From NCBI RefSeq assembly GCF_019039215.1, contig NZ_JAHNZZ010000001.1:1092006-1156005 (forward strand): a DNA stretch of 64,000 bases. Reading direction: 5' to 3'. The stretch comes from Bacillus sp. FJAT-29790. GTDB lineage: Bacteria; Bacillota; Bacilli; Bacillales; Cytobacillaceae. The position numbers were made by a program, and so were the translations under genes. The notes beneath the pieces were generated by a model, which was not told the DNA's origin, made no database searches, and worked only from the letters and a program-made list of their open reading frames with translations. This document shows, piece after piece, positions 1 to 64,000 of the stretch (position 1 is the first letter of the stretch; every line of letters begins with the position of its first letter).

Positions 1-46
1 GGGCAAACTTTGAAGACTAAAACAACAATATATGCGAAAACAGTCT
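1..46 (+). repeat. Right end of repeat family 1 (MITE-like), cut by the window edge
   Basis: The first 46 bases match the right-hand ends of the copies at 31465-31517 and 58037-58258: a GGGCAAACTTT stretch, then CAACAATATATGCGAAAA. The end, read in reverse complement (GACTGTTTTCGC...), mirrors the left end of the 58037 copy (GACTGTTTTCGTAA), so these are terminal inverted repeats. The rest of this copy lies upstream of the window. Confidence 0.8.
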
Positions 47-155
47 TAAGATATTAGGTGGTTAGATATGCAATCAGTGAATCGCCGATTGGTTCTATTC
101 CACATCTGATATTAACTAAGAATGCGATTATAAAAGAGAAAGATAGGGGATTTAT

Positions 156-419
156 ATGGTAATATCAGGTATTTTTATTGAAACGATACCGGGTAAGGCG
201 AATATTGCCGCACAAACTTTACAGACAATAGCGGGAGTAGAGGTCCATCATATTGAGGATGATTTTAAAATCATTCTGACGATCGAAGCCGATACGATTA
301 AGGAAAGCTATGACATTGCCGAAACATTCAAACCGATTGATGGTGTTCTCACCATTTGTTTAGCCTACAGTAATTTTGAAGGAGAACCCGGCTATCAGGA
401 AGCAGTTAATTCCCTATGA
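156..419 (+). CDS. napD: NapD-like chaperone for periplasmic nitrate reductase
   Basis: 87 aa, the usual NapD length. NapD proteins are small cytoplasmic ferredoxin-fold chaperones that bind the Tat signal of the molybdoenzyme NapA and delay its export until the cofactor is loaded. The opening strand (MVISGIFIETIPGKA), the central VEVHHIEDDFKIILTIEA strand pair and the C-terminal GVLTICLAYSNFE segment follow the family pattern. The ATG is preceded by an AGGGG ribosome site. Its TGA overlaps the ATG of the next gene (ATGA, 416-419), implying translational coupling with the ferredoxin and NapH. No NapA gene is visible in the window. Confidence 0.82.
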   Translation: MVISGIFIETIPGKANIAAQTLQTIAGVEVHHIEDDFKIILTIEADTIKESYDIAETFKPIDGVLTICLAYSNFEGEPGYQEAVNSL

Positions 420-976
420 GTGAAAGAGTAAACAGGAGGCAATTTCTATCGATTAATTGGGAAGCCACTGTTGGCTTTTTAGGGAATTTCATCGTTCCTC
501 AGCTTGAGCAGGACAGGGATTTTTTCAGACCGCCTGGTGCCCATGATGAATTGGAATTTTTAACCTCTTGTACGAGATGCGGCAAGTGCAAAGAAAGCTG
601 TCCTGAAGAAATAATCAGCTTGTTTACTATGGCTGATGGAGCAAAGCTTTTGAACACTCCATATATAAATCCAAATGTTAAACCATGTACAATTTGTGAG
701 ATTTGTGCAGATGTTTGCCCTACTGATGCATTAAGCATCACGAGCTTTTTGGAAGAACGTTCAATTGGAAAGGCAGTAGTCCATGAACAAAGCTGCATTG
801 CCTTCCAAGAGGTCATGTGTGATTATTGTGTACGATCCTGTCCTGAACAAGGAGCAATCCAATTAATTAAGGGAAAACCGGTGATTAATGAAGAAAGTTG
901 TACAGGGTGCGGACTCTGTGTTGCTAGTTGTATATCTGGTAACAATGCAATTTTAATCTATCCAAAAGAAAGCTAG
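416..976 (+). CDS. NapG/NapF-type four-cluster ferredoxin
   Basis: 186 aa with four cysteine clusters suited to [4Fe-4S] binding: CTRCGKC-x3-C (~residues 52-62), CTICEIC-x3-C (~92-102), a third ending CDYCVRSC (~135-145) and CTGCGLC-x3-C (~162-172). Four clusters match NapG/NapF proteins, which relay electrons toward NapA. The N-terminus has a twin-arginine-like RRQFLS motif at residues 7-12, but the following segment is only weakly hydrophobic, so export (NapG-like) versus cytoplasmic location (NapF-like) is unresolved. It overlaps napD by four bases and is followed two bases later by napH, so the three genes form one transcription unit. Confidence 0.82.
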   Translation: MSERVNRRQFLSINWEATVGFLGNFIVPQLEQDRDFFRPPGAHDELEFLTSCTRCGKCKESCPEEIISLFTMADGAKLLNTPYINPNVKPCTICEICADVCPTDALSITSFLEERSIGKAVVHEQSCIAFQEVMCDYCVRSCPEQGAIQLIKGKPVINEESCTGCGLCVASCISGNNAILIYPKES

Positions 977-978
977 GA

Positions 979-1863
979 ATGAGCATGATGATGAAAAAAA
1001 TACCATTAATCCCAAAATGGACTGTGGCCAGGAGGATTGTCCAATTTTCGATCATTGCTCTCTTTCTTTCACCGCTCGTCTTTGCCACAGTCGAAGGGGA
1101 TCATTTTTTCTTCGGTTCACTGGCATCATCCAGTTTTGTTGGGATCATTTTTTCAGATCCTTTTGGTGCTTTACAAGTGATGATGGCATCCAAAAAAATG
1201 AATATAGCCTATATGTCAGGTGCTCTGATTATCTTTGTTTTTTATTTGGTCATAAAAGGGAGAGTATTTTGCAGCTGGGTTTGTCCGCTTAACACGGTGC
1301 TCGAATTCACTGAGAAACTTAGAAAATATATTAAACTCCCTGAAAGGTCATATAACCGCCATTTAAAAAAATATTTTGCCCTTCTAATCTTAGTATTATC
1401 GTTTCTGATCGGTGTACCTGTGTTTGAATTATTTTCACCTATTGCCTTCACAATGAGGAATGCTTTGTTTACTTTTGGCATAGGACTCTGGATTATTTTC
1501 GCCATTGTATTATTTGAATTGCTTGTTTCGAAGCGAGGCTGGTGCCGGTATTTTTGCCCGTTAGGCGGATTCTATCAGTCTATTGGAAAAGCTGGTGTAT
1601 TCAAAGTACAATTTGATCATGATGCCTGCGTCGGCTGTGACAAATGCAGATCCGTCTGTTTTGCAGATCCAGGTATTTTAGAGCCCGGAATATTCAGGGA
1701 AAGTAAATATGTCATCGCTGGAGATTGCAGTCTTTGTGGTGCCTGTGTCGATCATTGCCCTTTTGATGCTTTAAAAATCACTGGTCAGTTACCGTCGATC
1801 CCCATAAAAGAAAAAATCCAAAGCGAACACAAAAACTTGTCGAAAAAAACGATGGCGAACTAA
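979..1863 (+). CDS. napH: NapH-type membrane quinol dehydrogenase ferredoxin subunit
   Basis: About 294 aa. Four hydrophobic segments (~residues 18-38, 70-90, 128-150, 160-182) are followed by a cytoplasmic tail with two [4Fe-4S] motifs (CVGCDKC-x3-C and CSLCGAC-x3-C). Two CxxxCP motifs (CSWVCP, CRYFCP) near membrane borders are diagnostic of NapH. The family oxidises menaquinol and passes electrons to NapG/NapA. The start is ambiguous: ATGs lie at 979, 985, 988 and 991, and the AGGA at 975-978 is better spaced for 985 or 988. It is the last gene of the nap unit and is followed by a terminator. Confidence 0.85.
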   Translation: MSMMMKKIPLIPKWTVARRIVQFSIIALFLSPLVFATVEGDHFFFGSLASSSFVGIIFSDPFGALQVMMASKKMNIAYMSGALIIFVFYLVIKGRVFCSWVCPLNTVLEFTEKLRKYIKLPERSYNRHLKKYFALLILVLSFLIGVPVFELFSPIAFTMRNALFTFGIGLWIIFAIVLFELLVSKRGWCRYFCPLGGFYQSIGKAGVFKVQFDHDACVGCDKCRSVCFADPGILEPGIFRESKYVIAGDCSLCGACVDHCPFDALKITGQLPSIPIKEKIQSEHKNLSKKTMAN

Positions 1864-1923
1864 TCTGATTCAGGGTTAATTTTTCATAAAAGGAAATACC
1901 AGTAAAAACCATATTGTATAACC

Positions 1924-1954
1924 ACCCCCCAAAAAAGTCATTTGGGGGTCTTTT
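1924..1954 (+). terminator. Intrinsic terminator after napH
   Basis: The stem ACCCCC(C)AAA / TTTGGGGGT encloses a short loop and is followed by CTTTTCG. It lies 60 bases downstream of the napH stop and ends the nap transcript, so the MFS gene that follows is transcribed separately. Confidence 0.85.
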
Positions 1955-2035
1955 CGTATTACATTTGGAAATGTAAAGTAGTACAATAAAAATTGCTATT
2001 AGATTAATTTAAGAAAGAAATTAAGGAGTTTCAAC

Positions 2036-3217
2036 ATGAACAAACAAATAAAAAGAAACATTATTACGATGCAAGGGTTTTATCTGTTTACCTTTTTTGG
2101 TGTCGGAAGTTTATATCCTTTACTTAGCGTCTACTTGAGCGAGGTTGAGAATCTAAATGGGTATCAGATAGGGACGATAATGTCTATCAGTCCGATTATG
2201 ATGATCTTCTTTCAGCCTTTATGGGGGATGATATCGGATAAGACGAATTCACCAATAAGGATTCTTACGATTAATACATTCATCGCTGGGTTTTTTGGTC
2301 TAGGGTATATGGCATTTAGCGGGTATTATTGGATCTTCCTCGTAGCAGTTAGTATCGCGATGTTTCAAAGTGCGATTATTCCGATTTCAGATAGTGTATC
2401 GCTTAAATACACAAGCAAGGTAAATGCCAACTACGGGAATATTCGCTTATTCGGATCGCTTGGGTTTGGCTTAGCCGTTTTCTTAATGGGGAGACTTTCA
2501 GAGCATAACCCGAAAGTTATTTTTTTATCATTCTTCCTTTCCTTTTTGCTTGCATCTCTGATGGCCAAAAAAATGCCTACAGAAAAGAACCCAAGTAAGA
2601 AAAATCTGTTTGCTGGGGTAAAAGAGCTTCTATCCTTAAAAAAATTTCTCCTTTTCTTAGCGCTTACGTTTCTTATTTTCGGACCAAATTTAGCGAACAA
2701 TGCTTACTTTGGCTTGTTTATTGAAAATAGTGGTGGAACTTACGCAGGAATTGGCGTTGCGTTTCTAATCGCTGTTTTGTCAGAAATTCCATTTATGAAA
2801 GCCGCAGGCAGCTGGATTCATCGGTTTGGCTTGCTGCAAATTGCAACCATTGCTGGCGCTGCTTCATTATTCAGATGGCTGCTTTATTTTACAGAGCCGA
2901 GTCTATGGCTCATCTATACAACTGCTGTCATACAAGGTTTCTCGATCGGCTTGTTTATTCCGGCAAGCCTGCAATATTTAAGGAAAATTACGCCTGTTCA
3001 TATTGCTGCTACAGCAATCACTCTTTATTCGGCAATTGGAAATGGACTAGGGAATTGGTTCTGCACCTTTGTTGGAGGAATGATCTATGAAGAATTTAGT
3101 ATCTACTTCGTTTATTTATTTTTTAGCCTTTTAACTTTTATCGGCATTTTGTTAAACTTATGGCTTTTGAAAATGGAAAAGGGCAGTGTTGTGAAACGGC
3201 TTGCTGCGAGAATATAA
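2036..3217 (+). CDS. MFS transporter, PPP/YwbF-like (MFS_1_like)
   Basis: 393 aa with about twelve hydrophobic segments. The N-terminal half (QGFYLFTFFGVGSLYPLL, then GYQIGTIMSISP and PLWGMISDK) resembles the MFS_1_like / phenylpropionate-permease group, which includes B. subtilis YwbF. Members import small organic substrates or nucleosides with protons; the substrate here cannot be read from sequence. ATG start after AAGGAG at 2022-2027. It stands alone between two terminators, with no catabolic partner to hint at the substrate. Confidence 0.75.
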   Translation: MNKQIKRNIITMQGFYLFTFFGVGSLYPLLSVYLSEVENLNGYQIGTIMSISPIMMIFFQPLWGMISDKTNSPIRILTINTFIAGFFGLGYMAFSGYYWIFLVAVSIAMFQSAIIPISDSVSLKYTSKVNANYGNIRLFGSLGFGLAVFLMGRLSEHNPKVIFLSFFLSFLLASLMAKKMPTEKNPSKKNLFAGVKELLSLKKFLLFLALTFLIFGPNLANNAYFGLFIENSGGTYAGIGVAFLIAVLSEIPFMKAAGSWIHRFGLLQIATIAGAASLFRWLLYFTEPSLWLIYTTAVIQGFSIGLFIPASLQYLRKITPVHIAATAITLYSAIGNGLGNWFCTFVGGMIYEEFSIYFVYLFFSLLTFIGILLNLWLLKMEKGSVVKRLAARI

Positions 3218-3274
3218 TGGGAGCGAAAAGACGTCTGCTTTTGAAGTAAAACTTGCAAGAGTAGACGTTTTGGG

Positions 3275-3318
3275 AAAAGCGGGTTTTATTGCGGCTCATT
3301 TGGCAGTCCCGCCTTTTT
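3275..3318. terminator. Bidirectional terminator between MFS gene and small minus-strand gene
   Basis: AAAAGCGGG pairs with CCCGC(C)TTTTT across a loop of about 24 bases. The outer A and T runs let it serve both strands, fitting the convergent arrangement of the MFS gene and the small gene at 3323-3463. Confidence 0.65.
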
Positions 3319-3322
3319 CCTT

Positions 3323-3463
3323 TTATTTTTCCCTGTGTAACCTACTGGCAAGCAGCTCCTTTACCTGGTTGTATGATAGTCCGGATTGACTGTTTAGCCG
3401 CTTTACTTCTTCAATATCTGTCCCTACAATTGTGACTTTTTTCATGCTTCGCTTTTTATCCAT
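3323..3463 (-). CDS. Small 46-aa protein with a GTDIEEVKRLN motif, possibly spore-associated
   Basis: The reading frame starts at ATG 3463, six bases after a GGAGGT ribosome site, and ends TAA at 3323-3325. The product begins MDKKRSMKKVTIVGTD, and residues 14-27 read GTDIEEVKRLNSQS, loosely recalling the TD-x-EEV-x-x-N-x-QS repeat of gamma-type small acid-soluble spore proteins. The remainder (SYNQVKELLASR) is predicted helix. The resemblance is short and unproven. A terminator follows on the minus strand. Good Shine-Dalgarno, clean ends and a dedicated terminator argue for a real gene despite its size. Confidence 0.6.
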   Translation of the reverse strand: MDKKRSMKKVTIVGTDIEEVKRLNSQSGLSYNQVKELLASRLHREK

Positions 3464-3626
3464 TTTTAATACCTCCAAACTAATTCTTGTTCAAACACGG
3501 ATATTCATATCTTACCCCCATTTCTTCCTAGAATTCGCTCCACACTAAAAATAGGAAAATGATCTGTCGACATCAGATTAATAATTCCTTAATTGCCCAT
3601 ACTAAAAGAAAAAGGGGGCGTTTGCT

Positions 3627-3815
3627 ATTTTTTTTAAACGAAGAGGTCAGGATGACGCGCCGGAAGTTGTTATGTTGGACACAGAGGTTTATGCTTGCAG
3701 CCATGATAGCTGCAACGGCTGGATGAGAAAGGATTTTGCATCAGCTGATTTAAAATGCCCGTTATGCGGAAATGATACAAATGCAGAAATGCGAGAATTA
3801 CCGCAAATTGAATAG
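3627..3815 (+). CDS. YdjO-family cold-inducible small zinc-ribbon-like protein, apparent ATT start
   Basis: 62 aa. Residues ~24-50 contain C-x4-C-NGWMRK followed by FASADLKCPLCG, the signature of the YdjO family (cold-inducible in B. subtilis), probably a small zinc site. The family normally begins M-F-F-x-K-R. Here FFKRRGQDD follows an ATT codon at 3627, and AAAGGGGG (3612-3618) sits 8 bases upstream, so ATT is the likely initiator. The first in-frame ATG, at 3672, lacks a ribosome site and would remove 15 family-like residues. A strong terminator follows. Function beyond the cold association is unknown. Confidence 0.75.
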   Translation: MFFKRRGQDDAPEVVMLDTEVYACSHDSCNGWMRKDFASADLKCPLCGNDTNAEMRELPQIE

Positions 3816-3830
3816 CGATCAAAAATTTAT

Positions 3831-3863
3831 AAAAGACTGTTGTCACTTATACAACAGTCTTTT
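3831..3863. terminator. Strong intrinsic terminator after the YdjO-like gene
   Basis: A perfect 13-bp stem, AAAAGACTGTTGT / ACAACAGTCTTTT, with a 7-base loop. A-runs and T-runs on both sides let it also end the converging minus-strand gene at 3894-4082. Confidence 0.9.
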
Positions 3864-3893
3864 GCTATTTCGTATGCCTTCTATTAGAAGAAG

Positions 3894-4082
3894 TTATAGA
3901 TTTTCATTTTGCTGACCGATTTCACTCTCACCAATAAGGACATTGGCTGTTTCTAATGTTCGATGTTCATTTTTGGAATCACCTGGATAATTGTTCTGAT
4001 ACGGGTATGTCCAGTCAGTGTCCTTTTCCATTTGCTGTTCCTTTTGATCATCAGAAGAAAATATTGTTTTCTTCCTATTCAA
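3894..4082 (-). CDS. Hypothetical 62-aa acidic, hydrophilic protein
   Basis: I chose the TTG at 4082 because AAAGGGG lies eight bases upstream on the minus strand. A longer open frame extends to 4124 but starts with TTG-GTG without a ribosome site. The product is polar, with no membrane segment, rich in D, E, N and Q, and ends ETANVLIGESEIGQQNENL. I do not recognise the family, although short acidic proteins of this kind are common among spore-formers. It converges on the terminator at 3831-3863. Confidence 0.5.
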   Translation of the reverse strand: MNRKKTIFSSDDQKEQQMEKDTDWTYPYQNNYPGDSKNEHRTLETANVLIGESEIGQQNENL

Positions 4083-4239
4083 AAAATCAACCCCTTTACT
4101 ACTGGCATGTATTGTTTTCACCAAAATGTTTCTTCATTACTTTTTCAAATAAAGGTTTCTCTTATGCATTGACTATGGAAATAAAAACTGAAGGTGAAAT
4201 AAGGGGTATCGATGCTGTACTGGTTGTATGGCTCTGTTA

Positions 4240-4387
4240 AATTTGCCTGTTGATTTCCGTTCCAGGCGCTTCGCTTTCCGCGGGCGGTTCGGGGAGCCTA
4301 CTCGTCGCATTCGCGCCTGCGGGGTCCCCCCTGTCCCGTATTCCCGCAGGAGTCTTCGCGCCTTCCACTCCAATCAACAGGGTGCAA
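4240..4387 (-). repeat. Repeat family 1, diverged copy in inverse orientation
   Basis: Read on the minus strand it runs GTTGATTGGAGTGGAAGGCGC, then ACTCCTGCGGGA, GACCCCGCAGG, GAGGCTCCC, GCGGAAAGC and GAAATCAACAGGC. These are the same blocks, in the same order, as the copies at 56274-56464 and 58037-58258. It is strikingly GC-rich against AT-rich flanks. Open frames crossing it on both strands are by-products of the repeat. Confidence 0.8.
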
Positions 4388-4430
4388 AAATCAAGATTGG
4401 TTTTTAACATAGCCATTTGTATAGATATAA

Positions 4431-4462
4431 AAAAGCGATGGAGCACAAACTCCATCGCTTTT
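4431..4462. terminator. Terminator of the YhfH-like gene
   Basis: The stem AAAAGCGATGGAG / CTCCATCGCTTTT has a 6-base loop and is flanked by A and T runs. On the minus strand it starts five bases past the stop codon of the YhfH-like gene. Confidence 0.85.
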
Positions 4463-4466
4463 GTCA

Positions 4467-4601
4467 CTATTCAACTTTTTTAGAAAGACAGCGGTCACAT
4501 TCCATTAAATAGGACTCTGCCTGTTCCTTAACTTTTTGCCCGCATTCCGGACATACCTTACCTGGCAATGTTTTAAAAAATTCAACTGGATTAATTAACA
4601 T
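4467..4601 (-). CDS. YhfH-like 44-aa zinc-ribbon protein
   Basis: Too short for ordinary ORF finding, but complete: ATG at 4601 with GGAGG seven bases upstream, and TAG at 4467-4469. The product MLINPVEFFKTLPGKVCPEC continues to a second pair, CDRC, giving CPEC...CDRC at residues 17-20 and 35-38, a probable zinc ribbon. The N-terminal NPVEFFKTLP followed by the CxxC pairs matches the YhfH family of Bacilli, whose function is unknown. It has its own terminator, and a repeated 9-mer lies in its promoter region. Confidence 0.8.
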   Translation of the reverse strand: MLINPVEFFKTLPGKVCPECGQKVKEQAESYLMECDRCLSKKVE

Positions 4602-4621
4602 GTGAATCCTCCTTTTTATAA

Positions 4622-4660
4622 TACAGTATATTTTATTTGTTGTTGTTATAGTACAGTATA
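4622..4660 (-). promoter_or_regulatory. Direct repeat TACAGTATA, 30 bp apart, upstream of the YhfH-like gene
   Basis: The 9-mer TACAGTATA occurs at 4622-4630 and again at 4652-4660, exactly 30 bp (about three helical turns) apart. On the minus strand each reads TATACTGTA. The upstream copy could include a -10-like TATACT, but equal helical phasing suggests a tandem protein-binding site. The regulator is unknown. Confidence 0.45.
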
Positions 4661-4918
4661 CACGTTTCGGATTTAAATGTGTAGACTTATTTTGAAATTT
4701 TTTTAATTAATTTGAAAATAAGAATAATTACCCATCAGCAATGGCTAGCTATCCGTTTATTTGATGAAAAAGGGGGAGGCAAGGGAAATTTTCTGATTTA
4801 CCCTTCCAACGAATAGGAGTTTCGATTACAATCTTATAGAATGGCTATATTATTGTTCTTGGTTCACTAAAGTACCATTCGTGTAACATAAGCCTTTAGA
4901 AAAAAAGGGGCTGATCTT

Positions 4919-7078
4919 TTGATTATTGAAATGTTGGGATTAATTAATCCCATGCTTATCTTTGTAGCAATGGTACTAACCTTTATCGCCTCCTATACAG
5001 GGTTGGATTTATTTACCTTGATACGTTCTTCCGAAAATAAACGATTTTTATTTTTAGGAGGAACGTTTTCACTTGGGATTGGGATATGGATCATGAATTT
5101 CATTGGCATGGTGGCAATCAACATGAATGGATCTGCGACTTACCATATTCCATTTACACTTTTATCAATCGTATTCGGCATTTCCTTCACGGGAATGGCC
5201 TTTTATTGCGTAATAGACAGGAAGCTTACACTTAAGAAATTATTGACTGGTAGTTTTTTCATGACAATTGCGGTGTTGTCGATTCATGTTACAGGCATGT
5301 ATGCGATGAATATGAACATTCAATATGATCCGGTTCTATTCTTTATCTCGACTGTAATCATTTTCGGTTCATTTTTCTTCTCACTGTGGATGCTATTCTA
5401 TTCAAAAAGCTTTTCACGATTTAATGAAATATGGCTCAAGCCTGTTAGCGCATTTATCATCACGGGTGCAATTATTGAAGGTTATTTTTTATTAGTACGA
5501 GCATCCGCTTCTTTTGCGGAAGTAGAAACTGGGCAAGGGACTTCTGCTCCAGAGACGTTCCTAATTTATCTTGTTATTTTTGTTTCGATTCTTATTTTAA
5601 GCGGATTGATTGGGTCAAGAACGATCATTAGCAAAATGCTCGCTGCGAGCAACACGAATTTCAAGGATATTAAAACGGCACTTGATGAGTCTTCGATTGT
5701 AACCATTTCGAACTCCGACGGGATTATTACGTATGTAAATGATAAATTTGTAGAGATCTCGAAATATGAAAAACATGAAATTCTAGGAAAAAGCCATCAT
5801 ATATTAAATTCAGGCTATCACTCACCCGAATTTTTCAAAGACTTGTGGGAAACGGTTTTATCTGGAGAGATTTGGAGAGGTGAGATATGCAATCAGGCAA
5901 AAGACGGCAGGTTCTATTGGGTAGAAACAACAATTGTTCCGTTTTTAAATAAAGAGGGAAAACCATATCAGTTTGTCTCGATTCGAACAGATATTACGGC
6001 GCTAAAAACGATTGAAGAGCACTTGAAAGAAACATTAAAGGAAGTAAGTGATATTAAATTCGCCCTTGACCAATCTTCTATTGTGGCATTCACGGATGCG
6101 AAGGGAATCATCACGAATGTGAATGACAAATTTTGTGAGATTTCAAAATACAGCAGGGAAGAGCTAATTGGTCAAAACCACTCCTTGCTAAATTCACAAT
6201 TCCATTCAAAGGAATTCTTCAATCAACTTTGGAAAACGATCCATGGTGGAGAAGTTTGGAAAGGAGAAATCCGTAATAAGGCTAAGGACGGGACTCATTA
6301 TTGGGTAGATACAACGATTGTTCCGTTTCTTAATGAAGATGGGAAGCCGTATCAATACCTTGCGATTCGTAATGACATAACTGAACGAAAAAAAACCGAG
6401 AAAATTTTGCACAGACAGGATAAGCTTGCGACAATCGGGCAACTTTCTGCTGGCGTCGCCCATGAAATCCGCAATCCTCTGACGTCGATGAGGGGGTACA
6501 CTGAATTCCTGCAGATGGATGAAACGAATGAAGAACGACAGGAGTTTTTTGAGATTATTCTTGATGAAATCGACCGGGTGAATAATATCGTCGAAGATTT
6601 CATGATGCTTGCAAAACCAAAAGCGATTGAATTAGAGAATAAAAATATTATCCCAATTTTGAAAAGTGTCCTTTCACTGTTTGAATTTGAGGCAAAAAAG
6701 AAGAATATCATCATTCATTTTGAATTCAATGATGAAATCATTCAGATTGATTGTGATGAAAATCGCTTGAAACAAGTCTTTATCAACTTTATTAAAAATG
6801 GGTTTGATGCTATGCCAGATGGCGGGGACATGACAATACGTGTGACGGTTCAAAACGATCAGGTTCGTATTTCTATCCAGGATACAGGAATAGGAATTCC
6901 ACCAGAAAAGCTAAAAAACATTGGAGAACCTTTTTACACGACAAAGAAAAAGGGAAATGGACTCGGATTAATGGTTAGCTTTCAAATTATCGAAAGCCAT
7001 AATGGCAAAGTCACGATTGAGAGTGAAGTAAATAAAGGAACAATATTTATGATTGATTTGCCTGTGACAAGTGTATGA
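4919..7078 (+). CDS. Membrane sensor histidine kinase: MHYT-like region, two PAS domains, HisKA, HATPase
   Basis: 719 aa; TTG start at 4919, eight bases after AAAAGGGG (the next ATG, 4931, lacks a site). Residues 1-240 carry about seven hydrophobic segments with degenerate MHYT motifs (MNFIGM ~59, IHVTGM ~122). PAS 1 (~253-360) and PAS 2 (~381-488) are near-duplicates sharing IITxVNDKF, EISKY and FYW/HYW-V-x-TTIVPFLN. HisKA follows with AHEIRNP (phospho-acceptor His 515). The ATPase domain has an N-box NFIKNGFDAM, DTGIGIP and GNGLGL. The kinase core resembles Bacillus sporulation kinases (KinA/KinE type), which feed the Spo0 phosphorelay. No response regulator is adjacent, consistent with an orphan phosphorelay kinase. 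Confidence 0.88.
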   Translation: MIIEMLGLINPMLIFVAMVLTFIASYTGLDLFTLIRSSENKRFLFLGGTFSLGIGIWIMNFIGMVAINMNGSATYHIPFTLLSIVFGISFTGMAFYCVIDRKLTLKKLLTGSFFMTIAVLSIHVTGMYAMNMNIQYDPVLFFISTVIIFGSFFFSLWMLFYSKSFSRFNEIWLKPVSAFIITGAIIEGYFLLVRASASFAEVETGQGTSAPETFLIYLVIFVSILILSGLIGSRTIISKMLAASNTNFKDIKTALDESSIVTISNSDGIITYVNDKFVEISKYEKHEILGKSHHILNSGYHSPEFFKDLWETVLSGEIWRGEICNQAKDGRFYWVETTIVPFLNKEGKPYQFVSIRTDITALKTIEEHLKETLKEVSDIKFALDQSSIVAFTDAKGIITNVNDKFCEISKYSREELIGQNHSLLNSQFHSKEFFNQLWKTIHGGEVWKGEIRNKAKDGTHYWVDTTIVPFLNEDGKPYQYLAIRNDITERKKTEKILHRQDKLATIGQLSAGVAHEIRNPLTSMRGYTEFLQMDETNEERQEFFEIILDEIDRVNNIVEDFMMLAKPKAIELENKNIIPILKSVLSLFEFEAKKKNIIIHFEFNDEIIQIDCDENRLKQVFINFIKNGFDAMPDGGDMTIRVTVQNDQVRISIQDTGIGIPPEKLKNIGEPFYTTKKKGNGLGLMVSFQIIESHNGKVTIESEVNKGTIFMIDLPVTSV

Positions 7079-7175
7079 AAAATGCAAATATTCAAAGTGA
7101 AATTGCTGACTTTATTAGTAGTTCCCTAGCTATGAAATGCAAAAAATGAGTAAGCAATTTTAAGAAGTAGAATCG

Positions 7176-7210
7176 AAGTAAGGCGAGGGCTTAGTCCCTC
7201 GCCTTACTTT
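7176..7210. terminator. Bidirectional terminator between kinase and minus-strand gene
   Basis: A 14-bp stem, AAGTAAGGCGAGGG / CCCTCGCCTTACTT, encloses the loop CTTAGT. It is positioned between the converging kinase gene and the gene at 7222-7593. Confidence 0.9.
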
Positions 7211-7221
7211 GATTTGCTCAC

Positions 7222-7593
7222 TCAACCAATCCTTGCATCATATTTAACAATTAGTTTTTTAGTTGTTGCTTCTTTAACCCATGATGGGTATTCTTCCATT
7301 AATAGATCGTATAAAGCCTCATCAGAAATGGCTGACGGATCTTCGACACTAAAGAAATTTGCATTATTAATATAGCGGCCTGATAAATTGTCTAATTGTT
7401 CCAAGAATGAAAAATCTGTCTGAAAAATACTTTGGAAAAAGCCAAGCTTTTTAGCATCTTTATTCGATTTTCCTATCGCCATAAACTGCCAAAAAATTGG
7501 TTCAAATGATGAATTCATAATGTGAATATTGATCCGTATATTCCGCAATTTCTCGTAGACTAATGGGTAGTAAAACGCCATTAGTGAAGTCAT
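7222..7593 (-). CDS. Hypothetical 123-aa protein
   Basis: An intact frame with a convergent terminator just beyond its stop. The product is soluble-looking and mixed helical, ending in a lysine-rich segment (WVKEATTKKLIVKYDARIG). I recognise no family. The start is uncertain: ATGs at 7593 and 7581 both lack a clear Shine-Dalgarno. Aromatic-rich N-terminus (AFYYPLVYEKL). It could be a genus-level protein; no functional clue comes from the neighbours (kinase and TerD genes). Confidence 0.5.
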   Translation of the reverse strand: MTSLMAFYYPLVYEKLRNIRINIHIMNSSFEPIFWQFMAIGKSNKDAKKLGFFQSIFQTDFSFLEQLDNLSGRYINNANFFSVEDPSAISDEALYDLLMEEYPSWVKEATTKKLIVKYDARIG

Positions 7594-7714
7594 TTTATGA
7601 CTTTGAATCGTTTCTGTAATATTTTACAGTAATGGAAAATTTCATCGAAAAAGGTAGTCAGCCTTTTTAATCTTTAGTAGAATGAAAAGAGAACCCTTAC
7701 ATAGGTCTTTTTGG

Positions 7715-7744
7715 TTTACGATATCATCAAAAAATGGATACAAT
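7715..7744 (+). promoter_or_regulatory. Candidate promoter of the TerD pair
   Basis: TTTACG (7715-7720), an 18-bp spacer and TACAAT (7739-7744), about 98 bp before the first terD-like start. It is a moderate sigma-A match, and other sigma factors cannot be excluded because TerD genes are stress-inducible in Bacilli. Confidence 0.35.
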
Positions 7745-7842
7745 AGTAAAGAAAAGAGTATGAAGCTTCTTTTTTCATGGTGGATCCTTTCCGACGTATT
7801 GGGAAGATCTGATTAATTTAATTTTGAAAGGATGATTTGGAT

Positions 7843-8421
7843 TTGGCTATTTCATTATCAAAAGGTCAAAAAGTAGACTTAACGAAAACAAACCCGGGTT
7901 TGACGAAAGTAATAGTAGGTCTTGGCTGGGACACGAATAAATATGACGGAGGCCAAGATTTCGACTTAGATGCTAGTGTATTTTTGCTTGATAATGCGGG
8001 CAAATGCGCATCTGAGAAGGATTTTATTTTTTACAATCAGTTAGAAGGCGGCAACGGTTCTGTCGTACATACTGGAGATAACCGTACCGGAGAAGGTGAC
8101 GGAGATGATGAGCAAGTTAAAGTGAACTTAAGCGCTGTTCCTGCAAATGTGGAGAAAATCTCTTTTGTTATTACAATTCATGATGCTGAAGGCCGTGGTC
8201 AAAACTTCGGACAAGTATCCAATGCTTTCGCTCGAATTGTCAATGAAGATACAAATGAAGAAATTATCCGATACGATCTTGGTGAAGATTTCTCCATTGA
8301 AACTGCTATCATTGTCGGTGAATTATACCGTCATGCGGGTGAATGGAAGTTCTCTGCTGTTGGTTCCGGCTACCAAGGCGGCTTGGCTCGTATTGCTACT
8401 GATTTTGGATTGCAGGTTTAA
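7843..8421 (+). CDS. TerD-family stress protein (first of a tandem pair)
   Basis: 192 aa from the TTG at 7843. A TTG six bases earlier is only four bases from AAAGGA, and the paralogue downstream starts at the homologous MAIxLSKGQ. TerD proteins (B. subtilis YceD/YceE-like) form a calcium-binding beta-sandwich and act in general, tellurite or metal stress. Visible signatures are [32 protein letters not shown] (acidic Ca-site residues), [15 protein letters not shown] and [10 protein letters not shown]. Neighbours usual in B. subtilis (yceF, yceG and others) are absent. A terminator-like hairpin separates it from its paralogue. Confidence 0.88.
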
Positions 8422-8430
8422 TAATAAGGT

Positions 8431-8463
8431 AAGCCAGGTTGATTTTACTCTTCCTGGCTTTGC
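8431..8463 (+). terminator. Hairpin between the two TerD genes
   Basis: AAGCCAGG (8431-8438) pairs with CCTGGCTT (8453-8460) over a 14-base loop, followed by a weak T-run. It may attenuate rather than abolish read-through into the second gene. Confidence 0.6.
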
Positions 8464-8499
8464 ATTTATATATGTATATATTTCAGGGGAGGGTTTATT

Positions 8500-9078
8500 A
8501 TGGCAATTCAATTGTCAAAGGGTCAAAGAATTGATTTGACAAAAACAAATCCTGGATTGACTAAGGTACTCATTGGTCTTGGCTGGGATACAAATAAGTA
8601 TCAGGGCGGACATGATTTTGATTTGGACGCTTCGGCTTTTTTAGTCGATGCTAATAATAAATGCCAGAACGATCAAGACTTTGTTTTTTATAACAATCTT
8701 CAGCATCCAAGCGGTTCAGTCGTTCATACTGGTGATAACCGTACTGGGGAAGGGGAGGGTGATGATGAGCAGTTGATCGTTGATTTCACCAAAATTCCAT
8801 CACATGTGGATCGTATCGGGATAACGGTTACTATCCATGATGCAGAACTGCGCCAGCAAAATTTCGGGCAAGTATCTAATGCCTTCGTTCGATTAGTGGA
8901 CAATTCCAATGAACAGGAATTATTGCGTTTTGATTTAGGAGAGGATTTCTCCATCGAAACAGCTGTCGTCGTTTGTGAATTATATCGGCATGGAGGCGAC
9001 TGGAAATTCAACGCGATTGGCAGCGGCTTTTCCGGCGGCTTAGCTTCATTATGCCGTAACTACGGTTTGCAGGTGTAA
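8500..9078 (+). CDS. TerD-family stress protein (second of a tandem pair)
   Basis: 192 aa; ATG start preceded by GGGGAGGG. It is closely related to the upstream gene over its full length ([59 protein letters not shown]), so the pair is a local duplication. The metal-binding acidic residues are kept, so both copies look functional. TerD proteins are cytoplasmic and stress-induced; the exact stress is not given by the sequence. A strong terminator follows. Confidence 0.88.
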
Positions 9079-9085
9079 ATTGCCT

Positions 9086-9117
9086 AAAAAGAAGAGCAAA
9101 GTTCGCTCTTCTTTTTT
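9086..9117 (+). terminator. Terminator after the TerD pair
   Basis: AAAAAGAAGAGC / GCTCTTCTTTTTTT stem with an 8-base loop, ending in seven T residues. Confidence 0.9.
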
Positions 9118-9169
9118 TAATAAAAACGACATAAATAAATTAATTGGTTAAAAATAAAGGAGAAAAGTT

Positions 9170-9709
9170 ATGAAGATTGGTCTTGTCAGGCATTTTAAAG
9201 TAATGCATGCCTATCCGGAAAAGATTTGGATTACACCATCTGAGTTAACAAAGTGGTTTAAGGATTATGATGCTTCTGATATCGAAGAGGGAGAGACCGA
9301 TCTGCAGGAAATTGAATGGGAAAAATGCTATTCAAGTGATATGTTTAGGGCTGAAAAAACGGCCTCTGCTATTTTTGATGGAGAAATAATCAAAACAGAA
9401 AATTTACGAGAGGTTCCTGCTTATCCGCTTGTTCATCGAAATATCAAATTGCCCTATCAACTTTGGGCAGTCCTTGTCCGATTGGCATGGCTTGTCAATC
9501 ATCCCTCGCAAAAAGACTCAAAAAAATCAGTCGAAAAAAGAATTAATCTATTTTTGGATGATATCATTTCGGAAGGAAAAGCCAATGTTCTTATTGTTAG
9601 CCATGGCGCCTTAATGATTTTTATGCGAAGAGAACTGGTAAAAAGGGGCTTCAGCGGGCCAAGGATCGGTCATCCGGCTAATGGAAAGCTTTATCTTTTT
9701 GAAATATAA
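9170..9709 (+). CDS. Histidine-phosphatase-superfamily (phosphoglycerate-mutase-like) protein
   Basis: 179 aa; ATG with AAAGGAG seven bases upstream. It opens MKIGLVRHFKV: the catalytic arginine-histidine pair of the superfamily is present, with RHF instead of the usual RHG. The second catalytic histidine lies in VLIVSHGALM (~residues 140-149), and the SSDMFRAEKTA segment (~56-66) supplies the expected arginine. Members remove phosphate from small molecules or proteins through a phosphohistidine; substrate unknown. It is monocistronic, with a terminator after it. Confidence 0.78.
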   Translation: MKIGLVRHFKVMHAYPEKIWITPSELTKWFKDYDASDIEEGETDLQEIEWEKCYSSDMFRAEKTASAIFDGEIIKTENLREVPAYPLVHRNIKLPYQLWAVLVRLAWLVNHPSQKDSKKSVEKRINLFLDDIISEGKANVLIVSHGALMIFMRRELVKRGFSGPRIGHPANGKLYLFEI

Positions 9710-9741
9710 ATTTTGGAAAGTTGTTTTAAAATAATCGAGAT

Positions 9742-9766
9742 ACAACACATTAAGGGTGTTGTTTTT
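9742..9766 (+). terminator. Terminator after the histidine phosphatase gene
   Basis: ACAACAC (9742-9748) pairs with GTGTTGT (9756-9762) and is followed by four T residues. Confidence 0.75.
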
Positions 9767-9893
9767 ACGAGCAAATAGAAAACGGGGATACAAAATCCAA
9801 TACTTCCTTTTTTCTGCCTCCGTTTTGTACTAAATATGGCTTTCTATACCATAAAATATATCAAAAAGGACCTTGAAAAAGAGGTGTGGTAGG

Positions 9894-11159
9894 ATGGCAA
9901 TTCATGTTGTGCAATACGGGGATACATTATGGTCCATATCGAAGAGATACAATGTGACTATCCAAACAATATTAAATGTTAATGGGATACCACCGGATAG
10001 CGCAATTATTCCTGGATTATCAATCTACATTCCAGATAATAGATTGCCTATAAGATCTGTGTTAATTTCTCAAGGTGATACGTTATGGAATTTAGCAAAG
10101 CGTTACAAAACAAACATAAGTTTCATTCTCGTGGCAAATAAAGGAATTACCCCAAAGAGTCTTTATGTCGGGCAAAAAATTAATATACCTTCTCCTGTGA
10201 AACGATCAATGCAAACGCTTGGCTTTATCATTCCTTATTCTGCAGAAACTTTTATCCCGGTATTAAGCTCCATTGCAAAAAATCTCACATATTTGGCGGT
10301 TGTCTCTTACTCATTAACAAATCAAGGACACGCATATTTGGAATTGGACGATACACGGATTGTTGCTGAAAGTAAAAGGTTGAATGTGAAGCCTCTCCTA
10401 ATGATTAGAAATTTTGAAAAGGGGAAATTTAGTCCCGAGCTTATCGGGCAGGTACTCGAAAATTCCAATTATCGAGTAAATTTAATTAATAGTTTATTGA
10501 ATTTCATAAAGAATAAGGGGTATGAAGGGGTAAGTATTGATTTCGAATTTATTCCACCGCCGCGACGACAAGATTTCAACCTGTTTCTGATCGAACTGAA
10601 GAGGGCATTAGGCCCGCTAATTTTGCATGTAAATGTTCATGCGAAAACAAAGGATATTCCATCAAACTGGATCATCGGCGCATATGATTATAAAGCCATT
10701 GGCGATGTTGCTGACATCGTTGCAGTCATGACAATTGATTACGGATACCCTACAGGTCCACCTAATCCTGTGTCACCGAACTGGTGGATTGAGGAAGTCA
10801 TTCAGTATTCAATTGGACTAATAAATCCTCGAAAGCTTCAAATCGCATTGCCCTTATATGGGTATGACTGGAGGAAAATTGACAATAGTGCAAGAGCCTA
10901 TTCCCTTCTTGGCGCCCAAAATTTAGCCCTCTCCACAGGTGCCGTTATCCAATATGATTTAAAAGCAGATTCACCATGGTTTACGTATTGGAAAGGGACA
11001 GATGAACATATAGTCTGGTTTGACGACATCCGGAGCTTTAATAAGAAATATAAACTGATTGATCAATACAGGCTTCTTGGAACAACGTACTGGCAACTAA
11101 GCCTGTCATTTCCGCAAAATTGGGCTTTTGTAGAGAAAAATTTTATTATTGTAAAATGA
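9894..11159 (+). CDS. LysM x2 plus GH18 spore peptidoglycan hydrolase (YaaH/SleL-like)
   Basis: 421 aa from ATG 9894, seven bases after GAGGTG; a frame extension to a TTG at 9873 lacks proper spacing. Two LysM domains (~residues 2-46 and 53-98, each with QYGDTLW or SQGDTLW) bind glycan. Residues ~105-420 form a GH18 barrel with EGVSIDFEF, where Glu 218 is the expected acid and Asp 216 is kept (the usual first Asp is Glu 211). This two-LysM-GH18 architecture is that of YaaH/SleL, N-acetylglucosaminidases that degrade spore-cortex fragments during germination. No signal peptide, as is typical of coat-located members. Confidence 0.88.
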   Translation: MAIHVVQYGDTLWSISKRYNVTIQTILNVNGIPPDSAIIPGLSIYIPDNRLPIRSVLISQGDTLWNLAKRYKTNISFILVANKGITPKSLYVGQKINIPSPVKRSMQTLGFIIPYSAETFIPVLSSIAKNLTYLAVVSYSLTNQGHAYLELDDTRIVAESKRLNVKPLLMIRNFEKGKFSPELIGQVLENSNYRVNLINSLLNFIKNKGYEGVSIDFEFIPPPRRQDFNLFLIELKRALGPLILHVNVHAKTKDIPSNWIIGAYDYKAIGDVADIVAVMTIDYGYPTGPPNPVSPNWWIEEVIQYSIGLINPRKLQIALPLYGYDWRKIDNSARAYSLLGAQNLALSTGAVIQYDLKADSPWFTYWKGTDEHIVWFDDIRSFNKKYKLIDQYRLLGTTYWQLSLSFPQNWAFVEKNFIIVK

Positions 11160-11194
11160 CCGGATAATGCTTGTTTAGGGTTTTTATTCGTTGC

Positions 11195-11368
11195 CTAGAG
11201 GATGGATTTTATTTCATCTTCGAAATAAAACATTTTCGGGTTTTCTTTTATTGTATAAGAATATCTTTTCATATTTGCAATATAACTTGATTTATTGATC
11301 GTTACTTTTTCCCCTGTCGTAATTAAAATAACAACCTCATCTGCCTCAAACTTATTTTTTCGTTTCAT
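11195..11368 (-). CDS. Hypothetical 57-aa protein downstream of a structured leader
   Basis: I start the gene at ATG 11368, preceded by AGAAGGGA at six bases. The open frame continues upstream to 11494 only because it crosses the structured RNA region and its terminator. The product (MKRKNKFEADEVVILITTG and onward) has an N-terminal beta-rich part (DEVVILITTGEKVTI) and a basic, aromatic C-terminal half; no family recognised. Its position 41 bases beyond the terminator of the RNA candidate raises the possibility that it is controlled by that leader. Confidence 0.55.
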   Translation of the reverse strand: MKRKNKFEADEVVILITTGEKVTINKSSYIANMKRYSYTIKENPKMFYFEDEIKSIL

Positions 11369-11408
11369 TAAAATCCCTTCTTTCTGATTATGGTAGATAT
11401 AAGGGTAT

Positions 11409-11519
11409 AAAAAAAGACGCCATGAAGGCGTCTTTTTACGCATTGAGGCGATTGACTGCACGCCACATTCGTGCATTCCCTTAAGGCCTGCCAATCGTCT
11501 TACACAATTAGCTCATCGC
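11409..11519 (-). ncRNA. Structured small RNA or cis-regulatory leader candidate
   Basis: Minus strand, ~111 nt. A good promoter lies immediately upstream (11526-11554), and the transcript ends in an intrinsic terminator, AAAAAGACGCC / GGCGTCTTTTTTT (11409-11436). In between, three helices can be drawn: a closing stem GCGAUGAG with CUCAAUGC (one mismatch), an inner stem CGAUUG / CAAUCG, and a perfect 6-bp hairpin UGCACG / CGUGCA around AAUGUGG. I cannot assign it to an Rfam family. It may be a free sRNA or a terminator-controlled leader for the 57-aa gene at 11195-11368. Confidence 0.6.
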
Positions 11520-11525
11520 AATATT

Positions 11526-11554
11526 AATATAGCATAATGAAGAAAAAAATACAA
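11526..11554 (-). promoter_or_regulatory. Sigma-A promoter of the RNA candidate
   Basis: On the minus strand TTGTAT (-35, 11554-11549), a 17-bp spacer and TATATT (-10, 11531-11526). The start would fall near G 11519, just before the closing helix of the RNA candidate. Confidence 0.65.
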
Positions 11555-11761
11555 GCATACAATTAGTCAGGAGCATACCCTTAAATTTGCATTTCAAAGG
11601 ATTTTCAGACACAATAATACAAATAAAGCTATTTCCATAGGAGATAGAATTTACGTGAAGGGTGAATAGATGCGTTCAGCCTTTTTAAGTTAAATAATGA
11701 AACTTTAATAGTTAATTTTCGTTTTATATATAGAAGAAACTTTAGTAAGTTAGGAGATCGC

Positions 11762-13843
11762 ATGGAAAGATTTCAACCTATATGGGATGCAATTAGACGA
11801 TTTTGGCGAAAGAGACATCTATCACAAATTTTACTGCTAATCTTGTTAACCATTTTATTATTAACCATCCTCTTTTTTGCGTTTTTAGCTGTTACAGCAA
11901 ATGTTGAATCATTGAAAGAGGGATTGAAGCAATCGACAGTCATTTATGATAAAGATGGCGATGTCGCAAGTAATTTAGCGACGAATCGGACAGAAGGAGT
12001 CTTTATTGAAGAACTGCCTGATTATGTGAAAAACGCAGTAGTAGCTATTGAGGATGAGCGGTTTTATCAACATAATGGCTTTGATATAAAAGGGATAGCT
12101 CGTGCCTTTTTCAATAACCTGTTTGCAGGCAGAATTACTGGCGGCGGTAGTACAATTACCCAGCAGCTTACGAAAAATGCCTTGCTTTCATCAGAAAAGA
12201 CTTATACACGTAAGATAGAAGAGTTATTTTTGGCCGTAGAAATTGAGAAGAATTACAAAAAAGATGAAATATTGCAAATGTATTTGAATCAGGTGTATTT
12301 CGGAAGCGGTGCTTGGGGGATTGATCAGGCAGCGAGCAAATATTTCAATAAACAAGCAAATAATTTAACCATTAGTGAATCTGCCTTACTTGCAGCTTTA
12401 TTGCAAGCACCTTCCGCACTCGATCCTTTTCATAATTATGATACTGCAATGGAGCGCCGAAATATTGTGTTAGGAAAAATGAAGGAACATAGGATGATCG
12501 ATCAATCTGAATATGAGGCAGCGATTGCGGAGAAAATTCAGCTGAAGCAAGGAAAAGGCGGTTTCGTTGAAAGAAAGTATCCTTATTATATTGATGCTGT
12601 TCTTGATGAAGCGATCAGTAAATATGGCTTGACGCAGGAGGAGATCTTCACGAGAGGATATCGAATATATACCGAAATGGATCAAAACCTGCAATTAGGT
12701 CTTGAAAAAGTATATGCAAGAGATTCTTTATTCCCAAGAGGAAGACATGGTGTTCTTGTTCAAAGTGGCGCCGTTCTGTTAGATCCAAAATCTGGCGGGG
12801 TCAGAGGGCTTATCGGGGGACGTGGAAACCATGTGTTCCGTGGATTTAACCGTGCAACACATATTAAGGCCCAACCAGGATCAACATTGAAACCACTTGC
12901 CGTATATACTCCTGCTTTAGAAGACGGGTACAATGCTAATTCAATTTTGAAGGATGAACCAATGTCATTCGGGCAATACAAACCAGAAAACGCCACCAAA
13001 CAATATGCTGGTGACGTTCCGATGTATAAAGCCGTTGAAGATTCCTTAAATGTTCCAGCTGTATGGCTGCTTGATCAAATTGGGCTTGAAAAGGGCCTTG
13101 ATTCCCTCAAGCGATTTGGCATTCCGTTAGAAAAAGAGGATGAATATTTAGGTATTGCACTAGGTGGCATGCGAAAAGGGATTTCACCGCTTACTTTAGC
13201 AGAAGCTTATTCGACCTTCCCAAATGGGGGAAAAAGAACAGATGCTCATTTAATCACGAAAATTGTTGGTCCAACTGGCACAATCATTGCTGAAAGAAAA
13301 AAGAAAACCGTTAAAGTAACTTCAAAAGCGATTGCCAATCAAATGACTTCAATGCTCCTAAATGTCGTTGAGTCCGGTACTGGCAAAGGAACGAAAATGA
13401 ATGGCACTGAAATAGCAGGAAAAACAGGCTCAACACAGCTTCCGTATAGAGACGTGAATGGAACAAAAGACCAATGGTTTGTCGGTTACACTCCAAACCT
13501 TGTAGGTGCAGTCTGGCTTGGCTATGACAAGACCGATCGAGAACATTATTTATCAAGGAGCAGTTCTGAAACAGTTGTGCCTATTTTTAGAGCGATTATG
13601 CAGCAGTCGATCCCATATCTTGATCAAGCAGAATTCTCGACTAAATCTGTAAACAAGAAGCTTGCGCAAAAGGATTTCAAGGAGGAAGTGGGACAAACAA
13701 TCAAAGAATCGGCTGATAAAGTGAAAGGAACTCTCGAAAAAGAGCTTCCAATCTGGAAAGAGAAAGTTAAGGATGGTATGAACGAGTTAAGTCAGTTCGG
13801 GGAATTCTTAAAAGATAAATGGAAGAATAGGACCAATCAATAA
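11762..13843 (+). CDS. Class A penicillin-binding protein (PbpG/PBP2d-like)
   Basis: 693 aa; ATG after AGGAG. One N-terminal membrane anchor (~residues 22-45), then a GT51 glycosyltransferase with EDERFYQH (catalytic Glu 97), GGSTITQQLTKN and a second conserved block near 160-185. The transpeptidase domain carries STLK (Ser 374), SLN (428-430) and KTG (554-556). It therefore polymerises and cross-links peptidoglycan at the outer face of the membrane. Size and short C-terminal tail match PBP2d, which in B. subtilis is forespore-expressed and contributes to spore cortex or germ-cell wall synthesis. A PbpF- or PBP4-like role is the alternative. Confidence 0.85.
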   Translation: MERFQPIWDAIRRFWRKRHLSQILLLILLTILLLTILFFAFLAVTANVESLKEGLKQSTVIYDKDGDVASNLATNRTEGVFIEELPDYVKNAVVAIEDERFYQHNGFDIKGIARAFFNNLFAGRITGGGSTITQQLTKNALLSSEKTYTRKIEELFLAVEIEKNYKKDEILQMYLNQVYFGSGAWGIDQAASKYFNKQANNLTISESALLAALLQAPSALDPFHNYDTAMERRNIVLGKMKEHRMIDQSEYEAAIAEKIQLKQGKGGFVERKYPYYIDAVLDEAISKYGLTQEEIFTRGYRIYTEMDQNLQLGLEKVYARDSLFPRGRHGVLVQSGAVLLDPKSGGVRGLIGGRGNHVFRGFNRATHIKAQPGSTLKPLAVYTPALEDGYNANSILKDEPMSFGQYKPENATKQYAGDVPMYKAVEDSLNVPAVWLLDQIGLEKGLDSLKRFGIPLEKEDEYLGIALGGMRKGISPLTLAEAYSTFPNGGKRTDAHLITKIVGPTGTIIAERKKKTVKVTSKAIANQMTSMLLNVVESGTGKGTKMNGTEIAGKTGSTQLPYRDVNGTKDQWFVGYTPNLVGAVWLGYDKTDREHYLSRSSSETVVPIFRAIMQQSIPYLDQAEFSTKSVNKKLAQKDFKEEVGQTIKESADKVKGTLEKELPIWKEKVKDGMNELSQFGEFLKDKWKNRTNQ

Positions 13844-13848
13844 AATGG

Positions 13849-13882
13849 AGGAGAAGAGGGAAACCTGTTCTCCTTTATTTTT
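13849..13882 (+). terminator. Terminator after the PBP gene
   Basis: AGGAGAA (13849-13855) pairs with TTCTCCT (13868-13874), followed by TTATTTTT. Confidence 0.75.
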
Positions 13883-13970
13883 GCATTTCACCTTATCGAT
13901 CTAAGGGGCTTTAATTTCTGCGAAAATATACCGATAATGGTAATAAGATCGAAATATGGCATTTATAGGA

Positions 13971-13990
13971 CTGCTAGCAAATGCTAGCAG
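13971..13990. promoter_or_regulatory. 20-bp palindrome CTGCTAGCA-AA-TGCTAGCAG
   Basis: A perfect 9-bp inverted repeat around a 2-base centre, with A and T continuing the symmetry outside. It lacks a T-tract, so it is not a terminator. It sits 69 bp upstream of a small protein that looks like a ribbon-helix-helix DNA-binding protein, as an autoregulatory operator would. Confidence 0.5.
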
Positions 13991-14058
13991 TGTAATATCA
14001 GTTTGTTATCATATTAATAGTTGGTTGGTATCACCATAATAGGGAGGTTCTTTACATC

Positions 14059-14253
14059 ATGCTTGGAGAAAAAAGAATCCAGCTCAATGTACGTATTGCG
14101 AAGGATACTTCTAAAAAGCTCGATGAAATCGTCGAATATTATCAAGAAAACACGAAGCTGGGAAGAGTATATAAGGGCGATGTTCTGACAGATATTATAG
14201 AAAAATCGTATGAGGTTATGAATAAGCAGAGGCAGATGCACAAGAGATTTTGA
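14059..14253 (+). CDS. Small ribbon-helix-helix-like protein, 64 aa
   Basis: ATG at 14059 with GGGAGG 12 bases upstream. Residues ~5-13 (KRIQLNVRI) form a strand with the alternating pattern of RHH/CopG proteins, followed by KDTSKKLDEIVEYYQEN and a second helix (KGDVLTDIIEKSYEVM). This strand-helix-helix order suggests a dimeric DNA-binding repressor, although a non-regulatory small protein is possible. There is no toxin gene next to it. The palindrome at 13971-13990 is a candidate binding site. Confidence 0.6.
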   Translation: MLGEKRIQLNVRIAKDTSKKLDEIVEYYQENTKLGRVYKGDVLTDIIEKSYEVMNKQRQMHKRF

Positions 14254-14354
14254 GCAAGGTACTACCCTTAAAGAAAAGAACCTGATATAAAATTAATTAC
14301 AAACAATCCCAAATAATTACATGAACCAAAAGATAATAAACAGGGAGGGGTATT

Positions 14355-14873
14355 ATGAGAGATGTAAAATTAACAGATATTTATAACCACCGAATCGCAC
14401 AGAAATATTTAACTAGATCTGGATTATCACACGCTATTGCTGTTTCCTATCATGCATTTCAACTGGCAATGGATCGAGATGTCGATGTGGATTCGGCTGC
14501 AAAAGCCGGTTTTCTTCACGATATGGGTCACTATACTTGGTATAAAAATGGGAAATGGGATTATGAATTATACCGAAGGAACGATATTCATGCCATAAAA
14601 GGAGCAGAACGGGCACATAAGCTGCTTATTCGATTAGGAGAGAACCCGGTGAAAGCAAAAGAAATCGCTCTTGGCATCCTCTTTCATACCGACTCTTTTC
14701 TGCCTGGAGGAGAAGTTGTCAGGACGCCTTTGCAAACAATTATCAAGCTTGCGGATGAAAAAGATGAGGAGGCTGGTGGAGCACATCATTATAGGGAAGT
14801 TGACTCTGACCGGGCTCTTAATGCTTTGCAAATTTTAGATAATAAAATCGATGACTATCAAAGGGATAAATAA
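14355..14873 (+). CDS. HD-domain phosphohydrolase
   Basis: 172 aa; ATG after GGGAGGGG. Metal-binding residues of an HD domain are visible: SHAIAVSYHAF (~residues 24-34, first His), AGFLHDMGHY (~51-60, the HD pair), a His in NDIHAIKGAERAH, and LFHTDS followed by IIKLADEKD (final Asp). The compact single-domain layout resembles the YqeK/HDIG group, which hydrolyses nucleotides or phosphoesters; the substrate is not readable. The closing EVDSDRALNALQ segment is also common in this group. Confidence 0.75.
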   Translation: MRDVKLTDIYNHRIAQKYLTRSGLSHAIAVSYHAFQLAMDRDVDVDSAAKAGFLHDMGHYTWYKNGKWDYELYRRNDIHAIKGAERAHKLLIRLGENPVKAKEIALGILFHTDSFLPGGEVVRTPLQTIIKLADEKDEEAGGAHHYREVDSDRALNALQILDNKIDDYQRDK

Positions 14874-15058
14874 AGTTAACGCCAGTATAATTTGATTAGA
14901 GGAGAGGAAATAGGTTTCTCTTCTCTAATAGGTGTAAGGCAATATTGAAATCATTATGATTTTTCCATTCCTATGTTTTCGTATTTTTTGAATTTTTCAC
15001 GCAATATATTGTCAAAATAGTTAGAATTCGATAAGATTCGTATAAGGATGGTGATATT

Positions 15059-15196
15059 ATGCGTACGAGGGCCAGTAAACAAGCTGTAAATCTTGAAAAA
15101 TTTAAATTCAGTTTAATGACCATTTTTTTGCATGTATCATTTTATGGATTGATTATCTTTATTCTTCTAATATTCATTGAACTCTTTAGTAAATAA
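15059..15196 (+). CDS. Small single-pass membrane protein, 45 aa
   Basis: ATG at 15059 with AAGGA nine bases upstream and TAA at 15194-15196. A basic N-terminus (MRTRASKQAVNLEKFKF) leads into one long hydrophobic helix (~residues 20-41: TIFLHVSFYGLIIFILLIFI) and a short ELFSK tail, so the N-terminus should stay inside by the positive-inside rule. No family recognised. It lies between the HD protein and cyclophilin with AT-rich spacers on each side. It was missed by a 60-aa cutoff. Confidence 0.55.
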   Translation: MRTRASKQAVNLEKFKFSLMTIFLHVSFYGLIIFILLIFIELFSK

Positions 15197-15307
15197 AATA
15201 AACCTTATTTTCTTTGAAAAAAACTTTTTTGAACTGCTAAGACTTTTATTCATGTATAGATTAATGTTATTATTAAGATTGATTTTCAATAGAAGGAGAT
15301 GTTTGAT

Positions 15308-15745
15308 TTGGCTAAAAAAGGATACATACTAATGCAAAATGGTGAAAAAGTGGAGTTTGAATTATATCCGGAGGCAGCTCCAGCGACAGTTGAAAACTTC
15401 GCAAAATTAATAAACGAAGGGTATTATAATGGTCTTACATTCCACCGCGTTATCCCGGGATTTGTCAGCCAAGGCGGCTGCCCAAGTGGAACAGGAACAG
15501 GTGGACCAGGATATACAATTAACTGTGAAACAGAAGGAAACCCTCATAAACACGAGGTTGGCTCTTTATCAATGGCGCATGCAGGAAGAAACACAGGCGG
15601 AAGCCAGTTCTTTATTGTCCATGAGCCACAACCGCATTTAAATGGCGTTCATACTGTATTTGGCAAAGTAACTTCAGGCATGGATACAGTTAAAGCCATG
15701 AAAAATGGCGATGTTATGGAGAAAGTTGAAATTACAGAAGCATAA
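15308..15745 (+). CDS. ppiB: Peptidyl-prolyl cis-trans isomerase, cyclophilin type
   Basis: 145 aa from TTG 15308, nine bases after AAGGAG. The ATG at 15299 directly abuts the Shine-Dalgarno and is unlikely. Cyclophilin signatures are complete: [13 protein letters not shown] (catalytic Arg), [28 protein letters not shown] and [11 protein letters not shown]. It catalyses proline isomerisation in the cytoplasm (no signal peptide). Length equals B. subtilis PpiB (143 aa). Monocistronic with its own terminator. Confidence 0.92.
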
Positions 15746-15753
15746 GTAATGAG

Positions 15754-15779
15754 AAAAGAGCCGGATTGGCTCTTTTTTC
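15754..15779 (+). terminator. Terminator after ppiB
   Basis: AAAAGAGCC / GGCTCTTTTTT with a short GGATT-type loop directly behind the stop codon. Confidence 0.88.
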
Positions 15780-15827
15780 AATACATAAAATAAAACAAAG
15801 TGGTCTAGATGTGAAGGGAGAAGCCAA

Positions 15828-16361
15828 ATGAATCCGATAAACGATCATTTAAAAAAGAATCTTGATCTTTTATTTGTCGGCTTTAATCCTAGTATTCGTT
15901 CGGCAGAGACAGGGCATCATTTTGCCAATCCGAATAATCGGTTTTGGAAAATCCTCCATGAAGCTGGATTAACGCCACGGAAATTTGATGCTGTGGAAGA
16001 TTATAAACTATTAGATCTTGGCTATGGGATGACCAATATTGTTTCAAGGCCTACAAAGGCGGCGGATGAAATAACTAAGGAAGAATACAATGAGGGCAGG
16101 GAAGAGCTAAAGGAGAAAATCAGATTATACAGACCTAAGATTATTTGTTTTGTAGGTAAAGGGGTTTACCAAGAATATAGCCGAAAAAAATCATTGCCTT
16201 GGGGAATCCAAGAAGAGTCAATCATCCCTGGAACGATTGATTTTGTCGCACCTTCATCCAGTGGACTTGTGAGAATGAAAATGGACGAAGTAATAGAAAT
16301 TTATTCTAGAATTCCTCCACTAATATCAGCAATGAAGGAGAGCCTCGATTCATTCAATTAA
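15828..16361 (+). CDS. mug: Mug-type G:T/U mismatch-specific DNA glycosylase
   Basis: 177 aa; ATG after GAAGGGAG. Residues ~15-40 contain LFVGFNPSIRSAETGHHFA and NPNNRFW, the active-site loop of the TDG/Mug branch of uracil-DNA glycosylases (Asn of GFNPS activates water). The second loop VAPSSSGLVRM (~143-153) corresponds to the NPSGLS intercalation loop, here slightly altered. Mug removes uracil or damaged pyrimidines opposite guanine. It is followed 25 bp later by an alkyltransferase-like gene, making a small base-damage repair pair. Confidence 0.85.
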   Translation: MNPINDHLKKNLDLLFVGFNPSIRSAETGHHFANPNNRFWKILHEAGLTPRKFDAVEDYKLLDLGYGMTNIVSRPTKAADEITKEEYNEGREELKEKIRLYRPKIICFVGKGVYQEYSRKKSLPWGIQEESIIPGTIDFVAPSSSGLVRMKMDEVIEIYSRIPPLISAMKESLDSFN

Positions 16362-16386
16362 GTGAATTAAAGCAAGGAGGCGTAAG

Positions 16387-16713
16387 TTGGAAACATTTAC
16401 AGAAAAAGTGATAGCAATCATTAAACAAATCCCCTCTGGCCGTGTGATGACATACGGACAGATCGCAAAACTAGCTGGCAGTCCTAGAGGTGCGAGACAG
16501 GTAGTGAGGATTCTTCATTCCATGAGCAAGAAACATCAATTGCCGTGGCATCGTGTCATTAACTCCAAAGGCGAAATCGGGTTAAAGGCCGAGGAACATT
16601 TTAATATACAAAAACTTTCTCTGGAGAGTGAAGGTGTGACATTTTTGCCTGATGGCTCGATTGATTTAAAGCTTTTTTTATTTACTCCTGAATTTGAAGA
16701 TTATGAGTATTAA
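16387..16713 (+). CDS. Alkyltransferase-like protein (ATL), Cys replaced by Trp
   Basis: 108 aa; TTG start with AAGGAGG 8 bases before it. It is the C-terminal DNA-binding domain of O6-alkylguanine-DNA alkyltransferase: GRVMTYGQIAKLAGSPRGAR (helix-turn-helix and arginine finger) and PWHRVI. The catalytic Cys of PCHRV is Trp, as in ATL proteins, so it should bind O6-alkylguanine and flag it for nucleotide excision repair rather than repair it itself. The mug-ATL pair probably shares a transcript; a strong terminator lies downstream. Confidence 0.88.
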   Translation: METFTEKVIAIIKQIPSGRVMTYGQIAKLAGSPRGARQVVRILHSMSKKHQLPWHRVINSKGEIGLKAEEHFNIQKLSLESEGVTFLPDGSIDLKLFLFTPEFEDYEY

Positions 16714-16805
16714 CCGCATTTTATTCTATTGCTTCCAAAATAAAAAGAGGTGTATAAGTATTAACGGGTTTCGTTACTTATCGCTAACAGAAAAAATGTA
16801 AAGAA

Positions 16806-16843
16806 AAAAGACTATCAAAAATGAAAATTTTGATAGTCTTTTG
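16806..16843. terminator. Terminator after the mug-ATL pair
   Basis: A 15-bp near-perfect stem, AAAAGACTATCAAAA / TTTTGATAGTCTTTT, with a short AT loop. Confidence 0.9.
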
Positions 16844-17035
16844 TTATTGGTATAAATTATGATTTATATTTGGGATGTCGTATCAAATACATTGATAAAA
16901 ATGAGAAACCATGGTAAATTAATATAGAAAAACATTCTAATTCATTTTAAGTGTATATTATCCCTATAATAATTATACAACATGAATTGTCTTTAAGTCA
17001 ACCCCCATTTTATTTTTTTTAAAGGAGTGATTGAT

Positions 17036-19372
17036 GTGAACACAGAACTTCTCCTGGAGCAAAAACGATTGAACATTGTAATGGAGACAATCACGGAGCA
17101 GATCAGCAAGCTGGAAAACGAAACCGTCCGGCGTCGGAATGAAGTGGTCGATATCCGGAAACACTTTTGGGACGACGTCAAGGTTAACACAGATAGTTTC
17201 GACGATTATCTCGAGACAATCATTAGCTTGAGACAACAGGCTCAAGTCCTGTCCATAAATCAAAGCACTTACGGGAAAGCAAGTGAGCGGTTGTCCGCGC
17301 TACGTCGCATGCAGGAGGTGCCTTATTTCGGCCGGATCGATTTCACCGAAGAAGGTACTTCTGCTGCGGAACGTATCTATATCGGCGTCTCCACGCTCAC
17401 GGATGCAAGTGGAGAGAACTTCCTAATCTACGACTGGCGGGCGCCAATCTCGAGCGTCTACTACGATTCCCCGCCCGGTCCTGCCGAATATACCACGCCT
17501 GGAGGAGTTATCCACGGCATGTTGGAGCAAAAGTGGCAATATATCATCCACGGCGGAGTTATCGAATCGATGTTCGATACGAGTCTCACGATCGGAGACG
17601 AGATTTTACAGCAGGTACTCGGCAAAGGCACAGACAAACATTTACACAGCATAGTGGCCACCATTCAACAGGAGCAAAATCGGATCATCCGGCACGATCA
17701 AGGGCGGCTGCTCATCGTCCAAGGCGCCGCTGGCAGCGGCAAGACATCGGCCGCCCTGCAACGGATCGCTTACTTGCTCTACAAGTATCGCGATAGACTG
17801 AAAGCAGATCAAATCGTTCTATTTTCTCCTAACGAGATGTTTAACAGCTACGTATCTACGGTTTTACCTGAGCTCGGAGAAGAGAATATGCAGCAGGTCA
17901 CATTCCAAGAATACCTAAACCATCGGCTTAGCGACACATTTCAAGTCGAGAATATTTACGAGCAATTGGAATTTGTGTTGACTGCATTAGGTGCCCCTTC
18001 CTACCAGATTAGGACTGCGAGCATCCGATTCAAGGCATCACATCGTTTTTTCGAGGCGATCAAATCATATAGGCAGTCGCTGGAATTATCCGGTATGATC
18101 TTCAAAGGTATTAAATTTAGAGGAAAACCGATTATTTCCGCCCAACAAATCAGGGAAAGGTTTTATAGTAGCGACACCTTGCTCCGCTTTAACAACAGGC
18201 TTGAGAGGTTAACGGAGTGGCTTAACGAGCGAATGGATGATGCTGAGAAGCGCGAACTGACCAAGCCGTGGGTACAGGAAGAAATCGAGCTGCTTAGCAA
18301 CGAAGATTACCAAAGGGCTCGTACCCACTTACGAAAAAAACGAGGCTTTACGGAGGATACGTTTGACAATTATGAGAGCGAGATCGAAGCACTCGGCCGT
18401 TTGATCGTTCGCAAGAAGTTGAAGCCGCTGCGCGAACGGATCCGAACGCTTCGTTTCGTCGACATTAAGGGAATATATAAGCAGCTTTTCACCGATCAAA
18501 CGCGGATCAAACCTTGGATGGATGGTAAAACACCCGAGATGTGGGAGGATATTTGCCTATCGACGGTGAAAATGCTTGACGAAGGCAAACTGTTTTACGA
18601 AGATGCTACTCCGTTTTTGCTTTTGAAAGAGCTGATTCAAGGCTTTCAGATTGACGCCTCGATCAAACACGTGCTTGTAGATGAAGCGCAAGATTATTCT
18701 CCGTTTCAATTCGAGTTTTTAAAACGTTTGTTTCCTTCGGCAAGGATGACCGTGCTCGGCGACTTTAATCAGGCGATATTCGCCTATGCCGGCGAAGCTG
18801 TCGATTTTCATACACTTACCGGTTTATTCGGACCGAATGAAACGGATGCGATAACTTTGACCCGAAGCTACAGATCCACAAAGCCGATCGTCGAATTTAC
18901 GCGCAGACTCGTGCCCGATGGCGAAAGAATTACCGCTTTTGATCGCGTCGGCGAAAGGCCTATGCTGACACAAGTGTCTGATCGTGCCGAACTGCATCAT
19001 TGCATCGCTTCCAAAATTGCAGACTTGCGGAATCGGAGGTATAATACGATTGCTGTTATCTGCAAATCAGCGGCTGAAAGCGCGGCAACATACGACGCCT
19101 TGAGCGACGTCGAAGAAATCAAACTTGTGAAGAGCGGCTCGATTGAATATGAGCAAGGCGTTGTCGTCATACCAGCGTATTTAGCGAAAGGAATCGAATT
19201 CGACGCCGTCATCATATATGACGCATCGGCGCAAGTATACGGCGATGAGAGTTTGCGCAGATTGTTCTACACCGCCTGCACCCGGGCTATGCATCACTTG
19301 CAACTTTACAGTGTAGGTGAACCGAGCCCCTTTTTGCTCAATGTTGCGCCAGAAAGTTTACTGCTGAGCTAG
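17036..19372 (+). CDS. HelD-type UvrD/Rep-like helicase (RNA polymerase recycling factor)
   Basis: 778 aa from GTG 17036, eight bases after AAAGGAG; the GTG at 17027 lies inside that site. An N-terminal coiled-coil arm (~residues 5-80) with many Glu/Arg precedes a superfamily-1 helicase: QGAAGSGKTSAALQRIAYLL (Walker A ~230-237), VDEAQDYSPFQ (Walker B), GDFNQAIFAY, LTRSYRS and a C-terminal AKGIEFDAVI...YTACTRAMHHL. The early DWRAPISSVYY block is typical of HelD. HelD removes stalled RNA polymerase from DNA, and some members lower rifampicin sensitivity. Base composition is clearly more GC-rich than the neighbours, suggesting transfer. Confidence 0.88.
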   Translation: MNTELLLEQKRLNIVMETITEQISKLENETVRRRNEVVDIRKHFWDDVKVNTDSFDDYLETIISLRQQAQVLSINQSTYGKASERLSALRRMQEVPYFGRIDFTEEGTSAAERIYIGVSTLTDASGENFLIYDWRAPISSVYYDSPPGPAEYTTPGGVIHGMLEQKWQYIIHGGVIESMFDTSLTIGDEILQQVLGKGTDKHLHSIVATIQQEQNRIIRHDQGRLLIVQGAAGSGKTSAALQRIAYLLYKYRDRLKADQIVLFSPNEMFNSYVSTVLPELGEENMQQVTFQEYLNHRLSDTFQVENIYEQLEFVLTALGAPSYQIRTASIRFKASHRFFEAIKSYRQSLELSGMIFKGIKFRGKPIISAQQIRERFYSSDTLLRFNNRLERLTEWLNERMDDAEKRELTKPWVQEEIELLSNEDYQRARTHLRKKRGFTEDTFDNYESEIEALGRLIVRKKLKPLRERIRTLRFVDIKGIYKQLFTDQTRIKPWMDGKTPEMWEDICLSTVKMLDEGKLFYEDATPFLLLKELIQGFQIDASIKHVLVDEAQDYSPFQFEFLKRLFPSARMTVLGDFNQAIFAYAGEAVDFHTLTGLFGPNETDAITLTRSYRSTKPIVEFTRRLVPDGERITAFDRVGERPMLTQVSDRAELHHCIASKIADLRNRRYNTIAVICKSAAESAATYDALSDVEEIKLVKSGSIEYEQGVVVIPAYLAKGIEFDAVIIYDASAQVYGDESLRRLFYTACTRAMHHLQLYSVGEPSPFLLNVAPESLLLS

Positions 19373-19488
19373 AATTTAACAAAGGACTAGTCGGGGTAAA
19401 CATTACCTTAAAGCACCTATGTAAATTATAAGATGTAGGTAGCTTAGTATTTGCTCCTTCATAAGAAAATGTAAATAATTACAAGGGA

Positions 19489-19514
19489 TAGCTCAGTTAA
19501 CAACTGGGCTTTTT
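19489..19514 (+). terminator. Terminator after the helD-like gene
   Basis: AGCTCAGTT / AACTGGGCT (one G-T pair) followed by six T residues. The 299-bp space from 19373 to 19671 shows nothing else I can name. Confidence 0.8.
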
Positions 19515-19671
19515 TACACCGATTCAAAAAGCACCGCCAAAGGCGATGCAATTAGTTATAGATTTTCTCTTATACTTCTTGGTGATCTAAAGTTTTGGGT
19601 GATAGAAGACGGAACCCGTTATTAAAATTCACACCAGTTTTTACACATTGAGGCTGTAATGCTTCAAAGTC

Positions 19672-19929
19672 CTACTTTATTTTGTTGGCATAGTCCTCAA
19701 TCATTTGAAGTGTGACAAGTTTCCGTGCGGGAACAATGCCTTGTTTGGAAAGAATATTTATACGGCTTGTCACTTCATTTATTTTATCAGCCGAAAAAGG
19801 ATTTCCCTTTATACAATTCGAAATCGCTTCGTCAATATAAAATTCACGTTGCTGATCCAATGCTAAAAATTCAGTAATTCTCTTATTTTGTTTATTTACA
19901 TGTTGTGAAATAGCTTTATGTACACTCAT
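19672..19929 (-). CDS. YpbS-family protein (DUF2533)
   Basis: 85 aa; ATG with AAAGGAG seven bases upstream on the minus strand. It starts MSVHKAISQHVNKQNKRI and contains INEVTSRINILSKQGIVPARK and VTLQMIEDYA, which I recognise as the YpbS/DUF2533 family of Bacillaceae; function unknown. Wholly helical, charged and cytoplasmic. In B. subtilis ypbS sits in a different context, so there is no operon clue here. Confidence 0.82.
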   Translation of the reverse strand: MSVHKAISQHVNKQNKRITEFLALDQQREFYIDEAISNCIKGNPFSADKINEVTSRINILSKQGIVPARKLVTLQMIEDYANKIK

Positions 19930-20210
19930 GATTCTACTCCTTTTTTATATGTCTTTTATATATCATACCAACTTTATTATATTAGGTTAAGAAATAATTA
20001 CTCTTTTAAGAAAATAAATAATATTATCTCTAGGAAGAAATATTTCATATCAGCCTATCTAATGATTAAACAAGAACAAGAAAAAGTAAAAGCGAAGATA
20101 CACTGATTTTTTTAAATCATCTTGAATAATCTATTAGACGACTCACAGGGGAAAGTAATCGAAGATAAAGTCGCAGCGATTTTAGCTGAGCAGTAGCGTT
20201 ATTTGGGAAC

Positions 20211-20330
20211 CCTGCAAATAGATCGTTGAAACTTGCGAATAGAAGATGAAAATTCGCGAATAGTAGTTGAAAATTCACGAATAGTAGATGAAAATTCGCG
20301 AATAGAAGATGAAAATTCGCTAATTGACCA
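20211..20330. repeat. 21-bp tandem repeat array, about five units
   Basis: Units of the form TTCGCGAATAGAAGATGAAAA are repeated head to tail: 20232-20252, 20253-20273, 20274-20294 and 20295-20315, with a decayed unit before (20211-20231) and a partial one after. Variation is limited to a few positions (AGAAGA / AGTAGT / AGTAGA). Because 21 is a multiple of three, open frames run through on both strands; they lack ribosome sites and are artefacts. Confidence 0.88.
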
Positions 20331-20372
20331 CATAATCTTGCAACTAGTAAATCCAAACACATTTTTCATTGT

Positions 20373-20421
20373 AAAAAAGCGGCTTAAGGAGCAATCAATC
20401 CCTTGTAAAGCCGCTTTTTTA
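20373..20421. terminator. Terminator of the YceI gene
   Basis: AAAAAAGCGGCTT / AAGCCGCTTTTTT with an inner AAGG/CCTT pairing. The minus-strand T-run lies 14 bp beyond the YceI stop codon. Confidence 0.88.
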
Positions 20422-20434
20422 TTCAATTGTCCTC

Positions 20435-20968
20435 TTATTCAGCTTTTGCAGCCTGAATGTCTAGGTCAATCTTTACTTTATCTCCAACAAGGACGCCCCC
20501 AGTTTCAAGAGCGGCGTTCCAAGTTAAGCCGTAATCGCTTCGTTTGACAGCACCCTTAGCACTGAATCCGATTTTTTCGTTGCCCCATGGGTCTTTTCCA
20601 GATCCTTCATACGTAACAGCAAATGTTTCAGCTTTTGTTACACCACCGATTGTCAAATCACCAGTTATATCATATTCACCATCGCCATTATTGACAATTT
20701 TTGTTGATTGGAAAGTCATTGATGGGTTATTTTCTACATCAAAGAAATCACCTGAACGAAGGTGGTTATCACGGTCGGCATTGCGTGTATCAATGCTAGC
20801 GAGATCAATCGTGAATTGAACATTAGCTGAAGATAAATCTTCTGGATCAGCTTCAATTATAGCGTCAAAGCTGTTAAACGTTCCTTTCACGTTCGCGATC
20901 ATCATATGTTTGATTGAAAAATCTACGCTGCTGTGTGCAGTATCAAGTGCCCATTTTGTATTTGTCAT
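20435..20968 (-). CDS. YceI-family lipid-binding-like protein
   Basis: 177 aa from ATG 20968; the preceding TTG-GAG-GAG codons are the ribosome site itself. The YceI fold (a lipocalin-like barrel that binds isoprenoids or amphiphiles) is recognised from WALDTAHSSVDFSIKHMM, DTRNADRDNHLRSGDFFDVE, GDLTIGGVTK, FSAKGAVKRSDYGLTWN and LVGDKVKIDLDIQ. No signal peptide, so it is cytoplasmic, unlike many proteobacterial members. Role in Bacilli unknown. Own terminator; divergent from the helicase gene at 21178. Confidence 0.88.
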   Translation of the reverse strand: MTNTKWALDTAHSSVDFSIKHMMIANVKGTFNSFDAIIEADPEDLSSANVQFTIDLASIDTRNADRDNHLRSGDFFDVENNPSMTFQSTKIVNNGDGEYDITGDLTIGGVTKAETFAVTYEGSGKDPWGNEKIGFSAKGAVKRSDYGLTWNAALETGGVLVGDKVKIDLDIQAAKAE

Positions 20969-21177
20969 TTTATTCTCCTCCAATTGTTTTAATTAATTTA
21001 GTTTTAATTCGAGATAAGTTAATTCTAGATAAATTATATGTAGGAATCAGAATTTTGTCAATAAAAAGTTTTTTAAAAAATGTAACTTATTAAAAATGAT
21101 TGACGCCCTTCATATAATGATTTGTGATTGCAAGTGTTACAATAATAAAAATAGAATAGTTAAGAGGGAGTCAGATC

Positions 21178-23745
21178 ATGAACCAATTGGAAATTACATA
21201 TCGAAACGCGACAGAACACACAAAAACGAAAATATTGGAGGATATGAACAATTATCTCGGCAGTCAAGATGTCATGCCCTCATTTGAAGACTATCTTTCT
21301 AAAAGAAATCACTATATCGAACAAATCTGGATTAATATTTGGTTAAATAAAGTAACGAACAATGTTTCGAGACAGGAGAAAAAACAGTTTTTAAAAGAAA
21401 AAGGGTTTGAAACCGAAAATGTCGACCGGAAAATGATTAATCATCTATTTCGGACCGAGATGAGGACATATAAGCCTTTTGATACGTACAAATGGCTTCA
21501 TGAAAAATTTGAAATTGATCGAAGCAAATGGACAAGTCGCTACGAAGAAGCAAGAGCCGATTATCTAAAAAAAGTAGAAATAGAACGTTTATTAGAAAAA
21601 AAACAAAGAATGCACGATAAGATTGAACAAAACGCAGAAGAGATCATCGAGAATAATAAAGAGCTTCTATATTTATATGTCAGGCATATGTCAGCTGGCC
21701 AATTAGCTTCAGATATTAATAATAAGCCGCGATACTACCCCGTAGATACGTTTGCACTTGAAGAAAAACTTGAAGAAATCGGCTGTTTCGAACAAAGTGA
21801 TTATTCAATAATGGCCGAATTTTTTAATGAGCTAACCGGAGATATTCATGGAACCATTCACTGGGGCCGGAAATATTTTGAGTATGAAACCTATTACGAT
21901 TTATATGAAAGGCTTATTTCTGCTTTCCTCCTTGATTTGATGCAGAAAATCGTGTTCGAGCAGCTTCCGAAAGCGATTTTAAATGAATATCAGGAAACCT
22001 TTTCTGAACCATTAACAACATTCGATTTGAAAGATGAATTGGAATATATAAGTGAATCACTAGCCCATTACTTTATCAAAGTGATACAAGAAGAGTACAT
22101 ATCAGATATACTGCAGCTTACGGTAATCCCTTTCGATCCAATCAAGCACCGCGAAATTTATGAAGAGCATCTCGCTGATCGCGAACGAAAAAAAGCGGAA
22201 GAGCTGTTAGAAATCCAACGGAAAAAAGAAGAAGAGGACCGCATGCTCGAAGATATTTTTGGGCGTGAATATAGCCCCTCAGTCGAAAGAAAAATGCAGT
22301 ATATCCTTCATATTGGCGACACAAACACAGGCAAGACTCATCACGCACTAGAAAAAATGAAGGAAGCAAATAGCGGAATGTATCTCGCACCGCTTCGTTT
22401 ACTCGCTCTTGAAGTGTTCGATAAACTCAATGGGGAAGGCACTCTCTGTTCGTTAAAAACCGGGGAGGAGGAAAAACTTGTAACCAATGCAAACCATATT
22501 TCCTCTACCGTGGAAATGTTCCATGAAAAAGATTTCTACGATGTGATCGTCATTGATGAGGCACAAATGATTACGGATAAGGATCGGGGTTTTTCCTGGT
22601 ATAAAGCCATTACGAAAGCAAATGCCAACGAAATACATATTATCGGCAGCCGCAACGCAAAAACAATGATCCTTCAACTACTTGGCGATTCTGATATTGA
22701 GGTTCTTGAATACAATCGGGAAATTCCATTAGATGTTGAAAGGAAGGAATTTCAAATCAACCATGTTAAAAAAGGCGATGCTCTCATTTGTTTTTCAAGA
22801 AGGCGTGTTCTTGAAACAGCTTCAAGACTTCAAAATGATGGGAAATCCGTCAGCATGATCTATGGAAGCATGCCGCCAGAAACGAGAAAAAAACAAGTGC
22901 AGCGATTTATTAAAGGGGAAACATCTGTCATTGTTTCCACCGATGCAATCGGAATGGGGCTTAACCTCCCGATTCGCCGTATCGTTTTTCTCGAGAATGA
23001 AAAATTTGACGGAACGAAAAGGCGGCTGCTTACATCCCAAGAGGTCAAACAAATTGCAGGCCGCGCAGGCCGTAAAGGAATTTACAATATTGGAAAAGTG
23101 GCGTTTACAAAGGACATCAAATTGATGAAAAGACTGCTTGAACAGGAAGATGAACCTGTCCATACATTTGCTATCGCCCCAACAACCTCGGTATTTGAAA
23201 GATTTCAAAAATACTTTCGAGATCTCGGTACATTTTTTGAGCTTTGGGAGAAGTTTGAAAGTCCAAAAGGAACAAAAAAAGCGGCACTTTCTGAGGAACG
23301 AGAACTCTATGGACGAATCCGTGGCTCAGAAATTGAGGCTAGGCTTGCCATTATGGATCTATATGGCTTTTTACACCTTCCTTTTTCCAAAAAAGAGCCC
23401 GAGCTGATCCAGCAATGGGAACAAACAATGCGCGCAATTATTGAAGGCGACGAGCTTCCTGAACCATCTATCAAAAAACGCAATCTTGAGGAATTAGAGC
23501 TTTCCTATAAAGCGATTGGGCTTCATTTATTGTTCTTATACCGTTTGGAACAAAGGACAGAAGCGATTTACTGGGAGCGAGTGCGGGAGGAAATCAGTGA
23601 TCAGGTCCATGAAAGGCTAAAGACCGATGTTAAAAATATGAGTAAAAAATGCCGGCGGTGCGGAAAAAAACTTCCTTGGGACCATGAATTTCCGATATGC
23701 AATGACTGCCACTCGGCACAATTTAGGAGAAACTATTGGAATTAA
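21178..23745 (+). CDS. Suv3-like DEAD/DEAH RNA helicase with long N-terminal region and C-terminal zinc ribbon
   Basis: 855 aa; ATG with GAGGGAG nine bases upstream. Residues 1-365 are helical and charged without a recognised domain. From ~375 the core matches the mitochondrial Suv3 type: GDTNTGKTHHALEKM (Walker A 380-387), APLRLLALEVFDKLN, LKTGEE, VIVIDEAQMI (DEAQ ~460-463), VSTDAIGMGLNLPI and VKQIAGRAGRKG (motif VI). The C-terminus has CRRCGKKL...CNDC (~820-840), a likely zinc ribbon. Suv3 proteins unwind double-stranded RNA for exoribonucleases. Monocistronic with a terminator; role in Bacilli not known to me. Confidence 0.82.
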   Translation: MNQLEITYRNATEHTKTKILEDMNNYLGSQDVMPSFEDYLSKRNHYIEQIWINIWLNKVTNNVSRQEKKQFLKEKGFETENVDRKMINHLFRTEMRTYKPFDTYKWLHEKFEIDRSKWTSRYEEARADYLKKVEIERLLEKKQRMHDKIEQNAEEIIENNKELLYLYVRHMSAGQLASDINNKPRYYPVDTFALEEKLEEIGCFEQSDYSIMAEFFNELTGDIHGTIHWGRKYFEYETYYDLYERLISAFLLDLMQKIVFEQLPKAILNEYQETFSEPLTTFDLKDELEYISESLAHYFIKVIQEEYISDILQLTVIPFDPIKHREIYEEHLADRERKKAEELLEIQRKKEEEDRMLEDIFGREYSPSVERKMQYILHIGDTNTGKTHHALEKMKEANSGMYLAPLRLLALEVFDKLNGEGTLCSLKTGEEEKLVTNANHISSTVEMFHEKDFYDVIVIDEAQMITDKDRGFSWYKAITKANANEIHIIGSRNAKTMILQLLGDSDIEVLEYNREIPLDVERKEFQINHVKKGDALICFSRRRVLETASRLQNDGKSVSMIYGSMPPETRKKQVQRFIKGETSVIVSTDAIGMGLNLPIRRIVFLENEKFDGTKRRLLTSQEVKQIAGRAGRKGIYNIGKVAFTKDIKLMKRLLEQEDEPVHTFAIAPTTSVFERFQKYFRDLGTFFELWEKFESPKGTKKAALSEERELYGRIRGSEIEARLAIMDLYGFLHLPFSKKEPELIQQWEQTMRAIIEGDELPEPSIKKRNLEELELSYKAIGLHLLFLYRLEQRTEAIYWERVREEISDQVHERLKTDVKNMSKKCRRCGKKLPWDHEFPICNDCHSAQFRRNYWN

Positions 23746-23802
23746 TGTTACTTAAAGCATTAAATAAAGTGTGCTTACTTCTCATTATTTAATGATGTAA
23801 AG

Positions 23803-23834
23803 GCGCACCTCTAATAGATGAGGTGCGTTTTTTT
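23803..23834 (+). terminator. Terminator after the Suv3-like helicase gene
   Basis: CGCACCTC / GAGGTGCG with an 8-base loop and seven T residues. Confidence 0.9.
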
Positions 23835-24489
23835 ACTTTTGTAAAGAACGACTTACACCTGCAGTACTTTGAATTTTCGACGAATTATCTAAATATGTCG
23901 AGAACTATTTTGAAAAATGACCTTCCAAATTCATAAATATCTATCTGCGACCACATCCACTTCAGATTAAAAACATGGCTAAATTAAGGATTTTAATATA
24001 AGGAAATCCGTTTGGTAATATTTCGAATGAGAAAAACTCTAAAAATAGATTCGAGTTCATTTTACAAATTTCCTTTTTAGGATGTGATAAATTGATATAA
24101 GACTCGGAAAATTGTACAAGAAGAGCATTTCCTCATCGATTTTGAATTTCCATTCTCAATCCTTCCATTTGCGAAAAAACAACTTGTTCTGTCCTATTAC
24201 AAGAGATTTCTTCATTACTATTTTACATATTGGATAATCCAATGCTTGCTCCATTTTAGAGGGTATTTGATGACATATCATATAACCTCTAAATTATTAA
24301 TAAAATACTGAATTCTCCGCCAACTGGAGAAGAAAAGGGGGTTGATGGGAGATTATTTATGGGCATCTCGTCGCCTATTAATTGTTTTCATTTTTGAGGA
24401 GATTAAGGATTATATCTGATTCATTGGGTTTTCCATTATTGAAACTATATTCCACCCATTGCAAAGAATGAAAAAAGGAGGGTTTTTCT
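23835..24489. other. 655-bp AT-rich intergenic region before preT
   Basis: No open frame with a ribosome site on either strand, no repeat of the two families seen elsewhere and no convincing -35/-10 pair that I would commit to. AAAAAAGGAGG at its end is the preT ribosome site. Its length and lack of coding suggest control elements for the pyrimidine operon or a decayed gene. Confidence 0.4.
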
Positions 24490-25857
24490 TTGGTTAATGC
24501 AAAAATACAGCGAATTTCCTATTCAGATCTTGAAAAAAACTTTCAAGAGGTTGATGCGGGCCTGACGAATCAAGAAGCGCTGGAAGAATCAAATCGATGT
24601 CTTTATTGCTTTGATGCTCCTTGTATTCAGGCTTGTCCGACCGGAATTGATATTCCTACCTTTATTAAAAAAATTGCTTCAGGAAATTTACTAGGGTCTG
24701 CTAAAACGATCATGTCTGCAAATCCAATTGGAGCGAGCTGTGCACGAGTGTGCCCAACGGAAGAGCTTTGTGAGGGTGCCTGTGTGTTGAATCATTCAAC
24801 AAAACCAATCTTGATCGGGAGATTGCAAAGATATGCAACTGATTGGGCGATCAAAAATGAACAAGCTCTGTTTCAGCCGGGAGAAAGCAATGGAAAAACG
24901 GTTGCTGTCATCGGAGGAGGTCCTGCAGGATTATCAGCGGCCAGGGAATTGGCGCGATTGGGGTATGAGGTTACAATTTTCGAAGCAGCAGAAAAAGCTG
25001 GCGGTTTAAATACGTATGGGATCGTTTCTTTCCGTCTGCCGCAATCGATTTCATTTTGGGAAGTTGATCAAGTTCAAAAATTGAATGTAAATATTCGAAC
25101 AAATACGATGGTCGGAAGGGATGTATCAGCAGAATACTTAACTGAAAACTATGACTATATTATTTTCGCAACTGGAATGGCAAATGTCCCTAGCCTAAAC
25201 ATAGAAGGTGAAAATTTAGATGGGGTATTTGATGCCATCGAATTTGTTAAGGCAACAAAAAGCAATCGTTTATCAAAGGATTTTGTCGGAAAGCGCGTTG
25301 CCGTCATTGGTGCCGGAAATACAGCCATTGATGGTGCTACCTGTTCTGTTCGTTTAGGGGCTGAAAATGTCAAAATCCTCTACCGCAGAACCGCGGAGGA
25401 AATGTCTGCATATGACTTTGAATACGAATTTGCCAAACAGGATGGCGTTGAGTTTCGGTGGTTAACAGCGCCTGCCCGCATTATTGGGGATGAAAACAGG
25501 AAGGTAACTGGGATTGAATGCATCAAAATGGAGCTCGGTGAACCTGATCAAGAAGGGCGTCGCCAACCAGTTCCTATTGATGGATCCCATCACACGATCC
25601 CTGTAGATGCGGTCATTAAAGCGATTGGACAAACGAGGCACCTAGAATTAATTGAATCGTTTGGTCTTGATCACAATAACGGAGTCGTTCAAGTGAACAA
25701 AGAAACAATGCAAACGTCAAATCCAAAAATATTTGCTTGCGGAGACGTTGTTTTTGGCAAAGGGAAGGGAGATGCAATGGTTGTAACAGCTGCCCAACAA
25801 GGAAAAGATGTGGCATATTCCATTCATAAGCAGCTCGCAGCAATTGAAACAGTATAA
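24490..25857 (+). CDS. preT: NAD-dependent dihydropyrimidine dehydrogenase, PreT subunit
   Basis: 455 aa; TTG start seven bases after AAGGAGG. N-terminal Fe-S region: CLYCFDAPCIQACP and ASCARVCPTEELCEGAC (~residues 38-98), as in the small subunit of glutamate synthase. FAD-binding site VAVIGGGPAGLSAARELARL (~138-157), NAD site VAVIGAGNTAIDGA (~271-284), closing FACGDVVFGKG. With PreA it reduces uracil and thymine with NADH, the first step of reductive pyrimidine breakdown. Repeat family 2 separates it from preA by 270 bp, so read-through or a second promoter is needed. Confidence 0.9.
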   Translation: MVNAKIQRISYSDLEKNFQEVDAGLTNQEALEESNRCLYCFDAPCIQACPTGIDIPTFIKKIASGNLLGSAKTIMSANPIGASCARVCPTEELCEGACVLNHSTKPILIGRLQRYATDWAIKNEQALFQPGESNGKTVAVIGGGPAGLSAARELARLGYEVTIFEAAEKAGGLNTYGIVSFRLPQSISFWEVDQVQKLNVNIRTNTMVGRDVSAEYLTENYDYIIFATGMANVPSLNIEGENLDGVFDAIEFVKATKSNRLSKDFVGKRVAVIGAGNTAIDGATCSVRLGAENVKILYRRTAEEMSAYDFEYEFAKQDGVEFRWLTAPARIIGDENRKVTGIECIKMELGEPDQEGRRQPVPIDGSHHTIPVDAVIKAIGQTRHLELIESFGLDHNNGVVQVNKETMQTSNPKIFACGDVVFGKGKGDAMVVTAAQQGKDVAYSIHKQLAAIETV

Positions 25858-25929
25858 CTGGATTCATGAAATCGCTCTCATTTCTATTGCTGCAATGATA
25901 ACTTGCTATAAAAGTATATCATCTTATTT

Positions 25930-26105
25930 TAACTTTATTCAGCAGAATCTCTAAATGATATAAATGGTGCGACGTATGCAAACAGGTATCCATTTCAGTT
26001 AGGGTCCAAACTCTTGCTGAATAAAGTTAAGCCTCCGATTTTTTAAAGGAATTTATCGAGCAAGCTAAGGTAAAAATCTGGGTGCAAATACGCCAAGGCG
26101 AATTT
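25930..26105 (+). repeat. Repeat family 2, copy A (5' leader of preA)
   Basis: Begins TAACTTTATTCAGCA (25930) and about 75 bp later has the complement TGCTGAATAAAGTTA. Then come AGCCTCCG, a second hairpin (GATTTTTTAAAGGAATTTATCGAGC...AAAAATC) and CGCCAAGGCGAATTT. Copies B and C are at 30909-31097 and 43672-43846. It ends 22 bp before the preA start codon. Confidence 0.88.
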
Positions 26106-26127
26106 AATGAAAAGGAGAGAAGTAGAA

Positions 26128-27414
26128 ATGGCTGATTTAAGTATTAATCTTGCTGGAATAAAGTCGCCAAACCCATTCTGGCTTGCATCGGCTCCCCCGA
26201 CCAATTCAGGCTATCAAGTGCAAAGAGCCTTTGAAGCTGGCTGGGGAGGAGCAGTTTGGAAAACGTTAGGGGATCCTATCTTGAACGTTTCATCACGATT
26301 TGCTGCAGTCAGTTTTAACGGCCAAAGGGTCGCAGGTTTTAACAATATCGAACTCATTACAGACAGACCGCTAGATGTTAATTTAAAGGAAATCTATGAA
26401 ACGAAAAAACGGTTTCCCAAACATGCGATTATTGCCTCATTAATGGTTGAACCGAAACAAGAGAAATGGCATGAAATCGTCAAGCGAGTGGAGGATGTAG
26501 GGGTCGATGGCCTCGAGTTAAACTTTGGATGTCCTCATGGGATGGCGGAACGGGGAATGGGCTCTGCTTCCGGTCAAGTACCAGAGCTTGTTGAAAGGCA
26601 AACTTATTGGGTGAAAGAAGTGGCAAAAACCCCTGTGATTGTAAAATTAACGCCGAATATTACAGATATCACGGTAACTGCGGAAGGAGCTGTAAATGGA
26701 GGAGCAGATGCAATCAGCATGATCAATACCATTAACAGCTTAGCAGGTGTTGATCTTGATTCATGGAATACGATCCCACATGTTGGCGGAAAAGGAGCCC
26801 ATGGAGGATACTGTGGACCAGCAGTGAAGCCGATCGCCTTAAATATGGTAGCAGAATGTGCAAGAAACCCAAGAATTAACATTCCGATCTCAGGAATTGG
26901 CGGCATCTCCAATTGGCAGGATGCCGTTGAATACATTCTTATGGGAGCGACAGGCGTTCAAGTTTGCACAGCTGCAATGCACCACGGATTCCGAATTGTT
27001 GAAGATATGATCGAAGGACTGGATCATTATTTAGAGGCTAAAGGAATCACATCCGTATCAGAACTTATCGGAAAATCAGTCCAAAGATATTCAGATTGGG
27101 GGAATTTGGACCTCAACTATAACATCGTTGCCAAGATCAATACAGATGTGTGCATTAATTGCAATAAATGCCATATCGCATGTGAAGATACATCTCATCA
27201 ATGTATTGATATGTTAACCGACACAAATGGGAAAAGCTATTTAAAGGTGCGAGAAGAAGACTGTGTAGGCTGTAACCTTTGTTCCATTGTTTGTCCAGTT
27301 GACGGAGCGATCGACATGATCGAAGTACCAAGTGAGCTTCCGCCAATGACATGGAATGAACGTCAGGCAGTCCTTAACCTGAGTGCAGACTGTAATTTAG
27401 ATGTTGCAAAGTAA
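26128..27414 (+). CDS. preA: NAD-dependent dihydropyrimidine dehydrogenase, PreA subunit
   Basis: 428 aa from ATG 26128, preceded by AAAGGAGA; the frame opens earlier at 26107, inside the ribosome-site region. An FMN barrel of the dihydroorotate dehydrogenase type (NPFWLASAPPTNSG, GVDGLELNFGCPHGM, PVIVKLTPNITD, PISGIGGI) is followed by two [4Fe-4S] motifs, CINCNKC-x3-C and CVGCNLC-x3-CP (~residues 343-385). It binds the pyrimidine and accepts electrons from PreT. The pairing with PreT and dihydropyrimidinase makes the assignment secure. Confidence 0.92.
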   Translation: MADLSINLAGIKSPNPFWLASAPPTNSGYQVQRAFEAGWGGAVWKTLGDPILNVSSRFAAVSFNGQRVAGFNNIELITDRPLDVNLKEIYETKKRFPKHAIIASLMVEPKQEKWHEIVKRVEDVGVDGLELNFGCPHGMAERGMGSASGQVPELVERQTYWVKEVAKTPVIVKLTPNITDITVTAEGAVNGGADAISMINTINSLAGVDLDSWNTIPHVGGKGAHGGYCGPAVKPIALNMVAECARNPRINIPISGIGGISNWQDAVEYILMGATGVQVCTAAMHHGFRIVEDMIEGLDHYLEAKGITSVSELIGKSVQRYSDWGNLDLNYNIVAKINTDVCINCNKCHIACEDTSHQCIDMLTDTNGKSYLKVREEDCVGCNLCSIVCPVDGAIDMIEVPSELPPMTWNERQAVLNLSADCNLDVAK

Positions 27415-27433
27415 TGGAGGAGGTTCAATCCAG

Positions 27434-28852
27434 ATGAAAAAACTAATTAAAAACGGAACAATTGTTACGGCTGCAGATACATTTATTGCAGATATATTAA
27501 TCGAAGAAGGAAAAGTATCGGCAATCGGTTTAAACTTATCCGCTCCAGAAGCTGAAATCGTTGATGCAAAGGATTGTTTCGTTTTTCCAGGCGGGATTGA
27601 TCCGCATACCCACCTGGATATGCCATTCGGAGGCACGGTAACGAAGGATGATTTTGAAACAGGAACGATTGCTGCTGCTTTCGGTGGAACAACAACAATT
27701 ATTGATTTTTGTTTAACGAATAAAGGAGAGCCATTACGAAACTCAATTCAAACATGGCATGAAAAATCAAAGGATAAAGCTGTTATTGATTATGGTTTTC
27801 ATTTAATGATCGGTGAAATCAATGAAGCTGTCTTGAACGAGCTTCCACAAGTCATTGAGGAGGAAGGAATTACATCTTTTAAAGTATTTATGGCGTATAA
27901 AAATGTGTTTCAAGCAGATGATGAAACACTTTTTCGAACGCTGCTTGCTGCTAAAGAACTTGGGGCATTGGTCATGGTCCACGCAGAGAATGGGGATGTG
28001 ATCGATTATTTAACAAAGAAGGCAATTTCGGAAGGAAATACTGCTCCAATCTACCATGCATTAACACGCCCGCCTGAAGTTGAGGGGGAAGCTACAGGCC
28101 GTGCGGCTCAGCTGACCGGATTAGCGAATTCTCAACTATACGTTGTCCATGTTTCTTGTGCAGATGCCGTTGAAAAAATTTCCGAAGCGAGGAATAAAGG
28201 ATTTGAAATTTGGGGCGAAACATGTCCGCAATACTTAGTCCTTGATCGCAGCTATTTAGAAAAACCAAATTTTGAAGGGGCAAAATATGTTTGGTCTCCA
28301 CCTTTGCGAGAAAAATGGCATCAGGATATCCTTTGGAATGCATTGAAAACTGGGCAATTGCAAACCCTCGGATCGGACCAATGCTCATTTGATTTTAATG
28401 GACAAAAAGATTTAGGCAGGGATGATTTTACGAAAATCCCAAACGGGGGCCCAATGATTGAAGACCGTGTTTCTATCCTATTTTCTGAAGGGGTAAAAAA
28501 AGGCCGGATTAGTTTAAATCAGTTTGTTGATATTACCTCAACTCGAATTGCAAAACTATTTGGCTTATTCCCACAAAAAGGAACAATTGCTGTTGGTTCA
28601 GATGCTGATATTGTCATCTTTAATCCGAAGGCAGAACGTGTAATTTCCGCCGAAACCCATCATATGGCTGTTGATTATAACGCATTTGAAGGTATGAAGG
28701 TTTACGGCGAGCCTGTTTCCGTTTTATCCCGCGGGGAATTCGTAATCCGCGATAAGCAATTTGTTGGAAAGCCTGGCTCAGGCCAATATTTGAAGAGAGC
28801 AAAATACAATGAGTTTATTACAAAGGATCAAAATGAAACATTATCGATCTAG
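27434..28852 (+). CDS. hydA: Dihydropyrimidinase / D-hydantoinase
   Basis: 472 aa from ATG 27434 (GGAGGAGG ten bases upstream). An amidohydrolase barrel with GGIDPHTHLDMPF (metal histidines ~residues 57-61), SFKVFMAYK (the carboxylated Lys), VMVHAENGD, YVVHVSCADA and LGSDQCSFDF (final Asp). Opens dihydrouracil or dihydrothymine to N-carbamoyl-beta-amino acids, step two of the pathway. It follows preA by 19 bp. The next enzyme, beta-ureidopropionase, is not present in the window. Confidence 0.92.
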   Translation: MKKLIKNGTIVTAADTFIADILIEEGKVSAIGLNLSAPEAEIVDAKDCFVFPGGIDPHTHLDMPFGGTVTKDDFETGTIAAAFGGTTTIIDFCLTNKGEPLRNSIQTWHEKSKDKAVIDYGFHLMIGEINEAVLNELPQVIEEEGITSFKVFMAYKNVFQADDETLFRTLLAAKELGALVMVHAENGDVIDYLTKKAISEGNTAPIYHALTRPPEVEGEATGRAAQLTGLANSQLYVVHVSCADAVEKISEARNKGFEIWGETCPQYLVLDRSYLEKPNFEGAKYVWSPPLREKWHQDILWNALKTGQLQTLGSDQCSFDFNGQKDLGRDDFTKIPNGGPMIEDRVSILFSEGVKKGRISLNQFVDITSTRIAKLFGLFPQKGTIAVGSDADIVIFNPKAERVISAETHHMAVDYNAFEGMKVYGEPVSVLSRGEFVIRDKQFVGKPGSGQYLKRAKYNEFITKDQNETLSI

Positions 28853-28934
28853 CAGTCCATATTCATTACCTCTAACTTGACTTTTCCGTTTCATAGATCT
28901 GAACGACTCCTGCCGGATGGCTTAAAACCAAAGT

Positions 28935-29040
28935 GTCAAGCACCAACAAGATACACGTTGGTACTTGACCTCACAACAGCAATAGATTGTAGGTTGGATT
29001 CATTATAAATCCACTGCTAAAAAATATAAATTGTGAGGTC
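28935..29040. repeat. Two adjacent inverted repeats between hydA and the permease gene
   Basis: GTCAAGCACCAAC (28935-28947) pairs with GTTGGTACTTGAC (28957-28969), one mismatch. Sharing its last bases, GACCTCACAA (28967-28976) pairs perfectly with TTGTGAGGTC (29031-29040), and a minor TGGATT/AATCCA dyad lies inside. No T-tract follows, so this is not a simple terminator. The whole hydA-permease gap (28853-29138) holds nothing else recognisable. Confidence 0.65.
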
Positions 29041-29138
29041 TGACCATTCCAGAGTTATCCTCTCCTAAGCGTATTCATACTGTTATTCGGTTATTAAAAA
29101 TGAAGGTCTCAAACTTAAACCGAACGAGGTGTGTTCAT

Positions 29139-30605
29139 ATGAAAACGAGTCATTTAAAATCACCTGATTTATTTCCCATTCAACAAAAAGATCGGAATAT
29201 TACTTCATTAGGCTTTTCATTCATGTGGGTTGGAATGGTTGTCGTGTTAGCAACCTTTGCTATAGGCGGTTCTGGTGTCATTTCCCTGCCTTTACCTCTA
29301 GTAATAATCGCAACGGTTATTGGATGCGTTGCCATTGGATTATTTATTTCCTTAATCGCAGACATTGGAATCGAACATGGACTGTCATTCCCAGTCTATA
29401 TGCGCGCGCCTTTCGGAACGATAGGAACCCATATTCCGTCAGTGACCCGTGGGATCACTGCTTCGATGTGGTTTGGTATTAATACGTACTTTGGTGCAAC
29501 AGCGATGAATGGCATTTTTAATATGTTATTTGGATTTGATAATTGGTTTATCTGCTATCTTATTTTCGCCATATTTCAATTAGTTAACACAGCGTTAGGA
29601 ATTAAAGCGATTGAACGATTTGCCGATTTAGCTGCACCCATCATTATTTTAATCTCGATTTGGATGTATGTATCATTATCAGATACGGCTGCTGCGCAAG
29701 GAAGAAACATTTGGACTTGGTCCGAAAATCCTGCAACTGGAAGTGCAGCCTTTACTGCTTTTTTAGTAGTAATTTTCAGTAATATGGGGTTTTGGGCTAC
29801 TTTGGGGGCAGATATTCCATCTATTTCACGATTTTTCAAAGCTCCAGTTAATGAAAAGAACTGGTTTAAGCGTAACAAAGGATCGTTGTATGGAAATCTT
29901 GTTGCCATGCCACTGACGCAAACCTTTATGATTATGATCGGCGGTGTATGTTATATTGCAGTGTTAAATTATGATCCGGTTATGGCCCTTCAAGAAGCCG
30001 CTAGCGGTCTCATCCTTGGGGTTCTCCTCCTTATGATCGTCCTTGCGCAATGGTCAACAAATACGGCGGCGAATGTCGTTCCTGCGGCAACGATTTTTTC
30101 AAACGTTGGCGGTCCTAAATTTCCATTCTGGGCTGGGGTCATAACAGCAGGAATTGTCGGATCTATTGTCCAGCCATGGACCCTGTTTGGGGTCATCATT
30201 CCACTGTTATTATTTGTCGGGGGTATTTTATCAGCTATAGTAGGTATCTTGTTTGCAGATTATTACTTGATTCGAAAGAGACGGGTGAATGTCCCCGAGT
30301 TATATGAAGATCATGGCCAGTTCAAGTATATGGGGGGCGTAAACTTAGCTGGCTTTATTGCCTGGATCGTCGGAGCGGTTGCTTCCTATTTTGTACCGAG
30401 CTATTCATTTTTAGTCGGGTTTCTGATAGGGGCTGCTTGCTACTATGTGCTTGCTAAATATTGGTGGTTTAAGAAATATAAACAAGCCGAAATTGAAGAT
30501 CCAAGCGACGACAAATATTTGGGGATTTCGGTAGGCCGCGATTGGATCATTGATCCGGGCGGGCTGGAAGTGATATTACAGAAAGATCAAAACAAAACCG
30601 TTTGA
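29139..30605 (+). CDS. NCS1-family nucleobase/allantoin-type permease
   Basis: 488 aa from ATG 29139, seven bases after GAGGTG. Twelve hydrophobic segments begin with SLGFSFMWVGMV, and the family marker SFPVYMRAPFGTIG lies near residue 85. GFWATLGADIPSISRF and WSTNTAANVVPAA are also NCS1 features. NCS1 carriers import cytosine, uracil, allantoin or hydantoins with H+ or Na+. Placed right after preT-preA-hydA, uracil/thymine or dihydropyrimidine/hydantoin uptake is the best inference. Confidence 0.85.
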   Translation: MKTSHLKSPDLFPIQQKDRNITSLGFSFMWVGMVVVLATFAIGGSGVISLPLPLVIIATVIGCVAIGLFISLIADIGIEHGLSFPVYMRAPFGTIGTHIPSVTRGITASMWFGINTYFGATAMNGIFNMLFGFDNWFICYLIFAIFQLVNTALGIKAIERFADLAAPIIILISIWMYVSLSDTAAAQGRNIWTWSENPATGSAAFTAFLVVIFSNMGFWATLGADIPSISRFFKAPVNEKNWFKRNKGSLYGNLVAMPLTQTFMIMIGGVCYIAVLNYDPVMALQEAASGLILGVLLLMIVLAQWSTNTAANVVPAATIFSNVGGPKFPFWAGVITAGIVGSIVQPWTLFGVIIPLLLFVGGILSAIVGILFADYYLIRKRRVNVPELYEDHGQFKYMGGVNLAGFIAWIVGAVASYFVPSYSFLVGFLIGAACYYVLAKYWWFKKYKQAEIEDPSDDKYLGISVGRDWIIDPGGLEVILQKDQNKTV

Positions 30606-30671
30606 ATTGGTATCCATTCATTGAATTCACCATTTTAAACAGTTGGCATATATCAATGTAGGAGGGATTTA

Positions 30672-30884
30672 ATGTCGGATCATCAACAGTTCCTTGATGA
30701 AAGGGACAGGATCGATTTTCTCATTCAAAAAGGCTATCTCATAAACAAGGTAAACGAAAATTTAGATGGGGCATTCGTCGATTTTACCCATCTAGAGGAA
30801 AAGAAAACTGAAACGGTTCGTATTGGCACCGCGAATGGGCGAAAATATTTTTCAACGCTTCTATTTCAACAGCAAAAGGGGTGA
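30672..30884 (+). CDS. Hypothetical 70-aa protein in the pyrimidine locus
   Basis: ATG with TAGGAGGG seven bases upstream, 66 bp after the permease. The N-terminus is acidic and helical (DHQQFLDERDRIDFLIQKGY), and the second half could be beta (VRIGTANGRKYFSTLLF). There is no cysteine or membrane segment. Not recognised. The close spacing suggests co-transcription with the permease gene. Confidence 0.6.
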   Translation: MSDHQQFLDERDRIDFLIQKGYLINKVNENLDGAFVDFTHLEEKKTETVRIGTANGRKYFSTLLFQQQKG

Positions 30885-30908
30885 AAAATCAGCATTAAAA
30901 ACACTTTT

Positions 30909-31097
30909 TAACTTTATTCAGCAGTTGTCTATAACGAGATAAGTAGCGAGATGAATGCAAATAGGTTTCCAAATCAGTAGGGGGGTCAAACCCCGGCTGA
31001 ATAAAGTTAAGCCTCCGGCGGATGCCTCAGATTTTTCAAGGAATTTATCGAGCAAGCTAGAAAAAAATCTGGACGCAAATTCGCCAAGGTGAATCTG
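30909..31097 (+). repeat. Repeat family 2, copy B
   Basis: Starts TAACTTTATTCAGCA and has the complementary GCTGAATAAAGTTA at ~30998-31011. It continues with AGCCTCCGGCGGATGCCTCAG, the AGATTTTT/AAAAATCT hairpin and CGCCAAGGTGAATCTG. It ends 18 bp before the start codon of the 77-aa gene at 31116. Confidence 0.88.
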
Positions 31098-31115
31098 ATC
31101 AAAGGGAGGGAGAAT

Positions 31116-31349
31116 ATGGAATTCTTATTAAAGGCAAAAGATAATGCGTATCCTTGTGAAGTCACAATTGATGAGGACAATGGACGCTACATGATTCGAA
31201 AATCAGACTCAAGCGGTGAAGTTTTCAATTCTCCTAAGGAATTAGTAGCATGGATTTTGGAAAACTGGCAATCAGGAGATTTTATCGATCAAGAGCAATT
31301 TGAATCCATGCTGAAGGAGATTCAAGTATACCTCCCGATCATTCATTAA
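31116..31349 (+). CDS. Hypothetical 77-aa protein
   Basis: ATG at 31116 with AGGGAGGG six bases upstream. A frame extension to GTG 31089 comes from repeat family 2 and has no ribosome site. The product (MEFLLKAKDNAYPCEVTIDE...) is acidic, with a beta-rich N-terminal half and a helical C-terminal half (SPKELVAWILENWQSGDF). No family recognised. Its only contexts are the pyrimidine locus and the leader repeat. Confidence 0.6.
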   Translation: MEFLLKAKDNAYPCEVTIDEDNGRYMIRKSDSSGEVFNSPKELVAWILENWQSGDFIDQEQFESMLKEIQVYLPIIH

Positions 31350-31436
31350 TCTGCATGACAAGCCATCTAATAAAAATGAGAAGGATTGGACTATTATGCT
31401 AATACTTCCTAGATAATAAATAAGTATGTAATAAAT

Positions 31437-31459
31437 AGCTCATTCTTTGAGCTTTTTTT
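31437..31459 (+). terminator. Terminator after the 77-aa gene
   Basis: AGCTCA / TGAGCT hairpin followed by seven T residues, 88 bp after the stop. Confidence 0.8.
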
Positions 31460-31464
31460 GTTAG

Positions 31465-31517
31465 GCAGCGGAAATCAACGGGCAAACTTTGTGGCTAAAT
31501 CAACAATATATGCGAAA
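31465..31517 (+). repeat. Repeat family 1, right-end fragment
   Basis: GCAGCGGAAATCAACGGGC, then CAAACTTTGTGGCTAAAT, CAACAATATATGCGAAAAAG. This is only the right end of the element; the GC-rich centre and left end are missing. Beyond it the 31518-31692 stretch shows only an AT-rich leader. Confidence 0.8.
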
Positions 31518-31692
31518 AAGTTTTATTCTCAAAAAAGCAATTATCATTTAAGTAGGATAGGCAATTTGTAAAAAACATACGGAACGCCGCTCTATTTAGC
31601 GTTCATTTTCGTATAAAACAACCATAGTTTTCCATGGCTAAAAGCTGTAAATTACATATAAGGAAATTGATATTGAAGAAGGCGGTGAGATT

Positions 31693-32868
31693 TTGAATTA
31701 TCAATCGAATCGAATCGATCAGATTCCACCCTATTTATTTGCAGAAATTAATAAGAAAAAAGCTGCACTGATTCAATCGGGGATCGATGTCATTGATTTA
31801 GGTATCGGTGATCCTGACCTCCCAACACCTACTCATATTGTTGGAAAATTAGTGGAAGAAATGCAAGAACCTAAGAATTTTAAATATCCAAGCTTCGTTG
31901 GATGTGCCGAATTTAGGCAAGCAGTTGCTGATTTCTATTCACGTCAATACGGTGTAAATATTGATCCGGAAACAGAGGTTCTGGCATTGATTGGTTCAAA
32001 GGAAGGGATTGCCCATTTAATCCCTACACTCATCGATCCAGGTGATTACGTATTAATTCCGGATCCAAGTTATCCTGTCTACCGGATGGCTACTCTCCTT
32101 GCAAACGGACAGTACTTCAATATGCCCTTGCTGAAAGAGAACAATTTTGAGCCTGATTTTAGTTTAATTCCGAATGAGGTAATTAAACAGGCGAAACTGA
32201 TGTTTTTGAATTATCCCGGAAATCCAACTGCAGCCACCGTTGATATTAATTTTTTCGAGCATGCCGTTTCTTTTGGCCAACAACATAATATCCCGATCGC
32301 CCATGATTCAGCTTATAATATGGTCACTTTTTCCGGTTATAAAGCGCCTAGTATTCTTCAGGTCAATGGAGCAAAGGAGATTGCTGTTGAATTCGGGTCG
32401 CTATCAAAAACTTATAATATGACAGGTTGGCGCATCGGCTATGTGGTTGGCAATAAAGAAATCATTAAAGCACTTTCGATTCTTAAAAGCAATACCGATT
32501 CTGGGCAATTTACTCCGATCCAAAAAGCTGCCGCCTTCGCTTTGAACAGCGATCAAACATGTTTAACAAAACATAATCAAATTTACGAAGAACGCATGGT
32601 GGCCATGTTGGATGCACTGGGATCGATTGGGATTAAGGCGGATCCACCGAAAGGGAGCTTTTTCATTTGGGCGCCTGTTCCTAGCGGATTTACATCCACT
32701 GAATTTGTTACGCAAGTATTAGAACAGACTGGTGTAATTCTGACACCTGGCAACGCTTTTGGACCATCAGGAGAGGGGTATTTCCGATTATCTCTATCGG
32801 TTCCAAATGAGAGATTATTTGAAGCGGTGAACAGGATTAAACAAAAGCTGCAAATTGTAGTTAACTAA
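31693..32868 (+). CDS. Class I aminotransferase (LL-DAP/aspartate aminotransferase group)
   Basis: 391 aa; TTG start behind GGCGGTGAG. PLP fold type I: IDLGIGDPDLPTPTHI, FLNYPGNPTAA (Asn), AHDSAYN (Asp), the PLP lysine in SLSKTYNMTGWRIG (~residue 236-243) and the carboxylate-binding Arg in YFRLSLSVP. Closest in style to DapL-type aminotransferases, but Bacilli make diaminopimelate by the acetylase route, and the gene lies between pyrimidine catabolism and an aldehyde dehydrogenase. A catabolic role, for example on beta-alanine or another amino acid, is my inference. Confidence 0.8.
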   Translation: MNYQSNRIDQIPPYLFAEINKKKAALIQSGIDVIDLGIGDPDLPTPTHIVGKLVEEMQEPKNFKYPSFVGCAEFRQAVADFYSRQYGVNIDPETEVLALIGSKEGIAHLIPTLIDPGDYVLIPDPSYPVYRMATLLANGQYFNMPLLKENNFEPDFSLIPNEVIKQAKLMFLNYPGNPTAATVDINFFEHAVSFGQQHNIPIAHDSAYNMVTFSGYKAPSILQVNGAKEIAVEFGSLSKTYNMTGWRIGYVVGNKEIIKALSILKSNTDSGQFTPIQKAAAFALNSDQTCLTKHNQIYEERMVAMLDALGSIGIKADPPKGSFFIWAPVPSGFTSTEFVTQVLEQTGVILTPGNAFGPSGEGYFRLSLSVPNERLFEAVNRIKQKLQIVVN

Positions 32869-32989
32869 TAGGTGTAAGTAAACTCGAATATAGGGAAGAG
32901 TGCGGAATTAATCTAGCGAAACCGCGGCTGCGACAACAATATTGTTTAACAGCATTTAATACTTTAATAGAAAATCTGGAGGGATAAAT

Positions 32990-34471
32990 ATGAAACAATA
33001 TCTTAATTTTATTAACGGCGAATGGAGTCAATCATCATCTGGCAAGTTTGTTCCGATCGTCAATCCTGCTAATGGCCAAATTCTTGGGGAAGTAACACAA
33101 TCCACTGTTGAAGATGTCGACAATGCCGTTCAAGCCGCTAAGATTGCGCAAAAATCATGGCGATTAGTTCCAGCACCTGAGCGTGCAGAACTTCTATATA
33201 AAGTTGCCTTTCTATTAAAAGAAAGAAAAGAGGAGATTGCCCAGCTCCTTACAAGTGAAATGGGAAAAGTAATCGACGAAGCAAGAGGTGAAGTGCAAGA
33301 GGCGATCGACATGGCCTTTTATATGGCTGGAGAAGGCCGGCGCCTTTTTGGCGACACGGTTCCGTCTGAACTCCGAAATAAATTTGCTTTAAGTGTAAGA
33401 GTTCCTATCGGTGTTGCAGGATTAATAACGCCGTGGAACTTCCCGATTGCTATCGCATCATGGAAGTCACTCCCTGCACTTGTGACTGGCAATGCAGTCG
33501 TCTGGAAGCCAGCAACTGAAACGCCGATCGTCGCTCATGAATTTGCTCGAATCTATGAAGAAGCAGGGCTTCCAAAAGGATTGTTAAATCTTGTGAACGG
33601 ATCTGGTAGTATCGTAGGAAATGCAATGGTTGAGCATCCAGATATTGACTTAATTTCTTTTACAGGTTCAAACGAAGTAGGGAAGGAAATTAATGGCCGT
33701 GCAGGTGCCCTATTAAAAAGAACATCACTTGAAATGGGCGGAAAGAACGCAGTAACCGTATTGGAGGATGCCGATCTTGACCTTGCTGTTGACGGGATTT
33801 TATGGGGTGCCTTTGGAACAAGCGGACAAAGATGTACAGCAACAAGCAGAATTATTGTTCACGAGAATGTGAAAGATAAACTTGAAAAGAAGCTAGTTGA
33901 TCGTATCGGCGAATTGAAGCTAGGAGATGGCTTAGACGAAACAGTTAAAGTTGGCCCAGTGATTAATCGTTCCTCCCTTGAGCGGATTGATGAATATGTA
34001 AAAATCGGCCAAGAAGAGGGAGCTAAGCTTCTTGCAGGGGGAAGTATTGTCACAGAAAATGGGTTGGCAAGCGGAAACTTCTATGCACCAACAATCTTCA
34101 CCGATGTAAAGCCAGAAATGAGAATTGCGAAGGAAGAAATTTTCGGCCCTGTTGTCTCTATCATTCCTGTTAAGAGTTTAGAAGAAGCCATCGAAGTAAA
34201 TAATAGCGTAGAATTTGGCTTATCCAGTGCGATATTTACCGCTGATGTCAATCGGGCTTTCCAGGCAATGAGGGATTTGGATACAGGAATTGTCTATATT
34301 AATGCCGGAACAACCGGAGCTGAAATTCATTTGCCATTCGGTGGAACAAAAGGAACAGGAAATGGCCATAGAGACTCCGGCGTCGCTTCTTTGGATGTAT
34401 ATACTGAATGGAAATCTGTCTATATTGATTACAGCGGTAAATTGCAAAGAGCGCAGATTGATAATTATTAA
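32990..34471 (+). CDS. NAD(P)-dependent aldehyde dehydrogenase
   Basis: 493 aa; ATG with TGGAGGG six bases before. ALDH landmarks: [42 protein letters not shown] (general base Glu), GQRCTATSR (catalytic Cys ~residue 286) and EEIFGPVVS. The C-terminus [18 protein letters not shown] is distinctive within the superfamily. Likely oxidises a semialdehyde made by the aminotransferase 120 bp upstream, such as malonate semialdehyde or aminoadipate semialdehyde. Lysine 6-dehydrogenase at 43895 would also provide such a substrate. Substrate not settled by sequence. Confidence 0.82.
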
Positions 34472-34511
34472 TCAGTATTAATAATCCAAATAAAATTGTT
34501 ATAAAAGAATC

Positions 34512-34562
34512 ATTAACCTGTATCCCCCGTTCTAATTAATTGAACAGGAGATGCAGGTTAAT
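34512..34562. terminator. Bidirectional terminator between ALDH and CdaR-like regulator 1
   Basis: ATTAACCTG / CAGGTTAAT outer stem with an inner GTTC/GAAC stem. The convergent genes at 34471 and 34643 flank it. Confidence 0.75.
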
Positions 34563-34642
34563 TTATTTCACTTAAGTAAATATCTTTCGGATCTTTGTCC
34601 AGCCATAAATTTTAACACTTAATTGCGTAATGAAAAATAGCT

Positions 34643-35905
34643 TTACATAAAGATATTTCCGCTCTGAACATGAAAGTCATCATAGATTTTTTTACCTTTA
34701 TTCTCAGTTTCGGAATTTTTGATTGCAATATATAGAAGAAGACAATGCTCAAAGCTGGATATATCTAGAGAAGTAATCTCTCCGATTTTATCGAGACGGT
34801 ATACTAAAGAGTTACGATGAAGAAATAAGATACGCGCGGTTTCACTTAGATTCATATTGCATTTGCAGTAAGTTATAAATGAATGTGAGAGTGTATCATA
34901 ATTATCGTGGTTTCTAAAATTCTTTAAATTCTCAGTGAGTCTATTAGAAATGTAAGAGGTCAAACTATTTGATAAAAGCTCTAATGTAATATTCCAATTA
35001 TTATAGTGGTATATTTTAGGTGAAATCTCCGTTTTTTTCCCGGCTGCCAAAGCTTTTAACGAATCTTGGTAGGATTTCTTAATTCCGCGAATTCCTTCAC
35101 TCGCGCTTCCAATTGAAATAATTGCAGATAAATTGAATTTAGTTTTTAAATAATGCATCATTCTTTGTATATTGTGGTCCAATCTTTTAATAAAAAGATC
35201 ATAAGATTCGTCGGATTTAATTGTTTTTATAACTATAAATTGATCAATTGTTAATAAAGAAATCATATCCTCTTTGTTATCAATTAAATAGTATTTCAAT
35301 GTATCCATTAAATTGTTTTGAAGAAATTGCCAGGAAAGCTTATTTTGAATTTGATTATGCTGTCTGGAAAAACTATCAGAAAACATGTCAATTTCAATAA
35401 GTAAGCATACGCGTCTAATATCCAATTCTAGATTGAATCCGAGCATCTTACCATATCTGACAATATACTCCGAATCCTCTTCATTTATAGAGTTTATGAG
35501 GTAGTGTATTAAATTTTCTAGCGTTTTTGATTCAAGAATACTTACTTCTTTCTTCAGATATTCGTGGCACATTAATTCAACATGGCTCTTAACAAGCTGT
35601 GCATATTTCTTAACCTCCGCAGGATCCCCACTAATCCCTAAAACTCCAATAGATTCATTATTGATAATTATTGGTGTGGCAACACCAGGAAGAACATTCT
35701 TGAGATTTTTTACATCCTCAAACTCATAGCACATCGTTTTCTTTTTTTCCAACACCTCAATGGAGGGTTGATGATAATCGCCCAATCGGTTAGTATCACT
35801 CGATCCAATAATATACCCCTTTTCATCCGTAATGATAATTGGATATTCAATTATTTTCGTAGTATTCACGACAATGGTTTGAGCTAAATCCACTAAAAAG
35901 ATCAA
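34643..35905 (-). CDS. CdaR/PucR-type transcriptional regulator 1
   Basis: 420 aa if started at TTG 35905, which has AAGAGGTG six bases upstream; the frame extends six codons further to 35923. Residues ~1-120 form the diacid-recognition-like sensor (DEKGYIIGSSDTNRLGDYHQPS, then LPGVATPIIINN, GVLGISGDP). A middle GGDEF-like region follows. The C-terminal helix-turn-helix (LSETARILFLHRNSLVYRLDKI, ~355-375) is the HTH_30 of CdaR/PucR activators. It is divergent from the oxidase gene at 36098 and paralogous to the regulator at 42243. Ligand unknown; likely an activator of the 36-42 kb cluster. Confidence 0.85.
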   Translation of the reverse strand: MIFLVDLAQTIVVNTTKIIEYPIIITDEKGYIIGSSDTNRLGDYHQPSIEVLEKKKTMCYEFEDVKNLKNVLPGVATPIIINNESIGVLGISGDPAEVKKYAQLVKSHVELMCHEYLKKEVSILESKTLENLIHYLINSINEEDSEYIVRYGKMLGFNLELDIRRVCLLIEIDMFSDSFSRQHNQIQNKLSWQFLQNNLMDTLKYYLIDNKEDMISLLTIDQFIVIKTIKSDESYDLFIKRLDHNIQRMMHYLKTKFNLSAIISIGSASEGIRGIKKSYQDSLKALAAGKKTEISPKIYHYNNWNITLELLSNSLTSYISNRLTENLKNFRNHDNYDTLSHSFITYCKCNMNLSETARILFLHRNSLVYRLDKIGEITSLDISSFEHCLLLYIAIKNSETENKGKKIYDDFHVQSGNIFM

Positions 35906-36097
35906 ATGATACACCTCTTCCAAACTTGGATTAATAATAAGAAATTCTCTAAAATGACCTTATATTCCTTGTTAAATTTAACAATTAAATGAATTAAAAA
36001 TGCTTCGTAATTTGTGAAAAACATCCATAGTTTGCGTTGAATGAAATTTGTATATTGGTATTAATAGGATTTTTAGAAAGAAAGGTGGTTTATATTA

Positions 36098-37264
36098 ATG
36101 AAAAATAAGGCTGACATCATCATTATTGGTGGAGGAGTAATCGGTTCCAGTATAGCTTACAATCTGTTGAATGACGGCTTTAATGGCAAAATTTTAGTTT
36201 TTGAAAAAGATGGTCTTTATGAATTCGCATCGACACCAAGAAGTGCTGGAGGCTTTAGACAACTTTACACAACAGCAATAAATATTCAGTTAAGCAAATA
36301 CAGCTTACAAATCTATAAAAATTTTTCTAAAGCTATGGCAATTGATGGTGATGAGGTTGAAATCGACTTTAAACAAAGAGGATATCTATTCCTAGCAGCA
36401 GATAAAATGATGAAGAGATTTGAAAAGCATTTAAAACTTCAAAATGAAAACGGTATCAATTCACAGCTTTTACAAAAAAATGAATTATTAAATATTATAC
36501 CTGAACTTAATATTGATGATCTTGCTGGTGGATTATATTGTGCTGAAAGTGGTTATTTAGACCCTTACTCAGTCATGCAAGGATACGTTAAGTATGCAAA
36601 AAAGTTAGGTGCAGAGTATGTTTATGATGAAGTTGACAACCTTATAACTGATCAAGATCAAATTAAAGGAGTGCAACTTGTGAATGGAAGCGAATATTAC
36701 GCTCCGATTGTTGTTAATTGTGCTGGTGCTTGGGCTTCCATACTAAGCGATAAAGCTAGCATGCCATTACCTGTAGTACCCCTTCCAAGACAAATCTTTC
36801 AGTTTGATACCGAAAAACCATTGCAAAAATACCTCCCATTAACGATGGACCCAACAGGCGTATATTTTCGACATGAAGGAGAGAAGTTTATTTCGGGCTA
36901 TGCAGAGGAAATTGAACCAAGAATTGATTTTAAATGGAGTAGGTCGGCCTTTGTTGAAAATATTTGGCCGGTACTTGCCAACCGGATCAGTAATTTTGAG
37001 AAGGCGAAAATTGAAAGAGGGTGGGCCGGTTTATATGATTTTAACACGAAGGATCATAATGCTATATTAGGAGAATACCCATCTATGAAGGGATACTTTG
37101 TTGCATTTGGATTTAGCGGTCATGGAATGCAGCAGGCCCCTGCTGTTGGAAAGTGCCTTTCTGAATTAATTCGAACTGGAAAGTATGAAACGCTAGATTT
37201 AACGCCATTAAGGGTAGAGCGGTTTGCGGAAAACCAACTAATAATTGAAGATGCTATTTATTAA
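36098..37264 (+). CDS. DAO-type FAD-dependent amino-acid/sarcosine oxidoreductase
   Basis: 388 aa; ATG after AAAGGTGG. N-terminal dinucleotide fold ADIIIIGGGVIGSSIAYNLL (~residues 5-24), then FASTPRSAGGFRQ and a C-terminal RGWAGLYDFNTKDHNAILGE plus GFSGHGMQQAPAVGK, typical of the D-amino-acid oxidase / sarcosine / dimethylglycine oxidase group. Oxidises a C-N bond of an amino acid or N-methyl amino acid, giving an imine. No covalent-flavin His/Cys could be assigned with confidence. First gene of the catabolic cluster bounded by the two CdaR-like genes. Confidence 0.82.
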   Translation: MKNKADIIIIGGGVIGSSIAYNLLNDGFNGKILVFEKDGLYEFASTPRSAGGFRQLYTTAINIQLSKYSLQIYKNFSKAMAIDGDEVEIDFKQRGYLFLAADKMMKRFEKHLKLQNENGINSQLLQKNELLNIIPELNIDDLAGGLYCAESGYLDPYSVMQGYVKYAKKLGAEYVYDEVDNLITDQDQIKGVQLVNGSEYYAPIVVNCAGAWASILSDKASMPLPVVPLPRQIFQFDTEKPLQKYLPLTMDPTGVYFRHEGEKFISGYAEEIEPRIDFKWSRSAFVENIWPVLANRISNFEKAKIERGWAGLYDFNTKDHNAILGEYPSMKGYFVAFGFSGHGMQQAPAVGKCLSELIRTGKYETLDLTPLRVERFAENQLIIEDAIY

Positions 37265-37414
37265 AAATTTGATAGGTTAAGGCTATTCGTTCATTTTAAT
37301 AAGCACATCGAAAGTAACAATTAAAACGAAAGATCAGTAAGTATTAGGTTCCCATAAACAATTTTCACTAAAGCGTAAAAAATATTTGTAATTGAAAAAA
37401 GGGGCTGAGAAATT

Positions 37415-38209
37415 TTGGCTGCAAAAAAACTGAATCACCCAAGTGGATATAACTTTCTTGGGCCGAAAGAAAAGAATAGCATTGTCATTCAAAAAAGGGG
37501 GCAATATATTACAGGCTTTTCAGTTGGAATACTTTATTTAGATGAATGCTGGTACCCTGTCATACCTGGGAATGTTGCGAATCTAGGAACATATGATTTT
37601 CCCGTTAGATTAAAGGTAGTTCCAGATTGCAATACTTCAAAACTACTATCAGGTGATACCTCATTGTTGGAAAGTATTATTATTGCCGCAAAGGAACTTG
37701 AAGCAGAAGGTGCAAGAGCAATATGCGCAGCTTGCGGATTCTTCGGGAATTTTCAAGATAAAGTAGCAGAAGCAGTGGATATCCCAGTATATTTGTCAAG
37801 TCTTGTTCAAGTACCTTGGATTAAAACAGGGTTGAAGTACAGCCAAAAAATCGGAATTTTGACTGCATATGCAGATGGTCTAACGGAAAGTTTATTTGAG
37901 AGTTGCGGTATAGCCAACAAAAAAAATATAATTATCAGCGATCTAAGCGGGGAAGATGAATTTTCCGCTATTATTGAAAATAGGGGATCATTTGATAATG
38001 AAAAAGTTCGACAGGAGGTAGTGGATGCCGCCGTCAGCATGGTAGCAGAGAATCCGGATATTGGGGCTATACTGCTAGAATGTAGCGATATGCCGCCATA
38101 TGCTGCCGATGTCCAACGGGCAGTTAAGCTCCCAGTTTATGATTTTATTACAATGATCAATTGGGTTCATTTTGCGACTAGTCAAAAGCCGTATTATGGT
38201 TTTTTGTGA
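37415..38209 (+). CDS. Asp/Glu/hydantoin racemase-superfamily protein
   Basis: 264 aa; TTG start, AAAGGGG 12 bases upstream. Two-cysteine racemase layout: AICAACGFFG (Cys 104/107) in the first lobe and ILLECSDMPPYA (Cys 223) in the second, with GILTAYADGLTESL between. Members interconvert D/L amino acids or hydantoins, or act as maleate isomerases or decarboxylases. The unusually long N-terminal part before the first lobe (SGYNFLGPKE) differs from standard glutamate racemase. With the neighbouring oxidase it could supply the right enantiomer; substrate unknown. Confidence 0.78.
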   Translation: MAAKKLNHPSGYNFLGPKEKNSIVIQKRGQYITGFSVGILYLDECWYPVIPGNVANLGTYDFPVRLKVVPDCNTSKLLSGDTSLLESIIIAAKELEAEGARAICAACGFFGNFQDKVAEAVDIPVYLSSLVQVPWIKTGLKYSQKIGILTAYADGLTESLFESCGIANKKNIIISDLSGEDEFSAIIENRGSFDNEKVRQEVVDAAVSMVAENPDIGAILLECSDMPPYAADVQRAVKLPVYDFITMINWVHFATSQKPYYGFL

Positions 38210-38366
38210 ATATTGCACATAGATTAACAGTCAAAATAGCTCTATCATTTAAATACTGAATTTTCGCAATATAAAAAATATTACCCCGGAAGGATGGTGA
38301 GGCTAAAAATACATCATTTATTTGTAGCCTAAAAAATATTAATCAATTAATTTAAGGAGTGATTTA

Positions 38367-40382
38367 ATGGCTAAATTTGAAAAACAAGAGGAGGGGAGCT
38401 TCCCAAACCTTTTGGCCCCGTTAAAGGTAGGTCCAATGGTATTGAGGAACCGTGTTTTGGTATCAGCTCACAATACGGGATTGGCAGAGGGAGGATTGGC
38501 AACTAATCGAGTCATTGAGTATCATCGAACTCTTGCAGCTGGAGGTCCCGGCCTTCAAATTACGGGCGCCACATCGGTCCATCCAACAGGTATGGGTTCC
38601 TATCAATCTATGGTAAACCACAATGACGATATTATATCCGGCTACCAAAAGCTAGCTGAAGCTGTGCATGCTGAGGGAGGAAAAATTCTCGCACAGTTGG
38701 GTCATTTCGGTGCTGTTGGAAGATCGTCCTTGATGGTAGAAAAGCCACTTTGGGCACCTTCGCCAGTTAGTTCTGAGACCGGTCGGGAAATCCCTCATCA
38801 GATGACCAAAGGTGAGATCCAAGAAATTGTCAAGGCGTTTGGTCATGCAGCACGAAGAGTAAGAGAGGGGATGCTTGATGGGATTGAAATAACTGCAGGT
38901 CACGGTCTCTTAATTAGTGAGTTTTTGTCAGGGGCGACAAACTTTCGAAATGATGAGTACGGAGGAAGCCTTTATAATCGACTACGCTTTTTACTTGAGG
39001 TGATCGACGAGGTAAGTGAACATGCAGGTCCTAACCTAATTATCGGAGTTCGCCTCTCAGCAGACGAAAAAGTTAAGGGAGGAGTTGATATATCTCAGGC
39101 AAAGGAAATTGCCCGACGCCTTGAGGCTACTGGAAAGGTTCATTTTATAAATGTTATTTCTGGAACAAATATGGATCGAATTCAGCGCTGGGCCCATTGG
39201 CCAGCAACCCCCGCTCCGAACGGTCTATTTGTTGATTTAGCGAAGCAGATCAAGGAGGTCGTTAATATTCCTGTTTTTACAGTTGGGCGTATTACAGACC
39301 CAATGCATGCAGAGGAAATTCTATCGACAGATGCGGCAGATATGGTTGGCATGACTAGAGCCCACATCGCTGATCCTAATATTGTAAAAAAAATTAGCCA
39401 GGGCAGAACAAATGATATTCGCCCGTGTGTAGGTGCAAACGTTTGTATTGCGAGAACTAGCAGTGGGCATTCTATTCGCTGTATTCATAATCCTGAAGCA
39501 GGCCGAGCAGACGAAATGACATCACTAAGTAAGACGGGGCAACCAAAACGTGTTGCCGTAATTGGAGGAGGGCCAGCTGGGCTGGAAGCGTCTAGGGTTG
39601 CTGCTATCCGAGGACACTCGGTTGAGCTATTCGAACGGCAAGGTAAACTTGGCGGTCAGTTACGCCTCTGGGCTACATCGCCATCTATGAATGAACTACA
39701 CAAAATAATTGAGTGGCAAGAAGATCAGCTTGAAAAGTTAGACGTAAAGGTGCATTTGAACTCTGAAATGACTATTGATGAGATAATTAAAATGACTGTA
39801 GACACTGTAATTGTTGCAACTGGCTCTCTTCCGCAATCGATTAATTCTCGTCCTTGGGTCTCACATCTTCCTGGTATTACTGAATCTAACATCGTACTGG
39901 CTACCCCACATGAGCTACTTGAAGGAAAGATTAGTGAACCTAAAAAGGTGATCGTCTGGGATCATGCCGGAGGAGTGGCAGGAAGTCAGATTGCACTTAG
40001 TGCCGCGGAAAAACTTGTGGAAAATGGTGCGGAAGTACACATTATTACCCCTAACTTTGCGGTTGGCGAAGATATTCATCCAACAATGCGTACTCCATTG
40101 TATCAGCGTTTGCTGTCAGCAGGGACGGTCTTCACCCCAAACAGTAAGGTTTTGGATGTTGAAGGTTCAAATGTGGTTATCCGAAATGTGTTCTCTCACA
40201 AGGACCATCTAATACCAAACGTGGACGTTCTCGTAACTTGTTTAGGGAATGGGGCAAATGACTATCTATATCATGCCCTTGATGGTCAATTACCGGAAGT
40301 TTACGCTATCGGTGACTGCCTAGCTCCACGTACCGTTGAAATAGCAATGACAGAAGGAGCAAGAATAGCCCGGATCCTATGA
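38367..40382 (+). CDS. OYE-like flavoenzyme with FAD/NAD domain (DgcA / N-methylproline demethylase-like)
   Basis: 671 aa; ATG with AAGGAG eight bases before. Residues 1-350 form an FMN barrel of the old-yellow-enzyme type (LAPLKVGPMVLRNRV, AQLGHFGAVGR, GLLISEFLSGATNFRNDEYG). A reduced Fe-S motif follows: C354-x2-A357-x2-C360-x11-C372. Next is an FAD site, VAVIGGGPAGLEASR (~396-410). Trimethylamine dehydrogenase and dienoyl-CoA reductase have four cysteines here; CVGANVC is, to my knowledge, the pattern of demethylases acting on dimethylglycine or N-methylproline. Neighbouring DAO oxidase, racemase and symporter favour an N-methylated amino acid as substrate. Confidence 0.82.
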   Translation: MAKFEKQEEGSFPNLLAPLKVGPMVLRNRVLVSAHNTGLAEGGLATNRVIEYHRTLAAGGPGLQITGATSVHPTGMGSYQSMVNHNDDIISGYQKLAEAVHAEGGKILAQLGHFGAVGRSSLMVEKPLWAPSPVSSETGREIPHQMTKGEIQEIVKAFGHAARRVREGMLDGIEITAGHGLLISEFLSGATNFRNDEYGGSLYNRLRFLLEVIDEVSEHAGPNLIIGVRLSADEKVKGGVDISQAKEIARRLEATGKVHFINVISGTNMDRIQRWAHWPATPAPNGLFVDLAKQIKEVVNIPVFTVGRITDPMHAEEILSTDAADMVGMTRAHIADPNIVKKISQGRTNDIRPCVGANVCIARTSSGHSIRCIHNPEAGRADEMTSLSKTGQPKRVAVIGGGPAGLEASRVAAIRGHSVELFERQGKLGGQLRLWATSPSMNELHKIIEWQEDQLEKLDVKVHLNSEMTIDEIIKMTVDTVIVATGSLPQSINSRPWVSHLPGITESNIVLATPHELLEGKISEPKKVIVWDHAGGVAGSQIALSAAEKLVENGAEVHIITPNFAVGEDIHPTMRTPLYQRLLSAGTVFTPNSKVLDVEGSNVVIRNVFSHKDHLIPNVDVLVTCLGNGANDYLYHALDGQLPEVYAIGDCLAPRTVEIAMTEGARIARIL

Positions 40383-40489
40383 CAATTGTGATTTTTTTCG
40401 CCAGCATTTTAAATTGATTATTAATTTGATTCTATTATCAAAGATCATTACTCCATTCCTGCGAAACAAAAGCTAAGGGAGGAATTAAT

Positions 40490-41929
40490 ATGCAAATAAG
40501 TGCAATAGATCTTTTTTTGATAATTATTTACTTTCTAATCGTGTTGTGGATTGGCTATTACACGATGAAAAAAATATCTTCTTTCGATGATTATTCGGTT
40601 GCTGGTAGATCAATGCCAATGGCATTAGTTTATGCCACAATTGGTGCAACATTAGTTGGCGGAGGAGCAACAATTGGCAGGGTTTCATTTGTTTATGAAA
40701 CGGGAATCGTTGTGTTTCTCGCACTTTTAGGGGTTGTCATCAGTCAGGTTCTATCGGGATTCTTTTTAGCTCCACGAATACGCACGATGAAAAATATATA
40801 TACGATTGGCGATATAATGGACTTTTATTTTGGACGTTCTGGCCAGCTTATTTCTAGCATTATTGCATTTTTGTTCATGGCAAGTCTGTTTGGTGTTCAA
40901 GTTTTAGCAATGGGGCGTATTTTGGAACCCATAACTGGGTTACCATTTGTTCCTTTATGTATTATAGGTACATTAATTATTATTGCATATACTTGGGCGG
41001 GAGGATTGTTAGCGGTAATTTATACGGATGCTGTACAATTTATTCTCCTTATTGCTAGTATTGCAACGGCTTCACTTTTAGGCGTTCATCAAATGGGCGG
41101 TATGACTGAAATAATAGAAAAAGTAGGTGCCATTAATCCAGATAATTTAGTCATTTTTGGTGGACCATGGACATTTAGTGTATTTATTTCAGCATTCTTG
41201 GCTTTTTTATTAGGAGATACGTTAGCGCCATATTATATACAAAGATATGCATCATCTAAAACGGCAAGTGTGAGTAAATGGTCAACTGTTTCATTTGGAG
41301 TGACATATATTTTTCTAACCATCGTAATTATGGTTATTGGCTTAATTGGGATCATTATATTCCCTGATATGAAAGGCGATTTAGTCTTTGTTAATTTTGT
41401 GAAATCGTATTTGCCTGTTGGCATGGTCGGTATCGTTTTTGGCGGATTACTTGCAGTAGTGATGTCGACAGGGAGTTCTCTTTTAAATACTGCAGCCGTT
41501 ATTTATACAAGAGATATTCATAGTAAACTTATCAATAAAAGCGCAACCGACAAAAGTTTATTAAATACTACAAAATATGCGACTTTAATCGTGGGTATAG
41601 TTGGAATCGTTATATCGTTATTGATACCTAATGTGATGAATTTAATGCTTTATACTTATACATTATGGGCTCCATCAATATTACCCCCATTAGTTATTGC
41701 GTTAATTTGGGGAGGACCGTCAGAACGAAAGGTATCACCATACGCTGGTCCACCTGCGATCATAGCAGGAATGCTAATGACGATTATATGGTTAAACTTT
41801 CTAGGTGAACCATTTGGGATTCCAGGGATTGTAATGGGTATAGTGACAAATTTAGTTGTTTTTGGAATTACCCATATCATGACAGCCAATAAAATCCCGG
41901 CTTCTTCTTCAGAGAATATTGATGTATAA
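40490..41929 (+). CDS. Sodium:solute symporter (SSS family)
   Basis: 479 aa; ATG with GGGAGG seven bases before. About thirteen hydrophobic helices, starting MQISAIDLFLIIIYFLIVLW. SSS features are FDDYSVAGRSMP (~residues 34-45), GATLVGGGATIGR, YTWAGGLLAVIYTDAVQF and GGLLAVVMSTGSSLLNTAA. Imports an organic solute, such as an amino acid or betaine-type compound, with Na+. Fourth gene of the cluster, so it probably brings in the substrate of the oxidase and demethylase. A tiny partner gene follows. Confidence 0.88.
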   Translation: MQISAIDLFLIIIYFLIVLWIGYYTMKKISSFDDYSVAGRSMPMALVYATIGATLVGGGATIGRVSFVYETGIVVFLALLGVVISQVLSGFFLAPRIRTMKNIYTIGDIMDFYFGRSGQLISSIIAFLFMASLFGVQVLAMGRILEPITGLPFVPLCIIGTLIIIAYTWAGGLLAVIYTDAVQFILLIASIATASLLGVHQMGGMTEIIEKVGAINPDNLVIFGGPWTFSVFISAFLAFLLGDTLAPYYIQRYASSKTASVSKWSTVSFGVTYIFLTIVIMVIGLIGIIIFPDMKGDLVFVNFVKSYLPVGMVGIVFGGLLAVVMSTGSSLLNTAAVIYTRDIHSKLINKSATDKSLLNTTKYATLIVGIVGIVISLLIPNVMNLMLYTYTLWAPSILPPLVIALIWGGPSERKVSPYAGPPAIIAGMLMTIIWLNFLGEPFGIPGIVMGIVTNLVVFGITHIMTANKIPASSSENIDV

Positions 41930-41975
41930 GGTACAAATAACTTTTTACCCATTCTGTTTTTGAGGAGGGATAATA

Positions 41976-42077
41976 ATGAGTGGATGGGATCTGCTAGTTT
42001 ATTTCTCAGCTGGAGTTTGTTACCTTGCGGCTATTGGAGTAATAGTTGGCTGGATAAGCCATGCAAAAAGAAAATAA
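41976..42077 (+). CDS. 33-aa symporter accessory membrane peptide
   Basis: ATG 41976 after GAGGAGGG (eight bases), TAA 42075-42077, 46 bp downstream of the symporter. The product MSGWDLLVYFSAGVCYLAAI continues with GVIVGWISHAKRK: one membrane helix with a basic inner tail. Miniature proteins of this form are found after SSS genes in Firmicutes and annotated as symporter small accessory proteins. It has an excellent ribosome site and falls just before the shared terminator. Confidence 0.75.
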   Translation: MSGWDLLVYFSAGVCYLAAIGVIVGWISHAKRK

Positions 42078-42218
42078 ATTTTGACATTTATCATGAACTA
42101 GAATCTTTGAACAAATATATATTATTAAATCAAATAATCCCGGCAAATTTGCAAACTTAACATATTCAAAAATAATTCACATTTTTAGAATAATAGGAAC
42201 AGAAAACCATTTACAAAC

Positions 42219-42260
42219 AAAAGCATAAGAACCTGATCTCCCTCAGGTTCTTATGCTTTT
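42219..42260. terminator. Long perfect bidirectional terminator
   Basis: An 18-bp perfect stem, AAAAGCATAAGAACCTGA / TCAGGTTCTTATGCTTTT, with the 6-base loop TCTCCC. The right arm includes the stop codon of the minus-strand regulator, so both converging transcripts end here. Confidence 0.93.
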
Positions 42261-43469
42261 ATTTAGCTTTTTCTCCTCATAACATTGGATTGCTGTATAC
42301 AAAAGCATACAATTTTCAAAATTGCTTGTATTGAGGGATGTAATTTCACAAATTTTTTCAAGCCGGTAAATGATTGTGTTTCGATGGATGAACATATTTC
42401 TCGAGGCTTCACTTAATTTCATATTATACTTGCAATAGGCGGTAAATGTAGAGGCTAACACTTCATAACTATCATGTTCGATTAAAGGGGCTATGATATT
42501 CATGAGTTTTTTCTGATAGTCATCCGAAAGTTCTTTTGGCAACAGGCGCAACATCAATTCACGTTCATTATACACGTAAATACCCGAATTCTGTCCAGAG
42601 TTTATCCCAATATTCATTGCTTTTTTTGCATTATTATAGGACTCGGAAATTCCCTTAATGCCATGACTAATATCTCCAACTGAAATACATGCCGAGACAC
42701 GATATTTTGACTCAAGAAATGAATTAATCTTTTCAAGTTTTTCATCCAAGCTGTCAATAAACGATGAATATGATTGCTGAAAGGGGAGGGATTTTATGAT
42801 TACAAAGCGCTCAATATTCAAAAAAGAAACAATATCCCCTTTATTTTCATAAAATAAAAGGTCTAAAAAATCCAAGGTTTCTCTTTGGAAAAATTGAAGT
42901 GGAAAATCACCGAAAAATTCTTCGCTTTCTTTTTTCGAAGATAGTTTTTGCGAAAGATTTTTTATGTCAATTAATAGACAAACTTGATCTGTATGTAAAT
43001 CAATTTCCAATAAGTTGGAGTATTTTAAAATATGGTCGTTCTCTTCGTTTTCCTTATAATGAATGACTTGATGGACGAATACCTCCAACATCTTTTCTTT
43101 TAATTCTACCATTTCTTTCCTGAAAGCTTCCTGACACATCATTTCTACTTGGTTTTTAACCAATTGCCCGTAATTTTCTACTTCCCTTGGGCTTCCAACA
43201 ATGCCAAGTACACCAATCACTTTATTATTAAACTTAATCGGCACAGATACTCCAGGCAAGATTTTTTTTTCAATTTCATTTTTGCAATAGATCATAATAT
43301 TTTTTTTAATGACTTCAAGCGAAGGCTGATGGAAGATACCGATGCGGCTTTTGTCCGTAGCACCGATAATATATCCTTCATGATCGGTAATGCTGATCGG
43401 ATATGGCAAAATCTCAGCCGTCCTTTCAACAATATCTTGGGCAATATGTTTAAGTATTCTCAACATCAT
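42243..43469 (-). CDS. CdaR/PucR-type transcriptional regulator 2
   Basis: 408 aa; ATG 43469 after AAAGGAAAG on the minus strand. Same architecture as regulator 1: sensor region (DHEGYIIGATDKSRIGIFHQPS, LPGVSVPIKFNNKVIGVLGI), GGDEF-like middle (ISHGIKGISESYNNAKKAM) and C-terminal HTH (LSEASRNMFIHRNTIIYRLEKI). The two are clear paralogues placed at opposite edges of the 36-42 kb cluster. Its last codons lie inside the terminator stem. The diverged repeat of its upstream region near 52.1 kb suggests that it, or its paralogue, also acts on the Rieske gene. Confidence 0.85.
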   Translation of the reverse strand: MMLRILKHIAQDIVERTAEILPYPISITDHEGYIIGATDKSRIGIFHQPSLEVIKKNIMIYCKNEIEKKILPGVSVPIKFNNKVIGVLGIVGSPREVENYGQLVKNQVEMMCQEAFRKEMVELKEKMLEVFVHQVIHYKENEENDHILKYSNLLEIDLHTDQVCLLIDIKNLSQKLSSKKESEEFFGDFPLQFFQRETLDFLDLLFYENKGDIVSFLNIERFVIIKSLPFQQSYSSFIDSLDEKLEKINSFLESKYRVSACISVGDISHGIKGISESYNNAKKAMNIGINSGQNSGIYVYNERELMLRLLPKELSDDYQKKLMNIIAPLIEHDSYEVLASTFTAYCKYNMKLSEASRNMFIHRNTIIYRLEKICEITSLNTSNFENCMLLYTAIQCYEEKKLNKSIRT

Positions 43470-43528
43470 TTCTTCCTTTCCTTTTACTTTTTGTTAAGGT
43501 TTTCTTTCCAGTGCTGATTAGTAAAAAA

Positions 43529-43617
43529 ATCCAAAAATTCAATCTTAATTATATCTATTTTCGTTTAAAATGTACATATTATTGGGAATTTTTATAATTT
43601 ATAATTAAGTCAACTAG
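43529..43617. promoter_or_regulatory. Regulatory region related to 52090-52187
   Basis: TTAGTAAAAAAATCCAA, an AT-rich stretch, then TCTATTTTCGTTTAAAATG, TACATATTATT, GGAATTTTTATAAT and ATAATTAAGTCA align over ~90 bp with the region before the Rieske oxygenase gene. It lies in the gap between CdaR-like regulator 2 and lysine 6-dehydrogenase. Low sequence complexity tempers the claim, but several 8-11-base blocks agree in order and spacing. Confidence 0.5.
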
Positions 43618-43671
43618 GAAAGTCACCTGTAATGACATTAGTAGTAAGGCGCATATATATTAATGTAGTTT

Positions 43672-43846
43672 TAACCTTATTCAGCAGAAGTCTCTAAACA
43701 ATATAGGTAACAGATATCCAATTTTGTGGAAGTTCAAACCCCGGCTGAATATAGTTAAGCCTCCGGCGGATGCCTCAGATTTTTTAAAGGAATTTATCGA
43801 GCAGGCTCGATAAAAATCTGGGCGCAAATACGCCAAGGCGAATTTG
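43672..43846 (+). repeat. Repeat family 2, copy C
   Basis: TAACCTTATTCAGCA at 43672, the complementary GGCTGAATATAGTTA about 70 bp on, then AGCCTCCGGCGGATGCCTCAG, GATTTTTTAAAGGAATTTATC, TAAAAATCTGGGCGC and CGCCAAGGCGAATTTG. It ends 48 bp before the lysine 6-dehydrogenase start, in the same orientation as copies A and B relative to the following gene. Confidence 0.88.
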
Positions 43847-43894
43847 ATTCAGGTGACTCCATGCAAATATATTATGAAAAGAAGGTGCTGATAA

Positions 43895-45067
43895 ATGAAA
43901 GTAGCTGTATTAGGATCTGGATTAATGGGGAAAGAAGCAGCACGTGATTTAGTACAAAGTGAAGGGGTAGAAGCGGTAGGGTTGGCTGATATTGATTTAG
44001 CACGAGCACAGAAAGCGTGTAGTCAAATTCAATCGCCAAAACTGAGAGCGTTTTCAGTGGATGCAAGCAATCGAGAGGAACTTGCTAAATTTATTTGCCA
44101 ATATGATGTCATTATCAATGCGCTATTTTATTCCTTTAATGAGATCGTTGCAAGTACAGCCATTAAAGTAGGGGTAAGCTCTGTTGATCTCGGTGGTCAT
44201 ATTGGTCATATAACAGATCGGATTTTGGAACTTAATGAAGAGGCGAAAGCTGCCCATTCGACAATTATTCCTGATTTAGGAGTTGCCCCCGGAATGATTA
44301 ATATTTTGGCTGGCTACGGGGGAAGTAAGTTAGATAAAATCGAATCTATTAAGATGTATGTGGGTGGGATTCCCGTTAAACCTGAAGCCCCACTTGAATA
44401 TAATCATGTTTTTTCATTGGAAGGATTATTTGACCACTATACAGATCATTCATTAATTGTTCGGAATGGACTAAAGCAAGAAGTACCTTCACTTTCAGAA
44501 GTAGAAAGTATTTATTTTGAAAAATTCGGTCCGCTTGAAGCCTTCCATACCTCAGGTGGAACTTCAACATTGCCTCATTCCTACCCATTTTTAGATGAGT
44601 TGGAATATAAAACAATTCGTTATCCAGGTCATGCGGAGAAATTCAAATTGCTTGTTGACCTTAACCTTACCCGTAATGACTATGAAGTGGAGGTCAAAGG
44701 CCAAAAGGTGAGGCCTCGGGAAGTATTATTGAAGGTACTTGATCCAATCGTGGATTTAAAAGATAAAGATGATGCAGTATTGTTACGCGTAATTGTCTCT
44801 GGTAAGAAAAATGGCGAGAAAACAACGTACGAGTATGAAATGACAACCTTTAAAGATCGTACGAATAATGTAACTGCCATGGCACGCGCTACGGCTAATA
44901 CCATTTCAGTTGTCGCTCAGATGATCGGGAATGGAACAATTGCCAAAAAAGGGGTGCACCCTCCAGAACAAATTGTACCAGGCAAGGAATATATTGAAGA
45001 AATGGCGAAAAGAAATATTATTATTACTGAAATTGAGAAACAGGAAAAGTCACCAGTTAATGCATAA
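43895..45067 (+). CDS. L-lysine 6-dehydrogenase (saccharopine-dehydrogenase family)
   Basis: 390 aa; ATG preceded by AGAAGGTG. Rossmann motif [17 protein letters not shown] (~residues 5-21), then [56 protein letters not shown] and [13 protein letters not shown]. This set matches what I recall of the Geobacillus-type lysine 6-dehydrogenase, which oxidatively deaminates lysine at the epsilon amino group to piperideine-6-carboxylate with NAD+. A classical saccharopine dehydrogenase is less likely. No lysine transporter is adjacent; the product could feed the ALDH at 32990. Own terminator. Confidence 0.82.
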
Positions 45068-45073
45068 TCGGTT

Positions 45074-45110
45074 AAGCTCCCATTGCTTAAATAGCAGAGG
45101 GAGCTTTTTA
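45074..45110 (+). terminator. Terminator after lysine 6-dehydrogenase
   Basis: AAGCTCCC (45074-45081) / GGGAGCTT (45099-45106) followed by TTTTA. Confidence 0.85.
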
Positions 45111-45300
45111 TTAGTATCAATATATTAAACTAACTAGTTAACAAAGGGCAAACCATAATCTTTATACTGAGCAAAATGACTGACGGCTGCTAAATATAAT
45201 AGGAATTAGTAAAACCTGATGAAGAGAAGCTAAATTCTTTTCAATTTTAAAAAAATAATATCAATATTGACTTAGATCATTGCTGTGTTTTGCTGTCCAC

Positions 45301-45342
45301 TTTTGCAAAAATGAAAATATAGTAAGATTTTCAAAAGCAAAA
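45301..45342. promoter_or_regulatory. Dyad upstream of the sigma-54 promoter, candidate activator site
   Basis: TTTTGC (45301-45306) and TGAAAAT (45312-45318) are mirrored by ATTTTCA (45327-45333) and GCAAAA (45337-45342). The dyad centre is about 50 bp upstream of the -24 element. An enhancer-binding activator is encoded three genes downstream. Confidence 0.5.
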
Positions 45343-45368
45343 CTGTAGGTTTTATAAGGTTAGCAGAC

Positions 45369-45385
45369 TTGGCACGACTTTTGCA
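45369..45385 (+). promoter_or_regulatory. Sigma-54 (-24/-12) promoter of the sulfur amino-acid module
   Basis: TTGGCACGACTTTTGCA matches TGGCAC-N5-TTGCA exactly, with the GG and GC doublets separated by ten bases. It lies 70 bp before the PLP lyase start. The adjacent activator gene with a sigma-54 interaction module supports function. Confidence 0.9.
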
Positions 45386-45454
45386 ATGTAAATAAAACAA
45401 GAGGAAAACCAAATAGGTATTCGTATTACCTAAAATTAGGAGGATTCAACAATA

Positions 45455-46615
45455 ATGAACTATTCATCAAAACTAGTAAAAGTAAATAAGGATCCAGGGC
45501 ATGGCTCACACATCTCCCCTGTATATATGACTTCAACATTTGTTTTCGATAACGCAGAAGTAGGAGCAAAACGCTTCGCAGGAGAAGATCAAGGGTTCAT
45601 GTATTCTCGCCTAGGAAATCCTAATGTACGAGAGCTTGAAGAAAAGGTAGCGGCATTGGAATTTGGCGAAGGCTGTTTGGCATTCTCATCTGGGATGGCT
45701 GCTATTACTGGTTGCCTTCTTGGGATTTTACAGGCAGGGGATCACGTTGTTGCTCACACAGCGTTGTATGGAGCGACACACGCATTTCTTAGCAAAACGG
45801 TTAAGAAATTTGGAATTGATGTCACATTCGTACCGTTTAAGACAGGAGAAGAGCTTGAACCACACATGACAGATCGAACGAAGGTGGTCTACTTTGAAAC
45901 CCCATCCAATCCTACGCTTTCCTTAGTGGATATGAAGAGTGTTGCGACAATTGCCAGGCAGAAGGGAGCTTTGACCGTTGTTGATAATACGTTTTTGTCT
46001 CCATATTTGCAAAATCCGATATTATGCGGAATTGATATCGTCGTCCACAGCGCAACAAAATATTTATCCGGTCATGGATATCTAATTGGCGGACTAGTGA
46101 TATCGCACAAGGAAATTATTGAGCCAATGAGAAAAGAAGTTCAGAAGACGATGGGAGCAAATTTGTCCCCTATGGATGCCTGGCTTCTTTGTCAAGGGAT
46201 ACGTACATTACACATTCGCATGGATCGCTCACAAGAAAATGCCCAGATTTTGGCTGAGCGTTTGGAAAAGCATATAGCAATCGAGAAGGTTTATTTTCCA
46301 GGTCTAGCAAGCTTCGAAGATAAAAATATTATGGAAAAACAAATGAAAGGCCCAGGAGCAATGATTTCTTTTGTCCTGAAGGGGGGATATGAAGCAGGTG
46401 TTAAACTAATGAATTCAGTAAAACTATGTACTTTAGCTGTTTCTCTGGGAGACGTAGGTTCACTCATTCAACACCCAGCTTCGATGACACATGCGATTAT
46501 CCCAAAAGAAGAAAGGGAAAAAGCAGGTCTCTATGATGGACTTGTTCGATTTTCGGTCGGAATTGAAGATGTAGAAGATATATGGAAGGATCTTGAGATG
46601 GCATTGGCAAAATAG
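45455..46615 (+). CDS. Cys/Met-metabolism PLP enzyme (methionine gamma-lyase / cystathionine lyase type)
   Basis: 386 aa; ATG after TTAGGAGG. Fold-type-I gamma-family signatures: YSRLGNPNVRELEEKVAALE, FSSGMAAI, LYGATHAF, ETPSNPTLSLVD, VVDNTFLSPYLQNP and the PLP lysine in HSATKYLSGHGY (Lys 202). Overall style resembles methionine gamma-lyase (releases methanethiol, ammonia and 2-oxobutyrate), but the position corresponding to the specificity Cys of Pseudomonas MGL (LYGCT) is Ala 107, so cystathionine or homocysteine lyase activity is possible. It directly follows the sigma-54 promoter and begins a sulfur amino-acid module. Confidence 0.82.
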   Translation: MNYSSKLVKVNKDPGHGSHISPVYMTSTFVFDNAEVGAKRFAGEDQGFMYSRLGNPNVRELEEKVAALEFGEGCLAFSSGMAAITGCLLGILQAGDHVVAHTALYGATHAFLSKTVKKFGIDVTFVPFKTGEELEPHMTDRTKVVYFETPSNPTLSLVDMKSVATIARQKGALTVVDNTFLSPYLQNPILCGIDIVVHSATKYLSGHGYLIGGLVISHKEIIEPMRKEVQKTMGANLSPMDAWLLCQGIRTLHIRMDRSQENAQILAERLEKHIAIEKVYFPGLASFEDKNIMEKQMKGPGAMISFVLKGGYEAGVKLMNSVKLCTLAVSLGDVGSLIQHPASMTHAIIPKEEREKAGLYDGLVRFSVGIEDVEDIWKDLEMALAK

Positions 46616-46731
46616 CATTGACATCAGAAAGTTTTTGTCCATTTCAATTCGCTTTCATAGTTTAAAAGGTAGCTAAGCTCTTGCTAATAACTATGAACGA
46701 GTATAAATAAAGAACAATGGAGGTTATGGAA

Positions 46732-47913
46732 ATGAAATATGATTTCGACCAAATGATTAACCGCGAAAATACAGCTTGTGAAAAGTGGGATGGTCTAAAA
46801 GACCGCTTTGGTGTAAGCGAGGCGATCCCGATGTGGGTTGCGGATATGGATTTTAAATCGCCTCCTCCCGTCATAGAAGCTTTAAGTCAAAGAGTACAGC
46901 ACGGAATATTTGGCTATACAAATAGACCTGATTCATATTTTGAGGCTATTATTGATTGGGGTAAAAGGAGACATCATTGGTCAATCGATAAAAAATGGAT
47001 CGCTCATAGTCCAGGCATACTCCCAGCCCTATCCTCGATTATCAATTCATTTTCACAACAAGGGGATAAAGTCATTATCCAAACGCCTGTTTATCATCCG
47101 TTCTCTCAGATTATTAAGTCACTAGGACGGGAATCTGTCAGCAACCCACTTAAACTAGAGAATAGCCGATATATGATAGATATAGAGGATTTGAAAGAAA
47201 AAATCGATCCCACTGTTAAAATCTTAGTGCTTTGCAACCCGCATAATCCGGTTGGGAGAGTTTGGAGCGAAGAAGAGTTAACGATGTTGGGCCAAATTTG
47301 CATTGAAAACAACATTCTAGTCGTTTCGGACGAGATTCACTGTGACCTTGTTTTCAGAGGAAACAAACATATTCCGTTTGCTTCCCTGTCTGAAGAGTTT
47401 GCCAATCTTACTTTTACCTGCATAGCAGCTAGCAAAACATTTAATATAGCGGGTCTGCAAACTTCTAGCATCATTATTCCAAACCAAAAATTGCGAGATA
47501 TTTTTAACAAGGCAATAAATAATCAGTGTATTGGTTCTCCTAACACGTTTGGAATGGTCGCAGCTGAGAGTGCCTATCGCTACGGTGAAGAATGGTTAGA
47601 GGAGCTGATCGATTATTTACAAGGAAACTTAGATTTTCTTATTTGTTACTTTCAAAAGAACATTCCGCAAATTAAAGTGATTCGGCCAGAAAGTACGTTT
47701 CTAGTGTGGTTAGATTGCCGGGAATTAGGGCTTGCCAAAAATGAACTTGATGAGCTAATGCTCAGCCAGGCGAAAGTTGCAATGAATGAAGGGTATATTT
47801 TTGGTGTCGATGGTGAAGGGTTTATGCGAATGAATATCGGCTGTTCTCGCTCATTATTAGAAAAATGTTTACGTCAAATAGATGGTGCCGTTAATTTTTT
47901 GTGCAGAGCATAG
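46732..47913 (+). CDS. MalY/PatB-family cystathionine beta-lyase / aminotransferase
   Basis: 393 aa from ATG 46732; the frame opens at 46717 but its second codon is part of the GGAGGT ribosome site. MalY/PatB landmarks: DFDQMINRENTACEKWD, IPMWVADMDFKSPPPV, GIFGYTNRP, LCNPHNPVGRVW, VSDEIHCDLVF, the PLP lysine in AASKTFNIAGLQ and a C-terminal MNIGCSRSLLEKCL. PatB-type enzymes cleave C-S bonds of cystathionine or cystine. Next to a gamma-family lyase and an amino-acid ABC transporter it fits use of imported sulfur amino acids. Confidence 0.87.
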   Translation: MKYDFDQMINRENTACEKWDGLKDRFGVSEAIPMWVADMDFKSPPPVIEALSQRVQHGIFGYTNRPDSYFEAIIDWGKRRHHWSIDKKWIAHSPGILPALSSIINSFSQQGDKVIIQTPVYHPFSQIIKSLGRESVSNPLKLENSRYMIDIEDLKEKIDPTVKILVLCNPHNPVGRVWSEEELTMLGQICIENNILVVSDEIHCDLVFRGNKHIPFASLSEEFANLTFTCIAASKTFNIAGLQTSSIIIPNQKLRDIFNKAINNQCIGSPNTFGMVAAESAYRYGEEWLEELIDYLQGNLDFLICYFQKNIPQIKVIRPESTFLVWLDCRELGLAKNELDELMLSQAKVAMNEGYIFGVDGEGFMRMNIGCSRSLLEKCLRQIDGAVNFLCRA

Positions 47914-48047
47914 AAACCAATACTAAATAAATTATCTGAATAATAAAAATATATATAAAAATTTAAATATTTTTAATAGTTAAATCAACATAAGTGAAGT
48001 ATAATAAATAAAATTGACTAACGTAAAGAATGAAACGGGAGATCAGT

Positions 48048-49493
48048 ATGGTAAACTTTTCCGGTATACAGGAATTTATTCAAACATTCTCAGAAAATAT
48101 GTCTGAAGTCCTTCGTCTTGATGTAACAATACTTAACGACAAAGGCTTGCGAATCAGTGGAACCGGTGCCTATCTAAATAGGGTTGGAGAGTTTGCACCT
48201 GATGGGTCCTTATTAAGAATGATTATGGAGACAGGAAAGCCTGCAATGATCCATGATGTGATTAAAAATAAATCACAATGCATGAATTGTCAATTTTTCA
48301 CCCAGTGCAAAGTTTCGGCAACGATAGGTTTTCCAATAATGATCCGGAGTAGACCAGTAGGGGTAATTGGCATCATGGGTTTTACCTCTGAGCAGAAAGA
48401 GAGGATGATTAGAAATTCCGAGATGTTGATAAGATTTTTGCAGCATCAGAGTTCCCTGCTAGAAAACAAACTGTTATTGCTAGATTACAATCAAGAATTA
48501 GAATGCAAAGTGTACGAGGATTTTCCGACCTTAGAAAGGAAAGTTTCTTTTGAAAATATTATCGGCCAATATTCAGGACTGCAAGATCTAATTAAAAAGG
48601 CTAGACGTGTGACCAATAGCCCCTCAACAATTTTAATCATGGGTGAAAGCGGCACAGGTAAAGAATTGCTGGCACAAGCCATTCATTATGAAAGTAACCG
48701 AGGGAAATACCCTTTTGTTGCAATCAATTGTGCAGCTATTCCTGAAAATCTTTTGGAAAGCGAGTTGTTTGGTTATGAAGGAGGTGCATTCACAGGATCA
48801 AGACGTGATGGAAATATTGGGAAATTTGAATATGCACACAAGGGGACTATATTTCTAGACGAAATAGGCGATATGCCTTTATCGTTACAGCCTAAATTAT
48901 TAAGGGTTTTGCAGGAGAGGTCCATAGAACGAATTGGCGGAAAAAAAACCATTCCTATCAATGTAAGAGTGATTGCAGCTACCCATAGAAATTTAGAGGA
49001 ACTGGTAGAGAATGGAGCATTTCGAGAAGATTTATATTACCGTCTTAATGTCATACCGTTAAATACGAAACCACTAAGGGAACGCCGCGATGACATTGTG
49101 TTATTTCTTAACTACTTTATTAGAAAACATTGCAGGCTTTTGGGCAGAAACGATTTGCGTATCGATCCGGTACTAGAGCAATGGCTGATTCAATATGAAT
49201 GGCCGGGAAACATTAGACAGCTCGAAAACGCTGTGGAATACATGGTCAATTTCGCTGAATCAAATACCATTGAATTTCACGATTTACCGGATTATCTAAA
49301 TAAACAGGAGAATTTCGCCGGTTTGAAAAGAGGATTAAGTTTAGAACAAATGATAGCAGAATATGAAAAGAATATTCTACAAACCTTATATTTTGCGGAA
49401 CCATATCGAAATGATAAAGAAAAGATTTCGCAAGAATTACAAATTAGTCTTTCTACATTATATAGGAAGCTAGATAAATACCAATTATATTAA
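48048..49493 (+). CDS. Sigma-54-dependent activator with cysteine-containing sensor domain
   Basis: 481 aa from ATG 48048 (GGGAGAT upstream). Residues 1-145 are a sensor region with C78-x2-C81-x5-C87, suited to a metal, Fe-S or redox switch. The AAA+ module has GESGTGKE (199-206), the sigma-54 contact loop GAFTGS (246-251; the classical form is GAFTGA), GTIFLDEIGD (Walker B) and a WPGNIRQLENAVEY end. A Fis-type HTH closes the protein (QISLSTLYRKLDKY). It presumably activates the -24/-12 promoter at 45369. Not a two-component regulator: no receiver Asp domain. Confidence 0.9.
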   Translation: MVNFSGIQEFIQTFSENMSEVLRLDVTILNDKGLRISGTGAYLNRVGEFAPDGSLLRMIMETGKPAMIHDVIKNKSQCMNCQFFTQCKVSATIGFPIMIRSRPVGVIGIMGFTSEQKERMIRNSEMLIRFLQHQSSLLENKLLLLDYNQELECKVYEDFPTLERKVSFENIIGQYSGLQDLIKKARRVTNSPSTILIMGESGTGKELLAQAIHYESNRGKYPFVAINCAAIPENLLESELFGYEGGAFTGSRRDGNIGKFEYAHKGTIFLDEIGDMPLSLQPKLLRVLQERSIERIGGKKTIPINVRVIAATHRNLEELVENGAFREDLYYRLNVIPLNTKPLRERRDDIVLFLNYFIRKHCRLLGRNDLRIDPVLEQWLIQYEWPGNIRQLENAVEYMVNFAESNTIEFHDLPDYLNKQENFAGLKRGLSLEQMIAEYEKNILQTLYFAEPYRNDKEKISQELQISLSTLYRKLDKYQLY

Positions 49494-49525
49494 AATTTTC
49501 CGAAAAAAAAAGGGGGAATATGATC

Positions 49526-50350
49526 ATGAAAAAGAGGTTTAAATTTCTTGCATTCTCGTTGATGGCTACACTTGCGTTAACAGCCTGTGGAAGTACACAA
49601 AATCAAACAACGACTGAACCTGAAAAACCTGCAGCTCCTGAGAGTAAAACGTTGCTCGAGCAAATTCAGGCAGATGGCGTCGTCAAAATTGGAGCAGAAG
49701 GAACGTATGCGCCCTTTAGCTTCCATGATGCATCAGGGAAATTAACTGGCTTTGATACTGAACTCGCAGAAGAAATTGCGAGTAGACTAGGTGTAAAAGC
49801 GGAAATCATCGAAACCCCATGGGATGGAATTTTTGCCGGACTTGATTCGAAGCGATTCGATATGATTGTTTGTCAAGTAGGCATACGTCCCGACAGACAG
49901 GAAAAATACGATTTCTCTGAGCCGACTAATGTGTCAAAACCTTACTTAATTATTCATAATGACAATGACACGATTAAATCATTTGAGGATTTAAAAGGAA
50001 AAAAATCAGCTCAGTCACTAACGAGTATGTTTAAAGATATGGCTGAATCCAACGGTGCTGAAATCGTAGGAGTCGAAGGATTTAATCAAGCGATTGATTT
50101 ATTAATTTCAAAACGTGTGGATGCGACGATAAATGATGGATTGTCCTACCTCGACTTCAAAAAGCAACAACCTGATGCACCTCTTAAAGTTGCAGCAGAG
50201 CTTGATGAACCTACGAAAATGGGTGTTATGTTTAGAAAAGGAAATGAAGAACTCGTAGAGGCAGTCAATAAAGCACTCGCAGATATGAAGGAAGATGGAA
50301 AGTATTTAAGCATCTCAGAAAAATATTTTGAAACTGATGTTTCAAAATAA
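49526..50350 (+). CDS. Amino-acid ABC transporter substrate-binding lipoprotein (cystine type)
   Basis: 274 aa from ATG 49526, nine bases after AGGGGG; an ATG six bases earlier is too close. Lipoprotein signal MKKRFKFLAFSLMATLALTA with lipidated Cys 21, an acidic linker, then a family-3 binding domain (VVKIGAEGTYAPFSFHD, GFDTELAEEIASRLG, FDMIVCQVGIRPDRQEKYDFSEP). Anchored outside the membrane, it delivers an amino acid to the permease encoded next. The surrounding sulfur amino-acid lyases favour cystine or methionine over a generic polar amino acid. Confidence 0.87.
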   Translation: MKKRFKFLAFSLMATLALTACGSTQNQTTTEPEKPAAPESKTLLEQIQADGVVKIGAEGTYAPFSFHDASGKLTGFDTELAEEIASRLGVKAEIIETPWDGIFAGLDSKRFDMIVCQVGIRPDRQEKYDFSEPTNVSKPYLIIHNDNDTIKSFEDLKGKKSAQSLTSMFKDMAESNGAEIVGVEGFNQAIDLLISKRVDATINDGLSYLDFKKQQPDAPLKVAAELDEPTKMGVMFRKGNEELVEAVNKALADMKEDGKYLSISEKYFETDVSK

Positions 50351-50364
50351 AAAGGGGTGTTTGA

Positions 50365-51048
50365 ATGTTTGCAGATGAAAGGATGCAGCGAATCATTGAC
50401 ATTATAATAAGCTCCTTTTTACCGATGTTAAAAGCAGGGATTGCTTTTACCGTCCCATTGACACTGATTTCCTTTTTCCTCGGGCTCATTCTTGCTCTGC
50501 TTACGGCAATGGCACGCATCTCGGGAATTAAAGTTCTCGATGCCATTGCAAGATTTTATGTATGGGTAATCAGGGGAACACCGCTGCTTGTTCAGTTGTT
50601 TATTATTTTCTATGGGCTCCCAAGCATCGGGGTAACAATCGGTCCGCTTCCATCGGCCATTATCGGTTTTACGATTAGTGTCGGTGCCTATAATTCGGAG
50701 GTTATTCGAGCAGCCATCCTTTCCATTCCAAAAGGACAATGGGAAGCTGGCTACTCAATCGGAATGAGCTATCGTCAAGCATTAAGAAGAATTATTCTTC
50801 CCCAAGCAACCCGGGTCTCCATCCCACCATTGTCAAATAGTTTTATAAGTTTAGTAAAGGACACGTCACTGGCCGCTACTATAACTGTTACCGAAATGTT
50901 TAGAGTAGCCCAGCAAATTACAGCAACAACCTATGAACCATTAGTACTATATTGTCTTGCAGGATTTATTTATTTAATTTTCAGCACAGTTCTTTCAAAC
51001 GCCCAAGGACGTATGGAAAAACGATTTGATCGTTATGTGGCGAGCTAA
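50365..51048 (+). CDS. Amino-acid ABC transporter permease
   Basis: 227 aa; ATG after AAAGGGG, 14 bp after the binding protein. HisM/GlnP-type permease with about five helices and the cytoplasmic EAA loop EAGYSIGMSYRQALRRIILPQA (~residues 130-151), which docks to the ATPase. RGTPLLVQLFIIFYGLP (~71-87) is the family signature. It functions as a homodimer or with itself, since only one permease gene is present. Confidence 0.9.
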   Translation: MFADERMQRIIDIIISSFLPMLKAGIAFTVPLTLISFFLGLILALLTAMARISGIKVLDAIARFYVWVIRGTPLLVQLFIIFYGLPSIGVTIGPLPSAIIGFTISVGAYNSEVIRAAILSIPKGQWEAGYSIGMSYRQALRRIILPQATRVSIPPLSNSFISLVKDTSLAATITVTEMFRVAQQITATTYEPLVLYCLAGFIYLIFSTVLSNAQGRMEKRFDRYVAS

Positions 51049-51068
51049 TTTGATTGGAGGATATCCCG

Positions 51069-51812
51069 GTGATTGAGATAAAGAACCTGCATAAGCAGTT
51101 TGGAGAAACTGAGGTGTTAAAAGGAATCGATCTGATTATTGAGGAAGGAAATACAGTCTGTATTATTGGACCTTCGGGATCAGGAAAAACAACTTTATTA
51201 CGCTGTTTGAATTTACTTGAAGTTCCTACAAACGGAATGATTAAACTTGGAAATTTCTCTTTAGCGTTTCAGGATAAAAAACAAATTCCAAAAGATACTG
51301 TCATTAAGTTCCGGCAACAAACAGGGATGGTTTTTCAGGGGTATAATTTGTTTCCTCATATGACTGCGTTGGAAAATGTGATGGAAGGTCTTGTGATTAT
51401 TCGTAAGCAGGGCAAGGAACTTGCACATGCGAAAGCTCTTCACTTACTTGAAAAGGTGGGTTTAAAGGAAAGGGCAAACCATTACCCATTCCAGCTTTCG
51501 GGCGGACAGCAACAGCGCGTAGGAATCGCCCGTGCAATGGCGATGGAACCAAAAGTCATACTTTTTGATGAACCTACTTCCGCGTTAGATCCTGAGTTAG
51601 TAGGAGAAGTTCTGAAGGTTATGAAAGAACTGGCTAAAGAAGGTATGACAATGGTTGTTGTCACTCATGAAATGAACTTTGCTCGTGAGGCAGCTGATAA
51701 GGTTGTATTCATTGACAAAGGGATAATTGTCGAAGAAGGATCACCACAACAAATTTTTGAACATACCCAGCATGAACGTACATTACAATTTTTAAATAAA
51801 CTTTGTTCATAA
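51069..51812 (+). CDS. Amino-acid ABC transporter ATP-binding protein
   Basis: 247 aa from GTG 51069, seven bases after GGAGGA; the TTG at 51054 precedes the ribosome site. Polar-amino-acid ABC ATPase: [18 protein letters not shown] (Walker A), Q-loop [18 protein letters not shown], signature [15 protein letters not shown], Walker [13 protein letters not shown] and switch His in VVTHEMNFA. Completes a three-gene importer of the TcyJKLMN/GlnHPQ kind. Ends the sigma-54 module; terminator 115 bp downstream. Confidence 0.93.
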
Positions 51813-51856
51813 AACGAATTAATGATGGATAACCTGGCAAAGCAGTATAGAAAAAA

Positions 51857-51870
51857 TGTAAGCGTTTTAA
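51857..51870. promoter_or_regulatory. Candidate CcpA (cre) site
   Basis: TGTAAGCGTTTTAA agrees with TGWAANCGNTNWCA at all positions but one (A for C near the end). It lies in the gap between the ABC transporter and the Rieske oxygenase gene. Confidence 0.45.
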
Positions 51871-51926
51871 TACTAATGACGAAGGCTATTAAATCGAAAG
51901 TATCTTAATAGATTAGGGTAATGAGC

Positions 51927-51967
51927 AAAAACTGTATGTTCCATTTAATGGGGCTACAGTTTTTTTT
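51927..51967 (+). terminator. Terminator after the ABC transporter operon
   Basis: AAAACTGTA (51927-51935) / TACAGTTTTTTT with a 19-base loop. The 425-bp gap 51813-52237 also contains the cre-like site and the regulatory region at 52090-52187. Confidence 0.78.
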
Positions 51968-52089
51968 CAAATTTACTAAAATCTGACGCCTAATGAAATT
52001 AATCGAGGCTAGGGGATAATACGTGCACTCATACCATTTGGAAATGACTAAATGATTTCAATTCAAGTAAATACACCCTAGTTTTTTCT

Positions 52090-52187
52090 TTAGTAAAAAA
52101 TCCAATAATTTATAATAAATTCTACCTATTTTTGTGTATAATACACATATTATTCTGAATATTATTAATCTAAAATTAATTCATCAT
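52090..52187 (+). promoter_or_regulatory. Promoter/operator region of the Rieske gene, related to 43529-43617
   Basis: Shares ordered blocks with the 43.5-kb region: TTAGTAAAAAA, TCCAA, CTATTTTTGT, ACATATTATT, GAATATT and AAAATTAATTCA. A TATAAT hexamer sits at 52137-52142, about 95 bp before the start codon. Probably a common regulator, perhaps one of the CdaR-like proteins, reads both. Confidence 0.5.
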
Positions 52188-52237
52188 CCCTGAGTTTAAT
52201 TATGTGGCAAATAATAAAATAATAGGAGGTTATCGGA

Positions 52238-53335
52238 TTGGAAAAGGCTGATGTAAGAGTAAGTGAAAAACTTAGTGAAGCGTACACTCTGCCATCGTGG
52301 CTCTACACAAAACCTGAGGTATTGGAAGTTGAGAAAAGAGAAATCTTTAGCAAAACATGGCAATATGCCGGTCATGTTAGTCAATTCAAGAAGCCTGGTG
52401 ATTACATTACAACGGAAGTAGCCGATCGTCCCGTAATCATTTCATATGGACAAGATGGAGAAATCCGCGCATTTTTTAATGTTTGCACACACCGGGCTGC
52501 AAAACTAGCTGAAGGAGAAGGAAATAAAGCAGTCTTCTCTTGTCCCTATCATGCATGGACTTTTCGATTAGATGGATCACTTCATAGGGCTCCTAATATG
52601 AATGGAGTTGAAAATTTCGACCATAATGACTTTTGTTTGAAAAAAGTAAAATTGGAGGTATTTGAATCTTTCATTTTTATTAATTTAGATCCGAATGCAC
52701 CTTCCATGTCTAGTCAGTTTCCCGAATTATTTCAACATGTTAAAAAACATGACCTTGGAAGTTTTAAAAGAACACGAGTAAGAGAAACAATCTGCAAGTC
52801 TAACTGGAAAATTGGAATCGATAACTACTTGGAATGTGACCATTGCTCGATTGTTCATAAAGTACTCGTTTCCGTCCTAGACCTGAATCAATACGAGATG
52901 AAAATGTTTAAAAATTATTCCTATCAGGGTACACCCCTAAAAGGAATGACTGGGGACTTTGGCCTCGGACAGGGTGGAAGATATTACTGGCTTTACCCAA
53001 ATACTTGGTTTTCCTTTGATCCTGGTCCTGCAAATCTTTCAATCCATCAATCTATTCCTATCGATCATAAAACTACGAAGTATGTATATACCACTTTCTT
53101 TAAAACAGATGAAATTTCAAAAGAAGAAGAAGAGCTAATGGCAATTGATGAGTTAGTAAGAAAAGAGGATCTCGACATTTGTGAGGTCGTTCAGAAAGGT
53201 ATAGAAACTGGTGCCTATACTCAAGGCAGGTTTTCGCTTACAGAAAATTGTGTTCACCAATTTCATTTGCTTCTGCAAAAAGATTTAGAATCTCTACTTC
53301 CCCTTCAAAAAGTAGATACAACCACTGCATTGTAA
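52238..53335 (+). CDS. Rieske [2Fe-2S] non-heme iron oxygenase, alpha subunit
   Basis: 365 aa; TTG start eight bases after AGGAGGT. Rieske ligands C83-x-H85 and C102-x2-H105 (NVCTHRAAKL, FSCPYHAWTF). The mononuclear-iron site has DNYLECDHCSIVH with His 202 and His 207; the bridging Asp is probably 195. Family members hydroxylate aromatics or oxidatively demethylate betaines, carnitine and stachydrine. With an amine oxidase, amino-acid permease and semialdehyde dehydrogenase next to it, a quaternary or secondary amine is more likely than an aromatic. No reductase gene is adjacent. Confidence 0.87.
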   Translation: MEKADVRVSEKLSEAYTLPSWLYTKPEVLEVEKREIFSKTWQYAGHVSQFKKPGDYITTEVADRPVIISYGQDGEIRAFFNVCTHRAAKLAEGEGNKAVFSCPYHAWTFRLDGSLHRAPNMNGVENFDHNDFCLKKVKLEVFESFIFINLDPNAPSMSSQFPELFQHVKKHDLGSFKRTRVRETICKSNWKIGIDNYLECDHCSIVHKVLVSVLDLNQYEMKMFKNYSYQGTPLKGMTGDFGLGQGGRYYWLYPNTWFSFDPGPANLSIHQSIPIDHKTTKYVYTTFFKTDEISKEEEELMAIDELVRKEDLDICEVVQKGIETGAYTQGRFSLTENCVHQFHLLLQKDLESLLPLQKVDTTTAL

Positions 53336-53369
53336 GAGATAGAATACGATTTAGTCAATATCACCGTTG

Positions 53370-53383
53370 TGTAAGCGCTTCCG
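53370..53383. promoter_or_regulatory. Weaker cre-like site before the permease gene
   Basis: TGTAAGCGCTTCCG matches the cre core TGTAANCGNT, with two mismatches in the right half. It lies 42 bp before the permease start, where bound CcpA would affect expression. Confidence 0.35.
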
Positions 53384-53424
53384 GGACTTTAAAGAACATT
53401 ACTTTGGAAGATAGGTGAATTTAT

Positions 53425-54858
53425 ATGGCAGTTACTCAAGAGAACCAGCCGCAATTAAGGCGGACGATGAAGAGCAGACATTTATTCATGATGTCACTGG
53501 GAGGTATCATAGGAACAGGCTTATTTTTAGGTTCGGGTTATGCAATCGGTGAAGCGGGTCCTGCTGGGGCGATATTCGCCTATCTAATCGGTGGGCTGCT
53601 CATGTATCTAGCCATGGTATGTTTAGGAGAATTGTCTGTATTCATGCCCGTTTCCGGATCCTTCCAAGCTCATGCGACAAAATTTATTGGTCCAGCTACC
53701 GGTTTTGTTGTGGGATGGATTTACTGGTTAAGCTGGGCTCTATATGTAGGACTTGAGTTCGTAGCCGCAGGCGTTTTAATGAAAAGATGGTTCCCTGATG
53801 TTCCTGTCTGGATTTGGTGTACGATATTTATTATCTTACTTTTCTCGATCAATTCACTTGCCACAAGAAGTTTTGCTGAAACAGAGTATTGGTTTGCAGG
53901 GATTAAGGTGGTTGCTGTCATTCTCTTTATCATTATCGGTTTTGGTGCAATGTTTGGCTTAATAAGTATGGAAAGTGAGCCAGCTCCGTATTTGTCAAAC
54001 TTTATCGGTGACGGTTTGCTTCCTGCTGGGATGATTGGTGTGTTTATATCGATGATGACTGTTATTTATGCTTTCCAAGGATCAGAAATTATGGGTGTAG
54101 CTGCAGGCGAGACGGAAGAACCCGAAAAAAATATCCCAAAAGCAATCCGCAATATTGTTTTCCGTATACTCGTATTCTATGTTTTAGCTATTTTTGTCTT
54201 ATCCGCTCTTGTCCCATGGAAAGATGCAGGTGTGTTGGAAAGTCCGTTTGTAACTGTTTTTGATATGGTTGGGATTCCTTATGCAGCTGATATTATGAAC
54301 TTTGTGATTTTAACCGCCATCCTTTCAGTTGGAAATACCGGTTTATTTGCCTGCACACGTATATTGTATTCTCTTTCTAAAAGTGGGATGGCACCAGCCG
54401 TCTTTGGAAAATTAAACAAACGAGCTGTTCCAACCAACGCATTATTAGTCACATTGGCTTTTGCTCTACTTTCCTTGCTTACAAGTTTTGTAGCCGAAGA
54501 TACTCTCTTTGTTGTATTACTTTCCATAAGTGGAATCGGAGGAACACTGACATGGATGGCAATCGCCATGGCACAAATCGGATTTCGTAGACAATACATT
54601 AAGAATGGGGGGAAATTAGAAGATCTAAAATTCAAAGTTCGTCTCTATCCGTTTATTCCGATTCTGTGTATCGTCATGTGCTTGTTTATCTTTGCTTTCA
54701 CAGCATTTGACCCAACTCAACGCACATCACTCTATTGGGGATTTGGATTTGTTGTAGCATGCTACGTATATTATTACTTCCTGCATTCAAGGAGAAAGGC
54801 TGACTTGCCTATCAGCATTGATGAGCAAAATAATCCAGCCGTAGAGGAAGAAATCTAA
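53425..54858 (+). CDS. APC-family amino-acid permease (GabP-like)
   Basis: 477 aa; ATG preceded by GGAAGATAGGTG. Twelve hydrophobic helices. The N-terminal RRTMKSRHLFMMSLGGIIGT with GLFLGSGYAIGEAGPAGA is the AAT-subfamily signature; FQGSEIMGVAAGETEEPEKNIP is the second. Imports an amino acid, GABA or similar by proton symport. Placed between a Rieske oxygenase and an amine oxidase, it is likely the uptake step for their substrate or for a product such as GABA. Confidence 0.88.
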   Translation: MAVTQENQPQLRRTMKSRHLFMMSLGGIIGTGLFLGSGYAIGEAGPAGAIFAYLIGGLLMYLAMVCLGELSVFMPVSGSFQAHATKFIGPATGFVVGWIYWLSWALYVGLEFVAAGVLMKRWFPDVPVWIWCTIFIILLFSINSLATRSFAETEYWFAGIKVVAVILFIIIGFGAMFGLISMESEPAPYLSNFIGDGLLPAGMIGVFISMMTVIYAFQGSEIMGVAAGETEEPEKNIPKAIRNIVFRILVFYVLAIFVLSALVPWKDAGVLESPFVTVFDMVGIPYAADIMNFVILTAILSVGNTGLFACTRILYSLSKSGMAPAVFGKLNKRAVPTNALLVTLAFALLSLLTSFVAEDTLFVVLLSISGIGGTLTWMAIAMAQIGFRRQYIKNGGKLEDLKFKVRLYPFIPILCIVMCLFIFAFTAFDPTQRTSLYWGFGFVVACYVYYYFLHSRRKADLPISIDEQNNPAVEEEI

Positions 54859-54924
54859 ACATTTATAAACTGCAGTTCCAATTACGTGGAGCTGTAGTTA
54901 ATTTTATGTAAGGGGGAAAACCAA

Positions 54925-56265
54925 GTGGAGAAAACAGAAAATTTTGACGTTATTATCGTGGGAGGAGGATTTTCTGGATTAACTGCAGCAAGAGAGCTCA
55001 GGTTATTAGGCCACAAAGTTCTCGTTTTGGAGGCACGCGATCGACTAGGTGGCCGTACGTGGATAGATAACCGTTTGGGATTCGATCTTGAAATGGGGGG
55101 AACTTATGTTCATTGGCATCAGCCTCATGTTTGGACTGAAATCACTAGGTATGGTTTGGAAATTACGTCGGGACCAAAATCAGAAAAGGTTTATTGGATC
55201 TCTGATGATAAATCTTTTTCAGCAACTACCGAAGAGTTTAAACTTAAACTTCGAAATACAGTTGAAAGATTGATGAGTGAAAGCAATAGATATATGCCAC
55301 TACCGTACGAACCTTTGAGTTCTCCTTTAATAAAAGAAATGGATGGAGTTACCGCCGATCAGTTTATGAAAGATTTTGGCCTGACAAAAGAGGAATATGA
55401 TATTTTACACGGCTGGGTTGCTTCCGATTTTTGCGGAGCACCAGAGGAAGGAGCTATTACCCAAATTTTCAGGTGGTGGGTGTTCTCGCAAGGAAATTGG
55501 GATACCCATAGTGCCAGCGTATCTGGATACAGGTTAAAACAAGGGACGAAAGCGTTGGTAGAAGCAATTGCTGCCGATGCAGATGCAGCGATTAAACTTT
55601 CAGCCATTGTAAACAAGATCAAACATGAAGGAAATACTGTACAAGTCATGACAACAGAGGGCTCAATTTTTGCGGGAAAAGCTGTGATTGTCACAGTTCC
55701 ACTGACAACACTGCAAAAAATTGATTTCCAACCGGCACTATCTCTAGAAAAACAAGCTTCTTCCAGGGAAGGACAAACTTCAAAAGGAGTAAAGATTTGG
55801 GCACGCGTGAAAGGAGAATTAGAGCCGTTTGATGCTCTAGCACCTGGAAATTATCCGTTAAACTCTGTTCATTTAGATCGTTTTATTGATGGCGACAGTA
55901 TCCTGGTAGGCTTCGGGCCAAGTGCCACATTGCTCGATCCCAATGATAAAGTCGCAGTTGAAAGGGCATTGCAGCATTGGATTCCAGGCATAGAAGTAAT
56001 TGAGAGCACAGGCCATGACTGGGTAAACGATGAATTTTCTCAAGAAACATGGCCGATGTTGAAGCCAAATCAGTTAACTTCTTATCATCAGGAATGGAAT
56101 ACCCCAGAAAATGCTGTATTCCTTGCAGGAACTACGTATGCAAACGGCTGGGCAGGCTTTATTGATGGGGCCATTGAAAGCGGAATAACTGTAAGCAGGA
56201 GAGTTCACAAATTTATAACAGGCGATTTTACATTTAGAAAGAAACATTTTGTTAATAACAGTTGA
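54925..56265 (+). CDS. Flavin-containing monoamine oxidase-type amine oxidase
   Basis: 446 aa; GTG start with AAGGGGG eight bases before. FAD site VIIVGGGFSGLTAARELRLLG (residues ~9-29), then LEARDRLGGRTW (~36-47) and the C-terminal AGTTYANGWAGFIDGAIESG that closes the flavin site. FCGAPEEGAITQIF and PWNFP-free middle are typical of bacterial MAO/putrescine oxidases. Oxidises a primary amine to an aldehyde with hydrogen peroxide. The aldehyde dehydrogenase downstream (56545) would take the product, as in putrescine to GABA to succinate routes. Confidence 0.83.
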   Translation: MEKTENFDVIIVGGGFSGLTAARELRLLGHKVLVLEARDRLGGRTWIDNRLGFDLEMGGTYVHWHQPHVWTEITRYGLEITSGPKSEKVYWISDDKSFSATTEEFKLKLRNTVERLMSESNRYMPLPYEPLSSPLIKEMDGVTADQFMKDFGLTKEEYDILHGWVASDFCGAPEEGAITQIFRWWVFSQGNWDTHSASVSGYRLKQGTKALVEAIAADADAAIKLSAIVNKIKHEGNTVQVMTTEGSIFAGKAVIVTVPLTTLQKIDFQPALSLEKQASSREGQTSKGVKIWARVKGELEPFDALAPGNYPLNSVHLDRFIDGDSILVGFGPSATLLDPNDKVAVERALQHWIPGIEVIESTGHDWVNDEFSQETWPMLKPNQLTSYHQEWNTPENAVFLAGTTYANGWAGFIDGAIESGITVSRRVHKFITGDFTFRKKHFVNNS

Positions 56266-56273
56266 TAAAATAA

Positions 56274-56464
56274 GGCTGTTTTCTTAAAGTTTGTTGCTTT
56301 TATAATCTGAGTTGATTGGAGCGGAGGGCACTTGACTCCTGCGGGGATAGAGGGAAGCGGGAGACCCCGCAGGCGGTAACGCCTAGGAGGCTCCCGTCCC
56401 TCCCCGCGGAAAGCAAGTGCCCGCAGCGGAAATCAACGGGCAAACTATGAAGGGAAAAGCAGTC
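56274..56464 (+). repeat. Repeat family 1, near-complete copy
   Basis: Left end GGCTGTTTTCTTAAAGTTTG, centre GTTGATTGGAGCGGAGGGC with two GC-rich snapback arms (GACTCCTGCGGGG...GACCCCGCAGG; GGCGGTAACGCC; GGAGGCTCCCGTCCCTCCCCG), then GCGGAAAGCAAGTGCC and GAAATCAACGGGCAAACT. Extremely GC-rich against the local average. It lies directly behind the amine oxidase stop codon. Confidence 0.88.
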
Positions 56465-56544
56465 ATCCTAAACCCCATCGTTCTAGCCTCCACCTAAAAA
56501 GGAGGAAGCACTTGAGCAACTATTTTTTAAAAGGAGCGAAAAAA

Positions 56545-57978
56545 ATGTATATCAATGGAGAATGGGTTCAAACAAGTGAACATCTAGAGGTAATTAATCC
56601 TGCAACTGGAGAAATTGTTGATAAAGTAAGTATCGGAGGGATTATTGAAACGAAGAATGCCATCATAGCTGCAAAGACAGCGTTCGCAAAGTGGTCCTGC
56701 CTACCAGCTGTAGAGCGCGCATCTTATCTACTTAAAACGGTGGAAAAGTTAAAGGAGCAGAGAGAATATTTAGCTGAATTAATTACAAAAGAAATGGGGA
56801 AATCCATACACAATGCTCGGGTCGAAGTTGAGAGCACTATTTCGTTTTTCCAATGGTTTGCTGAAGAAGCACGCAGGGTATATGGGCGGACTATTCCTGC
56901 AAATGTAGATAATAAACGCATCACTGTAACGAAACAACCTGTAGGTGTTGTTGGAGCAATAACTCCTTGGAATTTCCCATTATCTATGATTGCTAGAAAA
57001 CTTGCCCCTGCTTTAGCTGCAGGTTGTACTGTAATTCTAAAACCTTCAAAAGAGGCTCCTTTATCATCGCTCGCTCTTTTTAAAATCTTTGATGAAGTGG
57101 AAATACCAAAGGGTGTTGTGAATCTAGTATTAGGTCAATCAGATAAAATAGTAGGAGTATTGATGGAAAGTAAGGATGTACGTAAAGTCTCCTTTACTGG
57201 TTCCACAGCAATCGGAAAACAACTCATTCGCCAATCGGCAAATACAATAAAAAGAGTTTCCATGGAATTAGGAGGGCACGCCCCATTTATTGTATTTGAA
57301 GATGCAGATATCGACTTAGCAATTGAAGGCGTAATCCAGAGTAAGTTTGCTTCAGGCGGACAACAATGTGTCTGTGCAAATCGAATATATATTCATGACC
57401 ATATTTACGATGAATTTGCATCTAGATTAAAGGAAAAAGTATCCAGACTAAAAGTAGGGAATGGCCTAAATGAATCTATTCAAATTGGAGCACTTATAAA
57501 TGAAGGTGCTATTGCCAAAATGGATGAACAAGTAACCGATGCAATATCTAAGGGTGCTTCAGTACTCTATGGGGGAGAAAGGCTAGTTGGCGGGCATTAC
57601 GATAAGGGCTGTTTTTATTCTCCGACCCTTCTGATAGATAGTAAAGAAGGAATGAAGGTTTTACATGAAGAAACCTTCGGACCAATTGCCCCTCTAATAC
57701 GGTTTTCTTCTGAGGAAGAAGTCATTCAAAAAGCCAATAATATTGAATATGGCTTAGCTTCCTATTTTTACACAAATGATCTGTCACGAATGTACCGAGT
57801 TTCTGAAAAACTAGAATATGGAATGGTAGGTATCAATGATGCTGTACCTTTTTCTGTTCAAGCGCCTTTCGGAGGAATAAAAGAAAGTGGGTTAGGAAGA
57901 GAAGGAGGCAGAGAGGGGATAGAAGATTATTTGGATATAAAAATGACATCTACTCGTATTCAGTTATTAAAAGACTGA
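56545..57978 (+). CDS. Aldehyde dehydrogenase, succinate-semialdehyde dehydrogenase (GabD) type
   Basis: 477 aa if started at ATG 56545 (AAAGGAG eight bases upstream, giving the standard MYINGEWV beginning). A TTG at 56512 after GGAGGAAG is a real alternative. Motifs: PWNFPLSMIARKLAPALAAG, LKPSKEAPLS, VSFTGSTAIGK, LELGG-type MELGGHAPFIV, catalytic Cys in GGQQCVCANR and PFGGIKESGLGREGG. The CVCANR context is that of GabD. Oxidises succinate semialdehyde or a similar omega-oxoacid. It is bracketed by two direct copies of repeat family 1. Confidence 0.85.
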   Translation: MYINGEWVQTSEHLEVINPATGEIVDKVSIGGIIETKNAIIAAKTAFAKWSCLPAVERASYLLKTVEKLKEQREYLAELITKEMGKSIHNARVEVESTISFFQWFAEEARRVYGRTIPANVDNKRITVTKQPVGVVGAITPWNFPLSMIARKLAPALAAGCTVILKPSKEAPLSSLALFKIFDEVEIPKGVVNLVLGQSDKIVGVLMESKDVRKVSFTGSTAIGKQLIRQSANTIKRVSMELGGHAPFIVFEDADIDLAIEGVIQSKFASGGQQCVCANRIYIHDHIYDEFASRLKEKVSRLKVGNGLNESIQIGALINEGAIAKMDEQVTDAISKGASVLYGGERLVGGHYDKGCFYSPTLLIDSKEGMKVLHEETFGPIAPLIRFSSEEEVIQKANNIEYGLASYFYTNDLSRMYRVSEKLEYGMVGINDAVPFSVQAPFGGIKESGLGREGGREGIEDYLDIKMTSTRIQLLKD

Positions 57979-58036
57979 TAGATATCTTATTTAAAATAAC
58001 TTGGGCTGATTATTTTGGTTATCATTTAAAAATATA

Positions 58037-58258
58037 GACTGTTTTCGTAAACTTTGTTGCTTTTCAAATTGATTTTATATAAAAATCTGAGTTGATTGGA
58101 GCGGAGGGCACTTGACTCCAACGGGAAATTGAGGGAACGGGAGACCCCACAGGCGGTAACGCCGAGGAGGCTCCCGTCCCTCCCCGTGGAAAGCAAGTGC
58201 CCGCAGCGAAATCGACGGGCTAAATTTAAGGCTAAAAACAACAATATATGCGAAAAGA
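58037..58258 (+). repeat. Repeat family 1, full copy with terminal inverted repeats
   Basis: Left GACTGTTTTCGTAAACTTTG and right CAACAATATATGCGAAAAG ends mirror each other. Internal blocks equal those at 56274, with some substitutions (GACTCCAACGGG, GACCCCACAGG). It follows the aldehyde dehydrogenase by 58 bp. The rest of the 407-bp gap (57979-58385) is AT-rich leader. Confidence 0.88.
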
Positions 58259-58385
58259 GATAAATATATAAATAATCAGCCTTATTTCCTTCATATTTTT
58301 GTAGAAAATGCACATAGATTTATAGAGTGTTCAACAACGATAATGAAACCAATAGGAAATTTTTAGAATAGGAAGGAGTAAAGAT

Positions 58386-59258
58386 ATGACGAATCTTTCA
58401 GTAATAGGCTCTGGGACGATGGGAAGGGGAATTGCTTATACGGCTGCTTTGAGCGGATTTCAGGTTACCTTACAAGATATTAACGACGAAATCCTTGTAC
58501 TTGCAAAAAACCAAATCAGTGCAGAAATGAGGAAGAGTGCTGATCGTGGGTTCGTTGATCCTGACAAGGTGGATGAAGCACTCGGAAATATCAGATTGAC
58601 AACATCCTTAGAAGAAGCCGCGGAACGAGCTGATATAGTCATTGAAGCTGTATATGAAAACATTGCATTGAAAATGGATCTTTTTAAAAAGCTTGATATC
58701 CTTTGCCAAAAGCATACAATTCTTGCATCCAATACATCCACGTTAAGTCCTACAGAAATAGCCTCACAAACAAAACGGCCAGATAAATGTGTGGCAATGC
58801 ATTTTTTTAACCCTGTTCATAAAATGAAGCTGATTGAAATTATCCGGGGATTGGATACATCAGACGAAACAGTTACCACTGCAAAAGAAATCGCTGCAAG
58901 ATTTGGAAAAGAAACAGTAGAAGTCAATGAATTTCCTGGGTTTGTCACAAGCAGGATGAATTGCCTGATCGGGAATGAAGCGATGAATATGCTAATGGAG
59001 GGAGTTGCTTCGGCTGAAGATATTGATAAAGCGATGAAACTTGGATTGAATCACCCAATGGGTCCGCTTGAGCTGGCAGATCTGGTAGGTTTAGATACTC
59101 GTCTAAGAAACATGGAATATTTATATCAAACGCTTGGCGAAAAATACCGTCCATGTCCATTGTTAATTAAGTATGTGAAAGCAGGAAGGCTGGGAAGAAA
59201 ATCGGGTCAAGGTTTTTATACTTACGAAATGGATGATAGGACTGTTTTGAATAAATAA
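58386..59258 (+). CDS. 3-hydroxybutyryl-CoA dehydrogenase
   Basis: 290 aa; ATG with AGGAAGGAG eight bases upstream. NAD site LSVIGSGTMGRGIAYTAALSG (~residues 4-24), substrate/catalytic segment HFFNPVHKMKLIEI (catalytic His), NEFPGFVTSRMN and the C-terminal domain GLNHPMGPLELADLVGLD. Oxidises 3-hydroxybutyryl-CoA to acetoacetyl-CoA (or the reverse). First gene of the short-chain acyl-CoA operon; the IclR regulator gene follows by 37 bp. Confidence 0.9.
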   Translation: MTNLSVIGSGTMGRGIAYTAALSGFQVTLQDINDEILVLAKNQISAEMRKSADRGFVDPDKVDEALGNIRLTTSLEEAAERADIVIEAVYENIALKMDLFKKLDILCQKHTILASNTSTLSPTEIASQTKRPDKCVAMHFFNPVHKMKLIEIIRGLDTSDETVTTAKEIAARFGKETVEVNEFPGFVTSRMNCLIGNEAMNMLMEGVASAEDIDKAMKLGLNHPMGPLELADLVGLDTRLRNMEYLYQTLGEKYRPCPLLIKYVKAGRLGRKSGQGFYTYEMDDRTVLNK

Positions 59259-59295
59259 TAACTTCTATTTTCATGTCAAAAACATGAGGGCTGCC

Positions 59296-60057
59296 ATGAA
59301 CCAAAGTGTGGTAAAAGCATTAAGACTATTACAATATTTCACATTAGAAAATCCAAAATTATCACTCGCCGAAATTGCCAGATCGTCTGGATTAGCCAAA
59401 CCGACAGCATATCGCTTATTAAGAGCACTTGAAGAAGAAGGCTTTTTAACGCGAAACGAACATAATCTTGAAGATAAGAACTATATGCTCGGACTTCGTT
59501 TGTTTGAACTCGGTAATATCGTCGCAGAAGGTATGGAACTACGAAAAATTGCCCTTCCATATATGGAGGAACTACGAAATCAAATTAACGAAGTGGTGCA
59601 TCTTGTCATTCTTGACAGGACGGAAGCGGTCTATGTTGAGAGAGTAGAAACCGATCGGCCAATGAAATTATTTACCCGCATTGGTTTGCGAACCCCATTA
59701 TATGCCGGTTCGGCACCGAGATTATTGCTTGCATATATGAATGAAAGTGAAAAAGAAGAGATCTTAAAAGAGATGAAATTAGAACCTTTTACAAAATCAA
59801 CGGTTAAAAATATCGATCATTTACGAACGCTTTTAAATGATATTAAAACAAATGGCTATTCGATTAGTTATGGTGAATTTGTACCAGGTACATTAGGAAT
59901 GTCCGTTCCAATAAAAAATCATACGTCAGATGTGATTGCATCACTAACAGTTGCGATCCCAGGTGATCACTTTGATGAAAGGCAAACTACGAATATCTTA
60001 GAAAGATTACAATTAACAGCCCGGCAGATTTCGCGAAAATGCGGCTTCAATACTTAA
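59296..60057 (+). CDS. IclR-family transcriptional regulator
   Basis: 253 aa from ATG 59296 (GAGGG five bases before); an earlier ATG at 59284 has no ribosome site. N-terminal winged helix (VVKALRLLQYFT, LSLAEIARSSGLAKPTAYRLLRALE, ~residues 4-45), followed by the IclR effector domain (VVHLVILDRTEAVYVERVE, GTLGMSVPIKN, ~100-245). Likely local control of the surrounding acyl-CoA operon, sensing a small acid. Same strand and close spacing suggest it is inside the operon. Confidence 0.9.
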   Translation: MNQSVVKALRLLQYFTLENPKLSLAEIARSSGLAKPTAYRLLRALEEEGFLTRNEHNLEDKNYMLGLRLFELGNIVAEGMELRKIALPYMEELRNQINEVVHLVILDRTEAVYVERVETDRPMKLFTRIGLRTPLYAGSAPRLLLAYMNESEKEEILKEMKLEPFTKSTVKNIDHLRTLLNDIKTNGYSISYGEFVPGTLGMSVPIKNHTSDVIASLTVAIPGDHFDERQTTNILERLQLTARQISRKCGFNT

Positions 60058-60155
60058 AAATTTGCAATCGACCTATATAAAAAAATAGGTTTTTCAATTG
60101 ATTAACTAATGAAATGGCATTTCATTTAATGAAACAATTTCGAGGAGGGATGGAA

Positions 60156-60872
60156 GTGATTCAGCCTATCTATGAAAATATAATGATAAGTCCAGAAGAA
60201 GCGATCGGAAAAATCCAAGATAGCGACACGCTTTTAGTTGGTGGCTTTGGCCTTTGCGGAACGCCATTTACTTTAATTGATGCGATCGCACAGCAAACAG
60301 AAGCAATGAATCTGACTATTATCAGCAATAATCTAGGGGAATCTGGAAAGGGATTAGGGAAGCTGCTTCCAACAGGACACTTAAAGAAAGCAGTCGGATC
60401 TTATTTTACATCTAATCGAGACGCGGTCAAGGCATGGAAAAAGGGAGAGCTTGAAATTGAGCTGATCCCGCAAGGTACATTGGCAGAAGCCATCCGTGCA
60501 GGAGGGGCGGGTATTGCCGGATTTTATATTAAAACCGGGGTTGGTACTGAGCTGGCAGCAGGGAAAGAAGAAAAAATATTTAACAATGAACGCTATATTT
60601 TAATTGAGGGCATCAGGGCAAAGGTAGCACTCATTAAAGCGTGGAAAGCGGATCGATTAGGGAACCTCGTTTATACAAAATCAGCAAGGAATTTCAATCC
60701 GATGATGGCAACTGCAGCAGATTTAGTCATCGCAGAGGTGGATGAAGTGGTTGAAGTTGGCGAGTTGAACCCGGAAAGCATTGTTACGCCGCATAATTAT
60801 GTTGACTTTATCGTTCAAAGCAAATACGAGAAGTCTGGGGGTGTATATATTGAAAAACCATCAGGATATTAA
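60156..60872 (+). CDS. 3-oxoacid/acetoacetate CoA-transferase subunit A
   Basis: 238 aa from GTG 60156, seven bases after AGGAGG. The ATG at 60150 touches the Shine-Dalgarno, and the frame upstream (60114) is not family-like. Class I CoA-transferase alpha subunit: GDTLLVGGFGLCGTP-like DSDTLLVGGFGLCGTP, GAGIAGFYIKTGVGTELAAGKE and GNLVYTKSARNFNPMMATAA. Swaps CoA between succinyl-CoA or acetyl-CoA and an acid such as acetoacetate. Overlaps the B-subunit start by 23 bases. Confidence 0.9.
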   Translation: MIQPIYENIMISPEEAIGKIQDSDTLLVGGFGLCGTPFTLIDAIAQQTEAMNLTIISNNLGESGKGLGKLLPTGHLKKAVGSYFTSNRDAVKAWKKGELEIELIPQGTLAEAIRAGGAGIAGFYIKTGVGTELAAGKEEKIFNNERYILIEGIRAKVALIKAWKADRLGNLVYTKSARNFNPMMATAADLVIAEVDEVVEVGELNPESIVTPHNYVDFIVQSKYEKSGGVYIEKPSGY

Positions 60873-61515
60873 AATCACGATCGCAAAAAGGATCGCAAAG
60901 GAATTAACGGGCGGGGCCGTCGTTAATCTCGGAGTTGGAATCCCTACTTTAATTCCGGATTACTTAGAACCAAGCCAGCACGTATTCCTACAATCCGAAA
61001 ACGGGATGCTTGGGATGGGGCCAACACCTCCGAAAGGCGAAATTGACATGGATTGTATAAGCGCAAGTAAGCATCCTGTTGTCCTTGATCCAGGTGCCTC
61101 TATATTCTCCAGCGCAGACTCTTTTGTGATGATTCGCGGCGGGCATATTGATGTCGCTGTATTGGGCGCCTTGCAGGTAAGCGAAAAAGGTGAAATTGCT
61201 AACTGGGCGATTCCTGGGACTGACATACTTGGCGTGGGAGGAGCGATGGACCTTATACCGGGTGCGAAAAAAATTATTGTTGCAATTACACATGTTTCAA
61301 AAGACTTTTCACCAAAACTTGTTAAAGAACTAACATATCCGAGCAGTGGCATTCGTTCAGCGGAAATGATTGTTACGGAAAAAGGCGTTTTTGCAATCAA
61401 AGAGGGCGTTATGGTCCTAGAAGAAATCGCAGAGAATACAACGATCGAAGAAATCAAAGCCACTACAGAAGCAAGATTTATAGTAGCTGAGAATCTCAAA
61501 TGTATGACTGTTTAA
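60850..61515 (+). CDS. 3-oxoacid/acetoacetate CoA-transferase subunit B
   Basis: 221 aa from TTG 60850, eight bases after GGGGG; typical subunit-B length. The overlap with subunit A implies translational coupling. Motifs: VVNLGVGIPTLIPDYL, QSENGMLGMGP (catalytic Glu of SENG), GGHIDVAVLGALQV and NWAIPGTDILGVGGAMDL. The two chains form one active site. The alternative GTG at 60841 lies within the ribosome-site region. Confidence 0.9.
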   Translation: MKNHQDIKITIAKRIAKELTGGAVVNLGVGIPTLIPDYLEPSQHVFLQSENGMLGMGPTPPKGEIDMDCISASKHPVVLDPGASIFSSADSFVMIRGGHIDVAVLGALQVSEKGEIANWAIPGTDILGVGGAMDLIPGAKKIIVAITHVSKDFSPKLVKELTYPSSGIRSAEMIVTEKGVFAIKEGVMVLEEIAENTTIEEIKATTEARFIVAENLKCMTV

Positions 61516-61532
61516 AGAGAGGGAGTGAAAAA

Positions 61533-62309
61533 TTGGCCTATCAATATATCAAAACAGACATAGCCGATCGAATCGGAACGATTACAATTAATCGGCCGGA
61601 AGTGCGAAATGCTTTAAATCTTGACACGCTAAAAGAAATCGAAGCTGCTTTGGATGACTGGAGAAATAATAATGATGTGCTCGTCGTTATTTTTACAGGA
61701 TCAGGCGAAAAGTCGTTTGCTGCAGGGGCAGATATTGCTCAGCTACAAAAACGAACAATGCTCGAAGCCTTACAGCCGAACATGACAGCTGTTTATCGAA
61801 AAATCGAAGAATACGAGAAAGCAACGATTGCTTCCATTAATGGATTTGCTTTAGGTGGCGGGCTTGAACTAGCCTTAGCCTGTGATATACGCATTGCATC
61901 TACCAATGCCAAGCTTGGCCTTCCTGAGTTAAATTTAGCGATCATTCCAGGGGCAGGTGGAACTCAGCGATTAACTAGGTTAGTAGGGAAAGGGAAAGCG
62001 ATTGAAATGATATTAACTGGCGATATCTTAACAGCTCAAAAAGCGGAGGAAATTGGTTTAATCAGTAAAGCGGTTCCTTTTGATGAACTAATGACAGAAG
62101 CGAAAATGATGGCCGCTAAAATTTTGAAAAAAGGACCTTTAGCTGTCCGTCTTGCTAAAATAGTCATCCATCAAGGCGCAGACCTTGATATGGGTACAGC
62201 ACTTTTACTAGAAAAATTCGCACAAACCATTTTGATGGGGTCAGAAGACAAAAATGAAGGTACGCAAGCATTTTTAGAAAAAAGGGCTCCTGAATTTACG
62301 GGAAAATAA
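61533..62309 (+). CDS. Enoyl-CoA hydratase / crotonase
   Basis: 258 aa from TTG 61533, seven bases after GGGAG; the frame opens earlier only through the end of the previous gene. Crotonase fold: SFAAGADIAQL (oxyanion hole), GFALGGGLELALACD (Glu of GGG-x-E) and GLPELNLAIIPGAGGTQRLTRLVG (second catalytic Glu). Hydrates crotonyl-CoA to 3-hydroxybutyryl-CoA, which the dehydrogenase at 58386 would oxidise. Same operon. Confidence 0.9.
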   Translation: MAYQYIKTDIADRIGTITINRPEVRNALNLDTLKEIEAALDDWRNNNDVLVVIFTGSGEKSFAAGADIAQLQKRTMLEALQPNMTAVYRKIEEYEKATIASINGFALGGGLELALACDIRIASTNAKLGLPELNLAIIPGAGGTQRLTRLVGKGKAIEMILTGDILTAQKAEEIGLISKAVPFDELMTEAKMMAAKILKKGPLAVRLAKIVIHQGADLDMGTALLLEKFAQTILMGSEDKNEGTQAFLEKRAPEFTGK

Positions 62310-62322
62310 GAGGAGGATTTAA

Positions 62323-63471
62323 ATGGACTTTAAGTTTTCTGAAGATATAGAATTATTGCGTAAAGTGGTGAGAGATTTTGTTCTCGAGGAAGTAGAAGAA
62401 GTGGCAATGGAGATTGAGGAGCAGGATGAAATCCCAGAAAAAATTGTCAACATGTCTAAGGAGCTTGGCCTATTCGGCTTGGGTATCCCGGAAAAATATG
62501 GTGGTCTCGAGTTAGATATGGTTGGTAAATGTGCGATCTATGAAGAACTTGGAAAAACACATAATGGCTATACGACGTTGATCGGTGCACATACGGGTAT
62601 CGGTTCAGTCGGGATTGTGGAACTAGGAACGGATCAACAAAAAGAAAAGTATTTGCCGAAAATGGCGAGCGGCGAATGGATCGGAGCTTTCGCCTTAACT
62701 GAGCCGAGTGCCGGTTCCAATGCAGCAAACCTAAAAACGACCGCCGTGAAAAAAGGAGATCGCTACATCATTAACGGATCAAAACACTATATTACAAACG
62801 CAGTCTGCGGTCATGTATTTACTGTTATGGCTGTTACGGATCCTTCAAAGGGTGCGAAAGGAATCACATCTTTTATTGTCGAAAAAGACTTTCCGGGATT
62901 CCAGCTCGGAGCGGTGGAGCGAAAGATGGGCTTGCGCGGATCCCATTCAGCAGAGCTATTTTTCGATAATATGGAGGTTCCAGCAGAGAACGTTTTAGGT
63001 GAGGAAGGAAAAGGGTATGTGAATGCCTTGAAAATCCTAGCCAACGGTCGGGCCGGCCTTGCAGCACGGAATCTAGGATCAAGCGAAAAGCTTCTTCAGA
63101 TGAGCATGGATTATGCGATGCAAAGAGAGCAATTTGGGAAGCCGATCTTTGAACAGCAAGCCGTTCAGCATATGCTCGCTGACATGGCAATGGAAATTGA
63201 GGTTCTTCGGTCCATCACATACCGAGTTGCCTGGATGAGTGATCAGAAAATGCGTGTAGTAAAAGAAGCGGCCATCGCAAAGCTTTACGGTTCTGAAGTT
63301 TATAATAGAATCGCAGACTTAGCTGTTCAAATCCACGGAGGCATCGGCTACATGAAAGATTATCCAATTGAAAGATATTTCCGTGATGCGCGTATTACAA
63401 AAATCTATGAAGGAACAAGCCAAATACAAAAAAACATCATAGCTGGCGAATTAAAACGGGAATTCCAGTAG
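62323..63471 (+). CDS. Short-chain acyl-CoA dehydrogenase
   Basis: 382 aa; ATG seven bases after AGAGGAGG. Signatures: GAFALTEPSAGSNAANLKT (flavin and substrate loop), ERKMGLRGSHSAEL, IHGGIGYMKDYPIERYFRDA and the catalytic Glu in ITKIYEGTSQIQKNI (~residue 366). FAD enzyme that introduces the 2,3-double bond in acyl-CoA, passing electrons to ETF. It supplies the enoyl-CoA hydratase encoded 14 bp upstream. Chain length cannot be read precisely; the gene context favours C4. Confidence 0.92.
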   Translation: MDFKFSEDIELLRKVVRDFVLEEVEEVAMEIEEQDEIPEKIVNMSKELGLFGLGIPEKYGGLELDMVGKCAIYEELGKTHNGYTTLIGAHTGIGSVGIVELGTDQQKEKYLPKMASGEWIGAFALTEPSAGSNAANLKTTAVKKGDRYIINGSKHYITNAVCGHVFTVMAVTDPSKGAKGITSFIVEKDFPGFQLGAVERKMGLRGSHSAELFFDNMEVPAENVLGEEGKGYVNALKILANGRAGLAARNLGSSEKLLQMSMDYAMQREQFGKPIFEQQAVQHMLADMAMEIEVLRSITYRVAWMSDQKMRVVKEAAIAKLYGSEVYNRIADLAVQIHGGIGYMKDYPIERYFRDARITKIYEGTSQIQKNIIAGELKREFQ

Positions 63472-63492
63472 GAAAAAGGAGGGCGAGCATAG

Positions 63493-64000
63493 ATGAGAAA
63501 CGTAGTAATCGTTGAAGGGGTTCGAACAGCCATTGGAAAAATGGGGGGAGCCATAAAGGATATCGAAGTGGATGCTTTATCTGAGGTTGTAATGAAAGAA
63601 GTGTTAAAAAGAAGTGGAATTGCCGGAAGTGAAGTTGACCAGGTCGTTTGGGGACATGCCAAACAAAGTTCGGACCATCCTAATTTAGCCAGACTGGCCT
63701 CACTTAAAGCAGATATTCCAATTGAAATTCCAGGGTATACCGTGCACCGCCAATGTGCTTCGGGATTGCAGGCGATAATAAACGCGGCACAGGAAATCAT
63801 GTGTGGGGACAGTGAAATCATCCTTGCAGGCGGAGCTGAGAGCATGAGTACCGCGCCTTATTATTTAAGAGGTGCAAGATATGGGTACGGTGCAGGGAAT
63901 GCTGAAATCATAGATCCTAACACGGAGAGCCAGCCAAGGGCACAGCCAATAAATGTGTATGGACATTTAACGATGGGAATGACAGCGGAAAATCTCGTCG
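63493..64000 (+). CDS. Acetyl-CoA acetyltransferase (thiolase), 5' part
   Basis: ATG 63493 after AAAGGAGGG; the gene runs past the window end, so only ~169 of ~390 residues are visible. RTAIGKMGGAIKDIE and VDQVVWGHAKQSSDHPNLAR are followed by the nucleophilic Cys in YTVHRQCASGLQAI and AGGAESMSTAPYYLRGARYG. Thiolysis of acetoacetyl-CoA to two acetyl-CoA is the expected last step of the operon. Confidence 0.9.
   Translation, partial: MRNVVIVEGVRTAIGKMGGAIKDIEVDALSEVVMKEVLKRSGIAGSEVDQVVWGHAKQSSDHPNLARLASLKADIPIEIPGYTVHRQCASGLQAIINAAQEIMCGDSEIILAGGAESMSTAPYYLRGARYGYGAGNAEIIDPNTESQPRAQPINVYGHLTMGMTAENLV

Follow-up and report, generated by a model that had tools for sequence, protein, structure and literature searches.

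Gene content of the operon

The window (the whole stretch of DNA that was analysed, 64 kb) contains an operon at 45369-51812 that encodes a methionine-gamma-lyase-like lyase, a PatB C-S lyase, a sigma-54 activator and a cystine-type importer (Table 1). The sequence-only reading had described two C-S lyases and a one-permease amino-acid importer. The PatB gene agrees with this description, as it passes TIGR04350 with 517.3 bits (subfamily cut-off 340), but the first gene can be called only methionine-gamma-lyase-like, as its score against TIGR01328 (methionine gamma-lyase) is 516.3 bits, under the equivalog cut-off of 549.7. The first lyase has Ala at the position of Cys115 of the Citrobacter methionine gamma-lyase. 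Substrates of PatB-family enzymes include S-substituted cysteines. The importer consists of one binding protein, one permease and one ATPase, as described; the best NCBIfam model of each part was a cystine importer component, although all three scores were under the equivalog cut-offs. We take 2yln to be the gonococcal cystine receptor. A scan for sigma-70 promoters was uninformative (25 found, 23.0 expected).

Table 1. Features of the operon and its control region (window positions)
Feature	Position	Strand	Basis
Distal activator site 1 (predicted), TCTTTTCAATTTTAAAAAAA	45236..45255	.	12.7 bits; 133 bp before the -24 element
Distal activator site 2 (predicted, degenerate)	45256..45275	.	Left half TAATATCAATATTG kept; <5 bits
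Proximal activator site 3 (predicted), CTTTTGCAAAAATGAAAATA	45300..45319	.	16.1 bits; 69 bp before the -24 element
Sigma-54 promoter, TTGGCACGACTTTTGCA	45369..45385	+	Exact -24/-12 match
Methionine-gamma-lyase-like C-S lyase	45455..46615	+	NCBIfam score, residue alignment
PatB-family C-S lyase	46717..47913 (alternative start 46732)	+	TIGR04350
Sigma-54 activator, most likely CdsR-type	48048..49493 (ORF opens 48030)	+	GAF-fold sensor, AAA+, Fis-type HTH
Cystine-type substrate-binding protein	49520..50350	+	Best NCBIfam model
Cystine-type ABC permease	50365..51048	+	Best NCBIfam model
Cystine-type ABC ATPase	51054..51812 (opens at TTG; GTG 51069 possible)	+	Best NCBIfam model
Terminator-like hairpin, then T-run	51938..51954	+	Weak: 7 in region, 5.2 expected in shuffles

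Sigma-54 promoter and predicted activator sites

The perfect TTGGCAC-N5-TTGCA promoter noticed earlier was confirmed and is the sole exact match in the window. Genome-wide, 14 exact TTGGCAC-N5-TTGCW sites were found, compared with 1 for a reversed control pattern, and 8 of the 12 stretches around the 13 other exact sites contain a gene for a GAFTGA-type activator. One sigma-54 gene was found in the genome.

Activator sites were predicted with a model trained on 21 promoters of other genomes, from which the window promoter and the orthologous methionine-gamma-lyase promoters were left out. The predicted sites are palindromes like TTTTCTCAAATTTGAGAAAA. Site 3 has the top score among 63981 window positions, a score reached by 0 of 2000 dinucleotide shuffles, and the maximum in 21 other sigma-54 promoters of this genome was 11.2 bits. 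In a set of 36 promoters that includes near-copies, all site pairs within 12-32 bp (26/26) were spaced 20-22 bp, and 26 of the 36 promoters have such a 20-22 bp pair; spacing was no part of the model. The window promoter has no intact pair of this spacing, because site 2 is damaged: in an alignment with the D-cysteine desulfhydrase promoter of the same genome (locus L133), its right half is missing through an 11-bp deletion, and the undeleted counterpart at L133 scores 10.5 bits.

The sequence-only reading had placed a 42-bp dyad at 45301-45342 and did not include the sites at 45236 and 45256 (damaged). The left arm of the dyad coincides with site 3, the best site match of the window. However, the complementarity of the arms was equalled by 216 of 2000 base shuffles and by 1208 of 21320 window 42-mers, and the right arm shows no conservation in the aligned homologous promoters, so the dyad in the form described was rejected as the operator.

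The activator and its cysteine motif

The activator is arranged as sensor, AAA+ and Fis HTH, with Walker motifs GESGTGKE and FLDE. Its AAA+ sigma-54 domain was recognized, GAF and HTH matches were under the Pfam cut-offs (19.9 bits for HTH_8, cut-off 22), and the sensor has a GAF fold. The GAFTGA-type loop reads GAFTGS, and this loop ends in S in 11 of the 16 activators of its clade. A scan of the named genomes with the full-length activator gave 18 loci with one whole-length orthologue (L009, uncultured Brevibacillus); in the other 17 the match begins at residue 140 or later.

The C-x2-C-x5-C motif reported earlier is present, at residues 78/81/87 from ATG 48048, the start favoured by orthologue starts and lengths, or 84/87/93 from ATG 48030. 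Its cysteines had been proposed as possible direct sensors of cysteine, metal or redox state; a sensor of this kind specific to the set was not supported by the comparison. In a narrower first count, the motif was found in 15 of 16 readable activators from 29 loci; among all 51 compared activators it occurs in 47 (24/24 CdsR-like and 23/27 others), some of which adjoin diaminopropionate ammonia-lyase genes. Because of this family-wide spread, C-x2-C-x5-C does not mark a cysteine sensor and was rejected as a sulfur-sensor signature; most likely its three cysteines have a structural, metal-related or Fe-S role common to the whole family. The segment AT[ILM][GA]xP directly after the motif, which was noted post hoc, is present in 21/24 CdsR-like activators and 0/27 others, and this distribution suggests that it may be a better candidate than the cysteines for ligand specificity. 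Ligand specificity would then be likely to stem from a segment restricted to the clade and not from the motif common to the family.

A second likely target and the gene neighbourhoods of relatives

A D-cysteine desulfhydrase-type gene (L133), located 135 kb away, has a control region in common with the operon, with 135 of 165 bases identical. Taken alone its sites are weaker: in 2000 shuffles the best score was reached 16 times and the summed score of the two best sites 3 times. The enzyme of L133 and L061 passes the D-cysteate sulfo-lyase model (488.6 vs 450), and its top match among solved structures is a D-cysteine desulfhydrase, so both a D-cysteine desulfhydrase and a D-cysteate lyase are possible, and an assignment to the desulfhydrase only was rejected.

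Genes for the lyases, the importer, SQR-like, MBL-rhodanese and TauE proteins, thioredoxin reductase and D-cysteine desulfhydrase are neighbours of the orthologous activators; RidA-like genes were named by eye. The thioredoxin reductase, SQR-like, MBL-rhodanese and TauE genes of the relatives have a promoter and sites of the same type, so that in these genomes sulfide removal appears to be wired to the same switch as cysteine breakdown. The label "SQR-like" is used since the best NCBIfam model of these proteins was SQR but with scores (253 and 257 bits) far under the cut-off of 525. No close SQR was found in the genome of the window (best match 26% over 120 residues; assembly 98.68% complete). 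The entry 3r2u is presumably S. aureus CstB.

Kinship to activators linked with cdsB

Of seven loci retrieved from other classes, six carry a cdsB-like (cysteine desulfidase, PF03313) gene close to the activator, and four cysteines are invariant in the cdsB-like proteins of those loci, in line with reports on cysteine desulfidase. In 4/6 loci the top-scoring site of the entire locus is found in the 300 bp that precede the cdsB-like gene. Strong operator copies were found in three of the six cdsB upstream regions (0/1000 shuffles), and the sites of the others (L172, L173 and L175) are weak, being equalled by 37, 70 and 49 of 1000 shuffles; the -24/-12 match is imperfect in 5/6 cdsB promoters. 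In the activator tree, the 16 activators of the window clade belong to a 24-row side (SH-aLRT 99) together with 5/6 cdsB-linked activators, and the sixth, that of L175, lies on the other side; this was a quick tree without bootstrap and with long-branch warnings.

The closest activators from other classes lie beside cdsB-like genes, 3/6 of them with strong site copies, and the activator is therefore most likely CdsR-type. Upstream of the cdsB-like gene of the same genome (L179), the stretch examined shows neither a -24/-12 match nor a strong site, so the activator is considered a CdsR relative with other targets and not a cdsB regulator here.

Comparison with known systems

The sequence-only reading had contrasted the set with SigL of B. 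subtilis, which overlooks two closer precedents, CdsR/cdsB and the predicted MdeR/mdeA (PMC5767170, PMC6615313). As in the CdsR/SigL-cdsB system of Clostridioides difficile (PMC5767170; CdsR groups, PMC6615313), a sigma-54 activator here lies by a probable cysteine-degrading gene with a -24/-12 promoter. The C. difficile cdsB promoter is reported to lose most of its activity without SigL or CdsR and to be induced by cysteine, not by Na2S (PMC5767170); in a later study, SigL control of cdsB was not seen in TY medium (PMC7438776). As a further resemblance, two inverted repeats are described upstream of C. difficile cdsB, 21 bp from each other (-179 to -190 and -200 to -211). Compared by description, CdsR of C. 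difficile has 591 aa with PAS, whereas the activator here has ~481 aa with one GAF-type sensor. The targets here also differ, being PLP C-S lyases, an importer and a D-cysteine desulfhydrase type, with an SQR-like set in the relatives, instead of a [4Fe-4S] desulfidase.

In the predicted MdeR/mdeA-metT system of Clostridiales, a methionine gamma-lyase gene likewise accompanies a sigma-54 activator, but the reported site, TGT-N10-12-ACA, is unlike the TTTTCTCAAATTTGAGAAAA model, the transporter is another one, and the operon as listed there has no cysteine genes (PMC6615313). The sigma-54 activators VnfA and AnfA of Azotobacter resemble the activator here in having conserved GAF-domain cysteines, with a possible [3Fe-4S] cluster in VnfA, but their targets are nitrogenase (PMC9542535). 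Among the open-access matches listed, there was no paper on such a regulon in Bacilli, although one may have been published elsewhere.

Proposed regulon and alternative explanations

The genes, the promoters, the shared operator and the kinship to activators adjoining cdsB-like genes are read from the sequence itself. On this basis, the operon is likely to be the central part of a sigma-54 regulon of CdsR type, through which cystine/cysteine (and probably S-substituted cysteines) are used as a carbon, nitrogen and sulfur source. The closed circuit proposed earlier thus stands in part: a sigma-54 promoter and activator for sulfur amino acids were retained and gained a second likely target and an operator shared across genomes, but the private cysteine sensor was not. 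The set is real and coherent, yet a variant of an already described cysteine-response regulation.

L-cysteine is most likely the inducer; when plentiful, this ligand would cause the GAF domain to free the AAA+ domain. The activator, presumably bound at the TTTTCTCAAATTTGAGAAAA-like palindromes, which precede the -24 element by 133 and 69 bp, would then open sigma-54 RNA polymerase. Of the products, the ABC importer would take up cystine, and the methionine-gamma-lyase-like enzyme and PatB would cleave C-S bonds. The second promoter 135 kb away would add a D-cysteine desulfhydrase or D-cysteate lyase, also for C-S cleavage. In the relatives, thioredoxin reductase could reduce cystine, and the SQR-like, MBL-rhodanese and TauE proteins would remove the sulfide made.

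We put forward tentatively, with somewhat more doubt than belief, that a clostridial cysteine-response activator was re-tooled for aerobic life, with cysteine recognized through AT[ILM][GA]xP and not the three cysteines, and with cystine import and PLP C-S lyases, joined in the relatives by the sulfide-removal set, taking the place of the [4Fe-4S] desulfidase. If so, breakdown of sulfur amino acids and disposal of the toxic product would be switched jointly. The comparison also suggests that a regulator can retain its operator across classes while the target enzymes change. What is predicted is a cysteine-breakdown regulon under sigma-54 in bacteria other than Clostridia, for which an operator and a second likely target in the genome are named.

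It is unlikely that the activator is instead a Gram-positive equivalent of FisR whose three cysteines detect sulfide or sulfane sulfur (persulfide, polysulfide). In Cupriavidus/Acinetobacter, the sigma-54 activator FisR controls SQR-PDO-TauE genes (PMC7315123) and undergoes modification by sulfane sulfur (PMC8469610); the sulfide oxidation set resembles the larger gene sets of the relatives, whose SQR-like, MBL-rhodanese and TauE genes bear the same sites, and all 24 CdsR-like activators have the three cysteines. However, the motif is nearly as common outside the group and in some cases occurs beside non-sulfur genes, the related activators of other classes lie next to cdsB-like genes, and Na2S is no inducer of C. 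difficile cdsB (PMC5767170). In addition, SQR/PDO targets would be expected in this genome, but the search, which covered SQR, gave no close match, and the regulator is kept nonetheless; SQR-like genes are found in the relatives. The FisR operon described for A. baumannii includes neither a C-S lyase nor a cystine importer, and the cysteines that are regulatory in Cupriavidus FisR are absent from the A. baumannii protein (PMC7315123, PMC8469610).

Equally improbable is a regulon for S-substituted cysteines or methionine and not for cystine, in which the importer takes S-alkyl-cysteine or a similar compound and the lyases free the thiol. The activity of PatB-family enzymes on such substrates and the Ala at the Cys115 position of the first lyase fit this explanation, and the C115H form of the C. 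novyi enzyme is reported to act better on S-substituted cysteine sulfoxides in beta-elimination (PMC9569779). On the other hand, the company of D-cysteine desulfhydrase-type, SQR-like, MBL-rhodanese, TauE and cdsB genes points to free cysteine and sulfide, the best models of the importer are cystine systems, and the reported site of MdeR, which is predicted to be an activator for methionine in clostridia (PMC6615313), is unlike the site here. It is very improbable that the operator is the dyad at 45301-45342 and that the domain with the three cysteines acts as a private cysteine, metal or redox sensor since, although the left arm coincides with a predicted site and the cysteines are real, the symmetry is at chance level, the right arm unconserved and the motif family-wide.

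As a separate observation, the stretches of this genome that were scanned (319427 bases with overlaps) contain the window site and 8 other places with at least 13 bits, located in L091 (1), L095 (3), L079 (1) and L135 (3).

The operon and its sigma-54 promoter

From sequence, the regulon is best read as that of a CdsR-type activator with a different target set, its inducer, DNA binding and enzyme substrates being predictions; the CdsR type of activator is already known, and what is best read as new is its other set of targets. The sequence-only reading had claimed a circuit of sigma-54 promoter and activator, and this stands as a coherent regulon, while its operator dyad and cysteine sensor did not hold as written.

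The PatB-family C-S lyase and the activator are the second and third genes of the operon. For the importer trio (binding protein, permease, ATPase), the top NCBIfam models were all cystine importer parts, with scores below the equivalog cut-offs. The claimed perfect -24/-12 promoter was recovered: TTGGCACGACTTTTGCA is the operon's sigma-54 promoter and the sole exact pattern match within the 64-kb window. Across the 4.55-Mb genome, the exact pattern occurred at 14 sites versus 1 for the reversed control pattern, and one sigma-54 gene was found. Twelve stretches were retrieved from around the 13 other sites, and 8 of them contain a GAFTGA-type activator gene.

Features of the operon, its activator and a further promoter
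Feature	Position	Remarks
Operon	45369-51812	six genes, same direction; ORF reading and profile searches
First gene, methionine-gamma-lyase-like enzyme	45455-46615	
Activator ORF	48030-49493	second ATG at 48048
Another sigma-54 promoter of the genome	G000:C1:1271933	precedes D-cysteine desulfhydrase/D-cysteate lyase gene (L133)

At the position of Cys115 in the Citrobacter methionine gamma-lyase (MGL), the first lyase carries Ala, and its preferred substrate may therefore be something other than methionine. For the C. novyi enzyme, a Cys115-to-His variant is described as better on S-substituted cysteine sulfoxides (PMC9569779). Genes 3' of the operon (52238-56265), named by eye from translations, are Rieske-type oxygenase, amino-acid permease and amine-oxidase-like genes.

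Predicted activator-binding sites

A palindromic site model was trained on 21 of 36 sigma-54 promoters (2 own and 34 from the surroundings of orthologous activators, counting near-copies). Both own promoters, orthologous MGL promoters, all TauE promoters but one and unassigned promoters were excluded from training, and three promoters of distant MGL-like genes were kept. The model, with consensus TTTTCTCAAATTTGAGAAAA, gave its top score among 63981 window positions at 45300-45319 (16.1 bits), with a further match in the operon upstream region at 45236 (12.7 bits). None of 2000 dinucleotide shuffles of this region scored as high as its best site, and the maximum among 21 other sigma-54 promoters of the genome was 11.2 bits. 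Two more places in the window, 22986 and 51962, exceeded 14 bits.

Although pair spacing had no part in the model, the 26 site pairs found 12-32 bp apart (each site at least 8.5 bits), in 26 of the 36 promoters, were all spaced 20, 21 or 22 bp; in 11 of 36, a site also begins 59-69 bp ahead of the -24 element. Compared with homologous promoters, the window promoter lacks an intact pair because a deletion of 11 bp, roughly one turn of the helix, took half of the middle site.

The left arm of the 42-bp dyad proposed earlier as operator (45301-45342) holds the proximal site. As drawn, however, the dyad was rejected: its symmetry is at chance level, and homologous promoters do not keep its right arm. 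Elsewhere in the genome, near 466 kb of the contig, three strong activator-like sites lie in about 1 kb (L095:1740, 2274 and 2749).

Kinship with cdsB-linked activators

The sensor was matched at 1e-8 or better in 80 of 398 genomes of the phylum. Seven loci were fetched out of the top ten rows from other genomes, all listed in the same phylum and another class; six have a cdsB-like gene (PF03313) near the activator, and the seventh contig ends within the activator. Four cysteines are invariant across the six proteins, as many as are reported for cysteine desulfidase; the spacings among the last three are 41 and 7 alignment columns, versus the reported 40 and 7 residues. A quick tree of 51 activators, with SH-aLRT support only and long-branch warnings, placed the 16 window-clade activators and five of the six cdsB-linked ones within one side of 24 rows (SH-aLRT 99). 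The other side holds cdsB-linked L175 and activators whose neighbours are diaminopropionate ammonia-lyase and putrescine aminotransferase genes.

Site-model matches precede cdsB in L171 (17.7 bits), L174 (19.4) and L176 (15.3), each unmatched in 1000 shuffles; sites in L172, L173 and L175 are weaker (37, 70 and 49 of 1000 shuffles as good). In four of the six loci the best site of the entire locus lies at most 300 bp before cdsB, and the -24/-12 element there is imperfect in all but L172.

In C. difficile, the cdsB promoter is described as requiring SigL and CdsR for full activity, as induced by cysteine and not by Na2S, and as carrying inverted repeats at -179 to -190 and -200 to -211 (PMC5767170); another study reports that SigL control of cdsB was not seen in TY medium (PMC7438776). 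Whereas CdsR of C. difficile is described as targeting cdsB, the window activator probably has another target set, and it has kin beside cdsB-like genes in other classes. A cdsB-like gene in the own genome (L179, G000:C1:2678408) encodes 424 aa; the upstream stretch examined showed neither a sigma-54 match nor a strong activator site.

The activator and its sensor domain

Activator orthologues are 477-491 aa long and most begin near the second ATG, the start from which the earlier Cys78/81/87 numbering results. The nearest named orthologue is at L009, from an uncultured Brevibacillus. The sigma-54-contacting loop is GAFTGS or GSFTGS in 11 of the 16 window-clade activators, and the ending in S occurs in 0 of the 46 others listed beside them.

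The predicted sensor structure (pLDDT 82, 22 sequences) has a GAF fold, with low confidence at cysteine-loop residues 85-90, and its structure matches include GAF domains of the activators Nlh2 and NifA. The C-x2-C-x5-C motif, previously read as a possible direct sensor of cysteine, metal or redox state, is present in all 24 rows of the CdsR-like side and in 23 of 27 other activators, including an own paralogue, so cysteine sensing cannot be read from the motif alone. By analogy with VnfA, for whose cysteines one was proposed (PMC9542535), a metal or Fe-S role is possible. Directly after the third cysteine, AT[ILM][GA]xP occurs in 21 of the 24 rows and 0 of the 27 others, a count made post hoc, once the segment had been noticed. 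The paralogue (L057:6019-7776) adjoins allantoate-amidohydrolase-like and diaminopropionate ammonia-lyase genes, and with these neighbours resembles the DioR group as described in Clostridiales (PMC6615313).

A likely second target, and the regulon in relatives

With the D-cysteate model, whose cut-off is 450, the L133 enzyme scored 488.6 bits. The control region of its gene and that in the window agree at 135 of 165 bases; with the control region of the MGL gene in relative L063, agreement is at 162 of 176. Taken alone, the L133 sites are weaker, the best score being reached in 16 of 2000 shuffles and the sum of the best two in 3 of 2000. Because L061, another relative's locus, combines MGL, aminotransferase, D-cysteine desulfhydrase and activator, in that order, the L133 gene may have arrived together with an L061-like cluster.

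Activator orthologues are patchy: within the family, sensor matches of at least 48% identity occurred in 6 of 192 other genomes searched; among 397 genomes sampled across the order, 7 had matches of at least 41%, and these 7 all belong to other families. Sigma-54 promoters precede the genes around orthologous activators, in varying sets of MGL, PatB, importer, D-cysteine desulfhydrase, thioredoxin reductase, TauE and an MBL-rhodanese fusion (closest solved structures 3tp9 and 3r2u). RidA-like genes (by eye) and SQR-like genes (scores below the model cut-off) are also found there; a search of the own genome found no close SQR. Between the MGL-like enzyme and its counterparts at L009 and L061-L063, identity is 91-95%, while the activators of those loci reach just 59-78%.
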